DNA of 64,000 nt from Candidatus Saccharimonadota bacterium (GTDB lineage: Bacteria; Patescibacteriota; Saccharimonadia; Saccharimonadales; Saccharimonadaceae), in the NCBI GenBank assembly GCA_015999875.1, contig JAECRG010000002.1, positions 1 through 64,000 of the forward strand, given 5' to 3'. This document shows, piece after piece, positions 1 through 64,000 of the stretch (positions are counted from its first letter, which is position 1; every line of letters starts with the position of its first letter). The notes beneath the pieces are model-generated. The model was given only the letters and a program-made list of their open reading frames with translations, had not been told where the DNA came from and did no database searches. A program made the position numbers and the translations under genes.

Positions 1-200
1 CTGGTGTATCGATTGTGGCCACCTGCTGCATTGTCGAGTAGCTACGTTCGGAATGGATAAGCGCTGAAAGCATATTAAGCGCGAAGCCAACTTCAAGATT
101 AGATTTCCCTATGAGGACACTGAAAGACTATCAGTTTGATAGGTGCAAGGTGGAAGCATGGTAACATGTGTAGCTGAAGCATACTAACAGTCCCATTGCC
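1..200 (+). rRNA. 23S ribosomal RNA, 3' end (partial)
   Basis: The first 200 bases match the conserved 3' end of bacterial 23S rRNA, including the stretch reading cgttcggaatggataagcgc (about 48-67) and the following segment around gaagccaacttcaagatt. The 5' part lies outside the window. The mature 3' end is estimated at about 195-200 from the tactaac segment before a T-rich tract. It is followed on the same strand by 5S rRNA, the usual rrn order. Confidence 0.9.
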
Positions 201-419
201 TTTTTATGTCCTTATCATCAATGTTAATGCTTGCATTAACAGAGGTGATGAGGTAGACTTAACTAGTAATTGGTGTAAAGCAACACCAAATACACAGTCA
301 ATCAATAGACTCGTATTTTCACAAAATGGCAAGCACTCGTGTCCGTTTGGACATCGAAGCAAGGTTTCGAGAACCATCCTAGCGTTGTTATATCGACTAG
401 AAAGCGTCTCAAGCCTTAC
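201..419 (+). other. 23S-5S internal transcribed spacer
   Basis: Spacer of about 220 bases between 23S and 5S rRNA. It holds a perfect 9-bp hairpin near 222-241 (tgttaatgc / gcattaaca) and a shorter one around 273-290 (ggtgt / acacc). These are plausible processing stems for RNase III. No tRNA is recognisable. ORFs here are fortuitous. Confidence 0.6.
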
Positions 420-527
<108 letters not shown>

Positions 528-534
528 TTATAAG

Positions 535-566
535 AAGAGAGTCCTAATAGGGCTCTCTTTTTCTAT
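535..566 (+). terminator. rrn operon terminator
   Basis: A 9-bp stem (agagagtcc / gggctctct, one G-U pair) with a 5-nt loop is followed by a T run, 10 bases after 5S rRNA. Confidence 0.85.
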
Positions 567-774
567 TGAAATTTCTATTGAACATAACAGCCTGATGTTA
601 CTTATGATGTGGCAGCTCAAGTACTTAGTAGTTAAAAGATATATCCGCTAGCCGTGTTAAATAAAACGACATACGCAAGCTTTTGTAGAAAAGCCCTTGA
701 GGTAAAGCTACTTGTAAGCAACGTACGGGCACAGGAATGCAGGTACTCTTTTCCTGTAACGAAAACGGTATCCT

Positions 775-816
775 GCATGCCACAGGAGAGCTCGGAGGCC
801 CTCTCCTGTGGCATGC
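775..816. repeat. Perfect 16-bp inverted repeat, 10-nt loop
   Basis: gcatgccacaggagag (775-790) is the exact reverse complement of 801-816, separated by 10 bases. It has no T tract after it, so it is not a terminator by itself. An upstream atgcagg (738-744) can compete for pairing with part of the left arm region (cctgcat at 772-778), which would allow two alternative folds. Confidence 0.9.
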
Positions 817-887
817 GAGTTATGGCGGGCTTGTCACGGCGGTAAGTTGAGTACGATAGCTAGTAGGAACGTGACTATCTCGTATAA

Positions 888-923
888 AAAATGACCCATC
901 TCGCAGATCGGGTCATTTTTTTG
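888..923 (+). terminator. Intrinsic terminator of the 640-923 transcript
   Basis: Stem aaatgaccc / gggtcattt with an inner atct / agat helix, followed by seven T residues. There is no protein gene directly upstream, which is the main reason for suspecting a non-coding transcript. Confidence 0.75.
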
Positions 924-927
924 TGGT

Positions 928-988
928 GGAATGTATCTGTGTTTGTATACATCCTAACAGGTGCCACTGTTAGTTCATTGCTGAACTT
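928..988. other. Gene-free stretch with consecutive short hairpins
   Basis: Between the terminator at 923 and the promoter at 1059 there is no ORF of note. Two adjacent short hairpins are visible: taacag / ctgtta (955-972) and agttca / tgaact (972-987), preceded by a weaker atgta / tacat pairing. Their function is unknown. Confidence 0.3.
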
Positions 989-1058
989 ATATTCATAATA
1001 TCGCATAGCATGCATAAGTGCAATGGTTTTTTCACAACAAAAACGCTTATTGTAAATG

Positions 1059-1087
1059 TTGACAAAAAGCTCAAGCTATGTTATATT
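1059..1087 (+). promoter_or_regulatory. Promoter of the KGG gene
   Basis: Consensus -35 TTGACA (1059-1064), 17-base spacer, -10 TATATT (1082-1087). The predicted start near 1094 gives a leader of about 90 bases. Confidence 0.8.
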
Positions 1088-1182
1088 CAAAACGTACACA
1101 TATCACGTGTGAGGTATAAGCGAGGGTTTTCACTACATTAGTCATGTGGAAACCTTTTTAATTATGAGGAGAACTACCAGCG

Positions 1183-1401
1183 ATGGCAGGAACAGTTAAA
1201 GGCGGCAAAGCAGCTGCTGCAACCAACAAAGCAAAACACGGTAAAGATTTTTATGCACGTATCGGTGCTATGGGCGGCGTAAAGGGTCGTACCGGTGGCT
1301 TCGCCGCCAACCCTGAGCTAGCACGTATTGCTGGTGCCAAGGGTGGACGTATTTCACGTCGCCGTAAAAAAGATGCTGTAGAGACTGCAAAAGCAGCATA
1401 G
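1183..1401 (+). CDS. KGG-motif general stress protein
   Basis: A 72-residue, strongly basic, Gly/Ala-rich protein. It contains repeated GG motifs typical of the stress-induced KGG family: VKGGKAAA near the N-terminus, GAMGGVKGRTGGFAANPELA in the middle, and GAKGGRISRRRKK towards the C-terminus. Family members are induced by general stress or desiccation in other bacteria; the molecular role is not settled. The start at 1183 is supported by a GAGGAGA ribosome-binding site 7-8 bases upstream and by a consensus promoter at 1059-1087. The gene stands alone with its own terminator at 1419-1448, and its long leader suggests room for post-transcriptional control. No cysteines and no membrane segment. 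Confidence 0.8.
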   Translation: MAGTVKGGKAAAATNKAKHGKDFYARIGAMGGVKGRTGGFAANPELARIAGAKGGRISRRRKKDAVETAKAA

Positions 1402-1418
1402 TATCTACCTGTATAAAA

Positions 1419-1448
1419 AATAACCTCTCGCTATGAGAGGTTATTTTT
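1419..1448. terminator. Bidirectional terminator between the KGG gene and the zinc peptidase
   Basis: Stem aataacctctc / gagaggttatt with T-rich sequence on the right and A-rich on the left, so it can work for both converging genes. The right arm overlaps the stop codon of the minus-strand gene ending at 1441. Confidence 0.85.
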
Positions 1449-1908
1449 GTTGGGCGACAACACGCTGCACACCGACATCTATGCCGGTATTTGTTTGCCA
1501 ATTTGTCTGGCAGTGGGGGCAGTGATACTGGTGTTTGTGCTGTTCGAATCCGTTGCTTTGACAGGAAGGGCATGTGCTCTTGGCGTGGAGCCAGTCGCGA
1601 TAGGTGTCTAGCTGGGTTTCGACAAATTCTGACTCTATGACGATGTCGAATTGTGGCGCGAGCACAGTGGTGGCATGATGCCATGCTGAGTGTTCAAGTC
1701 GCAAGAGTTCGATATCACGAGTGTAGTTAGCGTGCCCCAGTATCCCATGGGCTGTTTCGTGAAGTAGTACCCATTCTGCGTGCGGTTCTCGTGGATTATA
1801 GTAGACAGTAGCTTCTTCGGATGACCAACGTGCTATTCTCCCCTCCGTAAATATGAGAGATGGGTAGTTATTTGCGAGCTGGTGTACTAGCGAGGATATC
1901 GCAGGCAT
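1441..1908 (-). CDS. ImmA/IrrE-like zinc metallopeptidase with C-terminal zinc ribbon
   Basis: A 155-residue protein starting MPAISSLVHQ. The motif HETAHGILGH near residue 50 is a HEXXH zincin site. The C-terminal third has two CxxC pairs (CPSC and CPHC) forming a probable zinc ribbon. No signal peptide, so it is probably cytoplasmic. HEXXH proteins of this size often cleave repressors or process toxins, but no target is visible. A longer reading frame exists to 1995; I chose 1908 because a GGAGG site sits 8 bases before that ATG. The gene overlaps the end of the upstream ROK kinase gene by about 40 bases, so the two are probably translationally coupled. Confidence 0.65.
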   Translation of the reverse strand: MPAISSLVHQLANNYPSLIFTEGRIARWSSEEATVYYNPREPHAEWVLLHETAHGILGHANYTRDIELLRLEHSAWHHATTVLAPQFDIVIESEFVETQLDTYRDWLHAKSTCPSCQSNGFEQHKHQYHCPHCQTNWQTNTGIDVGVQRVVAQQK

Positions 1909-2695
1909 AGTAATAACCTCCGTAGATGACGGCGTGTTCTGGATGACGAGCTTGAACAAAAGATGGACGAACGATGTGCGGGGGTAGGCGTTCATCGAGA
2001 AGCTTTACTAGCTGAGTATTGAAACGATCAAAATAAGTGCCAATGCTGCCGCCGATGATGATGACGTCTGGCTGAGTGATTGGAATAACTGCCAAAAAGC
2101 CTCTACTGATGCGATCGGCGATATGGTTCCAGGCGCGCTTGCTTTTGATATCACGCGCAAACTTGCCGTAAGTCTCTTTGATTGCGCGACCGCTAGCAAA
2201 GCTTTCCCATTCACGGACTCTACCGTCGAATTCTACGAGCGCATGACCTCCCTCGCTTGACTCAAGGCCTGGATCGATATGGCCACGAGAGATGAACCCC
2301 GTCCCAATACCCGTGCTAATAGTGACGTAGAGCGCGAAATCTGGCACAGGGTCAAGTAGTCGTGCCTCTGCAAGGCCTGCAAGATTGGCATCGTTTGCAA
2401 CATGAATCGGTGCTCCACCGAGGATTGACCCTAGTGCACTGCGCACATCAAAATTTTTCCAGCCAAGATTGCGACACCAACGTGCAACACCTTGATCGAT
2501 GATCCCAGGTAGCGCGATGACGATAATATCAACTTTTTTGTCAGCATACTCTGCCTCGAGAGTCTGTTTTAGGAGCTGCGTGTATTTGATGGGGTCATGG
2601 GGGGTGGGATAGACAATTTGTTTACCAATTTTACCCGCCTTCGTAAAAGACGAAATAAGCGTTTTTGTCCCTCCAGTATCCACCGTCACTATCAT
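1868..2695 (-). CDS. ROK-family sugar kinase (glucokinase-like)
   Basis: A 275-residue protein. The N-terminal phosphate motif DTGGTKT (residues 6-12), the ANDANLAGLAEA sugar-binding segment, the TISTGIGTGFI motif and EGGHALVEFDG place it in the ROK family of ATP-dependent hexose kinases. The usual ROK zinc motif with three cysteines (CxCGxxGCxE) after the GGH segment is absent, so this is a zinc-free variant. Substrate is not determinable; glucose or N-acetylated hexose are usual. The ATG is 7 bases after a TACACT -10 box (2703-2708 on the complement), suggesting an almost leaderless mRNA. It is the first gene of a two-gene minus-strand unit with the zinc peptidase. Confidence 0.8.
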   Translation of the reverse strand: MIVTVDTGGTKTLISSFTKAGKIGKQIVYPTPHDPIKYTQLLKQTLEAEYADKKVDIIVIALPGIIDQGVARWCRNLGWKNFDVRSALGSILGGAPIHVANDANLAGLAEARLLDPVPDFALYVTISTGIGTGFISRGHIDPGLESSEGGHALVEFDGRVREWESFASGRAIKETYGKFARDIKSKRAWNHIADRISRGFLAVIPITQPDVIIIGGSIGTYFDRFNTQLVKLLDERLPPHIVRPSFVQARHPEHAVIYGGYYYACDILASTPARK

Positions 2696-2741
2696 GTAAT
2701 CTAGTGTAGCATAGTTTAGAGGAGCAGAACGGCTAAAAATC

Positions 2742-2770
2742 TTGCATATTATAGTAAAATAGAGTATAAT
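2742..2770 (+). promoter_or_regulatory. Promoter of the LPTTG-type membrane protein gene
   Basis: -35 TTGCAT (2742-2747), 17-base spacer, perfect -10 TATAAT (2765-2770). Confidence 0.75.
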
Positions 2771-2809
2771 ATAGCAAAGTACTTTAGTGTGAGGAAGGTG
2801 ATAGAGAAG

Positions 2810-3304
2810 ATGCAGTATTCAGCACAGCGACAGTCGGGTTCAGCAATAGTCTACGTGATAGTAGGTGTGTTGTTGACTGTGGTTGCTATCGGTGCAATTA
2901 TCGTGGCCCAAAACCGCGGTGGCGAACAAATAGCTACACGTCCAATTACCGAGGCACCTCAGACACAAGGTGGTGATGCTGAATCTAATCCTCCCAAACA
3001 AACTGAAGAAGAAAAGCAACAGCAGGCACAAAAAGAGGCAGCTGACAAAAAAGCCGCTGAAGATAAGGCTGCCGCGGACGCTGCCGCTAAAAAACAAGCC
3101 GAGGATGAGAAGGCCGCGGAGACTGCACAGCAGCAAGCCGCAGCAGCTGCAAGTCCAATGGCTCGCACTGGTGGCGCCGTGGCACAATCGGCGAATAATT
3201 TGCCAACCACTGGGCCGGTTGAAGATACGCTCAGTATGGTGATAGGCCTTACGGCAATCCTTGGTGCAGGCTATTTTTACTACCACTTTGGCCGTCGCGG
3301 CTAG
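2810..3304 (+). CDS. Membrane-anchored protein with Ala/Glu/Lys-rich stalk and LPTTGP C-terminal signal
   Basis: A 164-residue protein. Residues about 10-33 form a hydrophobic signal/anchor helix (IVYVIVGVLLTVVAIGAIIV). The middle (about 55-120) is a low-complexity Gln/Glu/Lys/Ala helix, probably a coiled stalk. The C-terminus has LPTTGP, a hydrophobic helix and a short basic tail (GRRG), the layout of a sortase-type sorting signal. I chose the ATG at 2810 over a GTG at 2789 because the GAGGAAGG ribosome-binding site lies between them. No sortase gene is in the window. An antisense ORF over the stalk is a composition artefact. Likely surface-exposed; function unknown. Confidence 0.65.
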   Translation: MQYSAQRQSGSAIVYVIVGVLLTVVAIGAIIVAQNRGGEQIATRPITEAPQTQGGDAESNPPKQTEEEKQQQAQKEAADKKAAEDKAAADAAAKKQAEDEKAAETAQQQAAAAASPMARTGGAVAQSANNLPTTGPVEDTLSMVIGLTAILGAGYFYYHFGRRG

Positions 3305-3306
3305 TT

Positions 3307-3335
3307 TTGACTAATCTTATCTCTTGAGGTACAAT
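3307..3335 (+). promoter_or_regulatory. Promoter of rpsA
   Basis: -35 TTGACT (3307-3312), 17-base spacer, -10 TACAAT (3330-3335). The predicted start at about 3342 leaves a leader of about 105 bases before rpsA. Confidence 0.7.
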
Positions 3336-3382
3336 GGTATATAGTTTTAGAGTCTTTTTGTAAGATCTAGAAAATAGCAACG

Positions 3383-3425
3383 TAAGGAAGGAGAATGATG
3401 GATGATCTACCTCTCTCGTAGGTAG
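3383..3425 (+). promoter_or_regulatory. rpsA leader: 8-codon ORF with strong Shine-Dalgarno plus small hairpin
   Basis: AAGGAAGGAG (3383-3392) is the best ribosome-binding site in the leader, yet it precedes a tiny ORF, ATG 3395 to TAG 3419-3421 (MMDDLPLS), not rpsA. The ctacc (3407-3411) / ggtag (3421-3425) arms can form a hairpin across its stop. The rpsA ATG lies 25 bases further on with no Shine-Dalgarno. This may be a regulatory leader for S1 autocontrol. That is inference. Confidence 0.45.
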
Positions 3426-3446
3426 TTTCGTTTGTCACATCACATT

Positions 3447-4523
3447 ATGGCACAAGCCACTATTACCATGGATGAACTGCTCGCTGGCGCCGATGCCGGT
3501 GCTAAGCAGCTCACAGCCGGTGAAGTTACCACTGGTACAGTATTAAGCGTAAAGAAACACGAAGTGCTTATTGATCTTGGCGCTCAGGGCGTTGGATATG
3601 TCCCACGTCGTGAAGTAGGTTTCTCTCGTAGCCTTGCTGAAGGCGACGAAGTAACGGCTAGCGTTGTCGATACAGAACTCGATAACGGTATGTCACTACT
3701 GAGTCTTCGCAAAGCCGCAAAAGATCGCGGATGGGAAGAAGTTGCAGTCAAGCTTGAAGCTGGCGAAATTATTTCTGTCGCACCATACGATGCAAACCGT
3801 GGCGGTCTGCTCGTAGAATACGAAGGTGTTCGCGGTTTCTTGCCTGTATCACAGCTATCTGCAGAGCATTATCCACGCGTCGGCTCAAGCGATAAGGATG
3901 AGATTTTGCAACGCCTTAATAGTCTCGTCGGTAAAGACCTCAATGTCCGCATTCTCGATGCCGACCGCAAAGCCAACAAGCTGATCTTTTCTGAAAAAGA
4001 AGCAGTCAAAGACGGCCTCGCAGCACGATTCGAGAAACTTGCTATAGGTGACGCGGTAACTGGTGTAGTAACTGGCGTAGTTGACTACGGCGCATTCGTC
4101 AATGTCGACGGTATCGAAGGGCTTATTCATATTTCGGAAATCAGCTGGGAACGTGTAAACAACCCATCTGACTACGTGAAAGTCGGTCAGACCATCGAAG
4201 CGAAGATTATCGCTATCGATAAAGACCGCCTTAGCCTTAGTATGAAACAGCTTACACAAGATCCATGGTTGACCGAAGTAGATAAGTTTACAAAGGGCGA
4301 CAAAGTTGAAGGCACTGTGACGCGCATCACACCATTTGGTGCATTTGTGCAGATCAGCCCAGCTATTGAAGCGCTTGTTCATATCTCTGAACTTGGTGGT
4401 GGCAATGATGCCGATCCAGAAAAAGTCTTCACGCTAAATGAACGCAAAGATTTCGTTATCCTCGATATCGATAAAGATAATCGCAAGATATCTCTTAGCC
4501 TCGGCGACAAAAAGACCAAATAA
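3447..4523 (+). CDS. rpsA: 30S ribosomal protein S1 (bS1)
   Basis: A 358-residue protein with four S1/OB-fold RNA-binding repeats at about residues 25-90, 105-180, 200-270 and 285-353. The repeats at 200-270 and 285-353 show the classic GxFGAFV / LIHISEIS signatures (VDYGAFVNV...GLIHISEISW and TPFGAFVQI...ALVHISEL). Shorter than the six-repeat E. coli protein, like many non-proteobacterial forms. S1 helps the 30S subunit bind structured or Shine-Dalgarno-poor mRNA. The ATG at 3447 (MAQATITMDE) has no ribosome-binding site; a TTG at 3432 and an internal ATG at 3468 are alternatives. Followed by infB 64 bases downstream, possibly co-transcribed. Confidence 0.93.
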   Translation: MAQATITMDELLAGADAGAKQLTAGEVTTGTVLSVKKHEVLIDLGAQGVGYVPRREVGFSRSLAEGDEVTASVVDTELDNGMSLLSLRKAAKDRGWEEVAVKLEAGEIISVAPYDANRGGLLVEYEGVRGFLPVSQLSAEHYPRVGSSDKDEILQRLNSLVGKDLNVRILDADRKANKLIFSEKEAVKDGLAARFEKLAIGDAVTGVVTGVVDYGAFVNVDGIEGLIHISEISWERVNNPSDYVKVGQTIEAKIIAIDKDRLSLSMKQLTQDPWLTEVDKFTKGDKVEGTVTRITPFGAFVQISPAIEALVHISELGGGNDADPEKVFTLNERKDFVILDIDKDNRKISLSLGDKKTK

Positions 4524-4587
4524 CAACGTACGGCAACTATAGCCATACATCGCACGAGTACGTCACTCGGCAGAAAGGAGTTTCACA

Positions 4588-6366
4588 ATGCAAGAAAAAA
4601 TCGTCACAATCGGTGATTCAATCACAGTAGGCGAGCTTGCTGAGACGCTGCATCTGTCGGTGACGACGCTCGTTGGCGAGCTGTTCAAAAATGGTATCGC
4701 TGCCACGATCAATCAACGTATTGATTTTGAAACAGCTACTATCATCGTTGAAGAACTCGGCATCGATGCACAACTTGAACGCAAAGCTGACACAGGTGAA
4801 GGGGAGGTAGTTACCCGGCCTGTTTACGAAGTATCGGCAAATGCTTCTGAGCGCCCACCTATCGTCGCAGTTATGGGACACGTTGATCACGGCAAGACAA
4901 GTCTTCTTGATGCTGTACTCGACAACAAAACCGCCGAAGGTGAAGCGGGCGGTATCACGCAGCATATTAGTGCGTATCAGACCGTACGTGATGGCCGTGC
5001 AATTACACTACTTGATACGCCTGGTCATGAAGCTTTCGCAGCACTTCGTCAACACGGCGCAGTGCTGACAGATGTCGTGATTATAGTTGTGGCAGCGGAT
5101 GATGGTGTGAAGCCGCAGACTATCGAAGCAATTCGTTTTGCCCGTAACGCAAACGCTAAAATTATCGTTGCTATTAATAAGATGGACAAAGAGACGGCCA
5201 ATCCGCAACTCGTGAAGACGCAGCTGGCGACTGAGCATAATCTCAATCCAGAAGAGTGGGGTGGTGACACGATTATGGTAGAAGTGAGTGCCAAGACACG
5301 CGCTGGCCTCGACAAGCTACTCGACAACGTGCTGCTCATTGCTGACCTCGAAGAGCTTAAGGCGGATACGGATGTACCTGCACAGGGTCTTGTTATTGAA
5401 GCGCATATGGAAACAGGCAAGGGCTCCGTTGTTGGGCTACTTATTGAGCAGGGTGAACTTAAGCCGGGGCACTTTATGGTCGCAGGTTCAACATACGGTA
5501 AGGTTCGTACGCTACTCGACTTCAAGGGCGGTGCACTCAAGGCCGCAGGCCCGTCAACACCAGTTACGGTGACAGGCTTTAAAGAGCTGCCACAATTTGG
5601 TGATACATTCGTGGTTGTGAAAAACGAAAAGATTGCTCGCGCGATGTCTGAGCAGGCGCGTATCGAGCGCGAGAAAGCTGCGGCTAGTACCAACGTGACG
5701 GGCGCAGATCTCCTCAAGATGATGACTCAGCAGCATGAAGCAGAGGCATTTAACGTGATTGTTAAGGCCGACGTGCAAGGTTCTCTAACCTCGGTGATGG
5801 ATAGTCTGCGACTTGTTGATACTAACGGCGCGGTTACGCTCCGTATCATCGGTAGCGGTGTAGGCAATATATCAGAAAACGATGTGCGCCTTGCTGCGGA
5901 TGAGCATACGATTATTTATGGCTTCAACGTCGATTTATCTCCTGCTGTGAAACAGCTAGCTGCTCGCGACAAAGTTCAGATTCGTCTCTATAAGGTTATC
6001 TACGAATTGCTCGACGATGCTCGTGAATCTATGGAATCGCTACTTGCGCCTGAAGTCGTGGAGACACAGATCGGTACACTCACGATTAAGGGTGTATTCC
6101 GCACCACCAAAGAAGAGATTATCGCCGGTGGTGAAGTGACGCACGGCAAAGCTATGGCAGGACTACTTACGCGCGCAACTCGCGGTGATGAAGTACTAGC
6201 TGAGATGGAACTCACGAAAGTTCAAAGGCAGCAACAAGAAGTTAAAGAGGTATTCGAGGGCGACATGTGTGGCCTTAGTCTCAAAATTACCAAGAAGGTC
6301 TTGCTTGAAGAGGGTGATAAGCTTGAGTTCTTCACTCGTGAACTCGTGAAACGTACGCTAAGCTAG
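4588..6366 (+). CDS. infB: Translation initiation factor IF-2
   Basis: A 592-residue GTPase that places initiator tRNA on the 30S subunit. A short IF2-N domain (about 1-55) leads straight to the G domain, with G1 GHVDHGKTS (about 96-104), switch II DTPGHEAF and NKMD specificity motif. Domains II, III and the C-terminal tRNA-binding domain follow. The long variable N-terminal extension of E. coli IF-2 is missing, giving a compact form. The start at 4588 has an AAAGGAG site 7 bases upstream. It lies directly after rpsA. The nusA-rbfA context common elsewhere is absent. Confidence 0.97.
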   Translation: MQEKIVTIGDSITVGELAETLHLSVTTLVGELFKNGIAATINQRIDFETATIIVEELGIDAQLERKADTGEGEVVTRPVYEVSANASERPPIVAVMGHVDHGKTSLLDAVLDNKTAEGEAGGITQHISAYQTVRDGRAITLLDTPGHEAFAALRQHGAVLTDVVIIVVAADDGVKPQTIEAIRFARNANAKIIVAINKMDKETANPQLVKTQLATEHNLNPEEWGGDTIMVEVSAKTRAGLDKLLDNVLLIADLEELKADTDVPAQGLVIEAHMETGKGSVVGLLIEQGELKPGHFMVAGSTYGKVRTLLDFKGGALKAAGPSTPVTVTGFKELPQFGDTFVVVKNEKIARAMSEQARIEREKAAASTNVTGADLLKMMTQQHEAEAFNVIVKADVQGSLTSVMDSLRLVDTNGAVTLRIIGSGVGNISENDVRLAADEHTIIYGFNVDLSPAVKQLAARDKVQIRLYKVIYELLDDARESMESLLAPEVVETQIGTLTIKGVFRTTKEEIIAGGEVTHGKAMAGLLTRATRGDEVLAEMELTKVQRQQQEVKEVFEGDMCGLSLKITKKVLLEEGDKLEFFTRELVKRTLS

Positions 6367-6381
6367 GCGTAAGGGCTTTAA

Positions 6382-6410
6382 TTGGTAAAACTAGACACGT
6401 CGTATATAAT
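6382..6410 (+). promoter_or_regulatory. Promoter of the first DUF5663-like gene
   Basis: -35 TTGGTA (6382-6387), 17-base spacer, perfect -10 TATAAT (6405-6410), 31 bases before the ATG at 6442. Confidence 0.7.
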
Positions 6411-6441
6411 AGACCTAAGAACGTATACGTAAGGAGACTCA

Positions 6442-6885
6442 ATGTTTCAGCTAGATGACAAATTTTTGCAAGATGTAGGCCTAGACCAGCTACCACCAGA
6501 TCAGAAACAAGCTTTTTTGGAGCAAGTATATGCATCGCTCGAAGAGCGAGTCGGTGTACGACTCAGTGAGGGTCTTAGTGATGCCCAGCTCGAAGAGTTT
6601 GAAGGTATTATAGATCGCAAACAAGACAAGATTGACGCATGGCTTGCGGCGTATGCGCCGCAGTATGCAGCTGATCCAATTTTCCAGCGTATTCAGCAAG
6701 CGACAGGATTACAGCCAAATGACTTGGCTTTACGCTCTGAGTTTGCGGCTACCAAGTGGTTAGAAGTAAACAGGCCGAATTATCGAGATGTTGTGGCGCA
6801 AGTTATGAACGAGCTTAAGGCGGAAATTACCCAAAACCGCGAAGCAATTCTCGGAACGGTGCAACAGCCGCCTGCGGCTGTCTAG
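6442..6885 (+). CDS. DUF5663-like protein
   Basis: A 147-residue soluble, acidic, all-helical protein. The segment from LPPDQKQAFLEQVYASLEE through LSEGLSDAQLEEFEGIID resembles DUF5663, a small helical domain I associate with candidate phyla; this assignment is from memory of the pattern and needs a profile search. Function unknown. It has a clear AAGGAG site 7 bases before ATG, its own promoter and a strong terminator at 6906-6943. The next gene encodes a shorter relative (compare LSDAQLEEFEGIID with MSDDQIDQFNVLMD), so the pair looks like a local duplication. Confidence 0.6.
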   Translation: MFQLDDKFLQDVGLDQLPPDQKQAFLEQVYASLEERVGVRLSEGLSDAQLEEFEGIIDRKQDKIDAWLAAYAPQYAADPIFQRIQQATGLQPNDLALRSEFAATKWLEVNRPNYRDVVAQVMNELKAEITQNREAILGTVQQPPAAV

Positions 6886-6905
6886 CCACGTTCATCTACC
6901 GAAAC

Positions 6906-6943
6906 AAAACTAAAAGTGCCTGAGAGGCACTTTTAGTTTTGCC
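6906..6943. terminator. Strong terminator after the first DUF5663-like gene
   Basis: A perfect 16-bp stem (6906-6921 with 6925-6940) and a very short loop, with A-rich left and T-rich right flanks. Confidence 0.9.
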
Positions 6944-7041
6944 ATGTGCTTCTAGTGGGTAGAAGAATTTATAATTTGTTGTATAATTTTAATCTGTATG
7001 TTACATTTGGAGATAGATTCAAAAATAAAAAAAGAGAAAAA

Positions 7042-7347
7042 ATGGAAAATCAACTTACGCCCTTTGTCGATACATTGCTCAAAGATAAGAATTTATCAGG
7101 TATGACACAGGAAGTGTTCAATCAACTACGCCATGATTTGGTGCGAGATTTGCGTCATCAGATTGATAGGGCGTTAATCGACGCTATGAGCGATGATCAG
7201 ATCGACCAATTCAATGTACTGATGGATGATCCGGGTGCTACTGGTGAAGCGTTGCAGCAGTTTGTAGCTGATACAGGTATCGATAGTGCTGCAATTATAG
7301 CTACCACTATGTCTCAGTTTCGTGCATATTACCTAGGAGAGGCATAA
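7042..7347 (+). CDS. DUF5663-like protein, second copy
   Basis: A 101-residue helical protein starting MENQLTPFVD. It is homologous by eye to the 147-residue protein encoded just upstream (QIDRALIDAMSDDQIDQFNV segment against the LSEGLSDAQLEEFEG segment). I chose this ATG over a frame extension to 6946 because the extension would run back into the terminator and has no ribosome-binding site. The upstream sequence is A-rich (aaaaaaagagaaaaa), with only a weak Shine-Dalgarno. A TATAAT lies at 6982-6987 without a good -35. The 1158-residue gene starts 5 bases after this stop, so they probably form an operon. Confidence 0.6.
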   Translation: MENQLTPFVDTLLKDKNLSGMTQEVFNQLRHDLVRDLRHQIDRALIDAMSDDQIDQFNVLMDDPGATGEALQQFVADTGIDSAAIIATTMSQFRAYYLGEA

Positions 7348-7352
7348 AACAG

Positions 7353-10300
7353 ATGCCTCGCGGTGGAGAGTTGGTTCGTCGACCGAGCCAGGAAGTGGCG
7401 GTGGTTACTTCTCGTGAACTTGAAGTTCGAGAGAAAAGTTCTGAGGAGCTGGCGCATATTCAGCACGAACTTGGTAAAGGCGCAGTTTCCCAGGCTGTTG
7501 AGCTGTATGAGTCGCATGCTGAACCTTTGGGGAGGGAAATTAGCAAGGATCTTGTGCGTGTTGAGGCTGCGGAAAGTACAGTGCAATTGCAAGGTGATTC
7601 CCAGGGGCTATTGCAAATTGAAGGCCGTAAAAAGCAGAAAGAGCTACCTCCTGCGCCGACGAAAGAAGTGACTCATGAGCCTATAGTTGTTGGGCATATC
7701 GATTTGAGCCACAATGCTGAACGAAAAGCCTATGATATTGCTGATCGACGCGTCGAAGGGATGAAGGAGGAGAATAGTAAGCGTTTCTTGCTGAATCCGA
7801 AGCGTATTGCCCGCAATATCTGGGGTTACAACGCGGCACATCGCAAAGTGCTCAATCAAACACGCGAACAGATACGTCAGGCACAGGATGTAAACAGTGT
7901 TGACGAAGAGTTTGATGTTGATGCGCGAAAAAGATATAGCGAAGCCATTTTTAATCAGTTTTTTAATGAGTCCGACGAAGCTATTGATACGAGTGCCAAA
8001 GAAGACCGGGAGTTTTTCGAGGACGACCATGAGGCGGCCGTGGCTGCGAAGGCACTGTATACTGAGTTTGCGCGTGCCGGAACAGAAGATAGCCCTGCGA
8101 TGACCGATGATGAGTTCAATGAGCGTATCGCCGAGGTGAAGAGGCTTATGCACGAAAACGCCGCAAGTACCGCTACTGGTGAGGTTGTGCAAGATAACTA
8201 CCTCGAGGCGGCACGCGCCATACGTGGGCGTATTGAACACGGCGAAGCGATAGAAGACGTCTTAGAGGGATTTGAATTGATGCGTGGTGAGGCACGCTCG
8301 GATGCGCGTACCGAAGTGCATAAAAACAAGACGGATGAATGGCTAGATCGTTACGAACGGACTCGAATAGGGGAGATTATTCCGTCCAATGTTGCCGCCG
8401 TGGGTATTGCTGCCGCTGGATTCTTGGCAACGAGAGGTGCGGGAGCATTGGCGAAAGTGGCTGCATTTGGCGGCGGGGCGGTAGTAATAGGTGCTATGGC
8501 TGCTAAGCGAGAGAGCGTGGATATTAAAAAACAGCGTGCTCGGCGTGAACGTGAGACATTTCGTGGTAAAGAGTTCGTTGACAGCACTAAGCGCGAGCAG
8601 GAGCTATCCGAGTTTGAGCATGAGCGAGTATCTGCTGACAAATTGGTTGAAAGCCTCACCGCCTTCAAGGAAAAGCTTGAGACAGACGGGTTTGATGAGG
8701 CAACAATCAAAGCTTCTCTCGATGAACTCGCAAACATCCAGGTGCTCAAAGACCTATCTGCATCGGAAGGAATCGACCTCTTTGACCATGGAAAAAGTGG
8801 CGACCCCACCAAGCACCTTCAGGACCGTATGCGGCTTGCACAATCTCAGGCTGAGCTTAAGTCTCTTTTGAGCGAGGCGGTTGACGCAGGTGACACAACA
8901 GTAATCGAAGCACTAGGAATTAACCCGGATGAATTATCTGACGAGTATGACAGCTACGATGCAGTCGACGCTGCGCTTGATAGTCGATCCTCGACGTTCC
9001 ATGAGGTTAAGTTGCGCGATATTTCTGCAAAAGACGAAGCATTCCAAAAGTATCGTCGCAGAGAGTCGCTTAAGAAGGGTGCAAAAGCGGCAGCGTTCTC
9101 TATGGTTGCCGGTTCACTTATGCAAGAAGTTATCGCTGCGGGTAGCAGCAGCAGTGCCGGGCTTATAGAACGATCATGGGGCGGAAACAACTCGGAAGCC
9201 GCAAGCAATACTATACTCAACGGGTTTGATAGTGGCGACAACGTAAGTGTGACACACATTCAAGAGAATCTTTCTCCTGAGCGCATCGCTGAACTAAAAT
9301 CACAGGGTAGCGAAGTGATAGCAAACAATGACACAACATATGAGACTGTCACTACGAGTGTAAATGCCAGTGAGTACGCTGCTGCTCATCCAGGTGAAAT
9401 GCGACATTTTAGTGAAGTGAATTTGTTTGACAACAATACTGAAGTATTTGACCAAAATGAACAAGGTGGCCAGCTTGCTCGTGAGATGGATGGTAGCGTA
9501 CGTGTCTGGGATACGATGGCGATGGATGGCTCCACTAGCGGTGAGACCTCGATCGATATGACGAATAGTGAAAATAATGTGTTCAGTATGGCGTTCAAAG
9601 AGCCGGACGGTACCTACTCTCATAAAGTATTTGAATATGGGCAAAGTATCGATCCGCCATACGCTGACATGTTGTATGAAAAAGACGACGGGACTTGGGG
9701 GTTCAAGGGTGATGGCTATGTGGCATGGGGTCAATCATCAGGTGAGTCACTAGATGTGGCTGCGTCTATCGCTGGTGATGGTGGACCAAATACGCTCACC
9801 ACTACAAGTGAAGTACCGACAGTTCATTATGACTATGAAATACGCACCGGTGCTCAAGGCGACAGATCGCTTGATGTGCCACCCGCAGTGTGGTCACCAT
9901 CTCGTAGTCGCATTGGAAATGCGCGTCGACCAAATACTGCAGCTACTGCAGTTGAGGCGCCACCTTCTAAGGAAGTAGCTTTAGTGCCACCTTCGACAGT
10001 GGGGAATGAAGGTGCGCCAGAACCGACGAGTCCACAGCCAGGCCCGCGTGAAATCGAAGCCCGTCCGTCGCAACCCGAGCTACCACCAGTTCAGTCAAAA
10101 GAACTTGAGGTGCGCGGCGAGAGCTTGCCGTCAGAAAGAGAATCTGCTCGTCCTGCGCTTGAATCGCGCGAACGCCAAATTGCTCGTGAGGCTGGTTGGC
10201 CACTACTTGATATTCGGATCGGCACTAGTCAAAATGTTTCATCGGAACGTTGGGCTGATGCGGCACGCTACATACAGCAGATACGTACAGAGTCTCCTGG

Positions 10301-10829
10301 TGTTGGGAGTGAGCTAGAGCAGCTACGTCTAGCGTCTGAGCTTGCGATGAATGATGGTGCAGATGCGGAGACGGCCGGACTCTTAACTACGCTTTACACG
10401 ATGAACGAGGCAAACACTTCAACTCAACCGGTTGCAGAACGCTCGCCGGTCGTCCAACCCGAGCAGACTTCAGGGGCGAGCACAGCTGATCAAGAGACTG
10501 ATAACGAGGCCTCTGATGGGGCAGAAGATTCACGCGAGACTGAGGCGAGAGCAGTTTCTGAGCGCATAGATAGTATGAACACAAAGCTTACCGCAATTGT
10601 GGAGGCGAACAGGGTGGAGGCTGAAGGGTCGGCGGGTATTACACCTGAAATACTTGCTCAGGCACGAGCTGTATATGAGCTTGTCATACGCCAGAAAGGC
10701 GCTGATATTACTGATAAATCTTTGGCACGTCGAGCTGCTGCGGAAACTCACCCGGATGGAGCTAGTGAAGATGAAAATCCTGAGTTGATCAGGGCGATTA
10801 ATTGGATAAATGAACGACTTAGGGACTAA
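7353..10829 (+). CDS. Giant membrane-associated protein with C-terminal J-domain-like segment
   Basis: An 1158-residue protein of unknown function. Charged N-terminal region; hydrophobic Gly/Ala-rich stretch at about 345-385 that could be a helical hairpin; charged coiled region; weaker hydrophobic stretch at about 570-600; then a Ser/Thr/Asp-rich region. The last 70 residues resemble a J-domain: helix II ending in HPD at residues 1133-1135 and a helix III of the type ENPELIRAINWINERL. J-domains stimulate Hsp70, so the tail may recruit DnaK if it is cytoplasmic. A short motif near the N-terminus (SRELEVRE) recurs near residue 910 (SKELEVRG). A GGAGAGG site precedes the ATG. It follows the second DUF5663-like gene and ends 4 bases into convergent fmt. 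Confidence 0.7.
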   Translation: MPRGGELVRRPSQEVAVVTSRELEVREKSSEELAHIQHELGKGAVSQAVELYESHAEPLGREISKDLVRVEAAESTVQLQGDSQGLLQIEGRKKQKELPPAPTKEVTHEPIVVGHIDLSHNAERKAYDIADRRVEGMKEENSKRFLLNPKRIARNIWGYNAAHRKVLNQTREQIRQAQDVNSVDEEFDVDARKRYSEAIFNQFFNESDEAIDTSAKEDREFFEDDHEAAVAAKALYTEFARAGTEDSPAMTDDEFNERIAEVKRLMHENAASTATGEVVQDNYLEAARAIRGRIEHGEAIEDVLEGFELMRGEARSDARTEVHKNKTDEWLDRYERTRIGEIIPSNVAAVGIAAAGFLATRGAGALAKVAAFGGGAVVIGAMAAKRESVDIKKQRARRERETFRGKEFVDSTKREQELSEFEHERVSADKLVESLTAFKEKLETDGFDEATIKASLDELANIQVLKDLSASEGIDLFDHGKSGDPTKHLQDRMRLAQSQAELKSLLSEAVDAGDTTVIEALGINPDELSDEYDSYDAVDAALDSRSSTFHEVKLRDISAKDEAFQKYRRRESLKKGAKAAAFSMVAGSLMQEVIAAGSSSSAGLIERSWGGNNSEAASNTILNGFDSGDNVSVTHIQENLSPERIAELKSQGSEVIANNDTTYETVTTSVNASEYAAAHPGEMRHFSEVNLFDNNTEVFDQNEQGGQLAREMDGSVRVWDTMAMDGSTSGETSIDMTNSENNVFSMAFKEPDGTYSHKVFEYGQSIDPPYADMLYEKDDGTWGFKGDGYVAWGQSSGESLDVAASIAGDGGPNTLTTTSEVPTVHYDYEIRTGAQGDRSLDVPPAVWSPSRSRIGNARRPNTAATAVEAPPSKEVALVPPSTVGNEGAPEPTSPQPGPREIEARPSQPELPPVQSKELEVRGESLPSERESARPALESRERQIAREAGWPLLDIRIGTSQNVSSERWADAARYIQQIRTESPGVGSELEQLRLASELAMNDGADAETAGLLTTLYTMNEANTSTQPVAERSPVVQPEQTSGASTADQETDNEASDGAEDSRETEARAVSERIDSMNTKLTAIVEANRVEAEGSAGITPEILAQARAVYELVIRQKGADITDKSLARRAAAETHPDGASEDENPELIRAINWINERLRD

Positions 10830-11755
10830 GCTAGCCGAGAGCTATAACCTGCAAGAAATGCCTGTATGGGCATTTCTTTTTTGCCAAGCGGTTTTACTTG
10901 GTCTATAGATAAAGAGCCTTCTCTGGTGTTCACTATGAGAAGTGAGGTGGCTACATCTATTTTATAGGTGCCAGGCGCGTTCAAATCTGAAGGTACTGCG
11001 TGCGCAGCCGTGATAATAAGATCGAGACCACCAATCATAGCTCGACACTGAGGCCAGTACGCATATGCGCGGATTTTGCGTTCAATTTGCTCTGCGGTTT
11101 CTTGTGTCCAGTCGAGTAAGCCATCTTCTTTTTTGATGAGTTGACAGTAGGAGGCGGCTGCATCATTTTGTGGTGCGGCAGGGATAGTTTCGTCAAGTAT
11201 CCCGGGCAATATGCTTGTGAGCAAGTCTGCACCACGTGTTCCAAATTTCGCGTAGAGCTCTGGCGAAGTTTCGCTACCTTCGAGCGGAGTAGTTTCCTGT
11301 AGATACACAGGCCCAGCATCCATCGCGGCAGAAAGCTGCATGATACTGATGCCGGTCTCCGTGTCACCGTTTAAAATAGCCGACTCAATAGGGGAGGGTC
11401 CTCGATAGGCAGGTAGGAGTGAAGGATGAATGTTGATGATGCCAGGAGTGAATAAGTCGATGATTCGCTGTGGGATAATTTTGCCGTAGCTGACCAACAC
11501 ACCAGTGGGTGAGTCAAATTTATTAACATCTTCTGTGATATCTGTAAGTTTTGTGGGCTGCCAGACTGGTATGTTGTGTTGTTCGCCGATTTCTTTGACT
11601 CGTGGCTTAGACAATTGTTTATTTCGCCCACGTCGAGTGTCTGGCTTAGTGATGATAGCGCCTATAGTATAGCCGTGGGCGATAAGTGCTTCGAGTGTGT
11701 ATGCGCTAAAATCTTCAGTACCAAAGAATAGGATTGTCTTTGATTTTTGTATCAT
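10826..11755 (-). CDS. fmt: Methionyl-tRNA formyltransferase
   Basis: A 309-residue enzyme that formylates initiator Met-tRNA using 10-formyl-THF. The formyltransferase core shows the Asn-His-Asp catalytic set: INIHPSLLPAYRGPSPIESA for N and H, and AAMDAGPVY for D. The C-terminal OB-like tRNA-binding domain follows (SYCQLIKKEDGLLDW onward). The chosen ATG (MIQKSKTILFFGTEDF) places FFGT at the usual distance from the N-terminus; a longer frame to 11785 lacks a ribosome-binding site. It overlaps the end of def by about 40 bases, the classic def-fmt pairing. The stop codon overlaps that of the convergent 1158-residue gene by 4 bases. Confidence 0.95.
   Translation of the reverse strand: MIQKSKTILFFGTEDFSAYTLEALIAHGYTIGAIITKPDTRRGRNKQLSKPRVKEIGEQHNIPVWQPTKLTDITEDVNKFDSPTGVLVSYGKIIPQRIIDLFTPGIINIHPSLLPAYRGPSPIESAILNGDTETGISIMQLSAAMDAGPVYLQETTPLEGSETSPELYAKFGTRGADLLTSILPGILDETIPAAPQNDAAASYCQLIKKEDGLLDWTQETAEQIERKIRAYAYWPQCRAMIGGLDLIITAAHAVPSDLNAPGTYKIDVATSLLIVNTREGSLSIDQVKPLGKKEMPIQAFLAGYSSRLA
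10853..10882 (+). terminator. Terminator of the 1158-residue gene, inside the fmt coding region
   Basis: Stem aagaaatgcc / ggcatttctt followed by six T residues. It lies within the 3' coding part of fmt on the other strand. Confidence 0.8.
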
Positions 11756-12290
11756 AGTCAACTGGCTCCAGCTCACCGTTCTCATCTAGGCGATAGAACG
11801 CTTTGGTGTTATCTTTGATGTGATCGATGAAAACGATTCCGTTTGTATGGTCGATCTCGTGCTGCAAGACACGAGCAAGGAATCCTTCGGCTTTGATGCG
11901 AACCTCGTCACCGTTTGTATCGAGTGCTTTTACTCGTATTTTAGAGTAGCGAGGTACTTTGCCGTACACTTCCTTGACGCTGAGACAGCCTTCGTAATCG
12001 TCTACTATTTCACCTTCGTATTTTATGATCTCTGGGTTAATAAGTGCTGTAAAATCTGTGTTGTCTTTGTGGTCAAAGTCACTTCTCACGATGACGACAC
12101 GTTCGAGATGGTCAACTTGCACTGCTGCGATAGCTGCGCTGATCTCGTGTGGTCGTGATGCTTCCCAATCTAATGCGGCGCTCGTAAGATCTTCAATCAA
12201 TGCACGCGTCTCATCTGTCACTACGTGTACTCGAACGGACTTCTGGCGAAGATGCGGATTCGGTAGTGCAATTACGTTTTCTTTTTTCAT
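11715..12290 (-). CDS. def: Peptide deformylase (motif I degenerate)
   Basis: A 191-residue enzyme removing the N-formyl group from nascent proteins. Motif II EGCLSV and motif III QHEIDHTNG supply the Cys and two His metal ligands and the catalytic Glu. Motif I, normally GxGLAAxQ, reads SAAIAAVQ: both glycines are replaced while the Gln is kept, so catalytic efficiency is uncertain. The C-terminal tail is charged. The ATG is 8 bases after a TACAAT -10 box (12299-12304 on the complement), suggesting a nearly leaderless mRNA; an in-frame TTG at 12296 is an alternative. First gene of the def-fmt unit. Confidence 0.9.
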   Translation of the reverse strand: MKKENVIALPNPHLRQKSVRVHVVTDETRALIEDLTSAALDWEASRPHEISAAIAAVQVDHLERVVIVRSDFDHKDNTDFTALINPEIIKYEGEIVDDYEGCLSVKEVYGKVPRYSKIRVKALDTNGDEVRIKAEGFLARVLQHEIDHTNGIVFIDHIKDNTKAFYRLDENGELEPVDYDTKIKDNPILWY

Positions 12291-12335
12291 TACCAACTAT
12301 TGTACGATACAACTGAAAAAAACGACAGGGGTGAA

Positions 12336-12809
12336 TTAATTGCCGAATTTACTAGTTACGTTGACGCGAACCCCACTTTGCTCCGGTGTGTAAGAGAGGA
12401 TGAAGCGCGTACATGTGTGGATTGCCAGCGTACACTGGTTTGCCGTACCCGTATCACGATATGCAATATAGCCGTATTGTGCAGTGTTGGCACTGGCGCC
12501 CCAGATGTAAGAAAATATCGGAGCGGATACGCTACCTGCGCCCGGTGAGGTCAATGCACTTTCTGTTACGCGCAGTTCTGTCGCGATAAACGTACTCCCG
12601 GTGATAGTCGCTTGGTCGGGGTATTTTCCGAAGCGTTCATAGTATGATTCGAGACTCGCTGCCATAGTATCGATATCAGCAACCCGTTCATTGTCGCGTG
12701 CACGAACTTGCATGCTTGAGTATGAGACTGTACCGATGGTCGCAAGAATTGCGATTACCGTGATGACGATAATAATCTCTACAATTGTGAAGCCAAGGCG
12801 CTGTTTCAT
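12336..12809 (-). CDS. Type IV pilin-like protein (prepilin)
   Basis: A 157-residue prepilin. The N-terminus MKQRLGFTIVEIIIVI has the class III leader: short basic peptide, Gly at -1, Phe at +1, Glu at +5, then a hydrophobic helix of about 20 residues. The globular part includes DIDTMAASLESYYERFGKYP, typical of pseudopilins and minor pilins. It has two C-terminal cysteines (QCTLAIHTC). Start chosen at the prepilin leader; the longer frame lacks support. It lies 43 bases after priA on the same strand, with a possible -10 TACTAT upstream. The prepilin peptidase and assembly ATPase are not in the window. Likely part of a type IV pilus or competence pilus. Confidence 0.85.
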   Translation of the reverse strand: MKQRLGFTIVEIIIVITVIAILATIGTVSYSSMQVRARDNERVADIDTMAASLESYYERFGKYPDQATITGSTFIATELRVTESALTSPGAGSVSAPIFSYIWGASANTAQYGYIAYRDTGTANQCTLAIHTCTRFILSYTPEQSGVRVNVTSKFGN

Positions 12810-12852
12810 AGTGCTTTCATAGTAGCAGTTGGGGATTGTAAGCACAAGCAGC

Positions 12853-14802
12853 TTACGACAAGAGACTGATGGGATCGACTTCATATTGCCAATGTGCTCC
12901 CGCCGGCAATTCAGCTATGAGTTCCAGGAGGTGTGCGCGTTTTGGTGACCTCACGGTAATTTGCCAGCGATAGGTGCCAGCTTGTTTTTCGTAAAACGCT
13001 GGCGTGGGGCCGAGTAGCGTTTCGTGAGGTAGTAGTTTAGTGCGTAGCAGCTGGGTAAACTTTCGCGCATTTGCGATCGCTGCGGCTTCTGTCTTGTATG
13101 CGCATACAAATTTTAATAAGTACGAAAATGGTGGGAAAGAATACTGTTTGCGATGGTCGATCTCTGCCTTATAAAACCCAAAGTAATTTTGTTGCACCCC
13201 ATCGAGTATCGCGACGTGTCCGGGCTGGTAAGTTTGTACGACGACAGAAGTAGGGGCGTCGGTGCGTCCTACTCGACCCACTGTCTGTGCGATCAACTGA
13301 AATGTTCGCTCGCTTGAAGTGAAGTCAGGTAGCCCAAGCCCTACATCCGCTTGTATGATACCGACGGTCTCGAGGTGGGGTAGGTCGATGCCTTTTGCAA
13401 TAACTTGTGTGCCGATGATAATATCTATGTCGCCATCGTACAATTCCTTGTAGCGACTATCGACAGAGTGATCTTTGCCACTATCGCCATCGAATCGAAC
13501 AATTTTTTTGTTCGGGAATATTCTTGCAGCCTCTGTCTCGATTAGCTTTGTACCGATGCCCTTGTGAATGATATCGCTATTATGACATTCGGGGCATGAG
13601 GTGGGCACGGGTATGATATGACCGGATATGTGACTTACAAGTTTATGGAGGTCTGCATGGAGCGTTAGGGGCGTGCCTGTTTCTGGATCGACAGCCGTCC
13701 AGCCACAATTTTCGCATAGCGTAACTGCGGCACTGCCGCGTCTATTGTGAAAAAGTAGTACTTGTTTGCCGGCAGAGAGTGTTTTAGTTGCGCGAGCTAC
13801 TAGCGCATCTGAAAAGAATCTATGTTGTGTGAAGTTGCCGCGTTTTGTCATGTCGATTGTCATGACGTTTGGCGCCAGCGCCTGTGCATGGGCGCGATTC
13901 GGCAGGGTGATTATAGGGGCATGGGCGCGCGAGGCTGCATAATATTCGGCAACAGGAGGCGTGGCGCTACCAAACACCACCCGGGCTTTGTGTGCACCTG
14001 CGAGGATGGTGGCTACACGCAAGGCTGAATATCGTGGAGACTGTTCTTGTTTGTAGCTCGGCTCGTGCATCTCGTCGACGACTATCAGACCAATACTCGC
14101 AAGTGGTAAAAATAGCGCAGATCGAGGACCGATGACCACAAAAGGAGTAGTCGCTTCTAGCGCTTGCTGCCATGTTTGATGCCGTTCAGCTTCTGTTTGC
14201 TGTGAATGCGCGAGAAGGGTCTGTGCGGGGAATTCCTGTAAAAACTCATCGACAAGCTGCGAGGTTAGTGCTATTTCTGGCACAAGAATTATCGCAGATT
14301 GGCCACGAGCCAGCGCTTGTCTGGCAAGTTCTTTATAAACTAGCGTTTTGCCGGATCCGGTAACGCCCACCAGGAGGTGTGTTGTCTGGGCCGAGCTGGC
14401 TATGGTGTCGATCGCCGCTTGCTGTTCGGCGTTGGGTGTTAGGTGCTTGTGTTCCCGGATAGGTGGTTTGATAGTTGCGGCACGTTCGCGGCGTTTTTTG
14501 TCGATGCCACGCGGCAACATGCTTGATAGCACCAGACTAAGGGGTGTTGCATAGTAGCTACTCATCCACTTTGCTGTGGCTATGAGCTGAGGTGGTAGGG
14601 GTCTGGAGGTGATGTCGGCAGTAATTTCTCGAGTTACGAAGGAGGGCTTTGTGACACTTCTCATCACTACGCCTAGACAAGAGGTTTTTCCTACGGGCAT
14701 TCGCACTACGGCGCCGTGCGCAAGTTGAGCTGCGCTATGGTATGTAAATACATCTACGCCGGTGCGCACTATTTTGGTTGGAGCAACCTCGTAGTAGTAC
14801 AT
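12853..14802 (-). CDS. priA: Primosomal replication restart helicase PriA, one zinc site lost
   Basis: A 649-residue 3'-5' helicase that reloads the replisome at stalled forks. It has the N-terminal 3'-DNA-binding domain, Walker A GVTGSGKT, VVDEMHEP in place of DEEH, and C-terminal motifs (GTQVIAKGIDLPHLETVGI; QTVGRVGR). Normal PriA carries eight zinc ligands as four CxxC pairs. Here only the first and last pairs remain (C363/C366 and C403/C406). The middle two are replaced by DPETG and SHISG segments. Start set at MYYYEVAP (14802): a perfect TATAAT (14810-14815, complement) sits 7 bases upstream, and this matches the usual PriA N-terminus; longer frames exist to 14859. Confidence 0.93.
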   Translation of the reverse strand: MYYYEVAPTKIVRTGVDVFTYHSAAQLAHGAVVRMPVGKTSCLGVVMRSVTKPSFVTREITADITSRPLPPQLIATAKWMSSYYATPLSLVLSSMLPRGIDKKRRERAATIKPPIREHKHLTPNAEQQAAIDTIASSAQTTHLLVGVTGSGKTLVYKELARQALARGQSAIILVPEIALTSQLVDEFLQEFPAQTLLAHSQQTEAERHQTWQQALEATTPFVVIGPRSALFLPLASIGLIVVDEMHEPSYKQEQSPRYSALRVATILAGAHKARVVFGSATPPVAEYYAASRAHAPIITLPNRAHAQALAPNVMTIDMTKRGNFTQHRFFSDALVARATKTLSAGKQVLLFHNRRGSAAVTLCENCGWTAVDPETGTPLTLHADLHKLVSHISGHIIPVPTSCPECHNSDIIHKGIGTKLIETEAARIFPNKKIVRFDGDSGKDHSVDSRYKELYDGDIDIIIGTQVIAKGIDLPHLETVGIIQADVGLGLPDFTSSERTFQLIAQTVGRVGRTDAPTSVVVQTYQPGHVAILDGVQQNYFGFYKAEIDHRKQYSFPPFSYLLKFVCAYKTEAAAIANARKFTQLLRTKLLPHETLLGPTPAFYEKQAGTYRWQITVRSPKRAHLLELIAELPAGAHWQYEVDPISLLS

Positions 14803-14809
14803 ACTTCTT

Positions 14810-14815
14810 ATTATA
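14810..14815 (-). promoter_or_regulatory. -10 box of priA, leaderless start
   Basis: TATAAT on the complement with 7 bases to the ATG at 14802; transcription would begin at or next to the start codon. No good -35 is visible. Confidence 0.55.
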
Positions 14816-14875
14816 CGTATTTTATCCATAAAAAGGATTTGGGGTATTTCTATCGCCACGTCGCTAGGATACTGC

Positions 14876-14881
14876 TACACT
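14876..14881 (+). promoter_or_regulatory. -10 box of the PRTase-like gene, leaderless start
   Basis: TACACT followed by 6 bases and the ATG at 14888, so the predicted transcription start is the A of the ATG. The -35 region is weak. Confidence 0.5.
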
Positions 14882-14887
14882 GCTAGT

Positions 14888-15544
14888 ATGTATTTCGAAA
14901 GTAGGGCAGCGGCTGGTGACGAGCTGACGAAACAACTCATAGAAAAGTATCGCTACGAAGACTGTGCGGTACTGGCGCTTACCGATGGTGCGGTATTGGT
15001 GGCCGAACCGATTGCGACGGCACTCCATAGTGTACTGACGATGCTGCTTATCGAACCAATCGAAATTCCTGGTGAAGGGATTAATATCGGCGGACTAAAT
15101 CAATCGGGTAGGTTTACCTACAACGGTATGTTGAGTGCGGGCGAGATCGAAGGATTCCGCCAAGAATATTTTGGTTATTTCGAAGAAAAAAAGCGTGAAG
15201 GCATGATGCGCATTAATCGTTTGCTTGGCGATGGTGGCCTTGTAAACAAAGATTTGCTCAAAGGTCGTCATATTATTTTAGTCTCTGATGGCTTCCATGA
15301 TGCGGCGTCACTTGATGTGGCGATGGACTTCTTGAAGCCAATCAATATTCAAAACTTGATTGTTGCCACGCCAACTGCCACGGTAGCTGCAGTGGACCGA
15401 CTGCACGTGGCTGTAGACGAGATGTACATACTCGATGTCAAAGATAACTTTATGGGTGTCGATCATTATTTTGACGACAACAATGTGCCATCGCATGAAG
15501 ACACGGTCAAAAAGATCAACGATATTATTTTGAACTGGCAATAG
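14888..15544 (+). CDS. Phosphoribosyltransferase-like protein
   Basis: A 218-residue protein resembling the type I PRTase fold. Strand DCAVLALTDGAVLVAEPIATAL matches the N-terminal core. HIILVSDGFHDAASLDVAMDFL sits where the PRPP loop (usually DDGxxTGxT) belongs but lacks the TGxT part. LIVATPTATVAAVDRL matches the following strand. Catalytic activity on PRPP is therefore doubtful. A paralogue could use a different phosphorylated ligand or act as a regulator. No signal peptide. The gene diverges from priA; both start codons lie next to -10 boxes. A small winged-helix gene follows 65 bases downstream. Confidence 0.6.
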   Translation: MYFESRAAAGDELTKQLIEKYRYEDCAVLALTDGAVLVAEPIATALHSVLTMLLIEPIEIPGEGINIGGLNQSGRFTYNGMLSAGEIEGFRQEYFGYFEEKKREGMMRINRLLGDGGLVNKDLLKGRHIILVSDGFHDAASLDVAMDFLKPINIQNLIVATPTATVAAVDRLHVAVDEMYILDVKDNFMGVDHYFDDNNVPSHEDTVKKINDIILNWQ

Positions 15545-15551
15545 GCGGGTC

Positions 15552-15580
15552 TTGAGAAAAACCCAAATGTTGTGTAGAAT
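15552..15580 (+). promoter_or_regulatory. Promoter of the winged-helix gene
   Basis: -35 TTGAGA (15552-15557), 17-base spacer, -10 TAGAAT (15575-15580). Confidence 0.6.
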
Positions 15581-15609
15581 GATATAAAGATAGGTGGCAA
15601 GTTACAGTT

Positions 15610-15909
15610 ATGTTAGATGTTTTCATTACTTCACGAGTTCGACGAAAGATTGTTGTGGTGTACGCCAAGTACCCAGATTTCCGCACGCATGTACGTGGGC
15701 TCGCAAAGCTAATCAAGGAAGATCCGGGCAATATTCAGCGAGAGCTCAAAAAACTTGAAAAAGTTGGATTTTTGACAAGTGAAAAACAAGGCAATACAAA
15801 AATCTACTCCACCAACAAGCAGTTTCCAATTTTCAAAGAACTTCAGAGTATTGTCATTAAGTCTCAGCAGCATTCATCTCGTCCGAAACGTCCATCGACA
15901 GGCATTTAA
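15610..15909 (+). CDS. Small winged helix-turn-helix regulator (ArsR/MarR-like)
   Basis: A 99-residue basic protein. Residues about 8-75 fit a winged helix: helix 1 SRVRRKIVVVYAKYP, the HTH with recognition helix GNIQRELKKLEKVGFL, and the wing LTSEKQGNTKIYSTN. The C-terminal tail is basic. It resembles single-domain transcription regulators of the ArsR-like class without metal-binding cysteines. Its target is unknown. A promoter lies upstream (15552-15580) and an AGGTGG site about 12 bases before the ATG. RecJ begins 3 bases after the stop, so the two genes are likely co-transcribed. Confidence 0.7.
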   Translation: MLDVFITSRVRRKIVVVYAKYPDFRTHVRGLAKLIKEDPGNIQRELKKLEKVGFLTSEKQGNTKIYSTNKQFPIFKELQSIVIKSQQHSSRPKRPSTGI

Positions 15910-15912
15910 CCA

Positions 15913-17586
15913 GTGCCTGTGTTTGAGGACATCTTAGTCGCGCGCGGCCTGACCGGCCGGGCGCGCGATGCGTTTCTGAACCCTAGCTATGACGCAAAAC
16001 ACGATCCTTTTTTGCTGCCCGATGTAGATAAGGCCGTAGAACGGTTAGTCACGGCACATGCTCATCAAGAAAGGATTACGATTTATGGAGACTATGATAT
16101 CGATGGCCTCACGGCTACGACAATTTTACTCGATGCATTTGAGTCGTTTGGATTTGCGCACGTCGATGCGTTTATACCGAATCGATTTGTCGAAGGCTAT
16201 GGACTTACGGTAGACGCAGTTGAGAAGATCGCCGCCACCGGCGCACAACTGATCATTACGGTCGATTGCGGTAGCTTGAGTGAAAAAGAGATTGTACGAG
16301 CAGGTGAGCTCGGTGTCGACGTGATTGTGACAGATCATCACAATGTTGCTCCCGTGCAGCCACCAGCTGTAGCGGTGATTAATCCCAAGAGGTTACTGCA
16401 AGATCATCCCGATAAGTACGAAGACTTTTTGCTAAAAGAACCTGTGGATTCTCTATATCCTTTTCTTGATTTGGCTGGTTGCGGGGTAGCATTCAAGCTT
16501 GTGCAGGCATTGCAAACTCGTCTTAAGGGTTTGGATTCAGGACAAGAGAAGTGGCTACTTGATCTCGTGGCACTTGGCACTGTGTGTGATGTTGTGACAC
16601 TTGTCGATGAAAATCGAGCGAACGTGTATTGGGGACTCAAGGTGCTATCGCAGACTCGACGACAGGGACTCAAGGCTCTCATGCTTGTGAGTGGTGTTGA
16701 GCCAACGAAGGTCAACGCACGAAGCCTCGGCTTCGCACTTGGTCCGCGGATGAATGCTGCGGGTAGACTTGAGACAGCCCAGTACGCCCTCGATATGCTA
16801 CGAGCTACAAATCCCGAAGACGCACTCGAAAAAGCGGAGCTACTTGATGAAATGAATCGTACGCGCAGGGCAGAGCAGGACGCGATCTATAAAGAAGCGA
16901 TTTTGCAAGCCGAGCAATTTGCGGATGATCCTGTGCTTGTTGTGAGTGCTGTAGGCTGGAATCATGGCATTATTGGTATCGTCGCTGCTAAGCTACTTGA
17001 AAAATACAAAAAACCAACATATGTGCTTGAAGAGATGGGCGAGGAGGCTAAGGGTAGTGCGCGAAGCTATGGCGACTTCTCGGCGGCCGATGCCATCCGA
17101 GCGAGCGATGATATTATTACTAAGGGGGGTGGACACAAGCTCGCGGCTGGTGTGACACTCCCGGTCGCAAAGATAGGTGTATTTCGAGAGCGAGTGAATG
17201 CAGTTTATCGTGCGCAGAATCTGCAAAATCAACAAGATCTATTGTTGCCAAAAGCTGATACGACTACCACGCTTGATATTGTCACGGAAGAACTTATAGA
17301 ATTGCTCGCAAGTCTCGAGCCATATGGCAACGGCAATCCCCAGCCGGTGCTGCGTTCGGAGAATCTTCTGGTGATCGGCCAGCGTCGCATGGGTGCCGAT
17401 GGTCAGCATGTGAAGCTGACATTTCAAGATGATGCCACAAAGCTGGATATGCTGGCATTTAACGCACCGGAGCATTTTTTCGTCGAACCAGGTGAATATG
17501 TGACTGTGTGGTACCAGCCAGATGTTAATGAGTGGAACGGGCGACGAAGCGTCGAAGGGCGACTGTTGCATCTCGAAACAGCCTGA
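15913..17586 (+). CDS. recJ: Single-stranded-DNA exonuclease RecJ
   Basis: A 557-residue 5'-3' exonuclease of the DHH superfamily acting in recombination and mismatch repair. Manganese-binding motifs are visible: TIYGDYDIDGLTATT (motif I), TVDCGS and VTDHHN (DHH, motif III). The DHHA1 segment shows GGGHKLAAGVT. An OB-like C-terminal domain includes LEPYGNGNPQPVL. The start is a GTG at 15913, 3 bases after the winged-helix stop, with no Shine-Dalgarno, consistent with coupling. Length is typical. Confidence 0.95.
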   Translation: MPVFEDILVARGLTGRARDAFLNPSYDAKHDPFLLPDVDKAVERLVTAHAHQERITIYGDYDIDGLTATTILLDAFESFGFAHVDAFIPNRFVEGYGLTVDAVEKIAATGAQLIITVDCGSLSEKEIVRAGELGVDVIVTDHHNVAPVQPPAVAVINPKRLLQDHPDKYEDFLLKEPVDSLYPFLDLAGCGVAFKLVQALQTRLKGLDSGQEKWLLDLVALGTVCDVVTLVDENRANVYWGLKVLSQTRRQGLKALMLVSGVEPTKVNARSLGFALGPRMNAAGRLETAQYALDMLRATNPEDALEKAELLDEMNRTRRAEQDAIYKEAILQAEQFADDPVLVVSAVGWNHGIIGIVAAKLLEKYKKPTYVLEEMGEEAKGSARSYGDFSAADAIRASDDIITKGGGHKLAAGVTLPVAKIGVFRERVNAVYRAQNLQNQQDLLLPKADTTTTLDIVTEELIELLASLEPYGNGNPQPVLRSENLLVIGQRRMGADGQHVKLTFQDDATKLDMLAFNAPEHFFVEPGEYVTVWYQPDVNEWNGRRSVEGRLLHLETA

Positions 17587-17628
17587 GCTAAAAATTTTTT
17601 ATTAAGCGTAGAGACAAATGCTAGTATA

Positions 17629-17656
17629 TTGACAAAACCCGTAAGTGTGCTATTAT
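17629..17656 (+). promoter_or_regulatory. Promoter of the acidic unknown gene
   Basis: -35 TTGACA (17629-17634), 16-base spacer, -10 TATTAT (17651-17656). The leader is A-rich and has no Shine-Dalgarno. Confidence 0.65.
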
Positions 17657-17701
17657 TAGTTTATAATTTTACTAAAAACAAAAAAGCAAAAGTGATATAT
17701 A

Positions 17702-18418
17702 ATGAGCGAACTATCTTCAGAGAAACACAAAGATGAGTCAAGGCAACTTGACGATCATGAGCTTGAATTGTCTCATGAGACTTCAGCGATGCTGAATAAG
17801 GCAATTGATCAATTTCTCGATGCATTGCCATCGGAAAAAGTAGAGATAGATCCAGAGGATGAAGAATGGAGTTCGCGAGATTATAATATCACTTTGTCGG
17901 ACGGTGATCTTAGCGTGCGAGTCAGAGGAGTTGGTCTTTTCCGTGAAGGTTTTGGTGTAGCGCTCCGACCTTTTTTAACGATTGAACGTGGTACCGACGA
18001 ATCATCTGACAGCGACTTTAGCTTTGTGATTGAAGACGGCGTGGGTACTTTTGAGTACGACGAAGAAGAGGGGGCGATAGTTGATCGACCAGGCGAACGT
18101 GTGTATTTTAAGGATACACTCGAGCTTGACGCGCGAGAGCAGGTATTGCTCGACGACGTCACATTTGACGGCGCCGGTGACCCAGATAGTATTGTTATGC
18201 CAAACTTTGAAACGACTCCGACTGGTGAGATATTTGAAAATGGCGTCGAAGAAACAACTCAAAAACAGATGCTAGGGGGGGTGCTGAATATGGGGTATAC
18301 TGCTCGCTACGCAAACGACGACGAGCGTCGCTTATCTGAACGTCGCATGGCAGCATGGCGGCACACAGATGACGGATGCACGTGCACGTCGAGTTATCGA
18401 TACTTTGACGCGTCTTGA
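17702..18418 (+). CDS. Acidic soluble protein, unknown
   Basis: A 238-residue, very acidic protein I do not recognise. It has a helical N-terminal third, then alternating hydrophobic and acidic segments (YNITLSDGDLSVRVRGVG, DFSFVIEDGVGTFEYDEEEG) that read as beta strands. A C-terminal Arg-rich stretch (DDERRLSERRMAAWRH) precedes CTC near the end. No signal peptide or membrane helix. The promoter is good, but the leader (aaaaacaaaaaagc) is A-rich with no ribosome-binding site. The same kind of A-rich leader precedes the genes at 7042 and 38965, so these unknown genes may share a translation mode. Confidence 0.6.
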   Translation: MSELSSEKHKDESRQLDDHELELSHETSAMLNKAIDQFLDALPSEKVEIDPEDEEWSSRDYNITLSDGDLSVRVRGVGLFREGFGVALRPFLTIERGTDESSDSDFSFVIEDGVGTFEYDEEEGAIVDRPGERVYFKDTLELDAREQVLLDDVTFDGAGDPDSIVMPNFETTPTGEIFENGVEETTQKQMLGGVLNMGYTARYANDDERRLSERRMAAWRHTDDGCTCTSSYRYFDAS

Positions 18419-18441
18419 CATCCCCGGGAAGAGCGAATAGG

Positions 18442-18470
18442 TTGTAAAGTTCCTCCCTATCTGTTACAAT
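18442..18470 (+). promoter_or_regulatory. Promoter of rpsU, nearly leaderless
   Basis: -35 TTGTAA (18442-18447), 17-base spacer, -10 TACAAT (18465-18470). The ATG is only 9 bases after the -10, so the leader would be about 3 nt. Confidence 0.7.
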
Positions 18471-18479
18471 GTTGAATAT

Positions 18480-18695
18480 ATGGTACAAGTCACACGTAAA
18501 GATCAGAAAGAAGCGAACGAGAACATTATTCGTCGTTTCAATCGAAAAGTACTTCAGAGCGGAGTACTTGCTGAAGCTAAGTCATCAATGCGATTTAGCA
18601 AACCACTCAGCAAAACAGAGCGTCGCGCAAAAGCGATTATCCGCAAGGAACGCAAAGCCGACAAGTTGCAGAAAATGCGCCTGGGAGTGCGCTAA
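18480..18695 (+). CDS. rpsU: 30S ribosomal protein S21 (bS21)
   Basis: A 71-residue basic protein with the S21 pattern: a helix NENIIRRFNRKVLQSGVLAEAK followed by the RF.KP....ERRAKA segment (RFSKPLSKTERRAKAIIRK) and a basic tail. S21 sits on the 30S platform near the anti-Shine-Dalgarno and affects initiation. The ATG has no Shine-Dalgarno and lies 9 bases after a -10 box. yqeY begins 5 bases after its stop; the rpsU-yqeY pairing is widespread in bacteria and supports both calls. Confidence 0.9.
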   Translation: MVQVTRKDQKEANENIIRRFNRKVLQSGVLAEAKSSMRFSKPLSKTERRAKAIIRKERKADKLQKMRLGVR

Positions 18696-18700
18696 GCCAA

Positions 18701-19156
18701 GTGGCTCTCAAAGACACTATCCAAAACGATATGAAAGCCGCTCTCTTGGGCGGCAATCGTTTTGAGGGTGAGGTGCTCCGCAATCTCAAGGCGGCAGTTC
18801 TAAACGAAGAAGTCGCAACCGGCAGACGAGAAGAAGGCCTGAGTGATGCTGAGATTGAAAAGATTATCGCTCGCGAAGTCAAAAAACGCAACGAAAGTAT
18901 CAAGCTATACGAAGAAAATGCTCGTCCAGAGCTCGCAGATGAAGAAAAAAAAGAGATTGCAGTACTGAGTACGTACCTACCTCAGCAGCTCAGCGAGGAT
19001 GAGGTGCGCGAGCTCGCTAAACTTGTCATCGAAGAGATGGACGATGTTGGACCAAGTATGATGGGCCAAGTAATTGGTGGTGTCAAAGCCAAAGCTGGTA
19101 CTTCGGCAGATGGTGCGACAGTTGCGCGCATTGTCAAAGAATTGCTAAACTCTTAG
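18701..19156 (+). CDS. yqeY: GatB/YqeY domain protein
   Basis: A 151-residue YqeY-family protein, related to the tail domain of GatB that binds tRNA. Signatures: VLRNLKAAVLNEEV, the IIAREVKKRNESIKLYEE helix, LPQQLSEDEVRELAKLVIEE, and GPSMMGQVIGGVKAKAGTSADGATVARIVKE near the C-terminus. The start is GTG at 18701. It follows rpsU in the same operon, and adk and map come next. The exact biochemical role of stand-alone YqeY is unclear; a tRNA-linked role is presumed. Confidence 0.9.
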   Translation: MALKDTIQNDMKAALLGGNRFEGEVLRNLKAAVLNEEVATGRREEGLSDAEIEKIIAREVKKRNESIKLYEENARPELADEEKKEIAVLSTYLPQQLSEDEVRELAKLVIEEMDDVGPSMMGQVIGGVKAKAGTSADGATVARIVKELLNS

Positions 19157-19198
19157 TAGAAAAATAATACACAAAAAAGAAGGGATATTACTTCAAAG

Positions 19199-19750
19199 AT
19201 GATTTTATTGTTCGGTCCGACCGGTGCTGGTAAAAGCATGCAGGGGCAAATGCTTGCAGTCAGACAGGGGTGGAAATGGCTCAGTACAGGTCAAATGCTT
19301 CGTGATAGCAATGATCCTGGTGTTATTGAAATTCTCAAGAGCGGTGAACTGGTAAGTGACGAACTTACGTATGACGTGTTCGACAAGGCAATTAAGGATG
19401 CACGCGAAAAACATTATCCACGTGTGATTGTCGATGGATTCCCCCGCACGAAAGAGCAGGCTGAGTGGCTTGCGGACTATATGGAAGATAACAAGGAAAC
19501 TATCGATCTTGTAGTGGTGCTCGAGGTGCCGGAAGGCGAAATTATGAATCGCCTCGAGAAGCGTGCTCGCATGGAAGACACGCCAGAGACGATTGCGAAG
19601 CGTATGACGATTTACCGACAAAAAATGTATCCGGTGCTTGGTACTTTTGCTGAAGAGGGTATGAAAATTGTCCACCTAGACGGTACTGGTACAGCAGGCG
19701 AAGTGCATGACCGACTCTATTCTGAGATAGAATCGAACGGATTGGCTTAG
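19199..19750 (+). CDS. adk: Adenylate kinase-like nucleoside monophosphate kinase
   Basis: A 183-residue kinase converting NMP plus ATP to NDP plus ADP. P-loop GPTGAGKSMQ (residues 6-15, with Ser where Adk usually has Gly), STGQMLR for the NMP-binding helix, RVIVDGFPRTKEQAEWL as the Adk signature, and RLEKRARMEDTPETIAKRM as a short lid. The short lid form lacks zinc cysteines. An A/G-rich stretch (agaagggat) precedes the ATG. map starts 2 bases after its stop. The adk-map arrangement is common next to ribosomal genes in bacteria. Confidence 0.88.
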   Translation: MILLFGPTGAGKSMQGQMLAVRQGWKWLSTGQMLRDSNDPGVIEILKSGELVSDELTYDVFDKAIKDAREKHYPRVIVDGFPRTKEQAEWLADYMEDNKETIDLVVVLEVPEGEIMNRLEKRARMEDTPETIAKRMTIYRQKMYPVLGTFAEEGMKIVHLDGTGTAGEVHDRLYSEIESNGLA

Positions 19751-19752
19751 GG

Positions 19753-20526
19753 GTGTCAGAGCAGCCGATTACTGGTCGCAAAACCCCTACACAGCTACAA
19801 GCAATGCGTGACTGTGGTGCTATTTTGGCACGTATTTTTGTTGATATTCGCGAGTATGTACAGCCTGGCATGACTGAGCTTCATATCAACGATTTCGTAG
19901 CCGAGAAGATCAAGGAGTATGGTGCGACTCCGACATATCGTGAACCAGATCCAGATTTTCCTGGAGTAATCTGCATTAGTACGAATGAAGAAATCGTGCA
20001 CAGCGTGCCTACTGACTATGAGTTTGAGGCAGGTGACGTAGTGAGCTTCGACCTGGTGATTACCTACAAGAGTATGAAGACCGACAGTGCCTTTACTATG
20101 GTAATAGGGGAGCAGGCTGCAGGCGTGAAGAAGCATCTTATCAGTGTGACAGAACGCAGTTTGCAGGCCGGTATAGATGCGATTCACGGAGACGGCACTA
20201 CTACAAACGAAATTGGTGCCGCCGTGTCAGCGGTACTTTCCAAGGGAAAGCTTGGGATTATTCGTGAGCTTGTCGGCCATGGCGTCGGTTTAGAAATGCA
20301 TATGCCACCAGATGTGCCAAATTATGTGATTCGCGGTCAAGATACGATTTTGCGAGCAGGAGATACGATTGCTATTGAGCCGATGGCGACCTTGGGCGGC
20401 GAACGAACCGTAACTAATAGAGAAGATGGCTGGACGATTAGTACACGTGACGGAAGCCTTGCTGCTCATTTTGAGCACACGGTGCTGATTACCGAAGACG
20501 GTGCAGAAGTCTTAACTGCACTTTAG
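19753..20526 (+). CDS. map: Methionine aminopeptidase, type I
   Basis: A 257-residue metallopeptidase removing N-terminal Met. All active-site residues are visible: His in EEIVHSVPTD, Asp pair in VSFDLVITYKSMKTDSAFT, His in GHGVGLEMHMPPDVPNY, Glu in IAIEPMAT and Glu in HFEHTVLI. The start is GTG at 19753, 2 bases after the adk stop. It completes, with def and fmt elsewhere in the window, the N-formyl-methionine cycle. Nothing resembling a T-rich terminator is seen between it and convergent murI. Confidence 0.96.
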   Translation: MSEQPITGRKTPTQLQAMRDCGAILARIFVDIREYVQPGMTELHINDFVAEKIKEYGATPTYREPDPDFPGVICISTNEEIVHSVPTDYEFEAGDVVSFDLVITYKSMKTDSAFTMVIGEQAAGVKKHLISVTERSLQAGIDAIHGDGTTTNEIGAAVSAVLSKGKLGIIRELVGHGVGLEMHMPPDVPNYVIRGQDTILRAGDTIAIEPMATLGGERTVTNREDGWTISTRDGSLAAHFEHTVLITEDGAEVLTAL

Positions 20527-20597
20527 TTTCTATCATATTGGCCGGAAAAGATGCAGTGTCGCATCATGTCGACCTAAAGTCGCGCGAAGGTGTAAAG

Positions 20598-21254
20598 TTA
20601 TTCAGCGATTTGCCTGAGCAGGTACTTTACTCTTTGGCCGATTGCTTCAGATGGCTCGAGTATAGCGGCGCGACCAGCAACAATCTCTTCGATCATCTCT
20701 TTGATCCAATGGTAGTGCGTGCAGCCAAGTACGATTACATCTGCCTCATGTTGCAGTGCATTTTCTATGATTGTATCGATATGAGCACGGTTAATGAGGC
20801 TATTTTCTATTAAATATGCCCATTCTTTGCAGTCGGGTTCAATAATTTCGAGCGTAGGGCCGTATGTTTGAACAAGTTGCTTGTATCTTTGGCTGGCTAG
20901 TGTTGCCGGCGTGGCACAGACTGCCACCACACCGGACTTAGTGTGTGCTGCGGCAGGCTTGATCATCGGCTCCACACCGATGAATTTTTGAGATGGATAT
21001 TTGTCTCGTAAATACTCTATGGCGACTGCGGTCGCCGTGTTGCACGCAAGTATGATTACGTGGCAATCACCAGCTACAAGCAGTGGTTGGAGTGCTGTTT
21101 CAGTGAGATTACGTACTTCGGCAGGGGACTTATCTCCGTAGGGCACATGCTCTCGATCACTCACAGTCTCGATCTGCGCACTGGGAAACGTCGTGCGCAA
21201 CGCCCGAGCTATGGCTTCGCCGCCAATTCCACTATCGAATACACCAAGTTTCAT
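20598..21254 (-). CDS. murI: Glutamate racemase
   Basis: A 218-residue enzyme making D-glutamate for peptidoglycan. N-terminal FDSGIGGEAIA, VPYGDKS, and the two catalytic cysteines C71 (LACNTATA) and C178 (LGCTHYHW) are all present. It is about 45 residues shorter than usual MurI, mostly between motifs and at the C-terminus. It diverges from ftsA. Its ATG lies 6 bases after a TATACT -10 box (21261-21266 on the complement), so the mRNA is predicted to be leaderless. Confidence 0.92.
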   Translation of the reverse strand: MKLGVFDSGIGGEAIARALRTTFPSAQIETVSDREHVPYGDKSPAEVRNLTETALQPLLVAGDCHVIILACNTATAVAIEYLRDKYPSQKFIGVEPMIKPAAAHTKSGVVAVCATPATLASQRYKQLVQTYGPTLEIIEPDCKEWAYLIENSLINRAHIDTIIENALQHEADVIVLGCTHYHWIKEMIEEIVAGRAAILEPSEAIGQRVKYLLRQIAE

Positions 21255-21260
21255 GACACT

Positions 21261-21266
21261 AGTATA
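21261..21266 (-). promoter_or_regulatory. -10 box of murI, leaderless start
   Basis: TATACT on the complement, 6 bases from the ATG ending at 21254. Transcription should start at the A of ATG. Confidence 0.6.
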
Positions 21267-21294
21267 GCCTATTCCAATATGCTCGCATAAGCGT

Positions 21295-21300
21295 TATAAT
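21295..21300 (+). promoter_or_regulatory. -10 box of ftsA, leaderless start
   Basis: Perfect TATAAT, 6 bases from the ATG at 21307. A weak -35 (TTCCAA, 21272-21277) lies at 17 bases. The divergent murI and ftsA promoters are packed into 52 bases. Confidence 0.65.
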
Positions 21301-21306
21301 AGCCTC

Positions 21307-22557
21307 ATGCAAGACACGTCCAAATATGCCGTAGGTATTGATATAGGTACAAACAAAATTCGCTGTGTCGTCGGACATATCGACGTCTCGTCGGGTGCGC
21401 CTACGATTGTTGGAGTGGGTGAGGTGCCAAATAGTGGCATGCGAAAAGGTGTTGTCGTGAATCTACAAGGTCCAAGCAAGGCCATTGATGACGCGCTTGG
21501 TGAGGCTGAGCGCATGAGCGGTTACCAGGTTAATGCTGCGACATTGAGTATCAATGGCGCACACATCTTGAGCACCAAGGCAGACGGTATGATTGCTATT
21601 GGCATGTCAGGTCAAGAGGTAAGCGAAGAGGATGTATTTCGTCTCGAAGACGTAGCCACAACTGGCAAGGTACCAGCAAATCGTGAAATTCTTGAGCTTG
21701 TGCCGTTTAGCTATCGACTCGATGGCCAGGATGGTATTAAGGATCCGATTGGTATGACCGGGACCCGTCTTGAGATCAATGCAAACGTAGTCTCTGCGCT
21801 CGCTCCACACGTAGTAAATCTTCAAAAAGCCGCTGAACATGCATCTGTCCAGCCTCACGCACTAGTGCCAAGCGCCGTGGCTGCCTCGCGTGCGGTACTG
21901 AGCGAACAGCAGCTAGAAAACGGTGTAGCAGTCATCGATTTTGGTGGATCTACTACAGGCATCGCTATCTACGAAGAGGGCGATCTGCAGTATGCGTCTG
22001 TGCTGCCTGTCGGTAGCAACAACATTACTAATGATTTAGCTATTGGTCTCAAAATTGATCCAGAAGTCGCAGAGCTCGTGAAACTGCAACATGCTTCAGC
22101 TACAAGTCGTCGCGATGCTAAAAAGATATCGATTAAACACGAAAAAGAATCATATGAATTTGACACGAGCGAGATAGATGAAATTGTGGATGCGCGTCTA
22201 GAAGAGGTTTTCGAAGATATTAACGCAGAGTTCAAAAGAGCAGGCCGAAAAGGTAAATTACCAAACGGAGTCGTATTTGTAGGTGGTGGTGCAAATCTCA
22301 AAGGTCTTGTCGACTACGCCAAGCAATCACTTGAACTTGCAGCTAGAATTGGTAAACCAAAAGGTTTCGGCGGCGTGGCTGAACAACTTGAGTCGCCAGC
22401 ATTCGCAACGGCCGTAGGACTGATGTTCAGTGATATGCAGAACGCTGAAAATCCAGCTTTGCACAAAAACGCGGGCAGCAAATCACAGGGTGCTAAGCAA
22501 GGTGTGAATAACGCCAAAGGCGTCGTGAGTAAATTTTTAGATCGTTTTCGCGCATAA
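21307..22557 (+). CDS. ftsA: Cell division protein FtsA
   Basis: A 416-residue actin-like protein that tethers FtsZ to the membrane. Phosphate-1 motif AVGIDIGTNKIRCVVG (about 8-23), the FtsA-specific 1C domain, phosphate-2 VAVIDFGGSTTGIAIYEEG, adenosine motif VVFVGGGANLKGL. The C-terminal helix KGVVSKFLDRFRA is amphipathic and basic, the membrane-targeting element. The ATG has no Shine-Dalgarno and lies 6 bases after a TATAAT. ftsZ follows with its own promoter. Confidence 0.95.
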   Translation: MQDTSKYAVGIDIGTNKIRCVVGHIDVSSGAPTIVGVGEVPNSGMRKGVVVNLQGPSKAIDDALGEAERMSGYQVNAATLSINGAHILSTKADGMIAIGMSGQEVSEEDVFRLEDVATTGKVPANREILELVPFSYRLDGQDGIKDPIGMTGTRLEINANVVSALAPHVVNLQKAAEHASVQPHALVPSAVAASRAVLSEQQLENGVAVIDFGGSTTGIAIYEEGDLQYASVLPVGSNNITNDLAIGLKIDPEVAELVKLQHASATSRRDAKKISIKHEKESYEFDTSEIDEIVDARLEEVFEDINAEFKRAGRKGKLPNGVVFVGGGANLKGLVDYAKQSLELAARIGKPKGFGGVAEQLESPAFATAVGLMFSDMQNAENPALHKNAGSKSQGAKQGVNNAKGVVSKFLDRFRA

Positions 22558-22573
22558 CTAGGGGCGGCGACTC

Positions 22574-22601
22574 TTGAACGCGCTTCGTAGCGTGTTATAC
22601 T
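22574..22601 (+). promoter_or_regulatory. Promoter of ftsZ
   Basis: -35 TTGAAC (22574-22579), 16-base spacer, -10 TATACT (22596-22601). The leader of about 28 bases carries an AGGGGGAG site. Confidence 0.7.
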
Positions 22602-22635
22602 AGATAAAGATTATAGAACCAGGGGGAGATACCAG

Positions 22636-23859
22636 ATGCCCGAAGTAAAACCAAGCGAAGTTCAGACATTTGCTAGCATCAAAGTTGTAGGCGTAGGCGG
22701 TGCCGGTGGCTCAGCTGTCAATCGCATGAAAGAAGCCGGACTGCACGGCGTGCAATTTATCGCTATGAATACTGATGCGCAAGCACTACATAATTCAAAG
22801 GCGGATCTAAAGATTCATCTCGGCAAAGATGCTACCGGCGGGCTTGGCGCAGGCGCAAATCCAAGTGTCGGAGAGCAGGCTGCTAGCGAATCGCGTGAAG
22901 AAATTAAAAGCGCACTTGAAGGTGCTGACATGGTCTTTGTGACTATTGGCGCAGGTGGCGGTACCGGCTCTGGCGCTGGTCATGTTGTAGCGGAGATAGC
23001 TCGCGAGCTTGGTATTTTGGTGGTTGGCGTCGCTACGAAGCCATTTAGCTTCGAAGGTGAGAAGCGTCGTCAGAACGCTGATTGGGCTATCGCACACCTT
23101 GGTCGCCAAGTAGATACGCTTATTACTATTCCAAACGATCGTTTACTTCAGACGATCGACCGACGTACGCCGCTACTTGAGACATTTAAGATTGCCGACG
23201 ATGTACTCCGTCAAGGAGTGCAGGGTATTTCTGAACTCATTACCGAACACGGCTTGATCAACCTTGACTTTGCAGACGTCAAAGCGATTATGAGTAATGC
23301 GGGTTCTGCTCTTATGGGTATTGGTCGCGCAAGCGGCGAGGAGCGTGCAGCACTCGCAGCTCAGCAGGCTATCGAATCACCACTCATTGAAGTTTCGATC
23401 GATGGAGCAAAAGGCGTGCTCTTTAACGTCACTGGTGGCTACGACATGAGTATGTCTGAGATCCAAGAAGCTGCAGAGATTATCACGAGCGCAGTGGCTC
23501 CAGACGCTAACATTATTTTTGGCGCAACCCTCAAGCCGGATCTTGAGGATGAGTTGATCATCACTGTTATTGCAACAGGATTTGATAGCGAGTATTTTGA
23601 CGAGCAAGCGGCCGCACTTGGTAGCGCACAGGGTATATCTCAAGTTGAACCGCAAGCGCCAGAGCGTCTGAGTCAGCTAGACGATGTAGCGGTAGACAGC
23701 ATCAATATGGACATCGACCAGACAAATGCTGCTGCAGAGTTTGCATCGGAGGAGGCGCAGGACATTTGGAACCAGCCAACTCCTGCTCCGGAAGAGGACG
23801 ACGAGTCTGATATACCAGCTTTTCTTCGCCGCCGCAAAAAGAATAAAACAGACGAATAG
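22636..23859 (+). CDS. ftsZ: Cell division protein FtsZ
   Basis: A 407-residue tubulin-like GTPase forming the division ring. N-terminal [15 protein letters not shown], tubulin signature [11 protein letters not shown] (about 105-115), and the NADWAI and FADV segments of the GTPase and T7 loops ([14 protein letters not shown]). An acidic linker of about 60 residues leads to the conserved C-terminal peptide [11 protein letters not shown], which binds FtsA. A strong ribosome-binding site (AGGGGGAG) lies before the ATG. nrdR, a thioredoxin-fold gene and VKOR follow closely. Confidence 0.97.
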
Positions 23860-23868
23860 AGGCTAGCC

Positions 23869-24345
23869 ATGAACACCCAACAGTACCGCATCGGAGATAG
23901 TAAGGTGCTAGAGTCGCGCGAGGTGAGCGACGGCAAGACTATTCGTCGCCGTCGTGAAACACTTGACGGTAAATACCGGTTTACTACATATGAGCGTATC
24001 GAGAAGCCAAACCTAGCAGTTATCAAGCGAAATGCGAGTCGCGAACTATTCGACCGAGAAAAGCTTGCTGGTGCTATTAAGCAGTCAGTGGGTAAATTTT
24101 TTAAGTCGGAGGTTGAGGTCGAGCGTATCATTGATGACATCGAAGATGCTGTTTATGCAATTGGTGAATCTGAGGTACCTTCGAAAGTTATTGGGGAGAT
24201 CGTGCTCGACAAACTCGCCGATAAGAACGAAGTAGCTTATGTCCGTTTCTCTAGCGTGTACCATGACTTCAAAACTCTCGATGAATTTGAGACTATTCTA
24301 GCTTCGCGGCGCAAGCAGCAACGTGAATCGCAGGAAGCCGCATGA
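23869..24345 (+). CDS. nrdR: NrdR-like ATP-cone regulator without zinc ribbon cysteines
   Basis: A 158-residue protein aligning along its length with NrdR, the repressor of ribonucleotide reductase genes. The N-terminal part keeps the family frame (VLESREVSDGKTIRRRR then RFTTYERIE), and the ATP-cone follows (VIKRNASRELFDREKLAGAI; GESEVPSKVIGEIVLDKL; EVAYVRFSSVYHDF). But the four zinc-ribbon cysteines (CPxC near the start and CxxC before RFTTYER) are all missing; the protein has no cysteine at all. DNA binding by a zinc ribbon is therefore not possible in the usual way. It starts 9 bases after ftsZ and overlaps the next gene by ATGA. Confidence 0.85.
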   Translation: MNTQQYRIGDSKVLESREVSDGKTIRRRRETLDGKYRFTTYERIEKPNLAVIKRNASRELFDREKLAGAIKQSVGKFFKSEVEVERIIDDIEDAVYAIGESEVPSKVIGEIVLDKLADKNEVAYVRFSSVYHDFKTLDEFETILASRRKQQRESQEAA

Positions 24346-24605
24346 AAGTAGTTATCGTATACAGAGAAGAGAGCGATCATGCGCGTCCAGTGATTGACTT
24401 TATGCGAGATTTTGCGCGCCAGACGGGACGTGAGCTCGAAACGATAGATCCAGATACTCCTGAGGGGGCTCAATTTTGCCGTACGTATGATATTGTTGAG
24501 TATCCGAGTGTCATTGCGACAAGTGATGATGGAGTGCTGCAAAATTTGTGGAGAGGATTACCACTTCCACTAATAAATGAGGTAAGTTACTATGACCATA
24601 ATTAA
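24342..24605 (+). CDS. Thioredoxin-fold protein lacking the CxxC motif
   Basis: An 87-residue protein with thioredoxin/glutaredoxin-like layout: strand KVVIVYREE, helix ARPVIDFMRDFARQTG, strand ELETIDPD, helix EGAQFCRTYDI, and cis-Pro element VEYPSVIAT. Where the redox CxxC should be, after VYR, it has ESDHA, so it is probably not an oxidoreductase. A single Cys sits in the second helix. The start overlaps the nrdR stop (ATGA) and its end overlaps VKOR by 14 bases, so translation is coupled. It may be a partner or chaperone for the VKOR system; that is inference from context. Confidence 0.65.
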   Translation: MKVVIVYREESDHARPVIDFMRDFARQTGRELETIDPDTPEGAQFCRTYDIVEYPSVIATSDDGVLQNLWRGLPLPLINEVSYYDHN

Positions 24606-25221
24606 TACCATCAAAGATAAGTTTCAAGGTAAAGATTCACCTCATCAGTCATTGTTTGCGGTGATGCTTGCGTTTGGTATTATCGGACTTTCTGCCAGTT
24701 TTGTGTTGTCTGTCGAAGAGATACATTTATTAAAAAATCCAGATGCTACACTCAGTTGTTCGATCAACCTTGTATTAAATTGTGCGACTGTTATGCAAAC
24801 ATGGCAGGCAACAGCTTTCGGTTTTCCTAACATGTTCATCGGTTTGATGGGCTTTCCGGTTGTCATCATGATTGCATTACTAGGCCTAAGTCGCGTGGCA
24901 TTTCCTCGTTGGTTTGCGATCGGTATGGAGCTTGGTATTGTGTTTTGGACATGCTTCGCGTATTGGTTATTTTTCAACAGCGTGTATGATATTCAGGTCT
25001 TGTGTCCGTGGTGCCTTGTCGTGACATTTACGATGACGATGCTACTTGCCGCATCGACGTTTTATACGATTCGCAAGAACTCGTTTGGGCTCAATAGCAG
25101 TATTCACGGCAAGCTAACCCGGTTTATAGACAAAGGTTATTATCAGCTACTTGTTGCAAGTTGGATTGTGTTGATGATTGCGCTTGTAATTCTCAAATTT
25201 GGAGATGGTCTTTTTGGCTAG
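24592..25221 (+). CDS. Vitamin K epoxide reductase (VKOR) family protein
   Basis: A 209-residue membrane protein with about five transmembrane helices. It has the VKOR layout: loop cysteines C56 and C64 (SCSINLVLNC) and active-site CPWC at residues 138-141 (QVLCPWCLVV), with Ser/Thr-rich helix 1 (AFGIIGLSASFVLS). In bacteria, VKOR reoxidises a DsbA-like thiol oxidase and passes electrons to quinone, supporting disulfide formation outside the cytoplasm. A fused or separate DsbA is not seen in this window. Likely substrates downstream are cysteine-paired secreted proteins such as the RCC1 propeller. Confidence 0.88.
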   Translation: MTIINTIKDKFQGKDSPHQSLFAVMLAFGIIGLSASFVLSVEEIHLLKNPDATLSCSINLVLNCATVMQTWQATAFGFPNMFIGLMGFPVVIMIALLGLSRVAFPRWFAIGMELGIVFWTCFAYWLFFNSVYDIQVLCPWCLVVTFTMTMLLAASTFYTIRKNSFGLNSSIHGKLTRFIDKGYYQLLVASWIVLMIALVILKFGDGLFG

Positions 25222-25222
25222 T

Positions 25223-26011
25223 ATGCCCACGGCATTTCTCGTAGCATTTGTGGCTGCGGCTGTGATCTTGAGTGTGGTATTTCTGAGCGCAAAGTGGCGT
25301 AGCCGCTACGATGTGATAGATGTGGCGTGGGGCATGACGTTTGTAGTGATTGCAATTACTACGTATTTTGGCTTACAACAAAGTGGATCGCTTCAACTGC
25401 TGCTACTAGTACTTGTGAGTATCTGGGGTATTCGATTATCTTGGCACATCTACCAGAGGTATAGTCGCTCGCACGAAGAAGATCATCGCTACAGGCAATT
25501 GCGCAAAGATTACAGTAAGAAAAAGGGTGGCGTAGTATGGAATATGTACGTAAAAGTGTATCTCGTGCAAGCCGTACTGGCTGTCATAGTGTCGACCCCG
25601 GTGATTATTGTGATGGGAAGCGAGTCTACGAGTATCGGTATGTTGGCTATTGTCGGAGCCGTAGTGTGGGCTATTGGCTTCTTCTTCGAAGCTGTTGGTG
25701 ACTACCAACTTGGTCGATTTGTCACTAATCCTTCAAACAAAGGCAAGCTTATGACTGCTGGGCTGTGGCGTTACACCAGGCATCCTAATTACTTTGGCGA
25801 GCTCACTCAGTGGTGGGGGATATACATTATTGCATGGTCGGTAGAGTTTGGCTGGGCCGGACTTATCGGGCCATTGGTTATCACCTGGCTGCTTGTGTTT
25901 ATCTCGGGCGTACCGATGACGGAGCGTCATTTCCGTGGTCGTCCAGGCTGGGACGAATACAAGAGGAGTACGAGCAAGTTAATCCCGACGCTACCAAAGA
26001 CACGCGATTGA
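25223..26011 (+). CDS. DUF1295 family membrane protein (steroid 5-alpha-reductase-like)
   Basis: A 262-residue integral membrane protein with about seven helices. The C-terminal part has the DUF1295/ICMT-like signature GLWRYTRHPNYFGELTQWWGIY, followed by TERHFRGRPGWDEYKRSTSKLIP. Such proteins are related to NAD(P)H-dependent steroid reductases and isoprenylcysteine methyltransferases; the substrate in bacteria is mostly unknown, probably a lipid. The start is uncertain: ATG at 25223 one base after the VKOR stop, or ATG at 25205 within VKOR. Last gene of the ftsZ-to-DUF1295 run. Confidence 0.8.
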   Translation: MPTAFLVAFVAAAVILSVVFLSAKWRSRYDVIDVAWGMTFVVIAITTYFGLQQSGSLQLLLLVLVSIWGIRLSWHIYQRYSRSHEEDHRYRQLRKDYSKKKGGVVWNMYVKVYLVQAVLAVIVSTPVIIVMGSESTSIGMLAIVGAVVWAIGFFFEAVGDYQLGRFVTNPSNKGKLMTAGLWRYTRHPNYFGELTQWWGIYIIAWSVEFGWAGLIGPLVITWLLVFISGVPMTERHFRGRPGWDEYKRSTSKLIPTLPKTRD

Positions 26012-26036
26012 ACCATACGGTAAAAAATGCTACAGT
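26008..26036 (+). promoter_or_regulatory. Promoter of the tag-ileS leader
   Basis: -35 TTGAAC (26008-26013), 17-base spacer, -10 TACAGT (26031-26036). Its -35 overlaps the stop codon of the DUF1295 gene. Confidence 0.55.
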
Positions 26037-26042
26037 ATAGAT

Positions 26043-26230
26043 AAGACGTTTGAGTGGCTATCAACCACAAGTCGTGGGAAGAACAGAGCAATCCTAGTAG
26101 AACCTGCCGCGCACGCTGCGACAAAGCGAACAACTAAGCGCTAAAAGAATCACTTCTTTTGGAAGTCAGATGGTAACACCCGTAAATGGGCTCTGACATT
26201 CGAAAGAGGTGATTTTTATTTTAAGAAAGG
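26043..26230 (+). promoter_or_regulatory. T-box-like leader with isoleucine specifier, upstream of tag-ileS
   Basis: The leader resembles an ultrashort stem I T-box. A short stem gtgg (26054-26057) / ccac (26065-26068) presents the loop CTATCAA, containing the Ile codon ATC at 26060-26062. A 3' element fits a T-box antiterminator: helix gtcaga (26165-26170) / tctgac (26192-26197), an eight-base bulge starting TGGT, and an inner helix ccc / ggg with loop gtaaat. TGGT can pair with the ACCA end of tRNA-Ile. Outer arms 26148-26159 and 26203-26214 make a long hairpin followed by tttttatttt. The regulatory switch (termination or Shine-Dalgarno masking) is not decided. Confidence 0.72.
26148..26222 (+). 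terminator. Long leader hairpin with T tract
   Basis: Twelve pairs (aatcacttcttt / aaagaggtgatt, one G-U) enclose the T-box-like bulge structure and precede a T-rich run. It could act as a conditional terminator before tag. Confidence 0.55.
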
Positions 26231-26239
26231 ATGATCTGT

Positions 26240-26797
26240 ATGCGATGTAGTTGGGCTGAATCAAGTGATGAGATGCGCGCGTACCACGACCAGGAGTGGG
26301 GTGTGCCTGTTCGCGATGACCAAAGGCTTTTCGAGTTTCTCGTACTCGAAGGCGCTCAAGCCGGACTGTCGTGGGCTACGATCCTTGGCAGGCGAGAAGG
26401 CTACCGAGCGGCATTTCATGACTTTTCTATCGATGCAGTCGCAGCCATGACCGACGATGAGCTAGAAGCACTCCGCTCAGATCAGAGAGTTGTCCGTAAT
26501 CGTCTCAAGATATATGGCGCTCGCAAAAATGCGCTCGCTGCGCAAGCTGCAATTCGCACACACGGGTCACTTGTTAAGTACTTGTGGAGTTTTGTCTCCG
26601 ACGAGTCGAGCCACGAGCGGCAATCGATAGAGGCAGTGCCGGCCACAACAGAGATTTCCGATGCAATGAGCAAAGCTCTCAAAAAAGATGGCTTCACATT
26701 TGTCGGTAGTACAATCTGCTACGCGTTTATGCAGGCAACAGGAATGGTAAATGATCACGTAACAACATGTTTTCGATACAAGGAGATACAACAATGA
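26240..26797 (+). CDS. tag: DNA-3-methyladenine glycosylase I
   Basis: A 185-residue base-excision repair enzyme removing 3-methyladenine. N-terminal MRCSWAESSDEMRAYHDQEWGVP matches Tag, with zinc ligands C3 and H16; the other two ligands are in NDHVTTCF at the C-terminus. The HhH core (FEFLVLEGAQAGLSWATIL) and FVGSTICYAFMQATG are also characteristic. I chose ATG 26240 because AAAGG lies 9 bases upstream; the ATG at 26231 is too close. It sits behind the Ile T-box leader and overlaps ileS by ATGA, an unusual operon partner for a tRNA synthetase. Confidence 0.93.
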   Translation: MRCSWAESSDEMRAYHDQEWGVPVRDDQRLFEFLVLEGAQAGLSWATILGRREGYRAAFHDFSIDAVAAMTDDELEALRSDQRVVRNRLKIYGARKNALAAQAAIRTHGSLVKYLWSFVSDESSHERQSIEAVPATTEISDAMSKALKKDGFTFVGSTICYAFMQATGMVNDHVTTCFRYKEIQQ

Positions 26798-29784
26798 AAT
26801 TTAAAGCAAACACTAGACGTCGTGCACTTGAATACGAAAAGGCACTTGTCGAACAATGGAAGCAAAACAAGACATTCGAAAAGTCGGTCGAGCAGCGGAC
26901 TGCAGACAATGCCTATGTGTTTTATGACGGCCCTCCATTTATCACTGGAGTGCCGCATCATGGTACTCTTCTGAGTTCTATTATCAAAGATGCTGTTCCG
27001 CGCTATTGGGCGATGAAGGGCAAGAGAGTCGAGCGTGTTTGGGGTTGGGATAGTCATGGCCTCCCCGCAGAAAACTTCGTAGAAAAACAGCTCGGTATTA
27101 CCGATCGTCGTGACATCGGCACAAAAGTAAGTCTCGAGAAATACGTCACTACTGCGCGCGATTCGATGGTTGCAAATAGTGAAACATGGGAAGGTGTCAT
27201 CGACCGCATTGGACGCTGGGTGGACTTCAAGGGCGCGTACAGAACTATGGATAAGAATTACATGGAGAGTGTATGGTGGGCATTCAAAACTTTGTACGAA
27301 AAGGGCAAAATATACGAAGGTTACAAAGTGCTGATGTACGACACGAAATTTGCGACACCTGTATCTAAAAACGAAGTGACAATGGACAATGATGCATATC
27401 AAACCGTCACAGATCCTAGCCTTTACGTGAGATTCAAGGTTGACCACAATGAACTCATAAAAAAGCACCCTATCACATATGCTGATCTTCCTGACGATCT
27501 AAATATTTCTCTCTTGGCTTGGACGACAACACCGTGGACGCTACCTGCCAATATGGCGCTTGCGGTGAGTTCTGAGATGACGTACTGTTTTGTGAAACTC
27601 AATGGCGAATTGCTTATCATGGCAAAAGAATCTCTAGAGAGAGTACTTATAGACGAAAAGAAACAACCACTAACCGATTACGAAATTATTAAAGAGGTGT
27701 CTGGAAAAGACTTGAAACGAGTCTCGTATGAACAGCCGGTCATCGAGACTTTCTCGGCTAGTATTAGGATGAGCAACACCTATCAAGTGACAACCGCTGA
27801 CTTCGTCACAGCCGATAGTGGTACTGGAATAGTGCACATCGCACCGGCCTACGGAGAGGATGATTATGCTTTGAAACAAGATCTTCAGAGTAATGCGATT
27901 GATATAGATGACGTGTTGGATGAAAACGGATTCTACCGAAAAGACGTTGCAGATGCTCTGTATTCATTTATGCCATGGCGCGATAATACAGCACCGCTAG
28001 AATGCTGGGAGGCAAACAAAGATATCGCCAAAGGACTAGTGAAGGCCGGTATTGCTTGGAAGATTGAGTATATTCAGCACGAGTACCCATTCAACCCACG
28101 AAGCAAGCAGCGTATCATGTATCGCACAGTGCCATCATGGTTTTTCGATGTACAAGATCAAAAGCAGGAGATGTTTACTCAGAATACCGAAGTCATCAAT
28201 TGGTTCCCAGAGCACCTGAAGCACGGTCGTTTTGAAAAGAATATTGAGCAAGCTCCTGACTGGAACTTAAGTCGTAATCGATTCTGGGCAACTGCGTTAC
28301 CTGTATGGAAGGGAACGGACGCGAGCGGCGTAGAGCATATGAAAGTGATCGGAAGCTATGCTGAGCTGAAAGAGCTAAGCGGTGTCGAGCTAGAAGATTA
28401 CCATCGCCCATGGATCGATGATGTCACTTTTGATATAGATGGTGTTCATTTCAAGCGCATCGAAAATGTGTTTGATGGCTGGTTTGAAAGTGGTAGTATG
28501 CCATTTGCACAATTTCATTATCCATTCGAAAATAAAGCTAAGTTCGAACAAAATTTCCCAGGTGACTTCATATCCGAATACGTCGCACAGGTGCGTGCAT
28601 GGTTCTATTATGTACATACTGTAAATGTAGGGCTGTTTGGCAAAGCTGCGTTCAAAAACGTCATTACGACAGGCACGTTAGCCGGGAACGATGGTCGCAA
28701 GATGAGTAAAAGCTTAGGGAACTACACTGATCCGAATGAATTGATGGATAAGTTCAGTGCAGATTCATTAAGGTTTGTACTACTTTCATCACCACTGCTC
28801 AACGGAGAAGATTTCAGCCTGAATGACAAAGACGTTGGAGACGTTGCCCGCAAGCTCAGTATGGTTTGGAATATGTATGACTTTTTTACGATGTACGCAG
28901 AAGTTGATGGCTGGGAATTCGATGGTGACCTGTCTGATCCAACAGAAAGTCTACAGAACCCGCTCGACCAGTGGATTGTCAGTCGTGTTCATCAGCTTGC
29001 CCTAGAGGTTGAAAAAAATATGGACACATACGATATTCCGGGTGCCGTGAAGCCGATTCTACCGTTTATCGAAGATGCAAGTAACTGGTATGTGCGTCGC
29101 AGTCGCCGCCGATTCTGGAAAAGCGAAGACGATGGAGACAAAAACAACGCATATCGAACACTTCACTATGTATTAGTCCAGCTTAGCCAGATCTTAGCGC
29201 CATTTACACCATTTTTGGCAGAAGAGCTCTACCAGAAACTTACTGGTGGAGAGAGTGTACATTTGCTAGATTGGCCGACAGCAGGACACGTTAATGAGCT
29301 GGTCGTAGGTGAAATGGAAACGGTACGTGACTATGTTAATCAAGCGCTCAGTCTGCGTGCAAAGGAACGCATTAAGATTCGTCAGCCACTTGCGAGCGTC
29401 ACGGTACCCACGGCCACTGATTTTGTCGATCAAGACGCAATTTTAGAAGAAGAGTTGAACGTGAAGCGAGTGATAACAAGCTCAAAACATGGTACGGATG
29501 TATTACTTGATTTCGAAATTACTCCCGAGCTCAAACGTGAAGGCTTGATGCGCGAAGTGATTCGCCATGTGCAGTCAGCCCGTAAAAACGCAGGCCTCAA
29601 CGTCGATGATCGCATCAAGCTAGGACTACGAGCGACAGGTACTCTCGCAGAAGCGATTGATGAGCACCGAGATGCCATAGCCACTGAGACACTTGCGTCG
29701 ACAATTGGCACTGAAGAGTATAGCTATGCCGCGACCGTAAAAGTCGAAGATGAAGAGCTGGTTGTTACACTCGAAAAAGCATAA
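26794..29784 (+). CDS. ileS: Isoleucyl-tRNA synthetase, type 2
   Basis: A 996-residue class I synthetase charging tRNA-Ile. HIGH motif as PHHGT (about 54-58), WGWDSHGLPAE, the CP1 editing domain (TTPWTLPANMALAV; DSGTGIVHIAPAYGEDDY), and KMSKS at residues 636-640 (GRKMSKSLGN). The sequence pattern (DFKGAYRTMDKNYMESVWWAF, YVRRSRRRFWKS) is that of the eukaryotic-like type 2 enzyme, a form associated with natural mupirocin resistance. The start is the ATG overlapping the tag stop, with AAGGAG 8 bases upstream; a frame extension to 26767 is rejected. Confidence 0.96.
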   Translation: MKFKANTRRRALEYEKALVEQWKQNKTFEKSVEQRTADNAYVFYDGPPFITGVPHHGTLLSSIIKDAVPRYWAMKGKRVERVWGWDSHGLPAENFVEKQLGITDRRDIGTKVSLEKYVTTARDSMVANSETWEGVIDRIGRWVDFKGAYRTMDKNYMESVWWAFKTLYEKGKIYEGYKVLMYDTKFATPVSKNEVTMDNDAYQTVTDPSLYVRFKVDHNELIKKHPITYADLPDDLNISLLAWTTTPWTLPANMALAVSSEMTYCFVKLNGELLIMAKESLERVLIDEKKQPLTDYEIIKEVSGKDLKRVSYEQPVIETFSASIRMSNTYQVTTADFVTADSGTGIVHIAPAYGEDDYALKQDLQSNAIDIDDVLDENGFYRKDVADALYSFMPWRDNTAPLECWEANKDIAKGLVKAGIAWKIEYIQHEYPFNPRSKQRIMYRTVPSWFFDVQDQKQEMFTQNTEVINWFPEHLKHGRFEKNIEQAPDWNLSRNRFWATALPVWKGTDASGVEHMKVIGSYAELKELSGVELEDYHRPWIDDVTFDIDGVHFKRIENVFDGWFESGSMPFAQFHYPFENKAKFEQNFPGDFISEYVAQVRAWFYYVHTVNVGLFGKAAFKNVITTGTLAGNDGRKMSKSLGNYTDPNELMDKFSADSLRFVLLSSPLLNGEDFSLNDKDVGDVARKLSMVWNMYDFFTMYAEVDGWEFDGDLSDPTESLQNPLDQWIVSRVHQLALEVEKNMDTYDIPGAVKPILPFIEDASNWYVRRSRRRFWKSEDDGDKNNAYRTLHYVLVQLSQILAPFTPFLAEELYQKLTGGESVHLLDWPTAGHVNELVVGEMETVRDYVNQALSLRAKERIKIRQPLASVTVPTATDFVDQDAILEEELNVKRVITSSKHGTDVLLDFEITPELKREGLMREVIRHVQSARKNAGLNVDDRIKLGLRATGTLAEAIDEHRDAIATETLASTIGTEEYSYAATVKVEDEELVVTLEKA

Positions 29785-29862
29785 TCCGTAAGGTTGTCGT
29801 AAGTTGCATCTGCCATACTCTAGGGATAGTTAGCAGGCAAAATACCAAAAAAGAGGGGGACA

Positions 29863-29982
29863 ATGCGACAGAAACTACGAGCGGTGACATTAGTTGTGAG
29901 GGCTGGAATCGCGGGACTGCTGGGTAGAAGCAGTGGGTATCTCGATACCATAGACGAAGCTGATTCTGTGCATCGACGGTGA
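29863..29982 (+). CDS. Possible 39-residue small protein
   Basis: An ORF of 39 codons with a strong AGAGGGGGA ribosome-binding site ending 3 bases before its ATG. The product begins MRQKLRAVTLVVRAGIAGLL, a basic amphipathic or weakly hydrophobic N-terminal helix, and ends with an acidic then basic tail. I do not recognise it. It fills the 309-base gap between ileS and the giant surface protein gene, where I see no other feature apart from a TATACT at 30039-30044. Existence rests mainly on the ribosome-binding site. Confidence 0.4.
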   Translation: MRQKLRAVTLVVRAGIAGLLGRSSGYLDTIDEADSVHRR

Positions 29983-30093
29983 GGGGTGTAGTGTATTTTC
30001 ATGTTCCGCTCATGGTAGAAAAACTACTGAATATATGATATACTCAGCATAAATTAACCTACCGTGTGTGGAGCACGAGGAGTTGTAAACCAG

Positions 30094-33000
30094 ATGACAG
30101 GACTCACCATCCGACGCTTAACGTCTTTAAAATATAAACTTTTTGTGACATCTGTCGCTGTATTTGCGCTAGCTATCCAGCCGCTGTATGGAATGGTTGC
30201 TCAGATTGCCAATGCTGCTCCGAATGGTGATCAGATAGTGCGCGCCAGTGCAATCAACGGCTGGTCATCTACTAGCGTATCTGCGGGTTCGACTGCTTTT
30301 GTACAGGATGCAACAGCCCCGTATGGCAATGGTGCACTCGAGCTTACTACAAGCACATCAGACAGTTCTCGTGCTCAGCGCACAAAAGCCATTGCTCCTA
30401 ATGCTAAACTTTCAGATGTAAGCACCTTGTCGTACTGGACGAAATATATAAGTGGTCCTGCTCATGCTGGAGCTTCATTACAACTGACGGTCAATGGCCT
30501 TACTGGCACATCTCTATCTACAACTCTTGTTTACGAGCCATATTACAATGGAACTATCGATATGAGCGGCAGCTGGCAGCAGTGGAATTTGCTGTCTGGC
30601 GGTAAATTCTGGTCTACTGAGAGTCGAGGGGGGCTTGTCAAAACTGCAGGTGGTCCTGCGGACTACACATTGAGCGATGTGATTGCTCTCAATCCAAATG
30701 CTAAGATTACAGGTCTCAAAATAAATATTGGTACATATAACCCAAGTTGGGTTGTTCGTGCAGATGGAGTAAATCTCAACGGTACAGTTTATGATTTTGA
30801 GCCAGCCGTACCAACTTCACAGCTAAACGGTGAAAATTTCAACACAGTATCAGATCCATATAAAGGTATTAGCGTCGGATTTAGTGCAAAAGACTTTGGC
30901 ACTGTGAGTGCCGCAAGCGTCACGGTTGAGCGTGCTGATGGCACTACCGTAACAAAGACAGCCAATCAGGGTGTCCTGGATCTAATCAGCAATAGTTCTA
31001 CTCCTTCACAGATAACAGCTCCTTTTGTTATTCAAGAGGGCACTTTCACGGAAGATAGCGACATCCAGTACTGGGCACCTGCTCCAGCGGCATGGACTGA
31101 TGCTACTGCTCCAGTTAAGGCAACTGTCACCGTAACTGATCAATATGGTACCAAAACCACAGTACTCTCCCTCTTGAGCCAGGGTGCACCTAGCTGGCCG
31201 ATGTACACAAGCTTACTGCCAATTGGAATTCCGACACTTATTTCACCATCTAATAATACAATTACGAATAATCGTAACTTTACTATGACGTGGAATACTA
31301 TTCCAGGTTCGAGCGTATATGAGTACCGCACTTCCAATTCGCTCGCTAGTCCATCGGCATTAGGGGACATTATTTATACTGATACAAGTGCTTCATCGAA
31401 CTACTCAATCCTCGGTGGTATTGTGAGTCGTGGCAACAACCAAACTCCCGATAACATCTACTACTGGCAAGTGCGCGCAGGTGACGGAGGTGGTAACTGG
31501 AGTGAGTGGAGTCAGATTAACAAAGTAACTGTAGATACCGTCGCGCCAACTAGTAGTAACGATTTGGCAGATATAATAAGGGGTTCTGTTGAGGTTCACC
31601 AGACAGTTGCTGACGATGTTCAGGCAGCATCAGGTAAGCTACGAATCTGGAAACAGAAATCGGACGGAACTCTAGACAGCACGAAGTTCTATGCAAGTAA
31701 TAATATCGTGACTGTAAATTCAGATAATATCGCAACGTATAATGTGGACACTACTGCATTGTTCGGTGATGGTAAATACACGGTCAAGTTTACATCACGA
31801 GACGCAGCGGGTAACGAGAGCTCTCAGCAAAAAGATTTTGTAGTGGACAATACTAAACCTGTGGCAACCGTAAAAGCAGGCGCAACATATACAGTTGGAA
31901 GTAACGGTGTGTATCAAAAAGTAAGCTACTCGCTATACGATGCATATAAGATCGACAAAGTAGTTATCAACGGTGTTGCCAAGGATCTGTCAAATAACAG
32001 CTACAGCGACGTAAACTTCATCACAAAAGGTGTATTCGGAGCAGTAGAAGGTCTGAATACTATGGTTGTGTATGATGTGGCTGGTAACACAAGCTCGTAT
32101 GAGTTCATTATTGACACCATAGCACCACAGAGTCCTGTACATGCTACTCCATTCGATGGTGTTGCTCAGAAATCAAACGACTTCTGGTTTGAGTGGAACG
32201 ATGTTGAAGGTGCAGTAAGTTATGAAATGCAAAACTCACAAAATCCAGAAACTAGCAGCAATGGCTCATTCGCACACGTACAGTGGACAGGTGACTACCA
32301 GCAGATTCAACCTACTGAATCAAAAGCTCGTTCCGTCGGTGCAAACGGTACTTGGTACTGGCAAGTGCGTGCTATTGACGCTGCGGGCAACAAAAGCCCG
32401 TGGACAACACCATGGAAAGTAACTATTGATCAGCAGGCTCCAGTGGCGACTAGTGTCACAGTTACGCCAAATGTGGCTAAGCAAAGCGATGGTCCAATTG
32501 CACTCAAGGTTGTGATCAACGATCAGCTTTCAAATATTGTTAATGCCAAGTACACACTCTATAAAGACGGCGAGACAAGTCCAGTGGCTGATGCCTACAA
32601 AAACGTTGCACTAAACGGTATGTACGGCGCGCTATCTGGAGAATTTACTCAGTCTATAGATGTCTCTACACTGACAAATGGTACCTACAAGATTCAGCTG
32701 CATTTTACCGATGCTGCCGGCAATCAAGGTAAGCGCACAGTCAGCTTTGTCATTAACAACTCTATTGCTGTCATGATTAATCCTGTGGGCTCAACATCTG
32801 CGAAACCTGTAGTTAGTGGTACCGCAGCATGGGAAATTGGCGGTGCGGCAGCAGGACAGGTGCTATCTTTACAGATCAAAGATAGCAACGACATAAACGT
32901 CGGCTCGCCACTTACTACGACGATTCAAAACGACGGTACTTGGGAAGTAGTCGTACCGACGGCGCTAATAAATGGCACATATTCATTTGTAGCAAGCGCA

Positions 33001-33648
33001 GGCTCGGGTAACCTAGTAGGCCAGTATGAGCTTACGCCAGTTGTTATCAACGTTGCTGCAACACCTGGAGTGATAACTCCCGGTGGCGGCACAAACGGGG
33101 GACAGGGTACAGGCTCTCCTCAGGTTGGAAACAATACCCCTCAGGGGAATACTGTAAACAACGCAACTCCTATTTCGACACTTCTTCCTGCAGCAAGTCT
33201 ATTCTCGGTAGCCACGCCGCTTCTTGCTCCAGGCACAACGCAAGCACCGGCAAACACAACAGATGACAATGACGATGCTGTCGCATCAGTCCAGGGTCTC
33301 AGTACTGCAAGCTCAAACGAATCAGATGACACTCAAGGTGAAGTCAAAGCAGCAGAAGATACGAAAGTTAGTTGGTCACTTGGGGACCTTATGCTAACAG
33401 CCATCTCGGTGATTGCTGGTCTTATGGCGCTACTTGGCGTTTTCCGTAAACGTGAAACAGACGAAGTAACCCATACTGCTTTGCGTGCGGTTGTGATTAT
33501 CGCTGCGGCTGGCACGGCAATTGCATATGTACTCACAAATGATTTTGCAGCACCAATGGCATGGTTTAGTATGTGGTCTATCGCATACGCAGTTGCAGTG
33601 ATTGCACAGATCTCGATTATCACAAACCTCAAAGGTTCAGCAGAGTAG
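30094..33648 (+). CDS. Giant secreted/anchored Ig-like surface protein
   Basis: An 1184-residue surface protein. Signal peptide with hydrophobic core at about 15-40 and cleavage near AQIANAA. The N-terminal domain (about 45-220) is beta-rich and resembles a carbohydrate-binding jelly-roll. Several Ig/fibronectin-like modules follow; two contain the Trp-rich signature YYWQVRA / WYWQVRA and SRDAAGN or DAAGN segments typical of bacterial Ig-like repeats. A low-complexity Gly/Thr/Asn linker leads to three hydrophobic helices at the C-terminus. Start chosen at the ATG with GGAG about 12 bases upstream. Probably an adhesin or host-contact protein; that is inference. Confidence 0.75.
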   Translation: MTGLTIRRLTSLKYKLFVTSVAVFALAIQPLYGMVAQIANAAPNGDQIVRASAINGWSSTSVSAGSTAFVQDATAPYGNGALELTTSTSDSSRAQRTKAIAPNAKLSDVSTLSYWTKYISGPAHAGASLQLTVNGLTGTSLSTTLVYEPYYNGTIDMSGSWQQWNLLSGGKFWSTESRGGLVKTAGGPADYTLSDVIALNPNAKITGLKINIGTYNPSWVVRADGVNLNGTVYDFEPAVPTSQLNGENFNTVSDPYKGISVGFSAKDFGTVSAASVTVERADGTTVTKTANQGVLDLISNSSTPSQITAPFVIQEGTFTEDSDIQYWAPAPAAWTDATAPVKATVTVTDQYGTKTTVLSLLSQGAPSWPMYTSLLPIGIPTLISPSNNTITNNRNFTMTWNTIPGSSVYEYRTSNSLASPSALGDIIYTDTSASSNYSILGGIVSRGNNQTPDNIYYWQVRAGDGGGNWSEWSQINKVTVDTVAPTSSNDLADIIRGSVEVHQTVADDVQAASGKLRIWKQKSDGTLDSTKFYASNNIVTVNSDNIATYNVDTTALFGDGKYTVKFTSRDAAGNESSQQKDFVVDNTKPVATVKAGATYTVGSNGVYQKVSYSLYDAYKIDKVVINGVAKDLSNNSYSDVNFITKGVFGAVEGLNTMVVYDVAGNTSSYEFIIDTIAPQSPVHATPFDGVAQKSNDFWFEWNDVEGAVSYEMQNSQNPETSSNGSFAHVQWTGDYQQIQPTESKARSVGANGTWYWQVRAIDAAGNKSPWTTPWKVTIDQQAPVATSVTVTPNVAKQSDGPIALKVVINDQLSNIVNAKYTLYKDGETSPVADAYKNVALNGMYGALSGEFTQSIDVSTLTNGTYKIQLHFTDAAGNQGKRTVSFVINNSIAVMINPVGSTSAKPVVSGTAAWEIGGAAAGQVLSLQIKDSNDINVGSPLTTTIQNDGTWEVVVPTALINGTYSFVASAGSGNLVGQYELTPVVINVAATPGVITPGGGTNGGQGTGSPQVGNNTPQGNTVNNATPISTLLPAASLFSVATPLLAPGTTQAPANTTDDNDDAVASVQGLSTASSNESDDTQGEVKAAEDTKVSWSLGDLMLTAISVIAGLMALLGVFRKRETDEVTHTALRAVVIIAAAGTAIAYVLTNDFAAPMAWFSMWSIAYAVAVIAQISIITNLKGSAE

Positions 33649-33670
33649 AGAGCGCGGAATGTTTAAATTC

Positions 33671-33702
33671 TACGAGCTTCCATCTGGGAGCTCGTATTTT
33701 TT
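33671..33702 (+). terminator. Terminator of the giant surface protein gene
   Basis: An 11-bp stem (tacgagcttcc / gggagctcgta, one G-U pair) followed by six T residues. The -10 box of the next gene lies 12 bases further on. Confidence 0.85.
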
Positions 33703-33713
33703 ACCATAAGTGT

Positions 33714-33719
33714 TATACT
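33714..33719 (+). promoter_or_regulatory. -10 box of the CAP-domain gene, nearly leaderless
   Basis: TATACT, 8 bases from the ATG at 33728; no clear -35. Confidence 0.5.
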
Positions 33720-33727
33720 TGTAGCAA

Positions 33728-34630
33728 ATGCCAGCGCGCACAAAACAAACACCATTGCATGCCCGAGTACGGCGTACCACCAAACGGCACGTCAAGATGG
33801 CGATGGTCCCACACAGGGAAAACCAATATAAGCCACATCTAATTCGACGACATGGACTGCTAGTTATATGTGTTGTCGTGTTGCTGGTGCAGCTCATCAC
33901 AAATCTCAATTATTTCCGAAATATTCTCGGTACAGAGAATCAAGTGAGTGTAGCGGATCTTCTTGTCGACACAAACACCGAGCGTCAGAAAGCAGGACTT
34001 GAGCCGCTTACGCTCGACACGCGGTTGTCTGATGCTGCGTACATGAAGGCAAAAGATATGTTGGCAAATGAATACTGGTCACATAGCTCACCTACCGGAG
34101 TGCAACCATGGAAATGGCTAGGAGATGCAGACTATAACTATAGCTACGCTGGTGAAAATCTCGCACGCAATTTCAATAGTAGTCGGGGAGTGGTGAGCGC
34201 ATGGATGGCGTCCCCGTCACACAGAGAAAACATTCTCAAAAAGCAGTACCAAGATGTGGGATTTGCTACTGTCGATGGCACCATGGATGGCAGGCCGATC
34301 TCGCTAGTAGTGGCTATGTACGGCACGCCAGCAACTGCCGGTATCGGGGCAGTGCGAGGTGTGAACTTTGTAGCACCAGCAACCTCGCAGCTTAGCTTTG
34401 CCTCGCAAGTTGGTATTGGTCTTCAGTCTCTAAGTCCCGCGATCTTAAGTAGTGTTATTCTGCTACTCCTTGCGGCCGTAGTCGCATTGCTCGCGCAGCT
34501 CTACCATCGTCACATTCCAAAGTATCTCCAGAGTACCTGGAACCGGCACCACGGCGCAGTTAAAGCGCTCGGCCTTTCGTCGCTCGTGATAGTTGTTGTG
34601 GCGCTGTACACGACCAACGGTCAATTATAG
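33728..34630 (+). CDS. Membrane-anchored CAP (SCP/PR-1) domain protein
   Basis: A 300-residue protein. A basic N-terminal tail of about 42 residues precedes a transmembrane helix (LLVICVVVLLVQLITNL). The CAP domain spans about 78-200 and shows EYWSHSSPTGVQPWKWL, GENLARNF, and SPSHRENILKKQYQDVGFA, which carry the conserved His and Glu residues of CAP. Two more hydrophobic helices follow (about 240-262 and 280-295). CAP proteins bind sterols or lipids, or act in wall or host interaction; the bacterial role is not established. The ATG lies 8 bases after a -10 box, without Shine-Dalgarno. Confidence 0.85.
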   Translation: MPARTKQTPLHARVRRTTKRHVKMAMVPHRENQYKPHLIRRHGLLVICVVVLLVQLITNLNYFRNILGTENQVSVADLLVDTNTERQKAGLEPLTLDTRLSDAAYMKAKDMLANEYWSHSSPTGVQPWKWLGDADYNYSYAGENLARNFNSSRGVVSAWMASPSHRENILKKQYQDVGFATVDGTMDGRPISLVVAMYGTPATAGIGAVRGVNFVAPATSQLSFASQVGIGLQSLSPAILSSVILLLLAAVVALLAQLYHRHIPKYLQSTWNRHHGAVKALGLSSLVIVVVALYTTNGQL

Positions 34631-34634
34631 TATA

Positions 34635-34663
34635 TTGACTTTTATGCATAAGTATGTTAGAGT
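34635..34663 (+). promoter_or_regulatory. Promoter of the acidic protein/zincin pair
   Basis: -35 TTGACT (34635-34640), 17-base spacer, -10 TAGAGT (34658-34663). The leader is A/C-rich without Shine-Dalgarno. Confidence 0.55.
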
Positions 34664-34705
34664 AGTTTTGAATAACCAACAAAACAAACACCATTCTACA
34701 TACAT

Positions 34706-34918
34706 ATGATTTTCTTATCACGCCGCCACATTCACTTTGACCCCATCGATCCGTTAGGAGATGGGCTAGGTGACGATATCGCTGCAGAGCAAAATGAGCC
34801 AGAGGCGATTACTGATCTCTCTGACCCACTTGATGCGCAGGAGCTTGCTCAAACATGGGGTACCTTGCTCGAAGAAGTTAAAGAAGATCCAGAGTGGTTC
34901 GACTTCGCTGCTGAGTGA
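34706..34918 (+). CDS. Small acidic protein, unknown
   Basis: A 70-residue, strongly acidic protein (about 20 Asp/Glu) with an N-terminal hydrophobic-basic start MIFLSRRHIHFDP and a helical C-terminal half (DAQELAQTWGTLLEEVKED). Not recognised. No Shine-Dalgarno; the leader reads A/C-rich. Its stop overlaps the start of the zincin gene (TGATG), so the pair is probably coupled. An acidic partner could be an inhibitor or adaptor of the peptidase; this is inference. Confidence 0.5.
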   Translation: MIFLSRRHIHFDPIDPLGDGLGDDIAAEQNEPEAITDLSDPLDAQELAQTWGTLLEEVKEDPEWFDFAAE

Positions 34919-35319
34919 TGGTACGCTATATAGATATGGATCATATTACAGACGAAGCATTCGACGCCTTGATTACGCGTGCCATGGATGAGCTGCCACA
35001 AGAGTATATTACTGGGCTCGACAACGTCGCAATCGTGCAAGCAGACGACCCCTCGTCGGAGCAAAAAGAAAAAATGCATCTCGACAATAACCACTTGCTA
35101 CTCGGGTTGTATGAAGGGATTCCGCTTCCTGCGCGCGGAGCAGGGTATACGTTTGTACTTCCCGACAAGATTACCTTATTTAAGCACCCTCTCCTAAGAA
35201 TATCTCACGATCAAGCGAGTTTTTTTGAAAACACTAAACGTACATTGTGGCACGAGATGGCTCACTTCTACGGGCTGAATCACGGTGACATGGATAGGCT
35301 GCAGCAAAAAAACGCTTAA
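34918..35319 (+). CDS. Minimal zincin metallopeptidase (Zincin_1-like)
   Basis: A 133-residue protein with the extended zinc motif HEMAHFYGLNH (HExxHxxGxxH) near residues 115-125, followed by GDMD. Upstream segments FDALITRAMDELPQEY, NVAIVQAD, LLGLYEGIPLPARG and LPDKITLFKHPLL match the small zincin family PF06262 found in many bacteria. No signal peptide; presumed cytoplasmic. The third His makes it a metzincin-like site. A GTG at 34915 is an alternative start. It follows the small acidic protein with overlap. Function of the family is unknown. Confidence 0.8.
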   Translation: MVRYIDMDHITDEAFDALITRAMDELPQEYITGLDNVAIVQADDPSSEQKEKMHLDNNHLLLGLYEGIPLPARGAGYTFVLPDKITLFKHPLLRISHDQASFFENTKRTLWHEMAHFYGLNHGDMDRLQQKNA

Positions 35320-35338
35320 GCCGCTCATAAAAGTTTGT

Positions 35339-35344
35339 TATACT
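35339..35344 (+). promoter_or_regulatory. -10 box, leaderless start of the secreted protein gene
   Basis: TATACT, 6 bases from the ATG at 35351. Confidence 0.55.
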
Positions 35345-35350
35345 GGAGAT

Positions 35351-36439
35351 ATGACAAAGCGAGGCGGTGTGTCATACGGGCGACAGACAGTGATGCTGTT
35401 TGCATCAGCCATTATGTTGGCTCTTACTTTTCTCGCGCCTCTATCGGCGTATGCTCAGGAAACGGGATCCCAGGAGGAAACGCCTACCGAAGAACAATCT
35501 CCTCAAGCCCCGGTGCTTCCATATTTTACACAATCTGACATATACCGTGTTCATGCTGGCGCTATAGAATTCCGGACTTTACCTGAGGTAAAAAGCGTAG
35601 AGTTCGACATCGGTGACGAGACGATTGTGGGTCAAAAAGTTGAACCATCAGAGGGAGCTACGTCCATAGCCTGGCATGTACCTACCGTGCCCACTGCGAG
35701 CGGCATAATGACAGCTAAAACAGACGGCGAGCCGGTGGTCGATGCGCGCATTATGCTACACGATGCGCCAGTCGTATCCTTAGAGGAGCTTCCTAAGCAA
35801 GGTGGCGAGACTGTGGTTATTAGAGGCAGCGTCAACGGTACGCTTGCTGGTACGAGTGTGATTGTGAAATTCAACGGAACCTCACATGAGGTAGCCGCTA
35901 GGGGAACTGGCATTGATTTGGTGCAGATTTCTCTTGTGGGGTTGGCGGATGGAGAGTACTCAGTGGAACTGATTGCGTCCGATGGTTCGGGCGATGTATC
36001 GGTCGCCGTCCCTGTGAAGATGACTGTCAGCAAACCATTAGTCGTGCCAGACCCACCGGACGAAACACCTGTATTACCTGTGAAGCCACCGGTCGAAGTG
36101 TTTTTGCCCAAGCTAGAAGTAACACCTATCAAACTACTCTCGACAGATTTTTCGGTACCCGTAGCAGCAAACATTATTGCTTCCACCAAGCGCGCAACTA
36201 TTGCTCAATCGACAGCTGCATCGCCACTCTCTGCGGAGGCGCGAGGTATCGCTACTACTGAACAAGAGACCTTAGAGAAGGCAGTGGACCTTGCGATTGA
36301 TGAGCCGTCAGCTACGCCACTTGCGCCTACGAGTGGCGGCTGGTCACTCTTTGGTGTGTCGTGGTACTGGCTGGCGGGCAGCGCTGCTGCTATATGGCTT
36401 GCAGGAGCGGGTTTTCGTACGTGGCTACGCAAACCATAA
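35351..36439 (+). CDS. Secreted Ig-like protein with C-terminal membrane anchor
   Basis: A 362-residue exported protein. Signal peptide at 1-35 (VMLFASAIMLALTFLAPLSAYA, cleavage before QET). The middle is beta-rich with segments like VVIRGSVNGTLAGTSVIVKFNG and GLADGEYSVELIASDGSG, an Ig-like fold common in bacterial adhesins. A Pro-rich linker (PDPPDETPVLPVKPP) follows, and a C-terminal helix SWYWLAGSAAAIWLAGAGF with a short basic tail anchors it. The start is placed at ATG 35351, which fits the signal peptide and lies 6 bases after TATACT; a frame extension to 35285 would overlap the upstream gene. No recognised enzymatic domain. Confidence 0.7.
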   Translation: MTKRGGVSYGRQTVMLFASAIMLALTFLAPLSAYAQETGSQEETPTEEQSPQAPVLPYFTQSDIYRVHAGAIEFRTLPEVKSVEFDIGDETIVGQKVEPSEGATSIAWHVPTVPTASGIMTAKTDGEPVVDARIMLHDAPVVSLEELPKQGGETVVIRGSVNGTLAGTSVIVKFNGTSHEVAARGTGIDLVQISLVGLADGEYSVELIASDGSGDVSVAVPVKMTVSKPLVVPDPPDETPVLPVKPPVEVFLPKLEVTPIKLLSTDFSVPVAANIIASTKRATIAQSTAASPLSAEARGIATTEQETLEKAVDLAIDEPSATPLAPTSGGWSLFGVSWYWLAGSAAAIWLAGAGFRTWLRKP

Positions 36440-36444
36440 GCAAG

Positions 36445-36473
36445 TTGTCATCACAGGGGTAAACGGGTACAAT
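36445..36473 (+). promoter_or_regulatory. Promoter of galU, leaderless
   Basis: -35 TTGTCA (36445-36450), 17-base spacer, -10 TACAAT (36468-36473). The ATG follows after 7 bases. Confidence 0.75.
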
Positions 36474-36480
36474 CATACAT

Positions 36481-37296
36481 ATGAGCATTACAAAAGCTAT
36501 TATACCCGTCGCAGGCTGGGGAACCCGCCGTCTACCAGTTACTAAAGCCGTCGAAAAGTGCATGCTGCCTGTCGGCAATCGCCCAGTTGTCGATTATGTC
36601 GTACAGGATTGTATTCGTGCTGGCATTACCGAAATCTTTTTTGTCGTCAACAAAGGCGATTCACAGCTGGAAAAATATTATTCGCATAATCTTGCACTTG
36701 AGCAGTATCTTAATTACTTCAGCAAACAAGAGTATCTCAAGTATATTATGCCGCCAGAAGGTATCAAGTTTTACTATATCGATCAAGACACCAACGCCAA
36801 ATACGGTACGGCTATACCTGTAGGTATGTGTGCTCAATACCTCAAACCTGGTGAGTCTGTTGTCGTGGCGACAGGTGATGCATTCTTTCATACTCCAGAC
36901 GGTACCTCAGAGGTTGCGCGCCTCGTGGCATCTACTGCTGAAGGTGGCAACTCGATGCTAAGTGTCGAAGTGCCCAGAGAAGAAACAGGGAAGTATGGGG
37001 TTATCGAGTTCGACACTAATGGGAATTACTATCAGATCGTAGAAAAGCCTTCGCCCGAACAGGCTCCGAGTACCTCGATTAATACGAGCTACTTTGTGCT
37101 AAATTACGATGTAATGCAGATGATTGCTGCGTATGCAAACGTAGACATTACTGGTGAGTACTATATTCTTGAGCCAATAAATCAATATGTGCTTACAGGT
37201 GGCTCGATGCAAATAGTGCGAGCAACAGGTCAATATCTCGATGCAGGTGAGCCGTACTCTTGGCTTTATGCCAACCGTGTCATTCTCGGACAGTAG
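36481..37296 (+). CDS. galU: UTP-glucose-1-phosphate uridylyltransferase-like enzyme
   Basis: A 271-residue nucleotidyltransferase making UDP-glucose, a precursor for surface glycans. N-terminal IIPVAGWGTRRLPVTKAVEK is the G-x-G-T-R-x-L-P signature; here the following MLP is preceded by Cys (KCMLPVGNRP) where GalU has Glu. VVDYVVQDCIRAGI, TGDAFFHT for the metal Asp, and EVPREETGKYGVIEF / IVEKPSPEQAPS for the sugar site are recognisable. Shorter than E. coli GalU (about 300). The mRNA is predicted leaderless. Substrate specificity (UTP or dTTP) is not proven. Confidence 0.85.
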   Translation: MSITKAIIPVAGWGTRRLPVTKAVEKCMLPVGNRPVVDYVVQDCIRAGITEIFFVVNKGDSQLEKYYSHNLALEQYLNYFSKQEYLKYIMPPEGIKFYYIDQDTNAKYGTAIPVGMCAQYLKPGESVVVATGDAFFHTPDGTSEVARLVASTAEGGNSMLSVEVPREETGKYGVIEFDTNGNYYQIVEKPSPEQAPSTSINTSYFVLNYDVMQMIAAYANVDITGEYYILEPINQYVLTGGSMQIVRATGQYLDAGEPYSWLYANRVILGQ

Positions 37297-37315
37297 ACTG
37301 TGACAGATAGAGCTA

Positions 37316-37344
37316 TTGCTTTTATATGTATTTTATGATAATAT
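37316..37344 (+). promoter_or_regulatory. Promoter of the 457-residue gene
   Basis: -35 TTGCTT (37316-37321), 17-base spacer, -10 TAATAT (37339-37344). Confidence 0.6.
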
Positions 37345-37393
37345 ATTATTAGTTAATCTATCTAAAGAGAAGATTTCTCAAAGGAATATGGAG

Positions 37394-38767
37394 ATGTCAG
37401 AGCAGCGTCGCACACAATCATCACACGAGGCAGAGTCTACGCCTACGGAAAACACATGGCAAGATATTCAGAAAAAGCGAGACGAGGCGGTAGAGCATGC
37501 TCGTAAAAACGATGAGTCATGGGTGCAGCACGGAGGCACTCAGCTAGATGCCTTATCTATTAAGCTTCAAGTTGCAGAAGAAGCCGATAAGCCGTTACTT
37601 GAGGAGCAGCTAGAACAGGCGAAATGGAGCTTTTATCACTCTATGATGGCAGCTACTCCTGATGGAGAAGCGCATCCAGATGTCAGCCGTGAGCTTAGGG
37701 ATAGCTTCATTGAATTTGTCGAAGAGACTCGCACCAAAGATAGGGCTGAGGCCGACCAAGCTGAAGATGCTTGGGTTGCGCTAGGCGGCGATACGCTTGA
37801 TAAAGCTGAGGCTAGGCAAGAAGAGATTCGTGCTCGGGGTGCTAAAGCCGGAGAAGATGCTGCGTATCAGCGGGCAATTATCAATGTGGGTAATGCCAAA
37901 AATCAAGTCTCAGCAAAATGGCAGGAGCTATACGGCGACACTGATGCTGCTCACGAAGAAGATAGCTCATCCAAGCACGCACACGCGGCCGGTAAGCTGG
38001 GCGCTCACGCCGCGTCTACATCTGGCAGCACCGGTTCTTCATCACGTCGACGCAAGTCGAGCGAAGACCATTCGACTAGTCGAGATGGTGCGTCGTCGAA
38101 TGCTGATTCCAATACACGCTCGCGAGACAAAGCTAAAACTTCACTAGGTGAGGAGACGCCACTTGTAGCGACCGAGGCTGAAGCTCAGCAGATGATGGAA
38201 GCGCAGATCGAGACATATAAGCAACGAGGTCACACAGACGCTTCGTGGGAAGCACTTCAATATAGTATCGGACAATACGAAGCGATACGTAACGACCGCC
38301 TTAAGCGTGAGATCAATAAATCAATTGACGACGCATACCACGCTGCCGCAGAAGCTTCTGATTCTTCTGGCGCAGAAAACGAGCCTACTGATGGCCAAGT
38401 TTCAGCTGAGGCGACGTCTTCTACTGCGGGCAATATGGCAGTAGAGACGGAAGTAGTTGAGGCGCAAACAGCCGATCCTGCGGATGCGGCGGAGCCGACT
38501 GGCATGCGTACAGGCAAGGTGTTTACCCGTGCAAAGCGCATGTCTAGGCGTCTACGCAACCGATTTAATAAGGCTAAGCGTACTCGTGCACAGAATACTA
38601 CTCGTGCGCGACAGGCGTCTGCAGAAGCAGATCAGCCTGAGTATGCCGAATTCTCTGACAAAGCAGATGCTGAGCAAGGTTCACTTGGGGACTTAGTACG
38701 TATTTCACGTCGCTCGGATCGTTATGAAAACGATGAGAATGATTCAGGCAACGCAAAAGCTGCATAA
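37394..38767 (+). CDS. Charged helical repeat protein, unknown
   Basis: A 457-residue hydrophilic protein, not recognised. Three helical segments begin with a similar Trp motif: DESWVQHGGTQLDALSIKLQ, EDAWVALGGDTLDKAEARQE and DASWEALQYSIGQYEAIRND, suggesting a repeated helical hairpin. Between them is a low-complexity Ser/Ala/His region (SGSTGSSSRRRKSSED). The C-terminal part is basic then acidic (RAKRMSRRLRNRFNKAKRTR). No signal peptide or membrane helix; the basic tail could bind nucleic acid. The ATG at 37394 follows AAAGG and GGAG elements. It has its own promoter and a strong terminator, so it is monocistronic. Confidence 0.6.
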   Translation: MSEQRRTQSSHEAESTPTENTWQDIQKKRDEAVEHARKNDESWVQHGGTQLDALSIKLQVAEEADKPLLEEQLEQAKWSFYHSMMAATPDGEAHPDVSRELRDSFIEFVEETRTKDRAEADQAEDAWVALGGDTLDKAEARQEEIRARGAKAGEDAAYQRAIINVGNAKNQVSAKWQELYGDTDAAHEEDSSSKHAHAAGKLGAHAASTSGSTGSSSRRRKSSEDHSTSRDGASSNADSNTRSRDKAKTSLGEETPLVATEAEAQQMMEAQIETYKQRGHTDASWEALQYSIGQYEAIRNDRLKREINKSIDDAYHAAAEASDSSGAENEPTDGQVSAEATSSTAGNMAVETEVVEAQTADPADAAEPTGMRTGKVFTRAKRMSRRLRNRFNKAKRTRAQNTTRARQASAEADQPEYAEFSDKADAEQGSLGDLVRISRRSDRYENDENDSGNAKAA

Positions 38768-38788
38768 AGGCTAGTGCCTGTTCGATCT

Positions 38789-38823
38789 AAAACACCCCCG
38801 CAAGATAGCGGGGGTGTTTTAAA
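38789..38823. terminator. Terminator of the 457-residue gene
   Basis: Perfect 13-bp stem aaaacacccccgc / gcgggggtgtttt with 6-nt loop, A-rich left and T-rich right. Confidence 0.92.
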
Positions 38824-38893
38824 ATATTGCGCAGCTCGGGGTATATATTTCAAGATGAATAGTTGACGAAATAGCAATTTATAGCTAAGGTAG

Positions 38894-38922
38894 TTGACAT
38901 ATTATAATACTTATGCTAACAT
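38894..38922 (+). promoter_or_regulatory. Promoter of the 630-residue gene
   Basis: -35 TTGACA (38894-38899), 17-base spacer, -10 TAACAT (38917-38922) with a TG two bases upstream. The leader is A-rich. Confidence 0.65.
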
Positions 38923-38964
38923 GATCATATAACACAATAAAAAACAAAAAAGAGAACCATCACC

Positions 38965-40857
38965 ATGTCAGAAAAAGCACCAAAGCCTTCAAACGAACGT
39001 AGTAACTACGAGCCAGACTGGAAATTTACGGATGAGTCAGCGCTATCAATCCAGCAACGACTTTTTGAGCAAGAGGTAGCCGCAAATGAGCTCCGTAAGC
39101 GTGAAATCAATGATGCGATTGACAATCATACAATTGATTCACCGCAAAAAGCACTAGAAGCCGCAAAAGCCGATACGGCACAGGCACAGCCATCTAAAGC
39201 GCTTGCAGTATACGAAGCACCTGTGGCAGGCACTCCTTCTAATGAGCTTGTCCCATATGTTGCTGAGGCAGAAGATCAGCCAGCGCCATCTGACGCGAAG
39301 ACAGAAGTTATCACTACGCCAATCCAGCCTGGTGAGCAGCTTGATGAAGAAGGTGAGCTTTCACCTGAGACAGAAGAGGGTCGCAAGAAACTCTCACGCC
39401 TAGCTCGTCTTTTGATATGGCCATCAATCAAGATCACTCAAGCTCACGGCTATTTGCAGTCACGTTCGGAAAAGTCACTCGCCAAACGCAACGAAGCAAA
39501 AGAACAACGCGATGGCGAGAGCGATGAAGACTATGCTCGACGTATACGTTTTCACAAAATCCGTGGTGGGATTACCGAAGCGGCTATCTTGGGTGCGGCA
39601 ACAGCGGCGATGATTATCACCAAATCCCACTCATGGGATAATGTACTTCCTTTCCTTGGTGATGGTAGCGGAAACTCTGGTGATCTAGCTGCAGGCCCGG
39701 GAGTTGCCGATAAAGATAGTGGTGGGTCAGGAGCCGGTGCTGAGGTAAATGCTCTAAATCCGGAACAGCTTGCGCAACTCTCACGCCAAGGTGAGACAGA
39801 CTTCCTCGCAACAAACGGTCGCGTTAATCACGACTTCAACGATATATCTGGTGCTGAGCTGCAAAACGGTCAAGGTCATGAAGGTTTATTCCCAGGCTAC
39901 GATGCACTTATGGATCAGTATGACAAGAGCCCTCACATGCTCGGTGCTCAGCTAGACCAGATGCACGAACTCGGTGTGGTATTCCCAGACAATCTAGGTG
40001 AGCTCAACCGCTTGCCAGGCGAACCATACGATGCTTACATTGACCGCGTAAGTGACCTTATGCATAACAATAGCGAGCTACACGACAACGCTACTAAGTT
40101 TACCGGCGAATGGCTTGCAGAAAACAAAGCTGCACCACAAGATCTCGTAGGTGACTACCAATCTGCCTTTATTGTGCCAGATGGCAACGGTGGATGGACA
40201 GTTGAATGGGATCCATCGGTCGCCTCAGTGACAGACGGTGATACATTCCAGCCTACAGGTACAACTGTGGATGCAAACGGTAACACCGTGCATCACGGTA
40301 TCCGCTTCCCATGTGGCCAGCCAATCAAGATTATCGAAGGCCAAGTATATGAAGTATCTGTACCTGTAGCCAGTGGCGTGGGTAACGGTCCTACACTGGA
40401 AAACCACACGACAACCACACCTGGTGGTGAAGGTGGCGGAGAGAAACCAACTCCTAAGCCAGAGGTACCAACTCCGAAACCAGAAGTACCAACTCCTAAG
40501 CCAGAGGTACCAACTCCGAAACCAGAAGTACCAACTCCTAAGCCAGAGGTACCACAGCCAGAAAAAGATACGAGCCTCACTCCTGACCAAGAAGGTGTAA
40601 CAGTACGGCCACTCGAGGGAGACTTGACCCAGCATCCTGACCAAGAAGGTAACGGTACTGACAGTCCAGACGCAACTACCACTACAGAAACCGGTCAAAC
40701 AACCACCGAAGATACTGGTACCGAGGTTACAGTAGGCGGAGCTGACACTTCAACTACTAACGAAACCACTACCAACCCAGTCGAAAGCGGCATGAACGGT
40801 ACGAATGAAGGCGGTGCCCCAGCACCAAATGGCACTCTAGACACAAGTAATATCTAA
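38965..40857 (+). CDS. Large single-span membrane protein with Pro-rich repeats, unknown
   Basis: A 630-residue protein. The cytoplasmic-type N-terminal region (1-200) is charged and includes PSKALAVYEAP and PSNELVPYVAE, similar to short motifs in the 1158-residue protein. A transmembrane helix lies at about 205-222 (GGITEAAILGAATAAMIITK). The rest is probably outside: an Asp/Gly-rich domain with YQSAFIVPDGNGGWTVEW, then five PTPKPEV repeats (about residues 495-529), and a Thr-rich tail. No sorting signal. The leader lacks a strong Shine-Dalgarno. The DUF11/LPTTG gene follows 33 bases downstream, so both are likely co-expressed surface components. Confidence 0.65.
   Translation: MSEKAPKPSNERSNYEPDWKFTDESALSIQQRLFEQEVAANELRKREINDAIDNHTIDSPQKALEAAKADTAQAQPSKALAVYEAPVAGTPSNELVPYVAEAEDQPAPSDAKTEVITTPIQPGEQLDEEGELSPETEEGRKKLSRLARLLIWPSIKITQAHGYLQSRSEKSLAKRNEAKEQRDGESDEDYARRIRFHKIRGGITEAAILGAATAAMIITKSHSWDNVLPFLGDGSGNSGDLAAGPGVADKDSGGSGAGAEVNALNPEQLAQLSRQGETDFLATNGRVNHDFNDISGAELQNGQGHEGLFPGYDALMDQYDKSPHMLGAQLDQMHELGVVFPDNLGELNRLPGEPYDAYIDRVSDLMHNNSELHDNATKFTGEWLAENKAAPQDLVGDYQSAFIVPDGNGGWTVEWDPSVASVTDGDTFQPTGTTVDANGNTVHHGIRFPCGQPIKIIEGQVYEVSVPVASGVGNGPTLENHTTTTPGGEGGGEKPTPKPEVPTPKPEVPTPKPEVPTPKPEVPTPKPEVPQPEKDTSLTPDQEGVTVRPLEGDLTQHPDQEGNGTDSPDATTTTETGQTTTEDTGTEVTVGGADTSTTNETTTNPVESGMNGTNEGGAPAPNGTLDTSNI
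40447..40551 (+). repeat. Five 21-bp tandem repeats coding for PTPKPEV
   Basis: Five exact-length 21-base units. Two versions alternate strictly (A-B-A-B-A; they differ at third codon positions), so the real duplication unit is 42 bp. Confidence 0.95.
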
Positions 40858-40890
40858 CAAACCGAATAAAATAAAAAGGAACCCACTATT

Positions 40891-42306
40891 ATGAACTACC
40901 TAGAACTAACCAAGAAGATTAACACACGAGTAGCAGCAGTACTTGTTATCTCAGCAGCCGTTGTAGGCGTCAGTACTCAGGCACTAGCTTGGGGGCCAGA
41001 GCGCCCAACAACGAGTGGCGAAACAGGTGCAGACTTCATCACCTTCAACTCAATCACCGACAACAAGAAGGTTGGTGACGAGCGAAACTTCGTACGTATC
41101 CGAGAAGCCGGAGCAGGGGAGTACATCAACGAGGCAAAGCTACAGCCAGGCAAGCAATATGAGGTAATGACGTATTACCACAACAATGCAAAGACTAGCT
41201 TGAACGCAAGCGGTGTCGGCATCGCCAAAGACGTATCAGTGCGCACAAAAATGCCATCGGTCGTTAAACCTGGTGAACGTGGAAATGTAAGTAGTATTAT
41301 TTCTGCAAGTAACGCTGCTCCAAAAGAAGTTTGGGACGAAGCATATGTTACTAGCGACACGGATGTTGCACTCAAGTACATCGCAGGTTCTGCAAAAGTT
41401 ACGAGCAACGGCCCCGTAAATGGACAAATACTTCCTGACTCACTGTTTAGTACTGGCGCACTACTTGGCTATGATAGTCTCAACGGCGTACTTCCAGGTT
41501 GTGCCGAATACTCAGGCTTCGTTATTTACAAGTTCCGTGTAGATGCACCAAACTTTGACGTACAGAAGCAAGTTTCACCTACAGGTCAGAAACAGTGGCA
41601 AGAATCATACGCTGCGAAGCCTGGTGAAAAAGTTGACTACAAGATCACTTATACCAACACGGGTACAACTGCTCAGAACGATGTTAATATCAAAGACGCA
41701 ATGCCAAAAGGTATGCTGTACCAACCAGGTAGTACGAAGGTATACAATACCGCAAATCCATCTGGACGAGGTGTCAGCGACAATATCGTCACAAGCGGAA
41801 TCAACATAGGTAACTATGCAGCTGGTGGTAACGCAGTAGTTACCTACAGTGCAACAGTAGCCAATCCAAATGACCTAGTATGTGGTGCAAATACGCTTCC
41901 TAATACTGCTTCTGCTATAACATCTGGCGGTGCGAAAAGCGATACAGCAAACGTAACAGTTGCAGTAGCGTGTGCTGCAGAAGAATGTAAGCCAGGTGTG
42001 CCAAAAGGTGACGCACGATGTACAGAAGCGTGTGTGCCTACTGAAGGCCAGGTAGTTGATGCCAACGGTAACTGTGTTGCCACATCTGGTAGCCTACCTA
42101 CAACTGGTCCTGCTGAAACAATCCTTACTATCATCGGTATCGGCGCCCTAACAGCCGGCGGTGCATACTGGTACCGAAGCCGTCAGAATCTCAAAAAAGC
42201 GCTTGCAGGTGTAAACCTTGAGCACGAAGAGAAGGCGCACGATGCACCAAAACTTCTCAAAGCTCGTACGGATACTCACAAAGAAGACGACAAAACCAAC
42301 TTCTAA
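40891..42306 (+). CDS. DUF11-type surface protein with LPTTGP signal and long cytoplasmic tail
   Basis: A 471-residue exported protein. Signal peptide at 1-33 (VAAVLVISAAVVGVSTQALA). A beta-rich domain follows, then a DUF11-like module (KPGEKVDYKITYTNTGTTAQNDVNIKDAMPKGM...). A Cys-rich segment with at least five Cys (about 370-402) precedes LPTTGP, a hydrophobic helix and a basic stop (WYRSRQNLKK). Unlike normal sortase substrates it continues for about 40 hydrophilic residues. AAAAAGGA precedes the ATG. It lies behind the 630-residue gene and is followed by a terminator. Likely surface-exposed and disulfide-bonded. Confidence 0.75.
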   Translation: MNYLELTKKINTRVAAVLVISAAVVGVSTQALAWGPERPTTSGETGADFITFNSITDNKKVGDERNFVRIREAGAGEYINEAKLQPGKQYEVMTYYHNNAKTSLNASGVGIAKDVSVRTKMPSVVKPGERGNVSSIISASNAAPKEVWDEAYVTSDTDVALKYIAGSAKVTSNGPVNGQILPDSLFSTGALLGYDSLNGVLPGCAEYSGFVIYKFRVDAPNFDVQKQVSPTGQKQWQESYAAKPGEKVDYKITYTNTGTTAQNDVNIKDAMPKGMLYQPGSTKVYNTANPSGRGVSDNIVTSGINIGNYAAGGNAVVTYSATVANPNDLVCGANTLPNTASAITSGGAKSDTANVTVAVACAAEECKPGVPKGDARCTEACVPTEGQVVDANGNCVATSGSLPTTGPAETILTIIGIGALTAGGAYWYRSRQNLKKALAGVNLEHEEKAHDAPKLLKARTDTHKEDDKTNF

Positions 42307-42326
42307 TCTGTAGAAAGCACACAATA

Positions 42327-42356
42327 AACAGCCCGGATTCCCCGGGCTGTTTTCTT
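42327..42356 (+). terminator. Terminator of the DUF11 protein gene
   Basis: Stem aaacagcccgg / ccgggctgttt with T-rich 3' flank. Confidence 0.9.
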
Positions 42357-42399
42357 GCTATACTAGAAGTACTACTATCTACTGAGCGGAGGTGATGAG

Positions 42400-42591
42400 A
42401 TGAGTAGTGGTGATGATCGCACGGTGTCAGTGGGACAAGATTGGGTGCGGTTGGTCGCATATGCTAAACGACATAAGATTTCTGTCGAAGAGGCGATGCG
42501 GCGAATCCTGCAAAGGGTTCTGGACGAAGATGATCGCAAACGCGGCCGAGCAGTACCGGCACGGCCAACAGGCAATCATTTTACGAGGTGA
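42400..42591 (+). CDS. Small ribbon-helix-helix-like protein
   Basis: A 63-residue basic protein. RTVSVGQDWVRLVAYAKRHK followed by ISVEEAMRRILQRVLDED fits the ribbon-helix-helix layout (short strand, two helices) of small DNA-binding regulators; no toxin gene is adjacent. It has the best ribosome-binding site of the window (GCGGAGGTGATG, GGAGG 7 bases before ATG) and a TATACT at 42359-42364. Overlapping frames in the same region are rejected because they lack a ribosome-binding site. A 10-bp hairpin follows at 42612-42657 but lacks a T tract. Confidence 0.6.
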   Translation: MSSGDDRTVSVGQDWVRLVAYAKRHKISVEEAMRRILQRVLDEDDRKRGRAVPARPTGNHFTR

Positions 42592-42611
42592 CGCATGTAC
42601 GATGATCACGG

Positions 42612-42657
42612 GTGGTCGGTAGGGTGAGGTTCAGCAGCGAGCCCTCCTATCGACCAT
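42612..42657. other. Hairpin after the RHH gene
   Basis: Arms ggtcggtagg and cctatcgacc (one G-U pair) with a loop of about 25 bases. No T tract. It may be an imperfect terminator or an operator-like site. Confidence 0.4.
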
Positions 42658-42675
42658 CGATTAATTAGTAGTGTA

Positions 42676-42704
42676 TTGATTTATAATGTATAATAGTGTA
42701 TAAT
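42676..42704 (+). promoter_or_regulatory. Promoter of the HEVGH gene, nearly leaderless
   Basis: -35 TTGATT (42676-42681), 17-base spacer, perfect -10 TATAAT (42699-42704). The ATG follows after 8 bases. Confidence 0.75.
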
Positions 42705-42712
42705 AATAGTTT

Positions 42713-43639
42713 ATGAAAGAACGTGCATCTCCCTTGAATCCTGCTATAAACGAGAACGGTACATATCGTCTGACAAATGTAGAAACATTTGTGATAGATG
42801 ACCCTTTCGACGCGCGAAATACCTGGAATCCCGATATTGTTGCGGATTTCGAAGCGCCAGCTACTGACACGTCTGCGACGCGTGAAATGGGTGCTGCTGC
42901 TATGAAAATACACGACACAGCTCCGTCGGAGCAAGAGGGTCGTCATGATAATGACGGCGAACACATCACTCCTATAGCTGAATTTGGTGACGCATCAGAT
43001 ATTGATGGTGATACCACTTCAACGATCGAATCTCCCGAGGCTGTTGATGAAACAGAAGATGTGCCTGTATATGAAGAGCTCGTACGGAAACTTGAAAATC
43101 TGCGACCGATGTATGGTGATATATACAGGACGGCGCTTGCGCAATTTCCGGAAATTGAGACTCTCAAGGGGTTACGTCAGTTTAAAACAAACGAGTCTTC
43201 AGAAAGCTCGTCTGGAGGATGGAAAGACGAGTCAACTGGCGCGGTGTATCCTCAGATAATCATGGGGGAGGGTAGAGTTCTTGATATCCAGAAACGACGT
43301 TGGGCTGCGCGACTCGGATTAGACGCCGAGTGGAGTCAGGAGGAGATATCACGTGCTCCTGATGATTTCTGGAGGCTCTATACATTTGCGCATGAAGTAG
43401 GGCATGCAATTCAGTGGGACAAGAATTTCGAGAGTGTTTTTGGTCCGATTGAAAGAATAGAGGGAAGCGAGGATCTTGCCTATAGAGACTACAAAAAGTA
43501 CGTTAACTCAGATGCCGAGACTAATGCAGACTATATCGCTATGTTGCTCGTCTCGCACTCTGAAGTAGGAAAGAGCTTTAAGGCTCCAGGGCCGTCACAC
43601 GCACCTTATGAGTGGCGTAAATGGGTGAAAGAACTCTAA
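42713..43639 (+). CDS. HEVGH zinc metallopeptidase-like protein
   Basis: A 308-residue soluble protein. The first 120 residues are acidic and low-complexity. The C-terminal half contains FAHEVGHAIQWDKNF (HEXXH zinc site) near residue 227 and, about 40 residues later, DAETNADYIAMLLV, whose Glu/Asp may supply the third zinc ligand as in gluzincin-like proteins. No signal peptide, so its surface role is doubtful despite the neighbours. Family not recognised. The gene has a near-consensus promoter with the start codon 8 bases after the -10. rplU follows with a separate promoter. Confidence 0.65.
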   Translation: MKERASPLNPAINENGTYRLTNVETFVIDDPFDARNTWNPDIVADFEAPATDTSATREMGAAAMKIHDTAPSEQEGRHDNDGEHITPIAEFGDASDIDGDTTSTIESPEAVDETEDVPVYEELVRKLENLRPMYGDIYRTALAQFPEIETLKGLRQFKTNESSESSSGGWKDESTGAVYPQIIMGEGRVLDIQKRRWAARLGLDAEWSQEEISRAPDDFWRLYTFAHEVGHAIQWDKNFESVFGPIERIEGSEDLAYRDYKKYVNSDAETNADYIAMLLVSHSEVGKSFKAPGPSHAPYEWRKWVKEL

Positions 43640-43643
43640 GAGG

Positions 43644-43672
43644 TTGTCTAAGCCGCCTCTATCTGTTATAAT
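43644..43672 (+). promoter_or_regulatory. Promoter of rplU
   Basis: -35 TTGTCT (43644-43649), 17-base spacer, -10 TATAAT (43667-43672). The leader of about 30 bases has an AAGGA site. Confidence 0.75.
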
Positions 43673-43709
43673 CAACCGTTGATTGATATAAATAATCGTA
43701 AGGAAAATC

Positions 43710-44021
43710 ATGACAAAGAAAGCAGTCATTCGCGTAGGCGGTAAACAGTTTATCGTTCGTGAAAAAGAGACCCTCCTGGTGGACCTCCTCCCGGAAGGAA
43801 CTAAAGAGCTCAAGACAGATGCGCTCCTCGTCATCGATGGTGATAACACAACTGTCGGTACGCCAACTGTTAAGGGTGTAGTAGTTACTGCAAAAGTAAC
43901 TGAGCCTGAAGTAAAAGGTGAAAAAATTCGCATAATTCGCTATAAGGCGAAGAAGCGTGTAGACACCCGAACTGGCCACCGCCAGAAATATAGCAAAGTG
44001 GAGATCGTGACGATCAAATAA
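43710..44021 (+). CDS. rplU: 50S ribosomal protein L21 (bL21)
   Basis: A 103-residue 23S rRNA-binding protein. VIRVGGKQFIVREKETLLVD is the N-terminal signature, GTPTVKGVVVTAKV the central strand, and GEKIRIIRYKAKKRVDTRTG then HRQKYSKVEI the C-terminal RNA-binding loop. Normally followed by rpmA (bL27); here rpmA is absent and a strong terminator follows. Part of its 3' coding sequence (about 43912-43962) is duplicated in a 22-codon ORF at 45064, 1.1 kb downstream. Confidence 0.97.
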   Translation: MTKKAVIRVGGKQFIVREKETLLVDLLPEGTKELKTDALLVIDGDNTTVGTPTVKGVVVTAKVTEPEVKGEKIRIIRYKAKKRVDTRTGHRQKYSKVEIVTIK

Positions 44022-44032
44022 CCATTTGTTGC

Positions 44033-44062
44033 AAAAAGCGCCCGTATCGGGCGCTTTTTGTT
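44033..44062. terminator. Terminator of rplU
   Basis: Perfect 12-bp stem aaaaagcgcccg / cgggcgcttttt with a 3-nt loop. Confidence 0.92.
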
Positions 44063-44076
44063 ATATGAGGAAAAGC

Positions 44077-45000
44077 ATGAGCGAGAAGAGACGGATAAAA
44101 GCAAATGAGTTGGATGTTCCGGCTGGTGAATATATTCCAGGCCACCTGGGCTCGATGCAAGATGTGCTTTTTGGAGCACTTGATCAAGGTGTGATGACGC
44201 AACGTACGTTACAGGAAGCTGCAGAAGCCGGGAAAGAGACTCTAGCCAAATATAGTAAGCACGAAATGCCGTGGATAGTATATGCAGATATTCAACCAGA
44301 TACGTGTATACAGCATAATCAGGAATATACTCCGCTGGAGCCACATCTACGGTATCCGACAAATATCTATGGTGAAATAATTGGCCTAGACGTAGATCAG
44401 CACCCAGATGGTCGCACGATGCTCTATGCGCAGGTAGAGGGTATGGCTGTGGGTCAGTATGAACAGTATATTGTACCGATTGCGTATGCGGGTGATAGTC
44501 AGCTAGACCGGAGTAGAGTAATGGACATGCCAGTGCTGACGCGAGACTCCTATGAGGGGCGAGTATACAAGAAAGAGCTTGCTAGGGCTGTAGCTTTTGC
44601 GGAATTTGTAGGTGAGAGCGTGCGCAGCGGGTATGACGTAGCAGAGTATCTGAGTGAGAGATTACAATCAGCTAAAAAAAGTGGAATCGACCAGTACACG
44701 ATGAGTCTTAACCTGATGTTTGAGGATATGTTCGGTGCAGGATGTCCTTTTTTGGTCAATCTACATGACTGCTGGGTGCTTAGGGAATATAATCATGAAT
44801 CCGACGAGAGTGAAGGTGTTTTTGAGCATATGGTTGACGAGCAGGCGCGGATAGTGAGGCTTAACTTAACTCGAACCTCGGGTACTGATCTGAAAATTGA
44901 ATGGGTGGCGGAGCTTGAGGACGGTGACCAGGTTGTCAGTTTTGACTCTGATTTCGCAGGGAATATATCCTTTTTGAGAAGCGATATCCACGAGGATTAG
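44077..45000 (+). CDS. Soluble protein, unknown
   Basis: A 307-residue mixed alpha/beta protein, not recognised. Segments of note: ELDVPAGEYIPGHLG near the start, YADIQPDTCIQHNQEY, a strand-rich middle (YGEIIGLDVDQHPDGRTMLYAQVEG), a helix with SGYDVAEYLSERLQSAKKSG, and a C-terminal strand set ending SFDSDFAGNISFL. No signal peptide or membrane helix. The start at 44077 follows GAGGA; a longer frame to 44026 would run through the rplU terminator. It sits between rplU and the RCC1 gene and may read through from the rplU promoter. Confidence 0.55.
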   Translation: MSEKRRIKANELDVPAGEYIPGHLGSMQDVLFGALDQGVMTQRTLQEAAEAGKETLAKYSKHEMPWIVYADIQPDTCIQHNQEYTPLEPHLRYPTNIYGEIIGLDVDQHPDGRTMLYAQVEGMAVGQYEQYIVPIAYAGDSQLDRSRVMDMPVLTRDSYEGRVYKKELARAVAFAEFVGESVRSGYDVAEYLSERLQSAKKSGIDQYTMSLNLMFEDMFGAGCPFLVNLHDCWVLREYNHESDESEGVFEHMVDEQARIVRLNLTRTSGTDLKIEWVAELEDGDQVVSFDSDFAGNISFLRSDIHED

Positions 45001-45026
45001 GTGCATTGATTGTGCTTATGTTGTGA

Positions 45027-45032
45027 TATACT
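45027..45032 (+). promoter_or_regulatory. -10 box upstream of the bL21-derived mini-ORF
   Basis: TATACT. A TTGATT at 45006-45011 gives a 15-base spacer, shorter than ideal. Confidence 0.4.
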
Positions 45033-45063
45033 AGTACTCACTAAAGAGGGCTGTAATACACAC

Positions 45064-45132
45064 ATGACAACTGTAAAAGGTGAAAAGATTCGCATAATTC
45101 GCTACAAAGCGAAGAGGCGCATGGGGGTATGA
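45064..45132 (+). CDS. 22-codon ORF copied from the bL21 gene, overlapping the RCC1 gene start
   Basis: The ORF reads MTT then VKGEKIRIIRYKAKRR, ending MGV. The central 16 residues match bL21 (VKGEKIRIIRYKAKKR) with one Lys to Arg change; the DNA differences from rplU in this stretch are otherwise synonymous. The stop TGA overlaps the ATG of the RCC1 gene (ATGA at 45129-45132). The peptide is very basic. A ttcgc / gcgaa hairpin is shared with rplU, so an RNA-level function is an alternative. AAAGAGGG lies about 13 bases before the ATG. Probably a leader ORF coupling translation; its purpose is unknown. Confidence 0.6.
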   Translation: MTTVKGEKIRIIRYKAKRRMGV

Positions 45133-47657
45133 GCCTAGCCTTTTATAAGAATAGATGGCGACCTACATGGTTGTTTGGTGTAATGACACTTGTGTTTGTA
45201 CTCGTGGCAAGCCCTATAGTTGGTACGCTGGCGCGGCCTGCAAATGCTGCTATTGGTCAGAATCCACTGGACGGAGTGACGCAGGTATCGAACCGCTGTG
45301 CTGTTGCCAGTAGCAAAGCCTACTGCTGGGGGTATAATTACAGTGGCCAACTCGGCAACGGTACTAATATCAATAGTGGTAGTCCTGTTGCTGTCGACAC
45401 CTCTGGTGTCCTGGCTGGCAAGACTGTCACACAGGTAATGTCTAACGGCGTTAGCGCTTGTGCTGTTGCCAGTAGCAAAGCCTACTGCTGGGGGTATAAT
45501 GATAACGGAATTCTCGGCAACGGCACTAACGTCGACAGCAACGTACCTGTTGCTGTCGACACCTCTGGTGTCCTGGCTGGCAAGACTGTCACGCAGGTGC
45601 AACTAACTTATGATGCTGCGTGTGCTCTCGCCGATGGCAAGGTCTATTGCTGGGGCGCTAATGGTAATTCCGGACTTCTCGGCAATGGCACCAATACCGA
45701 CAGCAACGTACCTGTCGCTGTCGACACCTCTGGTGTCCTGGCTGGCAAGACTGTCACACAGATAGCAATAAATGGGGATACGTCAGCCGGGGGTCCACGT
45801 GCGTGTGCTCTCGCCGATGGCAAGGTCTATTGCTGGGGCGCTAATGGTAATTCCGGACTTCTCGGCAATGGCACCAATACCGACAGCAACGTACCTGTCG
45901 CTGTCGACACCTCTGGTGTCCTGGCTGGCAAGACTGTCACACAAATAGATCTAGGCGAGTATACTACTTGTGCTGTCGCCGATGGCAAAGCCTATTGCTG
46001 GGGCACCAATGGTAGTGGCCAACTCGGCAACGGCACTAACACTGACAGCAACGTACCTGTCGCTGTCGACACCTCTGGTGTCCTGGCTGGCAAAACTGTT
46101 ACGCAAATACGAGTTACCTATAGCACTACTTGTGCTATCACCGATGGCAAAGCCTACTGCTGGGGTGGGAATGGTAGTGGCCAACTCGGCAATGGCACCA
46201 ATACCGACAGCAACGTACCTGTCGCTGTCGACACCTCTGGTGTCCTGGCTGGCAAGACTGTCACACAAATAGATCTAGGCGAGTATACTACTTGTGCTGT
46301 CGCCGATGGCAAAGCCTATTGCTGGGGCACCAATGGTAGTGGCCAACTCGGCAACGGCACTAACACTGACAGCAACGTACCTGTCGCTGTCGACACCTCT
46401 GGTGTCCTGGCTGGCAAAACTGTTACGCAGACTACATTGCGAGGGGGTATAGTTTGCGCTCTCGCCGACAGCAAGTCGTACTGTTGGGGTCCGGCCATGC
46501 TGGGTAATGGCGCAGAAGAAGGCTCCAACGTTCCTGTGCTCGTCGGTTTTGAGTATTCAATTCCTGAGATATCCTCACTTTCTCGCGACAAGGTCGGAAC
46601 AAATATATCCGGTACGCAGACTACTATACGCGGACTGGATTTTGCCGGAAGTGTAACTGTTGAAATTGGTGGTAGACAGGCGACCGTTGTTTACTCAAAT
46701 AGTACTGCAATAGGTATTGAAATACCTGTGTCACCAACGCCAGGTGCGGTGGATGTCAAGGTCACTAACGGTAATGGCCAGTTTGTTATTCTGCATAATG
46801 GCTTTACGTATGAGACACCAAGTCCTCGTGTTGTGAATGGTGTAGCTTTTGGCGAAGAAGCTGGAAAGAAGATTATGACGATCACTGGCACTGGTTTAGT
46901 GGGTGCGGAAGATCCTACGGAGTTTCAGCAGGCGATGATCCCGCCATTTAAATCATTTGTTTCACTCAACGGTGTGGCGCTTGACTTTTGCACGCATGGC
47001 ACAGGCTTTACGCAAGCTGATTTGGAGGGTTATAACGTACCTGGATCAACCGATGATCCTACTTGCTACTATCTGTTCAACTCTAGTGTGCAGCCTGTTA
47101 TTACACCTACAGCAGCGAAGATATGGCTTGCAGACAGTTTTGATATTACTGCACCGGGTAGTGTCATCGTGAACGGATCCGCTCCTTTTCTATTCAACCA
47201 GCCTGGCGGTGGAGAATCGGATGACGATGCAACAGTTGTCGTGAACGGACAGTCTCTCGCTAACACGCCGGAGATTGCAAAACGATCAACATTTAGCGGC
47301 ACGGCCGAGCCGGGTGCACAAGTAACCGTCACGGTTCACTCGGACCCGGTGTCATGTACTGGTATAGCTGATGCTCAGGGCAGATGGTCGTGTACGTTGC
47401 CGACTGACTTGGTGCCCGGGCAGCATACAGTGTATGTTCACGTGGTGAATCCTGATTCTACCACTATTGACCTTGGTCCTTATTCTGTGACTGTTGCAGG
47501 TGATAGTCCGACGACACTCTCGGCACCAAATACCGGTATGCAGCGAATACGCATATTTTCGAGTCCCCAGGTGTTATTGGTGTTTGGTGGGGCTATACTT
47601 TCTTTGGGTGTGCTGATATATGCGCTGTATCGTCGAGTGAATGATTTGAAGTCGTGA
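45129..47657 (+). CDS. RCC1-repeat surface protein with IPT/TIG and Ig-like domains
   Basis: An 842-residue exported protein. Signal peptide at 1-40 (VMTLVFVLVASPIVGTLARPANA). Residues about 45-465 hold eight RCC1-type repeats (YCWGxNxxGQLGNGTN), each with a Cys pair spaced C-x8-C, probably a disulfide per blade. An IPT/TIG domain (about 478-565), further beta domains and an Ig-like segment (about 715-795) follow. The C-terminus has APNTG, a hydrophobic helix and YRRVNDLKS, a sorting-signal-like layout. The start overlaps the stop of the bL21-derived mini-ORF and has no ideal Shine-Dalgarno. Likely an adhesive propeller; ligand unknown. Confidence 0.85.
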   Translation: MSLAFYKNRWRPTWLFGVMTLVFVLVASPIVGTLARPANAAIGQNPLDGVTQVSNRCAVASSKAYCWGYNYSGQLGNGTNINSGSPVAVDTSGVLAGKTVTQVMSNGVSACAVASSKAYCWGYNDNGILGNGTNVDSNVPVAVDTSGVLAGKTVTQVQLTYDAACALADGKVYCWGANGNSGLLGNGTNTDSNVPVAVDTSGVLAGKTVTQIAINGDTSAGGPRACALADGKVYCWGANGNSGLLGNGTNTDSNVPVAVDTSGVLAGKTVTQIDLGEYTTCAVADGKAYCWGTNGSGQLGNGTNTDSNVPVAVDTSGVLAGKTVTQIRVTYSTTCAITDGKAYCWGGNGSGQLGNGTNTDSNVPVAVDTSGVLAGKTVTQIDLGEYTTCAVADGKAYCWGTNGSGQLGNGTNTDSNVPVAVDTSGVLAGKTVTQTTLRGGIVCALADSKSYCWGPAMLGNGAEEGSNVPVLVGFEYSIPEISSLSRDKVGTNISGTQTTIRGLDFAGSVTVEIGGRQATVVYSNSTAIGIEIPVSPTPGAVDVKVTNGNGQFVILHNGFTYETPSPRVVNGVAFGEEAGKKIMTITGTGLVGAEDPTEFQQAMIPPFKSFVSLNGVALDFCTHGTGFTQADLEGYNVPGSTDDPTCYYLFNSSVQPVITPTAAKIWLADSFDITAPGSVIVNGSAPFLFNQPGGGESDDDATVVVNGQSLANTPEIAKRSTFSGTAEPGAQVTVTVHSDPVSCTGIADAQGRWSCTLPTDLVPGQHTVYVHVVNPDSTTIDLGPYSVTVAGDSPTTLSAPNTGMQRIRIFSSPQVLLVFGGAILSLGVLIYALYRRVNDLKS
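45288..46530 (+). repeat. RCC1 repeat array with long perfect direct repeats
   Basis: Eight coding repeats. 45861-46105 is identical to 46185-46429 (245 bases, offset 324), and 45618-45760 is identical to 45801-45943 (143 bases, offset 183). Such identity implies recent duplication or gene conversion and allows copy-number change by recombination. Confidence 0.95.
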
Positions 47658-47708
47658 GCTTGTCGAGTACCACCTAGCAGGCTTCTGTTCAGAGTAACAT
47701 GCTCGTGC

Positions 47709-47714
47709 TATACT
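47709..47714 (+). promoter_or_regulatory. -10 box of parAB
   Basis: TATACT, 28 bases before the parA ATG. An ATG at 47723 opens a 7-codon ORF whose stop overlaps the parA start (ATGA), and AGGGG lies about 9 bases before parA. Confidence 0.45.
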
Positions 47715-47742
47715 AGGGTTAAATGGCTAGGGGAAACAAAAA

Positions 47743-48507
47743 ATGACGACTGTAATATCTGTTACGAATCAAAAGGGTGGTGTCGGCAAAACCACGAGCG
47801 CGGTAAATATCGCGTATTATTTGGCTAAGTCTGGCAAAAAAACACTTTTGGTCGACTTTGATCCACAGGGCAATGCTACAAGTGGCCTCGGTGTCGATAA
47901 AGAGACGCTTGATGGCACGATGAGTGAAGTTATGCTTGAGACGAAACTGCTCAAAGATGTAATTATCAAGACAGATTTCAGTAATTTATTTCTTGCCCCG
48001 AGTACACCGCATCTTGCTAACACCGAGGCGGAACTTGCTCAAGCCAATCGTCGCTTCACCCGGCTACGCAACGCAATCGACAATACACCGAACTTCGATT
48101 ATGTGATCATCGATAGTCCGCCAAGCTTGAGTTTATTGACAGTCAATGGGTTGATTGCAGCTCGCTACGTACTGCTTCCAGTGCAGGCAGAATTCTATGC
48201 ACTTGAAGGTTTGGGGCAGCTGCTAGAAACTATGAAGCTGATTCGTAAAAATATGAACCCCACACTCGATCTCATCGGGGTACTACCGACGATGGTTGAT
48301 AAGCGGACAAGCTTGAGTACACAGGTGCATGAAGAGATCAAAAAACATTTCCCTGGACGGGTTTTCAAGACAACGATACCGCGTAATATTCGACTAGCAG
48401 AAGCTCCAAGTCACGGTTTGCCAATAGGCGAATACGATAAGTGGAGCAAGGGTGCGCGCGCCTATAAGGCCGTAACGAAAGAGATGGAGGAACGAATCGA
48501 TGGTTAA
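47743..48507 (+). CDS. parA: Chromosome partitioning ATPase ParA (Soj)
   Basis: A 254-residue Walker-type ATPase. Deviant Walker A NQKGGVGKTTSAVN (about 8-21), Walker A' LLVDFDPQGNATSGLG, and Walker B FDYVIIDSPPSLSLLTVN. Full-length Soj-type without the N-terminal HTH of plasmid ParA. It moves ParB-bound origins. parB overlaps its end by 8 bases, the usual chromosomal parAB order. No parS (TGTTTCACGTGAAACA-like) site was found by eye in the window. Confidence 0.96.
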   Translation: MTTVISVTNQKGGVGKTTSAVNIAYYLAKSGKKTLLVDFDPQGNATSGLGVDKETLDGTMSEVMLETKLLKDVIIKTDFSNLFLAPSTPHLANTEAELAQANRRFTRLRNAIDNTPNFDYVIIDSPPSLSLLTVNGLIAARYVLLPVQAEFYALEGLGQLLETMKLIRKNMNPTLDLIGVLPTMVDKRTSLSTQVHEEIKKHFPGRVFKTTIPRNIRLAEAPSHGLPIGEYDKWSKGARAYKAVTKEMEERIDG

Positions 48508-49381
48508 GCCAAAAAAAGGACTAGGAAGAGGTTTTTCTTCACTTATACCCGATGAGCTACTAGATGAGTCTTTCGATCCTACCGCCTCTCAGGATCAAAA
48601 GGTGAGCGATCTTAGGCAGATTAAAACCAGTCAGATATCACCAGACCCCGAGCAACCACGTCGTAATTTTGATGAAGTGGCACTCGATCAGTTGACGGCA
48701 TCTATACGTGAGCATGGTGTGCTGCAACCTATTGTAGTCATAGCAAAAGGAGATGGGTATATAATTGTTGCCGGAGAGCGACGTTGGCGGGCGGCCACAC
48801 GCGCAGGGCTTGATAAGATACCAGCACTTGTGCGCACACTAAGTGCTCAGCATAAGCTCGAAATATCGCTAATAGAGAATTTGCAGCGCAAAGACTTAAA
48901 TCCGCTAGAGACCGCAACAGCCTACTTGAAGCTACGCGATCAGTTTAATCTCTCGCTTGATGAGATAGCGACTCGCATGGGTGCGGGCGCGGTGAGTACT
49001 ATTAGCAACAAGCTGCGATTACTCAAGTTGTCTAAGTATGTGCAGGACGCGTTGGTAAACGGTGCACTCACAGAAGGTCAAGCTCGGCCACTTATCGGAG
49101 TAGACGAGGCTGTTGTCGCAGACGTGCTGCCGCTTATCGTGAAAGAGCAGTGGAGTGCACGCCGAATCGAACAATTCATCGTGGATCTCAAGAAAGGCGA
49201 CGTAAAGCCTCAGAAAGCCGTGCAGCAACCAGTTGTAACTCCAGCAGTGACACATCTTACGAAGCGCTTTGAGGCTCCGGTAAAAGTGCGTACTAATAGC
49301 AAGGGCGCCGGTAGTATCACTATTGGCTTTAAGAATGCGGAGGATTTTGAGAGAATCGAGAAATTGCTCGGCGGTAAATAA
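48500..49381 (+). CDS. parB: Chromosome partitioning protein ParB (Spo0J)
   Basis: A 293-residue CTP-dependent DNA clamp that binds parS. KKGLGRGFSSLIP is the N-terminal ParA-stimulating segment. The ParB/sulfiredoxin domain contains QPRRNFDEVALDQL and AGERRWRAATRAG (CTP-binding GERRxRA), then LIENLQRKDLNPLETA. The HTH follows (LDEIATRMGAGAVSTISNKLRLLKL). The short C-terminal dimer domain ends with IGFKNAEDFERIEKLLGGK. It overlaps parA; terminator hairpins follow at once. Confidence 0.95.
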   Translation: MVKPKKGLGRGFSSLIPDELLDESFDPTASQDQKVSDLRQIKTSQISPDPEQPRRNFDEVALDQLTASIREHGVLQPIVVIAKGDGYIIVAGERRWRAATRAGLDKIPALVRTLSAQHKLEISLIENLQRKDLNPLETATAYLKLRDQFNLSLDEIATRMGAGAVSTISNKLRLLKLSKYVQDALVNGALTEGQARPLIGVDEAVVADVLPLIVKEQWSARRIEQFIVDLKKGDVKPQKAVQQPVVTPAVTHLTKRFEAPVKVRTNSKGAGSITIGFKNAEDFERIEKLLGGK

Positions 49382-49384
49382 AAA

Positions 49385-49415
49385 GAACTACCGATGGGTA
49401 GTTCGAAATTTTTAA
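49385..49415. terminator. Terminator between parB and lepB (hairpin 1)
   Basis: Stem gaactacc / ggtagttc, loop gatg. T-rich on the right for parB; on the complement a T run follows for lepB. Confidence 0.75.
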
Positions 49416-49448
49416 TCAGAACGTTTAAAACGTTCTGATTTTGTTTAT
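49414..49448 (+). terminator. Second hairpin after parB, overlapping the lepB 3' end
   Basis: A near-perfect palindrome, aatcagaacgtt / aacgttctgatt, followed by ttttgttt. It covers the last codons and stop of lepB. Confidence 0.7.
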
Positions 49449-50024
49449 TGGCCATATGCGTACGCCAACAGGCCCAACAAGGTCGTAATAGGGAATGGTG
49501 CCAAGTCCGCTCCGAGAGTCGAGTGAGAAGTTACCTTCGCGGTGATCTCCAGCTACAAAGAGCGTGCCTTCAGGAACTGTTGTGTCTACTTCGCCGCTAG
49601 TAGGTTGGCCAGGTTCGCCGTTGTTTGCGTCGTCTGGGTTGAAACCGGCAGGGTTACCTGCGTTAAAGACAGTTATCTTGCCATCTTTGACAACGACGCG
49701 CTCGCCTGGAAAACCGATCACACGTTTGACGATATATTCATCAGGGCTGCCGATTGTAAAATTGGGGTTTTTAAATACTATAACTTGGCCACGATTTGGT
49801 ACGTATTCTTTGTTTTGTAATTGCGCAGCAGTTACAGGTAGTCGGTTAACAATAAGTCGATCACCGGTATACATTGTAGATTCCATGCTCGGTCCGACGA
49901 CAGAAAATGTACGAAATATAAAAGTATTGATAAATATAGTGCCAATCACCACACAGATGACGAACACAATAAGACCGAGGACATCTCGTAGACCTTGATG
50001 TCGTTGCATAAAACTAGCGTTCAT
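49425..50024 (-). CDS. lepB: Signal peptidase I
   Basis: A 199-residue membrane protease cleaving signal peptides. One N-terminal transmembrane helix (VLGLIVFVICVVIGTIFINTFIF). Catalytic Ser46 in VGPSMEST and general-base Lys100 in YIVKRVIGFPGERV; box D (GDHREGNFSLDSRSGLG) and GPVGVRIWPI are in order. The exported proteins in the window are its expected substrates. The ATG lies 8 bases after TATAGT (50033-50038, complement) without Shine-Dalgarno, so the mRNA is probably nearly leaderless. Confidence 0.95.
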   Translation of the reverse strand: MNASFMQRHQGLRDVLGLIVFVICVVIGTIFINTFIFRTFSVVGPSMESTMYTGDRLIVNRLPVTAAQLQNKEYVPNRGQVIVFKNPNFTIGSPDEYIVKRVIGFPGERVVVKDGKITVFNAGNPAGFNPDDANNGEPGQPTSGEVDTTVPEGTLFVAGDHREGNFSLDSRSGLGTIPYYDLVGPVGVRIWPINKIRTF

Positions 50025-50032
50025 TTATATTT

Positions 50033-50038
50033 ACTATA
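50033..50038 (-). promoter_or_regulatory. -10 box of lepB, nearly leaderless
   Basis: TATAGT on the complement, 8 bases from the ATG at 50024. Confidence 0.45.
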
Positions 50039-50129
50039 CACTACGGAGTAAACAAAAGCGATACAGGACTCCTTAAGCACTTTGGGGTTTCGCTAGGGAA
50101 GTATGTCGGGTATTATAGGGTGAGTATTT

Positions 50130-51734
50130 ATGAGTAAATCACCGAGCTCTATTGATGGATTTGTGCCACGTAATCGTGGCACTGCTGTAGTTAAGCAACC
50201 AAGTCAGGGTCAGCAACAACCAACTCGAAAGAGTCGTACTCAGCGACCGGCTGCATCAATTGCACAGCCGCAACGTCCACGTGTGGGTGTGAACCGCAGT
50301 GAAATTGACGACTCGCTCAAAGAGATTGATGAGCCTGAGCGAGATGTAAAAGGTCGTGTCAAGAAAACACCCGAACAAAAAGCTCGACGCAAAAAGATTA
50401 TCAAGCGAGTACTTATCGCACTGCTTATCATTGTCGTGGCTATCGGTGGCTATGTAGGTATCAAGGCTGCTATAGCAGGAAGTAAGGCGTTTAGGGGCAA
50501 TATATTTGATTTTGTCCAAAAGGCACCGCTTAAGATGGACGAAAATGGTCGCTCGAATGTGTTGATTGTTGGTACGTCAGAAGATAGCGAAGGTGGTACG
50601 CATCCTGGTGGGAATCTCACAGACTCTATCATGGTATTGAGCCTTGATCAGAACAAAAAGAATGCATATATGATTAGTATGCCTCGTGATATGTGGGTTA
50701 AGCTCGACGAGCCGTGTGATGTAGGGTATGAGTCGAAGATCAACGCTGTGTATATGTGTGGCTCAGAGGATGGGCAAGACGAAGCGGCTGGAGTGAAGGC
50801 ACTGCAAAACAAGGTCGGAGAAGTGTTTGGGCTTGACTTGCAATACTATGTGCATGTCAACAACACTGTCGTAAAGGATGCTGTGGATGCGGTCGGCGGG
50901 GTGAGTGTGAAGGTTGAGAGTGAAGACCCTCGAGGTATTTACGATCCGAACTTTGATTGGCAATGTAATCATCAGTGTCACATGGTAGATTACAAAAATG
51001 GTGAAGTCGCACAGATGGATGGTGAGCATGCACTCGCATTTGCTCGTGCACGTAACGCCGCTGGCGGGTATGGTTTGCCAAACGGAAACTTTGACCGTGA
51101 GAAAAACCAACAAAAGGTGATGCGTGCTCTACAGGAAAAAGCTATTAGTGCGGGTACTCTGACGAATATCGGCAAAGTGACAAGTCTGATAGATGCATTC
51201 GGTAATAATTTACGCACGAACTTTGAGATCAAAGAAATACGAACACTCGCGGATCTTGGCCAGGTGATTAACGGTGATAAGCTGCAATCTGTAAGTCTCA
51301 CGAAAGAGGGTGAGATGGTGGTGACGACTGGCAATGTGTCAGGTCAAAGTGTCGTGCGTCCAATTGATGGGATCTATGACTACAGTGGTATTCAGCAGTA
51401 TATCAAGAAACAGATTAATAGTGATGCAGTGACAAAAGAAGCGGCAGAAGTTGTCGTGCTTAATGGATCAGGAATAGCTGGCGCAGCCCAGATTGAAGCA
51501 GATAAGCTTGGTGACAAAGGTTTTATGGTGGGCGCAACTGACAATGCTCCCGCGGGTGAGTACGGTAAAGTAAAAATATATCAAATTGGCAATGGTAACT
51601 CAGCTACAAAAGCTCGACTCGAAAAAATCTACGGAGTGAAGGTTACGGCGGGTGATCCACCGGTACTCGTAGGAGAGACTACTAAATTTGTAGTGGTTGT
51701 TGGAACGATCGCAAACAGCCGCGCAGCACAGTAA
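50130..51734 (+). CDS. LytR-CpsA-Psr (LCP) family glycopolymer ligase
   Basis: A 534-residue protein. A basic Pro/Gln-rich cytoplasmic N-terminus of about 90 residues precedes one membrane helix (about 93-113). The LCP domain follows: NVLIVGTSEDSEGGTHPGGNLTDSIMVLSLD, ISMPRDMWV, and MDGEHALAFARARN carry the conserved Asp and Arg residues that bind polyprenyl pyrophosphate. A C-terminal LytR_C domain spans about 435-525 (AEVVVLNGSGIAGAAQIEADKL). Such enzymes attach teichoic acids or capsules to peptidoglycan. Its lipid substrate would come from UppS. Confidence 0.93.
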   Translation: MSKSPSSIDGFVPRNRGTAVVKQPSQGQQQPTRKSRTQRPAASIAQPQRPRVGVNRSEIDDSLKEIDEPERDVKGRVKKTPEQKARRKKIIKRVLIALLIIVVAIGGYVGIKAAIAGSKAFRGNIFDFVQKAPLKMDENGRSNVLIVGTSEDSEGGTHPGGNLTDSIMVLSLDQNKKNAYMISMPRDMWVKLDEPCDVGYESKINAVYMCGSEDGQDEAAGVKALQNKVGEVFGLDLQYYVHVNNTVVKDAVDAVGGVSVKVESEDPRGIYDPNFDWQCNHQCHMVDYKNGEVAQMDGEHALAFARARNAAGGYGLPNGNFDREKNQQKVMRALQEKAISAGTLTNIGKVTSLIDAFGNNLRTNFEIKEIRTLADLGQVINGDKLQSVSLTKEGEMVVTTGNVSGQSVVRPIDGIYDYSGIQQYIKKQINSDAVTKEAAEVVVLNGSGIAGAAQIEADKLGDKGFMVGATDNAPAGEYGKVKIYQIGNGNSATKARLEKIYGVKVTAGDPPVLVGETTKFVVVVGTIANSRAAQ

Positions 51735-51742
51735 ATCTGTGC

Positions 51743-51748
51743 TACAAT
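51743..51748 (+). promoter_or_regulatory. -10 box of the 261-residue membrane protein gene
   Basis: TACAAT, 12 bases from the ATG, giving a leader of about 6 nt. Confidence 0.45.
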
Positions 51749-51760
51749 GAGACAAGATAT

Positions 51761-52546
51761 ATGGAATTTCTGAAGGCATCACGACGAAAAAGTCTATTGA
51801 GTGAAATGCTTCATGCAGTGCTCAATATTGCGCTGGCAACAGCTATATTTGTGCTTGTTTTTGTGGGGTCTACGCCACTGGCACTCGCGCTAGTACTTGT
51901 GAGTAAATGGCGTATTCTTGCTGTTCGTCCACGATACTGGTGGGCAAATATACTCGCGAATATAGTCGATCTTGCAGTGAGTCTTAGTACGGTTGTACTG
52001 CTATATTTGGCTGGGACGAGCGGTCTATACGGTCTCACACTACAAGTGGCTATTGCTGCGCTCTATGCAGTGTGGCTTATTGCCATCAAACCTCGTTCTA
52101 GTCAGCGATGGATTGTTGCGCAGGCAGGGGTAAGCTTGTTTATAGGTGTATGGGCTGTCATGGCAATTTCGTATGTGTTACCACTTGCTGTCGTGGTATT
52201 AGCGATTTATGTTATCGGCTATGGTGCCGCTAGGCATGTATTGGTTTCTCGAGAAGAAGACCAGCCCTCTCTGCTTGCAATGTTGTTTGGCCTATTTGTG
52301 GCAGAGATTGCGTGGGTTTCCTACCATTGGACCGTGGCATACGGGACTTCTATTCTAGGGGAGCTTAAGTTGCCTCAGGTAACCTTGGTTATCTCACTTG
52401 TCGGGTTCTTGGCGGTGCGCCTGTATTCTATTCACACGAGTGGGCGTTCACTGCGATCAGCCGAAGCTGTCGCGCCAAGTATATTTGTGTCTGTTGTTAT
52501 TCTTGTGCTTGTACTGTTTTTTAGCGCAGGTGCGGGTATAATCTAA
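51761..52546 (+). CDS. Multi-pass membrane protein, unknown
   Basis: A 261-residue hydrophobic protein with about eight predicted transmembrane helices and very short loops. It starts MEFLKASRRKSLLSEML, with a basic cytoplasmic N-terminus. A mid-protein cytoplasmic loop has VSREEDQPS. No recognised signature. It lies between the LCP ligase and htrA genes, so an envelope role is likely. No Shine-Dalgarno; the start is 12 bases after a -10 box. Confidence 0.65.
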   Translation: MEFLKASRRKSLLSEMLHAVLNIALATAIFVLVFVGSTPLALALVLVSKWRILAVRPRYWWANILANIVDLAVSLSTVVLLYLAGTSGLYGLTLQVAIAALYAVWLIAIKPRSSQRWIVAQAGVSLFIGVWAVMAISYVLPLAVVVLAIYVIGYGAARHVLVSREEDQPSLLAMLFGLFVAEIAWVSYHWTVAYGTSILGELKLPQVTLVISLVGFLAVRLYSIHTSGRSLRSAEAVAPSIFVSVVILVLVLFFSAGAGII

Positions 52547-52568
52547 GTTAGCTCTCAGAAAAACAAGC

Positions 52569-52574
52569 TACAAT
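52569..52574 (+). promoter_or_regulatory. -10 box of htrA
   Basis: TACAAT, 10 bases from the ATG; leader about 4 nt. Confidence 0.45.
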
Positions 52575-52584
52575 TAGGGGTATT

Positions 52585-53838
52585 ATGGAACGACACACTT
52601 CTCACAAACAACCAGTTACGCCTCCACCAAAGACTAAACCGCCCCGACAGCATGGTCATGTACTTCACCGTATAGCTCTACTGACAGGTGTGTTTCTACT
52701 CGCGCTTGCTGGCGGTGGAGTAGGCGCATGGGTTGTCACACGGTACGGGGACTCTCCTCAACTTGGCATTATGCAGACAGAGGATGGGAATGTACTCCGA
52801 TCTCAATCAGAACAAGATATCTCTCAGGTCGTAAGCCGTGTTTCCCCTAGTGTTATATCGATCTCAACCAATGTCGAGAATCGCGGCAGAATCGTAGGTC
52901 AAGGAGCGGGCACCGGTGTAATAGTGAGTAAGGACGGCTACGTGATGACAAATAATCATGTGATCGATGGAGCGAGTGCGGTTGCTGTCACGACATCAAG
53001 CGGTGATATCTATGACAATGTGAAGGTCATCGGGTCTGATCCGCTCAACGACATTGCATTTTTGAAGATTTCGGGAGTGAACGATTTGCCTGCAGCAACG
53101 CTCGGAGAATCTAGCACGCTCAAAATTGGACAGAATGTGTTCGCGGTGGGTAATTCGTTGGGTGAATACAAAAATACTGTGACGAGCGGCATTGTCTCTG
53201 GCCTTAACCGACCTGTTACTGCATCGTCAGGTGACGGCGAAGGTACTGAGTCTCTCTCTGGACTGATTCAGACGGATGCTGCTATCAATCCAGGCAACTC
53301 GGGTGGCCCACTCGTGAACAGCTCGGGTCAGGTAATTGGTATCAACACGGCAGTCGCCAGTGATGCGCAGGGTATCGGTTTCGCTATACCTATCAACGCA
53401 ACCAAGGGTGTACTTGCGAGTGTAATCGAAAAAGGTAAAGTGGAGCGTGCATATATTGGCGTACGCTACGTCGATATCACCCCGGCGATCGCTAAAGAAC
53501 GTAAGCTTGGTGTCAAAGAAGGTGCATTGGTTCTTGGTGACGAAGCAACACCTGCGGTTGTTGTCGGTGGTCCTGCTGATAACGCAGGTATCAAGAGCGG
53601 CGATATCATAACTAAGATAGGCGATATGACTGTTGGTCAAGCTGGCGGTATCACGAGTATTATAGGCCAATACCAACCCGGAGATACGGTAGAGGTGACA
53701 TACTTACGCGGCGGTAAAGAAGCGACCACAAAAGTGACGCTCGCCAAATACGATGACTCATCGGCCACTACGCAATCTGCACAACCCCAAGAAGAGTCAC
53801 AGCAATCAGTAAACCCTCGTAGCTTGTTCGGTTTCTAG
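52585..53838 (+). CDS. htrA: HtrA/DegP-type serine protease
   Basis: A 417-residue membrane-anchored protease for extracytoplasmic protein quality control. One transmembrane helix (about 31-50). Trypsin-like domain with triad His125 (TNNHVIDG), Asp156 (NDIAFLKI) and Ser239 (NPGNSGGPLVNSSG). One PDZ domain (about 285-390). The Ser/Gln-rich C-terminal tail is short. It sits with the LCP ligase and envelope genes. The stop overlaps that of the convergent prmC by 4 bases with no terminator between. Confidence 0.95.
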   Translation: MERHTSHKQPVTPPPKTKPPRQHGHVLHRIALLTGVFLLALAGGGVGAWVVTRYGDSPQLGIMQTEDGNVLRSQSEQDISQVVSRVSPSVISISTNVENRGRIVGQGAGTGVIVSKDGYVMTNNHVIDGASAVAVTTSSGDIYDNVKVIGSDPLNDIAFLKISGVNDLPAATLGESSTLKIGQNVFAVGNSLGEYKNTVTSGIVSGLNRPVTASSGDGEGTESLSGLIQTDAAINPGNSGGPLVNSSGQVIGINTAVASDAQGIGFAIPINATKGVLASVIEKGKVERAYIGVRYVDITPAIAKERKLGVKEGALVLGDEATPAVVVGGPADNAGIKSGDIITKIGDMTVGQAGGITSIIGQYQPGDTVEVTYLRGGKEATTKVTLAKYDDSSATTQSAQPQEESQQSVNPRSLFGF

Positions 53839-54650
53839 TGCTTGGCTAGTCCAACTATATAATCGCGTTTTCCAATTTCGCTCAGCCCTTGTTGCTGGGC
53901 GATTTTGATGATCGCTGCGTGTTGGGTAGGATCTGCTTCGAGGAGTGCGGTGCCGCCAGGATTGAGCCAGCGCGTGAGCTGTGGAACTAACTGATTGATA
54001 AGCCGGAGACCATGATCTGCGGCAAACAACGCATGGGCTGGCTCGTGACGTATTTCTGGTGATGTGTCGTCCCAGGTTTGGTCTACGTACGGCAGATTTG
54101 CTAGGACGTAGTCGACGGCGAATGCCTGGTGATCGAGCAAATTGTCGCGCTGAGTGTGCACAGTCGCGCGGAGCGCTGTAGCGTTACGCTTGGCTAGTAC
54201 TAGGGCCTTAGCGTCTATATCAGTAAGAGTCACATCTAGATGTGGTCGTTCAAGTTTGGCGGTGATGCCGAGGATCCCCGAGCCCGTGCCGACGTCGATG
54301 AGACGTTTTGGGGTAATTTCTTCGGAGGTGAGCTCTAGCAGCCACTCGATCATGATTTCGGATTCTGGGCGTGGTATCAGTACACTTGGTGATACAGTGA
54401 AGCGTCTGCCGTAGAATTCTTTGTGACCAGTGATGTAGGCGAGAGGTACGCGTTCAAGCCTGAGGTCAAGTCGAGCATTTGCTATGTCGTAGCGACGCTC
54501 ATCGATTGTCTCGTCGAGGTGCGCATGTAAGTAGGTGCGTGCCTTGCGTAGCGTGTGGGCTAAGATTAGTTCTGCGTCGAGCCGATTTGACTCTATGCCG
54601 ACATCTTTGAGTTGTTTGGTGGCGTCACGAAGCCATTCAGAAATTGTCAT
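53835..54650 (-). CDS. prmC: Release factor glutamine methyltransferase PrmC (variant NLPY)
   Basis: A 271-residue SAM-dependent enzyme methylating the GGQ glutamine of release factors. The N-terminal helical domain contains DAELILAHTLRKARTYLHAH; the methyltransferase core has RLIDVGTGSGILGI (SAM motif I), and VPLAYITGHKEFYGRRF is the PrmC signature. The substrate motif NPPY is here NLPY (VLANLPYVD), so the second residue is altered. It lies downstream of prfA, its substrate, in the common pairing. The ATG is 9 bases after CATACT on the complement. Confidence 0.92.
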   Translation of the reverse strand: MTISEWLRDATKQLKDVGIESNRLDAELILAHTLRKARTYLHAHLDETIDERRYDIANARLDLRLERVPLAYITGHKEFYGRRFTVSPSVLIPRPESEIMIEWLLELTSEEITPKRLIDVGTGSGILGITAKLERPHLDVTLTDIDAKALVLAKRNATALRATVHTQRDNLLDHQAFAVDYVLANLPYVDQTWDDTSPEIRHEPAHALFAADHGLRLINQLVPQLTRWLNPGGTALLEADPTQHAAIIKIAQQQGLSEIGKRDYIVGLAKH

Positions 54651-54735
54651 ATCTGTAATAGTATGGCAAATATTGCTAAAAATAGCAATTTATGACGTAA
54701 TTATTTAGAGCGTAGAGTACTGGCGTAAGCGCTGA

Positions 54736-55803
54736 CTATTGGGCGTTTTGTGCTTTGAGCTCACGCTCGTATGCTTGTAGTTTCTCAGCGATGTCATCGA
54801 TACGACCATCCAGCGCCTGTGGGATGCCTGAGCGGCTGTAGCCGATACGGTGATCGGTGATGCGATCTTGGGGAAAGTTGTAGGTACGAATTTTTTCACT
54901 GCGATCACCAGAGCCGATGAGGTTTCGACGCTCGGCCGTAAGCTTGGCATTATCTGCGTCGATTTTCTGCTGGAGAAGGCGAGAGCGCAGTACGCTCATA
55001 GCTTTTTCTTTATTCTTAAGCTGAGACTTTTCATCTTGATTGGTGACTACAAGGCCTGTAGGTAGGTAGGTGATGCGTACCGCAGAGTCTGTAGTGTTGA
55101 CGCTTTGGCCGCCATGACCGCCAGCGCGATAGACATCAATCTTGAGGTCGTTTGCGTGAATTTCAATATCGGTCTCTTCTGCCTCTGGTAATACGGCTAC
55201 GGTGACAGTACTGGTGTGGATACGGCCTTGGCTCTCAGTAGTAGGGACGCGTTGCACGCGGTGTACACCAGACTCAAATTTCAGGATAGAGTACGGTGAG
55301 TCGCCTTTGATGCTAAATACGACTTCTTTATAGCCGCCAGTATCATTGGCGCTTTCGCTGATTAGCTCTGTCTTAAGCCCGTGTGTTTCGCAGTAGCGCA
55401 GATACATGCGATAGAGCTCGGCCGCAAAGAGACTAGCCTCATCACCACCTGCACCTGCGCGGATTTCCATAATGACGTTTTTCTCGTCATTTGGATCTTT
55501 CGGCGTGAGCATGACAAAAAGCTCTTCGTCGAGTTTCGCAAGTTCCGCTTCACTATCGGCAACCTCTTGCTTCGCAAGCTCGGCGAGCTCATCGTTGCCA
55601 CTGGCAAGCTCTTTTGCTTCGACGATATTCTGCGTGAGTTGCTCGCGACGCTTGGCAAGGGCTATGAGCGCCTCTAGCTCGGAGAAGCGTTTGTTTTTGC
55701 TACTGAACTGAGGGTCTGAATAAGCCTCGGGTGTGGCGAGAAAGTCCCTGAGCGTATCATATTCGGTAGTAAGCGCGGCAAGATCAAGATTTATTTGTGA
55801 CAT
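54736..55803 (-). CDS. prfA: Peptide chain release factor 1
   Basis: A 355-residue RF1 that terminates at UAA and UAG. Catalytic GGQ in [20 protein letters not shown], the class I core [15 protein letters not shown], and the codon-recognition region around [20 protein letters not shown] (RF1 has PxT here). A full-length protein. The ATG lies 8 bases after TACAAT (55812-55817 on the complement) with no Shine-Dalgarno. Many genes here end in UGA, so RF2 must exist elsewhere. Confidence 0.97.
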
Positions 55804-55811
55804 TATCTAAT

Positions 55812-55817
55812 ATTGTA
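55812..55817 (-). promoter_or_regulatory. -10 box of prfA, nearly leaderless
   Basis: TACAAT on the complement, 8 bases from the ATG at 55803. Confidence 0.5.
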
Positions 55818-55856
55818 ACAGGATTTAGCTTTTTTTAACAGTAGTGGTGAAGTGGT

Positions 55857-56399
55857 CTAGTGCTTTCGAAGAGCTTTGTTGACAAACAAGAGCACGCTAC
55901 TTGTCATAAGCAGAAAATACGAAAAGAAAAGCGCCATATCCATGACAGCCAATGAGCTCGGTATGAACAGTTGGAGCGTTTCCAGGCTTGGAAATGGAGG
56001 TTGGCCGTTAATCTTTAGTAAGATACATATAAATACGCAGCTGATAGAGGCGATGTTGAACAGCTTTAGGTAGAACCATCCAGTATTGTTATCGCGTAGC
56101 GTGACGCGTCGGGCAGTCTGGAATGCAAATAGCATAAATAACAGAACCCCTGCAACGTAAATCGCACTAAGTGCATAGTAGACGATTTTGCCAAAATCGA
56201 GTATCTCTTGTGGGCGTGTGTTGGTAGGTCTCACGTCCCCAAGAAGTGCCATGCCTGCTATGAAGTATATACCAGGAACGAATACAAGAATGCTGATTAA
56301 ACTGAGCACTGAAAAGCAAAGTGAGATTGCCTGCCGTGACATTGACGTGTCCTCTGGGATATTTTCATCGTCGGACTGTTGGTTTTCTGGTTTTTCCAT
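55857..56399 (-). CDS. Four-helix membrane protein, unknown
   Basis: A 180-residue protein beginning MEKPENQQSDDENIPED (acidic cytoplasmic tail) with four hydrophobic helices: SLCFSVLSLISILVFVPGIY, YYALSAIYVAGVLLFMLF, LFNIASISCVFICILL and a C-terminal FFSYFLLMTSSVLLFV. No recognised family. The ATG is 7 bases after TATACT (56407-56412 on the complement). Two more small four-helix proteins follow at 56462 and 57052 on the same strand, each with its own -10 box; they may be diverged relatives. Confidence 0.6.
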   Translation of the reverse strand: MEKPENQQSDDENIPEDTSMSRQAISLCFSVLSLISILVFVPGIYFIAGMALLGDVRPTNTRPQEILDFGKIVYYALSAIYVAGVLLFMLFAFQTARRVTLRDNNTGWFYLKLFNIASISCVFICILLKINGQPPFPSLETLQLFIPSSLAVMDMALFFSYFLLMTSSVLLFVNKALRKH

Positions 56400-56461
56400 A
56401 GCTACAAGTATACAAGACGGAACGTGTTTTTTGTTCACTGGCGCGTGGGTAGCATCTGAGT

Positions 56462-56911
56462 TTATCTGTAGCGTGCGTAGGAAACAAGTGCGGTGATCGC
56501 TAGACCTGCAGATAAAGTTGCGCTGATGGTCGCGAGGTAGGGGCTAGCAGATACTTCTGCTAGGTTGAGACCGAAGGGCAGCGCAATGAAAAGTATCGCT
56601 AGCAAGGACGTGATCAAGGACAAGCGTGTTTTTCTCTGTTGGGGATTTGTCGCCGCACTCGTGGAGGCGTGAGTGCGCTGGTGTCGGTACCTAGCGATGG
56701 ACGCAATATAAAAACCGACAATCACAACACCGAGTATGATGGGCTCTGGTGATATTTGGCAGAATTCAAGATAGGGGTTTCTTTCGCAGTTACTGAGTTT
56801 GTAGTTGAATGTGCTCATCTGCCATGCCAGGACTATAGAGGGTAGTACTATGAAAATCCCCGCAAGTATGAGGGCTGCTTTTTGATTTGTTTGTTTTTGG
56901 TTTTCAGTCAT
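56462..56911 (-). CDS. Small multi-pass membrane protein, unknown
   Basis: A 149-residue protein starting MTENQKQTNQKAA with four hydrophobic helices: ALILAGIFIVLPSIVLAW, IILGVVIVGFYIASIA, LITSLLAILFIALPFGLNL and ATISATLSAGLAITALV. A loop with two Cys (NCERNPYLEFC) follows the first helix and may form an extracytoplasmic disulfide. Not recognised. The ATG at 56920 is too close to the TACACT box, so I prefer 56911, which is 10 bases from it. Confidence 0.55.
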   Translation of the reverse strand: MTENQKQTNQKAALILAGIFIVLPSIVLAWQMSTFNYKLSNCERNPYLEFCQISPEPIILGVVIVGFYIASIARYRHQRTHASTSAATNPQQRKTRLSLITSLLAILFIALPFGLNLAEVSASPYLATISATLSAGLAITALVSYARYR

Positions 56912-56967
56912 ATTCCACATGAGTGTACCACAGGTTGTATGTGCGTGGAATAATGTGGTGATCTTGG

Positions 56968-57060
56968 ATGGATAGACGATGCACAGAATCGAAGGTGTTG
57001 TCTGAGCTTTTTAACGGTAGTGTGCGCCGGCGAGATTACTGGCTCGTTCTTTTATTTAAG
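56968..57060 (+). pseudogene. Possible remnant of a DUF805 membrane protein
   Basis: A short plus-strand frame encodes LFNGSVRRRDYWLVLLFKLF, which fits the N-terminal DUF805 signature (F-x-G-x-x-R-R-x-Y-W followed by a helix). After about 30 codons the frame runs into sequence antisense to the next minus-strand gene and loses the pattern. I read it as a truncated relic; chance similarity is possible. Confidence 0.3.
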
Positions 57061-57633
57061 CTTTTTGGCTACTATCACTATGGTGCTGATGAAAATAACT
57101 ATCATGTACACAGCAAAATACGTTCCAATATATGTGGGCTGGCAGTGACCGGCGGAGGGGTTTTGTATACACCCAGATCCATCCATTGCGCGAGCAAATC
57201 CATCAGCGGCAAGTAGGATAAGAAAACCAAATGGGATCAATAGCCAGAGTATAACGAGAGCCACTGACATGACGGCCGTCTGTGTGGTGCGTATTGGTTG
57301 AGGGGCAGTAGGAGGGGTTGGTGTTTCTAGGTGACCTTGGTTAGTAGTTAGCTTGTGGCTGCGAATTCGTTTAAACAAGAGTATGGAGCCGATGATAAGA
57401 CAGGGCGGAATGGCAAGTAGCGAAAGGATAGCTACGATAATGATTAGCATATGAAAGTAGCCAATCAGCGGAGAGGCCGGGGTATTATACATCTGCGAGA
57501 GTAGTGTACTAGCCAGTAGAGCAAGGGCTAGTGATAATACCGGTGATATTATAAGTAGAATGGGTGATCTAAGATTTTTAGGAAATCGTTTTGTTGTCTG
57601 TACTGATGTTTGTGGTTTGGGTGTTTCTTCCAT
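57052..57633 (-). CDS. Four-helix membrane protein, unknown
   Basis: A 193-residue protein starting MEETPKPQTSVQTTKRF. Two N-terminal helices (LLIISPVLSLALALLASTLL and MLIIIVAILSLLAIPPCLII), a Thr/Pro/Gln-rich cytoplasmic loop, and two C-terminal helices. An extracytoplasmic loop between the last two has GSGCIQNPSAGHCQP, a probable disulfide loop. Not recognised. The ATG is 8 bases after TATTAT (57642-57647 on the complement), nearly leaderless. Organisation is similar to the gene at 56462. Confidence 0.6.
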   Translation of the reverse strand: MEETPKPQTSVQTTKRFPKNLRSPILLIISPVLSLALALLASTLLSQMYNTPASPLIGYFHMLIIIVAILSLLAIPPCLIIGSILLFKRIRSHKLTTNQGHLETPTPPTAPQPIRTTQTAVMSVALVILWLLIPFGFLILLAADGFARAMDGSGCIQNPSAGHCQPTYIGTYFAVYMIVIFISTIVIVAKKLK

Positions 57634-57692
57634 GCGTACCTATAATATATCATGAAGTGACTTAGTGTGGTATTATCCGTGCGCAGTACTAA

Positions 57693-57720
57693 CAAAAACA
57701 CCCCACAAGGAGGTGCTTTT
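57693..57720 (-). terminator. Terminator of rpmE2
   Basis: On the complement: stem aaaagcacc / ggtgttttt (one G-U pair) with a T run, 17 bases after the rpmE2 stop. Confidence 0.7.
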
Positions 57721-57736
57721 GTCTTTCGTCTTACTA

Positions 57737-58066
57737 TTAGACGGCAGATTTGTCAGCTTTTTTGCTGTTTTCAGCTTTTTGCTTCTTAGCCTTGTTTGCC
57801 AAAGCTTGTTTGCGCTCTTCGGCTTTTGCGAAGCGTGCTTTGAAGCGATCGACACGACCTTCGGTGTCGATAATCTTCTCTTCACCAGTAAAGAACGGGT
57901 GACTGGCACTAGAAATGTGCACTTTTACGAGAGGGTAGTCGTTGCCGTCTTCCCATTTTACTGTGTCCTTAGTTGGCGCTGTAGAGCGGGTCAAGAACGA
58001 AAACCCTGCAACTTCGTCGCTAAATACGACAAGTCGGTAGTTCGTAGGGTGTATACTGCTTTTCAT
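57737..58066 (-). CDS. rpmE2: 50S ribosomal protein L31 type B (zinc-independent)
   Basis: A 109-residue bL31. [29 protein letters not shown] and [34 protein letters not shown] match the type B (C-minus) form, which lacks the CxxC zinc motif. A Lys/Ala/Glu-rich tail extends it by about 25 residues. In other bacteria type B L31 replaces the zinc form under zinc starvation. It has a good promoter with a palindrome in the spacer. The ATG is 9 bases after the -10 box. Confidence 0.93.
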
Positions 58067-58075
58067 ATCTGAACC

Positions 58076-58104
58076 ATATTACCAGATACCAGTATCTATG
58101 TAAA
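58076..58104 (-). promoter_or_regulatory. Promoter of rpmE2 with palindromic spacer
   Basis: On the complement: -35 TTTACA (58099-58104), 17-base spacer, -10 TAATAT (58076-58081). The spacer contains agatac-ca-gtatct on the plus strand (58084-58097), a perfect 6-bp inverted repeat that could be an operator. Confidence 0.65.
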
Positions 58105-58108
58105 GACT

Positions 58109-58702
58109 CTATCTGAGTACTCGGCGAGTAGAGTTGTGAGGGTGGGCACGGTGACGAGGGAGTAGGCGACCATGCACTTGTCGGTAAGTGCGTCCATCGG
58201 GTTGAATAACCTTGGCGCCGGGCTCAGGCTGGGGCTCATCGACAGGTGTCTTGGGCGCTTTTACGTGGCTGGAGTGTTGGCGCATTTTATGGCGACGAGT
58301 GTGTTCGGCACTGAGTTTGTTGCGCATCTTTTCGATTGCCCGAGCAGAGTCTGCGTTTTGGGCCATGCGCTTGAAGCCTTCATCTAGAGTAGAAAGGTCG
58401 GCATCACTGAGGTCTTCAAGGCCAACATATTGTGTACGAGCACCTGTGGCGCGGATAAGCTCGTCGAGCTTGATTTGTACGGCTTTGCCATCACGGTTTT
58501 GAGTATTCTGGATGAGAAACACCATCAAGAAGGTGACGATCGTAGTACCTGTATTTATGACAAGTTGCCAGGTATCAGAAAAGTTAAAGAGTGGTCCGGT
58601 GATAGACCAGATTAAGACTACGGCTACCGCAAGCAAAAAGACTGTTGCCGTCCCGGCTAAATTGGAAACTCGTGTCGCTGCCCGACGAAACGCATCTTTC
58701 AT
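58109..58702 (-). CDS. Low-affinity iron permease family (PF04120-like) membrane protein
   Basis: A 197-residue protein. Two transmembrane helices (TATVFLLAVAVVLIWSITGPLF and LVINTGTTIVTFLMVFLIQ) are followed by the family signature NTQNRDGKAVQIKLDELIRA and a helix EDLSDADLSTLDEGFKRM. The C-terminal third is long, basic and rich in His, Arg and Pro, an unusual addition. Despite the name, transport activity of bacterial members is not established. Start at MKDAFRRAATR (58702), 7 bases after TATAAG on the complement; a longer frame to 58777 is rejected. Confidence 0.8.
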   Translation of the reverse strand: MKDAFRRAATRVSNLAGTATVFLLAVAVVLIWSITGPLFNFSDTWQLVINTGTTIVTFLMVFLIQNTQNRDGKAVQIKLDELIRATGARTQYVGLEDLSDADLSTLDEGFKRMAQNADSARAIEKMRNKLSAEHTRRHKMRQHSSHVKAPKTPVDEPQPEPGAKVIQPDGRTYRQVHGRLLPRHRAHPHNSTRRVLR

Positions 58703-58803
58703 GGTTATGCTTATAGTAGCGCATCTATCTGTATTGCACCAGGCTTTTTGTAAAACAATGCTATGAGTAGTGGGCATTTACCTGCGTGGTACAAAGAAGA
58801 AGT

Positions 58804-58832
58804 TTGACCCCTGGGGATATCTCTGTTATATT
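58804..58832 (+). promoter_or_regulatory. Promoter of rpsB-tsf
   Basis: -35 TTGACC (58804-58809), 17-base spacer, -10 TATATT (58827-58832); leader about 75 bases. Confidence 0.75.
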
Positions 58833-58858
58833 AGAAAAGTAATTAATTTAACGACACA

Positions 58859-58894
58859 ACCGTTCGCACACTCCTGAGTTTCAGGGTGAACGGT
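58859..58894 (+). promoter_or_regulatory. rpsB leader hairpin
   Basis: Two stacked helices: accgttc / gaacggt (58859-58865, 58888-58894) and cctga / tcagg (58873-58877, 58881-58885) with a 3-nt loop. It ends 8 bases before the AAAAAGGAG site. Possibly a binding site for S2 autoregulation. Confidence 0.5.
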
Positions 58895-58914
58895 GAGGAA
58901 AAAGGAGTAATATC

Positions 58915-59625
58915 ATGGCCGTGAAGGTTGATATTAAAGCTCTGCTCGAAGCTGGTGTACATTTTGGACACAAAACGAGCCGTTGGCACCCTAAAATGGC
59001 GCCATACATTCATAGCAAACGTCAAGATAGCCATATCATTGACCTAACTAAAACTGTCGAAGGCCTAGAGGCGGCACTGCCATTTGTTACTAAGGTGGCG
59101 GCAAGCGGCAAGCAAGTACTTTTTGTAGGTACTAAGAAGCAAGCCAAGGATATCGTACGAACTGTTGCCGAAAAAGCTGGCCAGCCATACGTTACTGAGC
59201 GCTGGGTCGGCGGTATGCTTACAAACTCAACAACTGTCAATCAGCAGATCAAGAAACTCAAAAATCTTGAAAAGCGTATGGAGAGTGGTGAGCTTGAGAA
59301 GCGCTACAACAAGCTAGAAGTTCAGCGTTTCCAAGAAGAGATTGACGCGCTAAACGTCAAATACGGCGGTATTAAAAATCTTAACGGCAAGCCAGGCGCT
59401 ATCATTATTGTTGATGTTATCTCTGATGCAAATGCAGTGCGTGAAGCTAAGACACTTGGTTCACCAGTGGTGGCAATTGTAGATACAAATGCAAATCCAG
59501 ACGGTATTGATTACGTGATACCTGGTAATGACGATGCCATTAAGGGCTTGTCATTAATTCTAGACTACTTCGCAGAAGCAGTCGCAGAAGGTGTGAAAAA
59601 AGAAGATCAGCAAGTTAGCAACTAA
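58915..59625 (+). CDS. rpsB: 30S ribosomal protein S2 (uS2)
   Basis: A 236-residue protein. LLEAGVHFGHKTSRWHPKMAPYI, VLFVGTKKQAKDIV, RWVGGMLTNSTT and DTNANPDGIDYVIPGNDDAIKGLSLI are the standard S2 motifs. A strong AAAAAGGAG precedes the ATG. tsf follows 44 bases downstream, the universal rpsB-tsf order. Confidence 0.98.
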   Translation: MAVKVDIKALLEAGVHFGHKTSRWHPKMAPYIHSKRQDSHIIDLTKTVEGLEAALPFVTKVAASGKQVLFVGTKKQAKDIVRTVAEKAGQPYVTERWVGGMLTNSTTVNQQIKKLKNLEKRMESGELEKRYNKLEVQRFQEEIDALNVKYGGIKNLNGKPGAIIIVDVISDANAVREAKTLGSPVVAIVDTNANPDGIDYVIPGNDDAIKGLSLILDYFAEAVAEGVKKEDQQVSN

Positions 59626-59669
59626 GTAGGAACAACCACTCGGTTTATTCTATTTCCAGAGGAGAAGAT

Positions 59670-60266
59670 ATGGGCGTTACAATTGAAGATATCAAGAAAC
59701 TAAAAGAACTTACTGGTATTGGTCTGACTGATGCTAAAAAAGCACTTGTAGAAGCCGACGGCGACTTTGACAGCGCTCTTGAGACACTTCGCAAAAAAGG
59801 TCTCACGAAGGCTGAGAAAAAAGGCGACCGTGAGACTCGTGAAGGTTTGATCGAAAGCTATGTGCATTCAAATCGAATCGGTGTAGTAGTAGAAGTGAAC
59901 TGCGAAACTGATTTCGTGGCACGCCTCCCAGAGTTTAAAGAGTTTGCACACCAGATTGCTATGCAGATTGCTGCGATGGCACCTGTGTATTCGACTATCG
60001 AAGATGTGCCTGCTGATGTGTACGAGGCTAAGAAGCAGGAGTTGCTCGCGAGTGATGCACTTAGTAGCAAGCCTGCTGAGATGGCCGAAAAGATCGTTGA
60101 AGGTCAGTTGAAGAAGCATTTTGCTGAACAAGTACTTACCGAACAAGTATTCATTCTCGACGACAGCATGACTGTTGGTGAGCGAATCAAAGAACAGATT
60201 GCGAAGAGCGGCGAAAACATTCGCGTGAGTCAGTTCCGACGCATCGAGCTTGGCGTAAGCGAATAA
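59670..60266 (+). CDS. tsf: Elongation factor Ts (short form)
   Basis: A 198-residue nucleotide exchange factor for EF-Tu. The UBA-like N-terminus IKKLKELTGIGLTDAKKALVEADGDFDSALETLRKKG and the core GVVVEVNCETDFVARLPEFKEFAHQIAMQIAAM are clear. It lacks most of the second core repeat of the 283-residue E. coli protein, as in other short EF-Ts. AGAGGAGA lies before the ATG. A strong terminator follows. Confidence 0.96.
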   Translation: MGVTIEDIKKLKELTGIGLTDAKKALVEADGDFDSALETLRKKGLTKAEKKGDRETREGLIESYVHSNRIGVVVEVNCETDFVARLPEFKEFAHQIAMQIAAMAPVYSTIEDVPADVYEAKKQELLASDALSSKPAEMAEKIVEGQLKKHFAEQVLTEQVFILDDSMTVGERIKEQIAKSGENIRVSQFRRIELGVSE

Positions 60267-60283
60267 TCTACCGAGATTCATAC

Positions 60284-60316
60284 AAAACCACACCTACTCT
60301 AGGTGTGGTTTTTTGA
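60284..60316. terminator. Terminator of rpsB-tsf
   Basis: Perfect 12-bp stem aaaaccacacct / aggtgtggtttt with 5-nt loop and T run. Confidence 0.92.
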
Positions 60317-60374
60317 TAATTGTCATATGGGTGTTGTGTACATAAGAACTTTAAAATGGTATACTTCATATACT

Positions 60375-61016
60375 ATGAATAGGGGTGGGATGAGGCACAG
60401 TAGTGGATTTACGGTAGTTGAGTTGCTTGTAGTGATTGTAGTTATTGGTATTTTGGCTGCGGTCTCGATTGTGGCATTTACCGGCGTGCGCCAGCATGCT
60501 ACGGATACGTCGCAGGTGGCTGCTGTCGGCAACTGGGAGAAGGTGCTTAAGGCCTACTATGCGCGCTACAATAAGCTGCCTACTATTACTTCTACGTCTA
60601 TGCCACCGTCGATGTTTGGTGGAACGCCTGTCGATCGTGCGGTGTGTTTGGGTAGAAGCTATCCAGCGGATGGCTATTTCGGAAACGGTGAGTGTCTATC
60701 TATTTTCATGGGTAAAGCTGGAGCCGTCGATACACCATTTATGAATCAGATAGAAACCATGGCTACGGTAAACGGGCTGAACATGGAGCGTATCGGAGCA
60801 GAGGTGGAAGAGGATGGTGTGCAGTATTCTTTTGTAACCAGAGGAGCAGCGCTACTGGCTGATCCGAATGATTCTGCGGCTACCGCTAGAATCTTTTATG
60901 GGATTATGGGAAAAAAATGTGAAGCAGGTGATGAGTCAGTACTTAATTATGATGAAATCGATAATCCAACGCTACGTGGCAACCTGTGTATCCGTCATCT
61001 CAAACTTGTACTATAA
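60375..61016 (+). CDS. Type IV pilin-like protein (prepilin)
   Basis: A 213-residue prepilin. Leader MNRGGMRHSSG, then FTVVELLVVIVVIGILAAVS: Gly at -1, Phe at +1, Glu at +5 and a long hydrophobic helix. The globular domain includes VAAVGNWEKVLKAYYARYNKLP, typical of pseudopilins, and four cysteines (AVCLGRS, GECLS, KKCEAG, LCIRH). It is larger than the prepilin at 12336 and could be a major or minor subunit. I use ATG 60375; the ATG at 60390 abuts a GGGGTGGG. A TATACT lies 9 bases upstream, so the mRNA may be nearly leaderless. Confidence 0.85.
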   Translation: MNRGGMRHSSGFTVVELLVVIVVIGILAAVSIVAFTGVRQHATDTSQVAAVGNWEKVLKAYYARYNKLPTITSTSMPPSMFGGTPVDRAVCLGRSYPADGYFGNGECLSIFMGKAGAVDTPFMNQIETMATVNGLNMERIGAEVEEDGVQYSFVTRGAALLADPNDSAATARIFYGIMGKKCEAGDESVLNYDEIDNPTLRGNLCIRHLKLVL

Positions 61017-61063
61017 TAGTATTAGATTAAATACAGAAGTTGATGGAGCGAGAAGGAGAACAT

Positions 61064-61618
61064 ATGTTTGATACAACAGTGTATGAACTAAAAATGAATG
61101 GTGCACTTGAGCACTTTGAAGATGAACTCAAGAAAGTGCGTACGGGTCGTGCGCACCCAGGTATGCTTGAAGGCGTACAAGCCGAAGTATATGGCGCAAA
61201 AATGCCACTCAACCAAATCGCCAATGTGACAGCCCCTGAGCCACAAATGCTCCTCGTGACGCCATTTGATCCAAGTAACATCGTGGCGATTGTCACGGCG
61301 ATCCGTGATGATCAAGGTCTCGGATTTAATCCAAGTGATGACGGTCGCGTGGTACGCGTGCCAGTACCTGCTCTTACCGGAGAGCGCCGCAAACAGCTTG
61401 TGAAGCAAACTGGCGAAAAGGTAGAGGAAACTCGTATCGCGCTACGTAATATTCGTCAGGATGCACTTAAAGAGGCTAAAGCCAAGAAGCAGGCTAAAGA
61501 ACTCTCCGAAGATGACGAAAAGCGTATAGGAAAAGAGATAGATAAGTTGGTAAGCGATATGCAGATTAAACTTGATGAGCTCTTTAAGGCCAAAGAGAAG
61601 GATATACTTACGATCTAA
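61064..61618 (+). CDS. frr: Ribosome recycling factor
   Basis: A 184-residue protein splitting post-termination ribosomes with EF-G. The start is at MFDTTVYELK, with AAGGAG 7 bases upstream; a longer frame to 61040 is rejected. KKVRTGRAHPGMLEGVQAEVYGAKMPLNQIANVT is the RRF signature (Ser of RTGRAS replaced by His). LVTPFDPSNIVAIVTAI and the KQTGEKVEETRIALRNIRQDALKEAK helix follow. The stop overlaps the next ATG (TAATG). Confidence 0.96.
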   Translation: MFDTTVYELKMNGALEHFEDELKKVRTGRAHPGMLEGVQAEVYGAKMPLNQIANVTAPEPQMLLVTPFDPSNIVAIVTAIRDDQGLGFNPSDDGRVVRVPVPALTGERRKQLVKQTGEKVEETRIALRNIRQDALKEAKAKKQAKELSEDDEKRIGKEIDKLVSDMQIKLDELFKAKEKDILTI

Positions 61619-62010
61619 TGTCGGTTATCGACAAGGTTCGAGCACTTGATTTGCCCAAAGACCAATATGTTGTGATTAGCAGTGGACTATTAGACGCCTG
61701 GGATCTTCGTGAGGCGAGTGATGTTGATCTGGTGGTTTCTGATGAGTTATTTGACAAATTAGCGCAAGACAGGCGGTTTAGCTCTGGAGAGAAGCACGGA
61801 GATCGATTTCTGGAATGGAATGATTATGAGGTTTTTGACAACTGGGGTGCGGAGGGAACATTCGATCAGCTATATGTAACCAGTATTATTGTCGAAGGCG
61901 TACGCTTCGTGGCGCCAAGTTATTTGATCGCATGGAAAGAAAAGCGCAATTGGGAAAAAGATAGACGGGACATATCACTTCTAAGAGAAAGGTTGCGTCA
62001 TGACAAATAA
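61618..62010 (+). CDS. Nucleotidyltransferase-fold protein, unknown substrate
   Basis: A 130-residue soluble protein. VVISSGLLDAWDLREASDVDLVVSDELF resembles the G-S...D-x-D core of minimal nucleotidyltransferases, with one S-S-G and one D-V-D pair. EWNDYEVFDNWG and FVAPSYLIAWKEKRNWEKDRRDISLL follow, the last being typical of stand-alone NTase-like proteins that handle nucleic acid or antibiotics. It overlaps frr by one base and uppS by 11, so it is embedded in the frr-uppS-rseP operon. Function unknown. Confidence 0.6.
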   Translation: MSVIDKVRALDLPKDQYVVISSGLLDAWDLREASDVDLVVSDELFDKLAQDRRFSSGEKHGDRFLEWNDYEVFDNWGAEGTFDQLYVTSIIVEGVRFVAPSYLIAWKEKRNWEKDRRDISLLRERLRHDK

Positions 62011-62710
62011 CACGAACAATAAAGAGCTTGAGCCTCCTCAGCATATTGGCTATATAGTTGACGGCAATCGTCGCTGGGCGCGCCAACACGGATTGCCTTC
62101 GTATGAGGGTCATCTCGCGGGATACAACGCGATACAGGATGTGGCGCGTGCAACATTTGATGCGGGTGTGCCGTATATGTCTGCATACATTTTTAGCACA
62201 GAAAACTGGAAGCGTAGCGAGGACGAGGTACGCAAGCTTATGGGGTTGGTGCTGCGACTACTTTCGGCCGACTTGCATATCTTTTCCGATAGTAATATAC
62301 GACTTCGTATACTGGGGTCTCGTGAAGGTGTAGATCAGAAGATTCTCAAAGAGATCGATCGAGCAGAAGAGGAAACTAGGGATAATACCGCTGGCACCTT
62401 GGCTATTTGTTTTAACTATGGCGGCCAGCTTGAGATTGCCGAGGCAGTCCAAAAAGCGGCTTCAGCTGGTGAATCTATGGAAGACATGAGTCCGGATACA
62501 CTTGCACAATATATGTATGCACCAGATATTCCACCGGTTGATTTGATTGTCCGAAGCGGCGGCGATCAACGTATTAGTAATTTTATGCTGTGGCGTGCGG
62601 CGTATAGTGAAATGATGTTTCTCGATAATGCATGGCCAGACATGACAAAAGAAGACGTAAGCGCTATCATAGAGGAATATAACAATCGAAATAGAAGGTT
62701 CGGAAAATAA
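62000..62710 (+). CDS. uppS: Isoprenyl (undecaprenyl) diphosphate synthase
   Basis: A 236-residue cis-prenyltransferase making the C55 carrier lipid for wall and glycan synthesis. YIVDGNRRWARQHGLPSYEGHLAG contains the catalytic Asp21 in DGNRRWA (the canonical bacterial form has DGNGRWA). AYIFSTENWKRSEDEVRKLM and C-terminal VRSGGDQRISNFMLWRAAYSEMMF are signature segments. It overlaps the preceding gene and abuts rseP, a common frr-uppS-cdsA-rseP order from which cdsA is missing here. Confidence 0.95.
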   Translation: MTNNTNNKELEPPQHIGYIVDGNRRWARQHGLPSYEGHLAGYNAIQDVARATFDAGVPYMSAYIFSTENWKRSEDEVRKLMGLVLRLLSADLHIFSDSNIRLRILGSREGVDQKILKEIDRAEEETRDNTAGTLAICFNYGGQLEIAEAVQKAASAGESMEDMSPDTLAQYMYAPDIPPVDLIVRSGGDQRISNFMLWRAAYSEMMFLDNAWPDMTKEDVSAIIEEYNNRNRRFGK

Positions 62711-63883
62711 ATGGAGTTAGTGTTTGGGATAGTCCTGGGATTATTTATCCTTGTGTTGCTCGTGGTGGTGCATGAAATAGGTCATGGTATTGTAGCTAGG
62801 CGCAATGGGGTAGAGGTTGAAGAATTTGGCGTAGGGTTTCCACCTTTAGCCTGGGGTAAAAAGATCAAGAAAAGCTTCCTTGGTAAAAATGTTTTATACA
62901 GTGTAAACTGGCTTCCACTTGGCGGGTTCGTTCGCCTCAAGGGTGAATATGACAGTGCTACGGTAAAGGGTGGCTACGGCGCAGCTACTTACTGGGTCAA
63001 GACGAAGATCTTGTTTGCTGGCGTAGCAATGAACTGGCTAGTGGCAATCCTTTTGTTTACTGTTTTGGCGTGGACAGGTATGCCGAAAATCATCGAAAAT
63101 CAGTTTACGGTACCAGCGGATACGCGCATTACTCGACAAGGTTCCCCAGATGTAACAGTTTCACAGGTGATCGCCGACTCGCCAGCAGCGAAAGCTGGAC
63201 TCGTGCAAGGTGATACGCTAGTGGCGATACAAGGTACTGACATTACAAGTTCGTCTCAATTTGTGACATTAACCAAGCAGTATCAGGGTCAAGAAGTGAC
63301 ACTTGAGTATGAGCGTGACGGCAAGACTATTCCTGTCGATGTGCAACTACGCAGCGGTGGCTCGAGTGGCTACCTCGGCGTGAGTGCAAGCGGTGGTGCA
63401 CAAGAGGTGATTCATGCAACATGGTCTGCGCCAATCGTCGGCGTGGGTACAACTGCACAGCTGACATTTGTGACGCTACAAGGACTTGGTGATATGGTGG
63501 CTAATCTTGCAACGGGCAGCATCAATCGATTTAGCGCCGATGCGCAGACGCGACAAGAGGGTGAGCGCTCACTAGAGACGGTGAGTAATAGCGTGGCGGG
63601 TCCAGTTGGTATTCTCGGTGTGATTTTCCCGCAAGCAGGTCAAGCGGGCTTGACTCCAGTTATATTTTTGACAGCCATCATCTCGTTAAGTCTTGCTGTG
63701 ATGAACACGCTGCCGATACCTGCACTTGACGGTGGTCGTTGGGCAACTATGACAATATATCGTCTGCGTCGTAAGGTACTGACAAAAGAACGAGAAGAGT
63801 CAATTCAGGGCACGGGTATGCTGGTGCTGTTCGGGCTGATTATACTGATCACGATAGCAGATATCGGAAAGGTAGTACGATGA
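62711..63883 (+). CDS. rseP: Site-2 intramembrane metalloprotease RseP
   Basis: A 390-residue zinc protease in the membrane. HEIGH at residues 21-25 in the first helix (VVVHEIGHGIVARRNGVEVEEFGVGFPP), one PDZ domain (about 150-220, SPAAKAGLVQGDTLVAIQGTDI), and NTLPIPALDGGRW with the Asp340 ligand. It cleaves anti-sigma factors or signal peptide remnants. The start immediately follows the uppS stop; the next gene overlaps by ATGA. Confidence 0.95.
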   Translation: MELVFGIVLGLFILVLLVVVHEIGHGIVARRNGVEVEEFGVGFPPLAWGKKIKKSFLGKNVLYSVNWLPLGGFVRLKGEYDSATVKGGYGAATYWVKTKILFAGVAMNWLVAILLFTVLAWTGMPKIIENQFTVPADTRITRQGSPDVTVSQVIADSPAAKAGLVQGDTLVAIQGTDITSSSQFVTLTKQYQGQEVTLEYERDGKTIPVDVQLRSGGSSGYLGVSASGGAQEVIHATWSAPIVGVGTTAQLTFVTLQGLGDMVANLATGSINRFSADAQTRQEGERSLETVSNSVAGPVGILGVIFPQAGQAGLTPVIFLTAIISLSLAVMNTLPIPALDGGRWATMTIYRLRRKVLTKEREESIQGTGMLVLFGLIILITIADIGKVVR

Positions 63884-64000
63884 CACGGCATCCTGTACAT
63901 CATGAGTCTCGCGGTCAATCACAGCCAGAGGCACCTACAGGCAACAAGAAGAAGCCAAGACACACAGTGCCACTTGGTAGAAGAATCGGTCTAGGCTTGG
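63880..64000 (+). CDS. Start of a gene cut by the window end, unknown
   Basis: An ORF starts at ATG 63880, overlapping the rseP stop (ATGA), and stays open to the window end. The visible 40 residues are basic and hydrophilic (HPVHHESRGQSQPEAPTG, then KKKPRHTVPLGRR), the kind of N-terminal tail that often precedes a membrane helix. Not identifiable. Confidence 0.5.
   Translation, partial: MTRHPVHHESRGQSQPEAPTGNKKKPRHTVPLGRRIGLGL

Follow-up and report, generated by a model that had tools for sequence, protein, structure and literature searches.

A putative ultrashort tRNA-Ile T-box with an enclosing terminator in the tag-ileS leader of a Saccharibacteria genome

In the 1.04 Mb Saccharibacteria genome carrying the 64,000-nucleotide stretch of DNA that was analysed here (the window), a leader of about 200 nucleotides, which separates tag-ileS from a DUF1295 gene with a stop at 26011, contains a complete T-box with an ultrashort Stem I (26045–26222). 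All helices, the specifier, the bulge and the terminator of this leader are established by its sequence and by covariation, and there is little doubt that the element is a T-box for tRNA-Ile. It probably controls tag-ileS by transcription attenuation, a reading in which tRNA binding, the response to its charging state and the act of switching are inferred, without expression or binding data. Related elements precede ileS, valS, thrS, aspS, tyrS and lysS in Patescibacteria.

Organization of the tag-ileS leader

The leader starts approximately 30 nucleotides 3' of the stop of the DUF1295 gene, and its surroundings contain the following features:

26008 to 26036, plus strand: probable promoter, TTGAAC and TACAGT spaced by 17 nucleotides with TG before the second hexamer (inferred by eye, 8 of 12 consensus positions)
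26226 to 26231, plus strand: Shine-Dalgarno-like AAAGGA for tag (inferred by reading the sequence)
26240 to 26797, plus strand: tag, DNA-3-methyladenine glycosylase (Pfam PF03352), with an alternative start at 26231
26794 to 29784, plus strand: ileS, isoleucyl-tRNA synthetase, whose start overlaps the tag stop (ATGA)

The promoter was missed by a scan that required 9 of 12 consensus positions, and the predicted start of the transcript at about 26043 is inferred from sequence alone. A TATAAT-like hexamer is found upstream in 82 of 93 relatives, as judged with a loose pattern and without a control. The fold of the 205-nucleotide leader has a z-score of –3.98 relative to shuffled sequences.

In relatives whose loci were fetched, the T-box is located before ileS. 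Among loci L031 to L110, ileS follows directly in 43, while in 30 other sequence intervenes, in most cases one unrelated gene. Translations read by eye include several GNAT-like acetyltransferases and NUDIX-like, ArsC/Spx-like and GDSL-like proteins, with tag occupying this position in the window and in one further locus (L052). The interval between leader and ileS thus resembles a cargo slot that might place genes under tRNA-Ile control, a possibility that we mention with reserve.

The leader itself is composed of the following elements:

26045 to 26073, plus strand: Stem I, with lower helix GAC (26045–26047) / GTC (26071–26073), a K-turn-like internal loop and specifier stem GTGG (26054–26057) / CCAC (26065–26068)
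26060 to 26062, plus strand: specifier codon ATC (Ile), followed by A26063
26074 to 26107, plus strand: Stem II, GTGGG (26074–26078) / CCTGC (26103–26107), with S-turn strands GAAGAA and AGTAGAA (26096–26102)
26108 to 26128, plus strand: Stem IIA/B pseudoknot, 26108–26110 with 26118–26120 and 26114–26117 with 26125–26128
26136 to 26142, plus strand: linker AAGCGCT from the pseudoknot to Stem III
26141 to 26162, plus strand: Stem III, CTAAAAGAA / TTCTTTTGG, with a UCAC loop
26165 to 26197, plus strand: antiterminator (T-box), A1 GTCAGA (26165–26170) / TCTGAC (26192–26197) and A2 CCC (26179–26181) / GGG (26188–26190)
26171 to 26178, plus strand: T-box bulge UGGUAACA, whose UGGU is complementary to the ACCA of tRNA-Ile
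26145 to 26222, plus strand: intrinsic terminator, with a lower stem (26145–26163 / 26199–26217) around the antiterminator and the U-tract TTTTTATTTT (26213–26222)

The specifier hairpin GTGG-CTATCAA-CCAC (26054–26068) consists of a stem of four base-pairs and a loop of seven nucleotides and meets the class III criterion of a short Stem I without IDTM that carries the specifier in its apical loop. The codon ATC is complementary to the anticodon GAU of the tRNA-Ile of relatives, including a genome of the same genus (G035). The specifier stem is 99.5% paired with two-sided changes, and the lower helix is found in 72 of 93 leaders compared to 39 (maximum 49) in a control where the 3' strands were dealt out. 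In L008, L012, L025, L033, L045 and others, the K-turn-like loop that separates the lower helix from the specifier stem is replaced by an inserted hairpin, which varies in sequence.

All five pairs of Stem II show two-sided changes and the S-turn strand AGUAGAA is conserved in the aligned Saccharibacteria leaders and also found in Actinobacterial ileS leaders. Four Saccharibacteria leaders (L038, L041, L045 and L088) have lost the whole of Stem II while keeping Stem I, the pseudoknot and the T-box, and constitute natural tests of the requirement for this stem. Within the pseudoknot, the first helix is 97.4% paired, whereas the second reaches 98% in its outer pair and 72% in the other three, again with two-sided changes. 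The linker that follows contains four invariant columns (A89, G90, G92 and C93) of unknown role; its counterpart in Tsukamurella reads AAGAGC. Stem III is 94.2% paired, with two-sided changes in five of nine pairs.

Towards the 3' end, a helix-bulge-helix of the form GTCAGA-TGGTAACA-CCC..GGG-C-TCTGAC, which constitutes the antiterminator, is at the same time the tip of a long terminator hairpin. Its helices A1 and A2 are 100% paired, with two-sided changes in eight of nine pairs. In the bulge, UGG, A and the final C are invariant in all 98 leaders; the window contains UGGUAAC where most leaders carry UGGUACC, the canonical T-box bulge. The terminator stem shows two-sided changes in 14 of 17 listed pairs, and Stem III and the terminator stem are mutually exclusive, as is evident from sequence and covariation. 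When prefixes of increasing length are folded, Stem III forms first, followed by Stem III together with the antiterminator (–16.5 kcal/mol), and once the last approximately 20 nucleotides emerge Stem III is displaced by the terminator, which is the minimum-free-energy fold of the 3' domain (–33.1 kcal/mol). The AAAGGA ribosome site of tag is located downstream of this hairpin and outside of it. A terminator scan of the leader returned nothing because its loop limit of 8 nucleotides excludes a terminator that is tipped by a T-box.

Of the 95 Saccharibacteria leaders in which A1 is recognisable, 93 contain a nested terminator with U-tract, a count that is heuristic and lacks a shuffled control. 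Outside Saccharibacteria, the same heuristic identifies 32 nested terminators, 14 separate hairpins directly after the antiterminator and 14 leaders with neither. The separate hairpins, as in L175, L177, L183, L184, L190 and other non-Saccharibacteria loci, show almost no overlap with the antiterminator.

These results bear on an earlier sequence-only reading, which had described a stem presenting ATC in a CTATCAA loop and a downstream helix-bulge-helix containing TGGT, and had interpreted both as an ultrashort T-box-like riboswitch with an isoleucine specifier. Both structures were found, with ATC at 26060–26062 and TGGT at 26171–26174, and the interpretation held, with binding and switching remaining inferred. 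The element is larger than described, and the lower part of Stem I, Stem II with its S-turn, the IIA/B pseudoknot, Stem III and the terminator were added. A lack of covariation, or of conservation of ATC and TGGT in homologous leaders, would have refuted the proposal; both were examined and neither is the case.

Conservation, distribution and codon agreement

At a loose threshold of E ≤ 10, blastn matches to the leader were obtained in 190 of 198 genomes of the family, many with E < 1e-10. These matches and synthetase loci from named genomes provided a set of 98 distinct leaders, whose alignment, as proposed in the sequence-only reading, shows ATC in 96 of the 96 that cover the site and UGG in 98 of 98. 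Pairs were counted in 52 distinct aligned leaders over an anatomy comprising Stem I, Stem II, both IIA/B helices, A1 and A2. In this set, 95.2% of cells are paired and 20 of 25 pairs show two-sided changes, with 253 two-sided cells compared to 71 in shuffles and a covariation score of 0.524 compared to at most 0.118 in slid versions.

The Rfam search that had also been proposed did not detect the element: the leader gave nothing relevant at either the gathering score or E ≤ 10, the T-box model RF00230 found no match in its own genome, where the gathering score of 93 bits was not met, and 20 of the matched Patescibacteria loci were without Rfam match at gathering score. We used two covariance models, R1 of the leader itself and R2, a broader model without the terminator, built from Patescibacteria leaders only. 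R1 matched 171 of 244 genomes of the class (E ≤ 0.01) and 97 of 286 genomes of the phylum (E ≤ 0.1), whereas R2 matched 132 of these 286 genomes at E ≤ 0.01, with up to seven matches per genome. Across the phylum, the R2 alignment is 97.8% paired with two-sided changes in 19 of 21 pairs, although, being fitted to the structure, it is biased towards it. Beyond what the sequence-only reading had recognised, the element is no single oddity but has relatives across the phylum and a counterpart in its own genome, which is located outside the window:

24011 to 24143 of contig C2 (G000), minus strand: second T-box (L298), before thrS

This thrS T-box displays the specifier ACC in an atypical loop, a UGGA matching U73 of the own tRNA-Thr and a terminator of its own. 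Lower-scoring matches in the phylum without adjoining synthetase (e.g. L183, L195, L216 and L221) might be false. Four R2 matches (L320, L334, L343 and L347) contain CGC (Arg) in their loop with a next open reading frame that is not a synthetase, and could be either arginine T-boxes or false matches. In L350, a GAC specifier and UGGC precede an aspartate aminotransferase-like gene, which may hint at a control of amino-acid metabolism beyond synthetases.

The identity of the downstream genes allows a comparison with the codon in the loop. A scan of the genes behind 50 leaders against NCBIfam assigned a synthetase to all but two, one of which belongs to an aspartate-aminotransferase-like family, while the other (L313) was not assigned. 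For 48 leaders, short loop strings were picked by hand, and in thrS leaders with odd loops (L181, L224 and L298) the specifier was read by eye. A cognate specifier was found in 43 of the 48 scored leaders, comprising eight amino-acid classes, compared to 18.9 ± 2.9 and at most 30 in 20,000 shuffles of the labels; L187, L330, L331, L338 and L346 disagree. In the phylum set, ATC is found in 12 of 12 IleS leaders, GTC in most ValS leaders, TAC in TyrS, ACC or ACT in ThrS and AAG in LysS leaders. Leaders of non-discriminating AspS, an enzyme that charges both tRNA-Asp and tRNA-Asn, contain GAC or AAC.

A test that does not depend on the codon concerns the fourth base of UGGN, which in T-boxes pairs with the discriminator base of the tRNA. 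In the own genome, tRNA-Thr ends in UCCA, tRNA-Asp and tRNA-Asn in GCCA and tRNA-Val and tRNA-Tyr in ACCA. Correspondingly, ThrS leaders contain UGGA (7 of 7; U73), AspS leaders mostly UGGC (G73) and IleS leaders UGGU. The own tRNA-Ile gene was found in its genome by neither a pattern nor a family search and might be hidden in an assembly gap, with contig C1 starting inside a 23S gene; we have instead used relatives, whose tRNA-Ile ends in ACCA with A73 pairing with the UGGU of the window. UGGN thus follows the discriminator base and meets this criterion, assuming that the discriminator bases are the same throughout the phylum. In L167 and L218 the first-match T-box letters fell outside the antiterminator, and inspection by eye located UGGU. 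Among the 98 Saccharibacteria Ile leaders, 13 depart from UGGU, with nine UGGA and four UGGC, and in two of the UGGA genomes (G058 and G126) tRNA-Ile carries A73, indicating that the fourth pair is not always formed.

Proposed mechanism and alternative explanations

The presence of a U-tract after the hairpin and the location of the tag ribosome site beyond it lead us to infer transcription attenuation. In the proposed mechanism, the Stem I loop would present AUC to the anticodon GAU, with the S-turn of Stem II bracing the duplex. With the polymerase at about 26200–26210, the RNA is predicted to hold Stem III and the antiterminator. The ACCA end of uncharged tRNA-Ile would then pair with UGGU of the bulge and fix both structures, permitting the polymerase to continue into tag-ileS. 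With charged tRNA-Ile, or without any, strand 26199–26217 would displace Stem III and extend the antiterminator stem downward into the long terminator hairpin, and transcription would stop at the ensuing U-tract. Unlike in known T-boxes, this nested terminator leaves the antiterminator paired, and base-pair competition alone does not explain how tRNA would block it. We propose a kinetic block, where tRNA and Stem III stacked on A1 would stop strand exchange. In a bolder reading, which at this stage could equally turn out right or wrong, ultrashort T-boxes would attenuate the transcription of several synthetase genes in Patescibacteria, with the antiterminator folded in both states and bound tRNA keeping Stem III stacked, thereby blocking strand exchange into the enclosing terminator rather than competing for antiterminator strands.

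Alternatively, the leader could be a translational T-box as in Actinobacteria, whose 3' hairpin hides the ribosome site. In support of this view, the ultrashort T-boxes covered in a review are translational (PMC7583486) and the 3' strand of the hairpin contains the Shine-Dalgarno-like GAGGUGAU. However, this sequence (26207–26214) lies too far upstream of the tag start (26240), a free AAAGGA follows the hairpin, and the U-tract after the hairpin is found in 93 of 95 leaders, including members without Shine-Dalgarno-like sequence in the lower stem. We thus regard translational control as unlikely.

Still less plausible is a leader of T-box descent that no longer senses tRNA and functions as a plain terminator. 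In favour of this view, the alternative fold is less stable than the terminator by about 17 kcal/mol. A relic would decay, however, whereas here ATC, the S-turn, UGG and the pseudoknot are conserved while stems covary. The short distance of about 30 nucleotides to the DUF1295 stop might also suggest chance hairpins or a terminator of this upstream gene, an explanation that conservation before ileS across the class, covariation and the agreement between specifier and gene in other synthetases leave with almost no room. Transcription attenuation by a T-box for tRNA-Ile remains our preferred interpretation.

Relation to known T-box classes

In the literature searched, we found no report of a T-box in Saccharibacteria, Patescibacteria, TM7 or the candidate phyla radiation, in line with the sequence-only reading, which was aware of none in this lineage; preprints were not covered and priority is unproven. 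Riboswitches come up in a single Patescibacteria paper, which considers them merely as potential tools. The sensor would thus represent a known class in a lineage without found report, and the platform a variant that is undescribed in the searched literature. Two circumstances probably explain why previous T-box surveys have missed the Patescibacteria members: the Rfam model presupposes a long Stem I, and TBDB applied its class II model to Actinobacteria genomes and to those class I hits in which Stem I is truncated (PMC7778990). Almost nothing is known about gene regulation in Patescibacteria, which live as epibionts and have reduced genomes, and T-boxes would provide them with a starvation response. 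According to a review, transcriptional T-boxes generally need a long Stem I; its elbow contact accelerates the capture of tRNA ahead of polymerase arrival at the terminator. An ultrashort Stem I, by the same account, is found in translational T-boxes (PMC7583486). If ultrashort T-boxes with terminators indeed form a large population, this rule would be broken and become testable.

As homology controls, we used the ileS leaders of two Actinobacteria and one member of the Bacillota from plasmid records. RF00230 assigned 146.3 bits to the Bacillota leader but only 31.9 and 23.2 bits to the Actinobacterial ones, below its cut-off of 93, and Rfam is thus nearly blind to the ultrashort class. Conversely, R2 matched the leaders of Tsukamurella (L352) and Microbacterium (L353) with 52.1 and 44.3 bits (E = 5e-11 and 3e-9), in alignments that span Stem I through the pseudoknot in both and in Tsukamurella extend through the antiterminator. 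Since R2 was built from Patescibacteria only, the sensing half is homologous to that of the ultrashort class, which is termed Class III (PMC10482949). The resemblance to Actinobacterial ileS T-boxes claimed in the sequence-only reading therefore held for this half, whereas the platform contains a terminator and is probably not translational.

With Class III ileS T-boxes of Actinobacteria such as Nocardia farcinica and Mycobacterium, the leader shares the AUC in a short apical loop, the lack of a long Stem I, the AGUAGAA S-turn of Stem II, the IIA/B pseudoknot and the UGGNACC antiterminator bulge. It differs in that known members act on translation (PMC7583486, PMC10482949), whereas the window leader has a U-tract terminator around its antiterminator; moreover, in many members Stem I holds an extra hairpin on the 5' side of the specifier stem, and the codons read by Patescibacteria members further include those for Val, Thr, Asp/Asn, Tyr and Lys. 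With a U-tract terminator and a free ribosome site, the Class III criterion of a translational platform that sequesters the Shine-Dalgarno sequence is not met, and the T-box of the window is likely a platform variant instead of a standard member. With transcriptional Class I T-boxes (RF00230; Bacillus ileS and tyrS), it has in common the specifier, Stem II, IIA/B, Stem III, the bulge and a terminator with U-tract, but it lacks the long Stem I and the double T-loop elbow contact, described as essential in transcriptional T-boxes (PMC7583486), and its terminator encloses the antiterminator instead of taking it apart. Class II glyQS T-boxes are also transcriptional, but combine a long Stem I with the absence of a Stem II domain (PMC10482949), which is the reverse of the organization found in the window leader.

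Follow-up and report, generated by a model that had tools for sequence, protein, structure and literature searches.

The leader of rplU, the gene of ribosomal protein bL21, constitutes a ribosomal-protein leader RNA family of Rfam. Short leader ORFs are a second point of reference for the locus described here: they have a start site of their own, and their stop codon overlaps the start of the next gene in an ATGA, which couples the translation of both. A third is given by the microhomology-bordered junctions of tandem duplication or illegitimate recombination that bring a gene under a new promoter, for which the nearest paper found describes an engineered system with 9-bp borders that was selected by gene activation (PMC11111574). 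In the window (the whole analyzed stretch of 64,000 nucleotides from a Candidatus Saccharimonadota bacterium, contig JAECRG010000002.1, positions 1–64,000), a locus downstream of rplU resembles all three. It involves bL21, its short ORF possesses a start site and terminates across the start codon of the next gene, and at its joint a 4-nt microhomology occurs along with the remains of a truncated gene and a resident promoter that now stands before another gene. This locus is the scar of a recombination that probably captured a promoter, a real event of an ordinary kind, of which there is one case so far.

Composition of the short ORF and its neighborhood

The complete rplU of the window (43710–44021, on the forward strand like all features from there to parA; 103 aa; Pfam PF00829, E 8e-22) is followed by a hypothetical, fast-evolving gene without Pfam match, here called geneX (44077–45000). 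Upstream of rplU, a hypothetical protein (42713–43639), likewise without Pfam match, contains FAHEVGHAIQW with a zinc-protease-like HExxH motif. The short ORF extends over 22 codons from the ATG at 45064 to the TGA at 45132 and encodes MTTVKGEKIRIIRYKAKRRMGV, which consists of parA codons 1–4, bL21 codons 68–83 (the first of these codons being common to both genes) and a terminal MGV. Its ATGA end forms the overlap with the ORF of an RCC1-type surface protein (45129–47657). According to Pfam and to sequence features, this protein has an apparent signal peptide, RCC1 repeats, TIG and Ig-like domains, an APNTG motif and a C-terminal hydrophobic segment. At 45600–46420, its RCC1 repeats look near-identical in DNA, for example in the stretches from 45940 and 46264, which suggests a recent internal duplication or homogenization.

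The rplU remnant within the ORF (45073–45120) is identical to rplU codons 68–83 (43911–43958) at 43 of 48 bases, and BLAST aligns the two with 91% identity over 47 nt at an E-value of 4e-13, so that the match is not due to chance. The bL21 origin proposed in an earlier note on this DNA was thus right, as were its description of the differences (four synonymous ones and one Lys-to-Arg replacement, AAG to AGG) and its observation that the ORF has its own ATG, an upstream TATACT (45027–45032) and an ATGA overlap with the RCC1 gene. What had been overlooked is that the first 13 nt of the ORF and the promoter before it are those of parA. The parA start ATGACAACTGTAA (MTTV; 45064–45076) is also found at the beginning of parA in the congeners and of the complete parA in the window. 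The two pieces, each of which matches a separate gene, meet at one point, where both parA and rplU have the sequence GTAA; a microhomology of 4 nt can be a matter of chance. Further downstream in the ORF follow a TTCGC-N6-GCGAA inverted repeat inherited from the rplU codons (45098–45113) and a GAGG (45114–45117) that results from the AAG-to-AGG change and might act as a weak Shine-Dalgarno sequence.

The first parA promoter with its 5′ UTR, PparA1 (45020–45063), carries the extended −10 element TGATATACT at 45024–45032 as well as GAGGG at 45046–45050, and now precedes the chimeric ORF instead of parA. The complete parA (47743–48507; Pfam AAA_31/CbiA; ~95–96% amino acid identity to two congeners, G001 and G003) is located 2.7 kb downstream of the short ORF behind a different promoter of the parA type, PparA2 (47698–47742; TGCTATACTAG at 47706–47716, plus AGGGG).

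The rplU–parA slot in related genomes

Three other genomes of the genus, G001, G002 and G003, served as congeners for comparison, and all have the arrangement rplU-geneX-parA. According to the alignment, TGATATACTAG (TGCTATACTAG in G001), GAGGG and ATGAC(A/G)AC(T/A)GT lie directly before and into parA in all three, and PparA1 aligns with exactly this upstream DNA. Its local alignment scores are 72 with G002 and 61 with G003, compared to a median of 23 over all compared parA upstream regions. PparA2 is best matched by the parA upstream regions of the Saccharibacteria loci L074 and L103. With G001, however, PparA2 scores 41 and PparA1 39, which is about equal, so PparA2 need not be foreign. The two promoters of the window are not alike, as their mutual score of 22 is close to the median of the whole set of parA upstream regions. 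The geneX product has a distant relative in the equivalent slot of G002 (31% identity) and barely detectable similarity to the counterparts in G001 and G003, yet the ParA proteins are ~95% identical.

Across Saccharibacteria, rplU and parA are neighbors, with parA lying downstream at 67 of 80 loci. Because these loci had been fetched via rplU, the set is enriched for the rplU–parA position; the comparison also included RCC1 matches of 61 whole genomes. Three genomes (L074, L100 and L112) have an RCC1-type surface gene between rplU and parA, and L123 has another surface protein gene there; in Saccharibacteria, the slot that separates rplU from parA is thus variable and exchanges surface genes. 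Full-length matches of the window RCC1 protein reach 575 bits with L112, 567 with L074 and 413 with L100, and the best other match 347 bits. L112 and L074 are its closest full-length relatives among all collected loci (39–41% identity over 860–938 aligned positions). The bL21 segment lies 258 nt before the start of the surface gene in L074, with the 3′ end of rplU and a repeat resembling a terminator in the interval, versus 56 nt in the window. In L088 (5449–10250; GW2011_GWC2_44_17), rplU is followed by two large ORFs, side by side, that resemble the window surface protein in its C-terminal region (~47% identity).

Among the genomes searched, the chimera itself occurs only in the window genome. 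Absence of the ORF from all relatives had been named in the earlier note as evidence that would speak against its reading, and this absence is what the searches returned. On the DNA level, a second bL21 copy before such a gene occurs in none of the 294 other genomes of the family (295 including the window genome). A peptide search of 28 genomes retrieved only rplU and the window's own ORF, with a bL21 leader upstream of an RCC1 gene in none of the 27 relatives. Nor was the chimeric pattern found in a collection of genome contigs, which may not contain the record of the window itself, and the paralogous RCC1 regions of the window genome (contig C3) have different starts and no such leader. In another genome (L064; G163:C4:687654–687676), a TTCGC-N6-GCGAA hairpin followed by GAGGAG is located shortly before a small gene of the KGG type and is 96% identical to the window element over 23 nt. 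It sits before another gene, and we regard the match as a probable coincidence.

Origin of the joint

We attribute the ORF, with a probability of roughly three in four, to illegitimate recombination between two rplU–parA arrangements plus a loss of ~200 nt before the RCC1 gene. One parent would have been rplU-geneX-PparA1-parA, as in the congeners, and the other rplU-RCC1-PparA2-parA, as in several other Saccharibacteria. A break at codon 4 in the parA of the former would have been joined to codon 68 of the latter's rplU via the GTAA microhomology. Simultaneously or later, ~200 nt comprising the remaining part of this rplU with its terminator and the promoter region that the RCC1 gene had of its own would have been lost, so that 16 codons of bL21 were left in fusion with the start of RCC1. 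The homology of the pieces, the occurrence of both parent arrangements in relatives and the lack of the joint in the other genomes searched are observed, and from these we infer the sequence of steps and a contribution of incoming DNA. Natural transformation was shown in the cultivated Saccharibacterium S. epibionticum (PMC10633639), which makes incoming DNA plausible and its involvement in the window conceivable. The second arrangement was not found in any genome within the genus, so the direct parent has not been seen, and the low identity of the nearest RCC1 relatives counts against the model. An assembly error at the joint may also be considered, but the divergence at 5 of 48 bases and the 4-nt overlap speak against it.

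The main rival concerns the route. A tandem duplication within the genome from rplU codon 68 to parA codon 4, after which RCC1 and a new promoter replaced the second geneX copy, would leave an identical joint. The order of parA start and rplU segment is exactly that expected from such an event, and microhomology-bordered, gene-activating tandem duplications are known in bacteria (PMC11111574). However, the bL21 copy shows 90% identity, whereas the two parA promoters do not resemble each other. A recent simple duplication therefore fails to explain the right half of the locus, and we consider this route unlikely.

The earlier note had taken the almost exclusively synonymous divergence from bL21 as a hint that the 22-aa peptide is selected, as a leader that could couple RCC1 translation or regulate the gene. 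The parA start site in front, the open frame and the ATGA overlap would fit such a role, although an in-frame joint is expected by chance in one of three cases. The five differences were polarized using 80 related rplU genes and the three congeners. At segment codons 11 and 12, the remnant has the codons that prevail in the related rplU genes (TAC in 66 of 80 and AAA in 58 of 80, respectively), whereas the window rplU does not; among the congeners, G002 also has AAA at codon 12, but G001 and G003 have AAG. The CGC of the remnant at codon 16 is common to all three congeners, and the larger set is split between CGC (39) and CGT (40). Codon 5 is ambiguous in polarity. The AGG at codon 15 is present in none of the 80 genes. 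Of the four synonymous differences, two or three are thus more readily explained by substitutions in rplU, a gene expected to be under purifying selection, and the remnant's only clearly derived change is the non-synonymous Lys-to-Arg replacement. The remnant differs by five changes from the window rplU and by five from that of G002, and these two differ from each other by eight, as expected of an older or sister rplU allele. Changes assignable to the remnant amount to one or two in a single genome, which is too few for dN/dS. As a general warning, synonymous-only differences between a gene and a fragment of it need not mean that the fragment is under selection, since the gene of origin keeps changing.

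Folding predictions bear on the same interpretation. The RCC1 AUG lies inside a small predicted hairpin that leader translation could open, and the stretch 45064–45150 folds better than its shuffles (z −2.9), but the longer stretch 45040–45170 only slightly so (z −1.8). Since the ORF occurs in one genome only and the polarized changes show no sign of purifying selection, selection for the peptide is not supported, and we regard a selected leader as quite unlikely. That the fragment acts as RNA, with a bL21-binding site or the inverted repeat controlling the downstream gene, is extremely improbable: the repeat is kept in both window copies, but it is not conserved as the earlier note had assumed (10 of 80 related rplU genes have it and two of the three congeners lack it), Rfam yielded no family, neither at the gathering threshold nor with E-values up to 1, and the fragment is bL21 coding sequence, not a known ribosomal-protein leader.

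Probable expression of the locus and comparison with known systems

The parA promoter probably drives the surface gene via the scar. PparA1 would now transcribe the RCC1 gene, with a transcript start near 45040 as predicted from the TATACT, and parA would be read from PparA2. Ribosomes would probably begin at the old parA start site, read the 22 codons and stop in the ATGA, which could help initiation at RCC1. The RCC1 start is preceded by GAGG 11 nt upstream and by an immediately adjacent GGGGG; neither is well placed, which makes initiation by ribosomes finishing the leader plausible. Coupling of leader translation to RCC1 is, judging from this arrangement, a plausible by-product of the joint, and the peptide itself is most likely without function. 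It is very unlikely that a new leader peptide was recruited from a ribosomal-protein fragment to couple surface-protein translation to the parA promoter; if true, surface-protein output would follow a chromosome-partition promoter. In either case, the locus illustrates that a single joint can place a surface gene behind a housekeeping promoter.

Compared with the L21 leader, the fragment in the window derives from inside the rplU coding region and has no match in Rfam. The leader differs from ATGA-overlap coupling ORFs in being a fusion of two gene fragments that is not conserved and is known from sequence alone. From the known junctions of tandem duplication or illegitimate recombination, the locus differs in that its joint formed in a natural genome and was followed by a deletion, and in that it seems to descend from two arrangements of a single locus.
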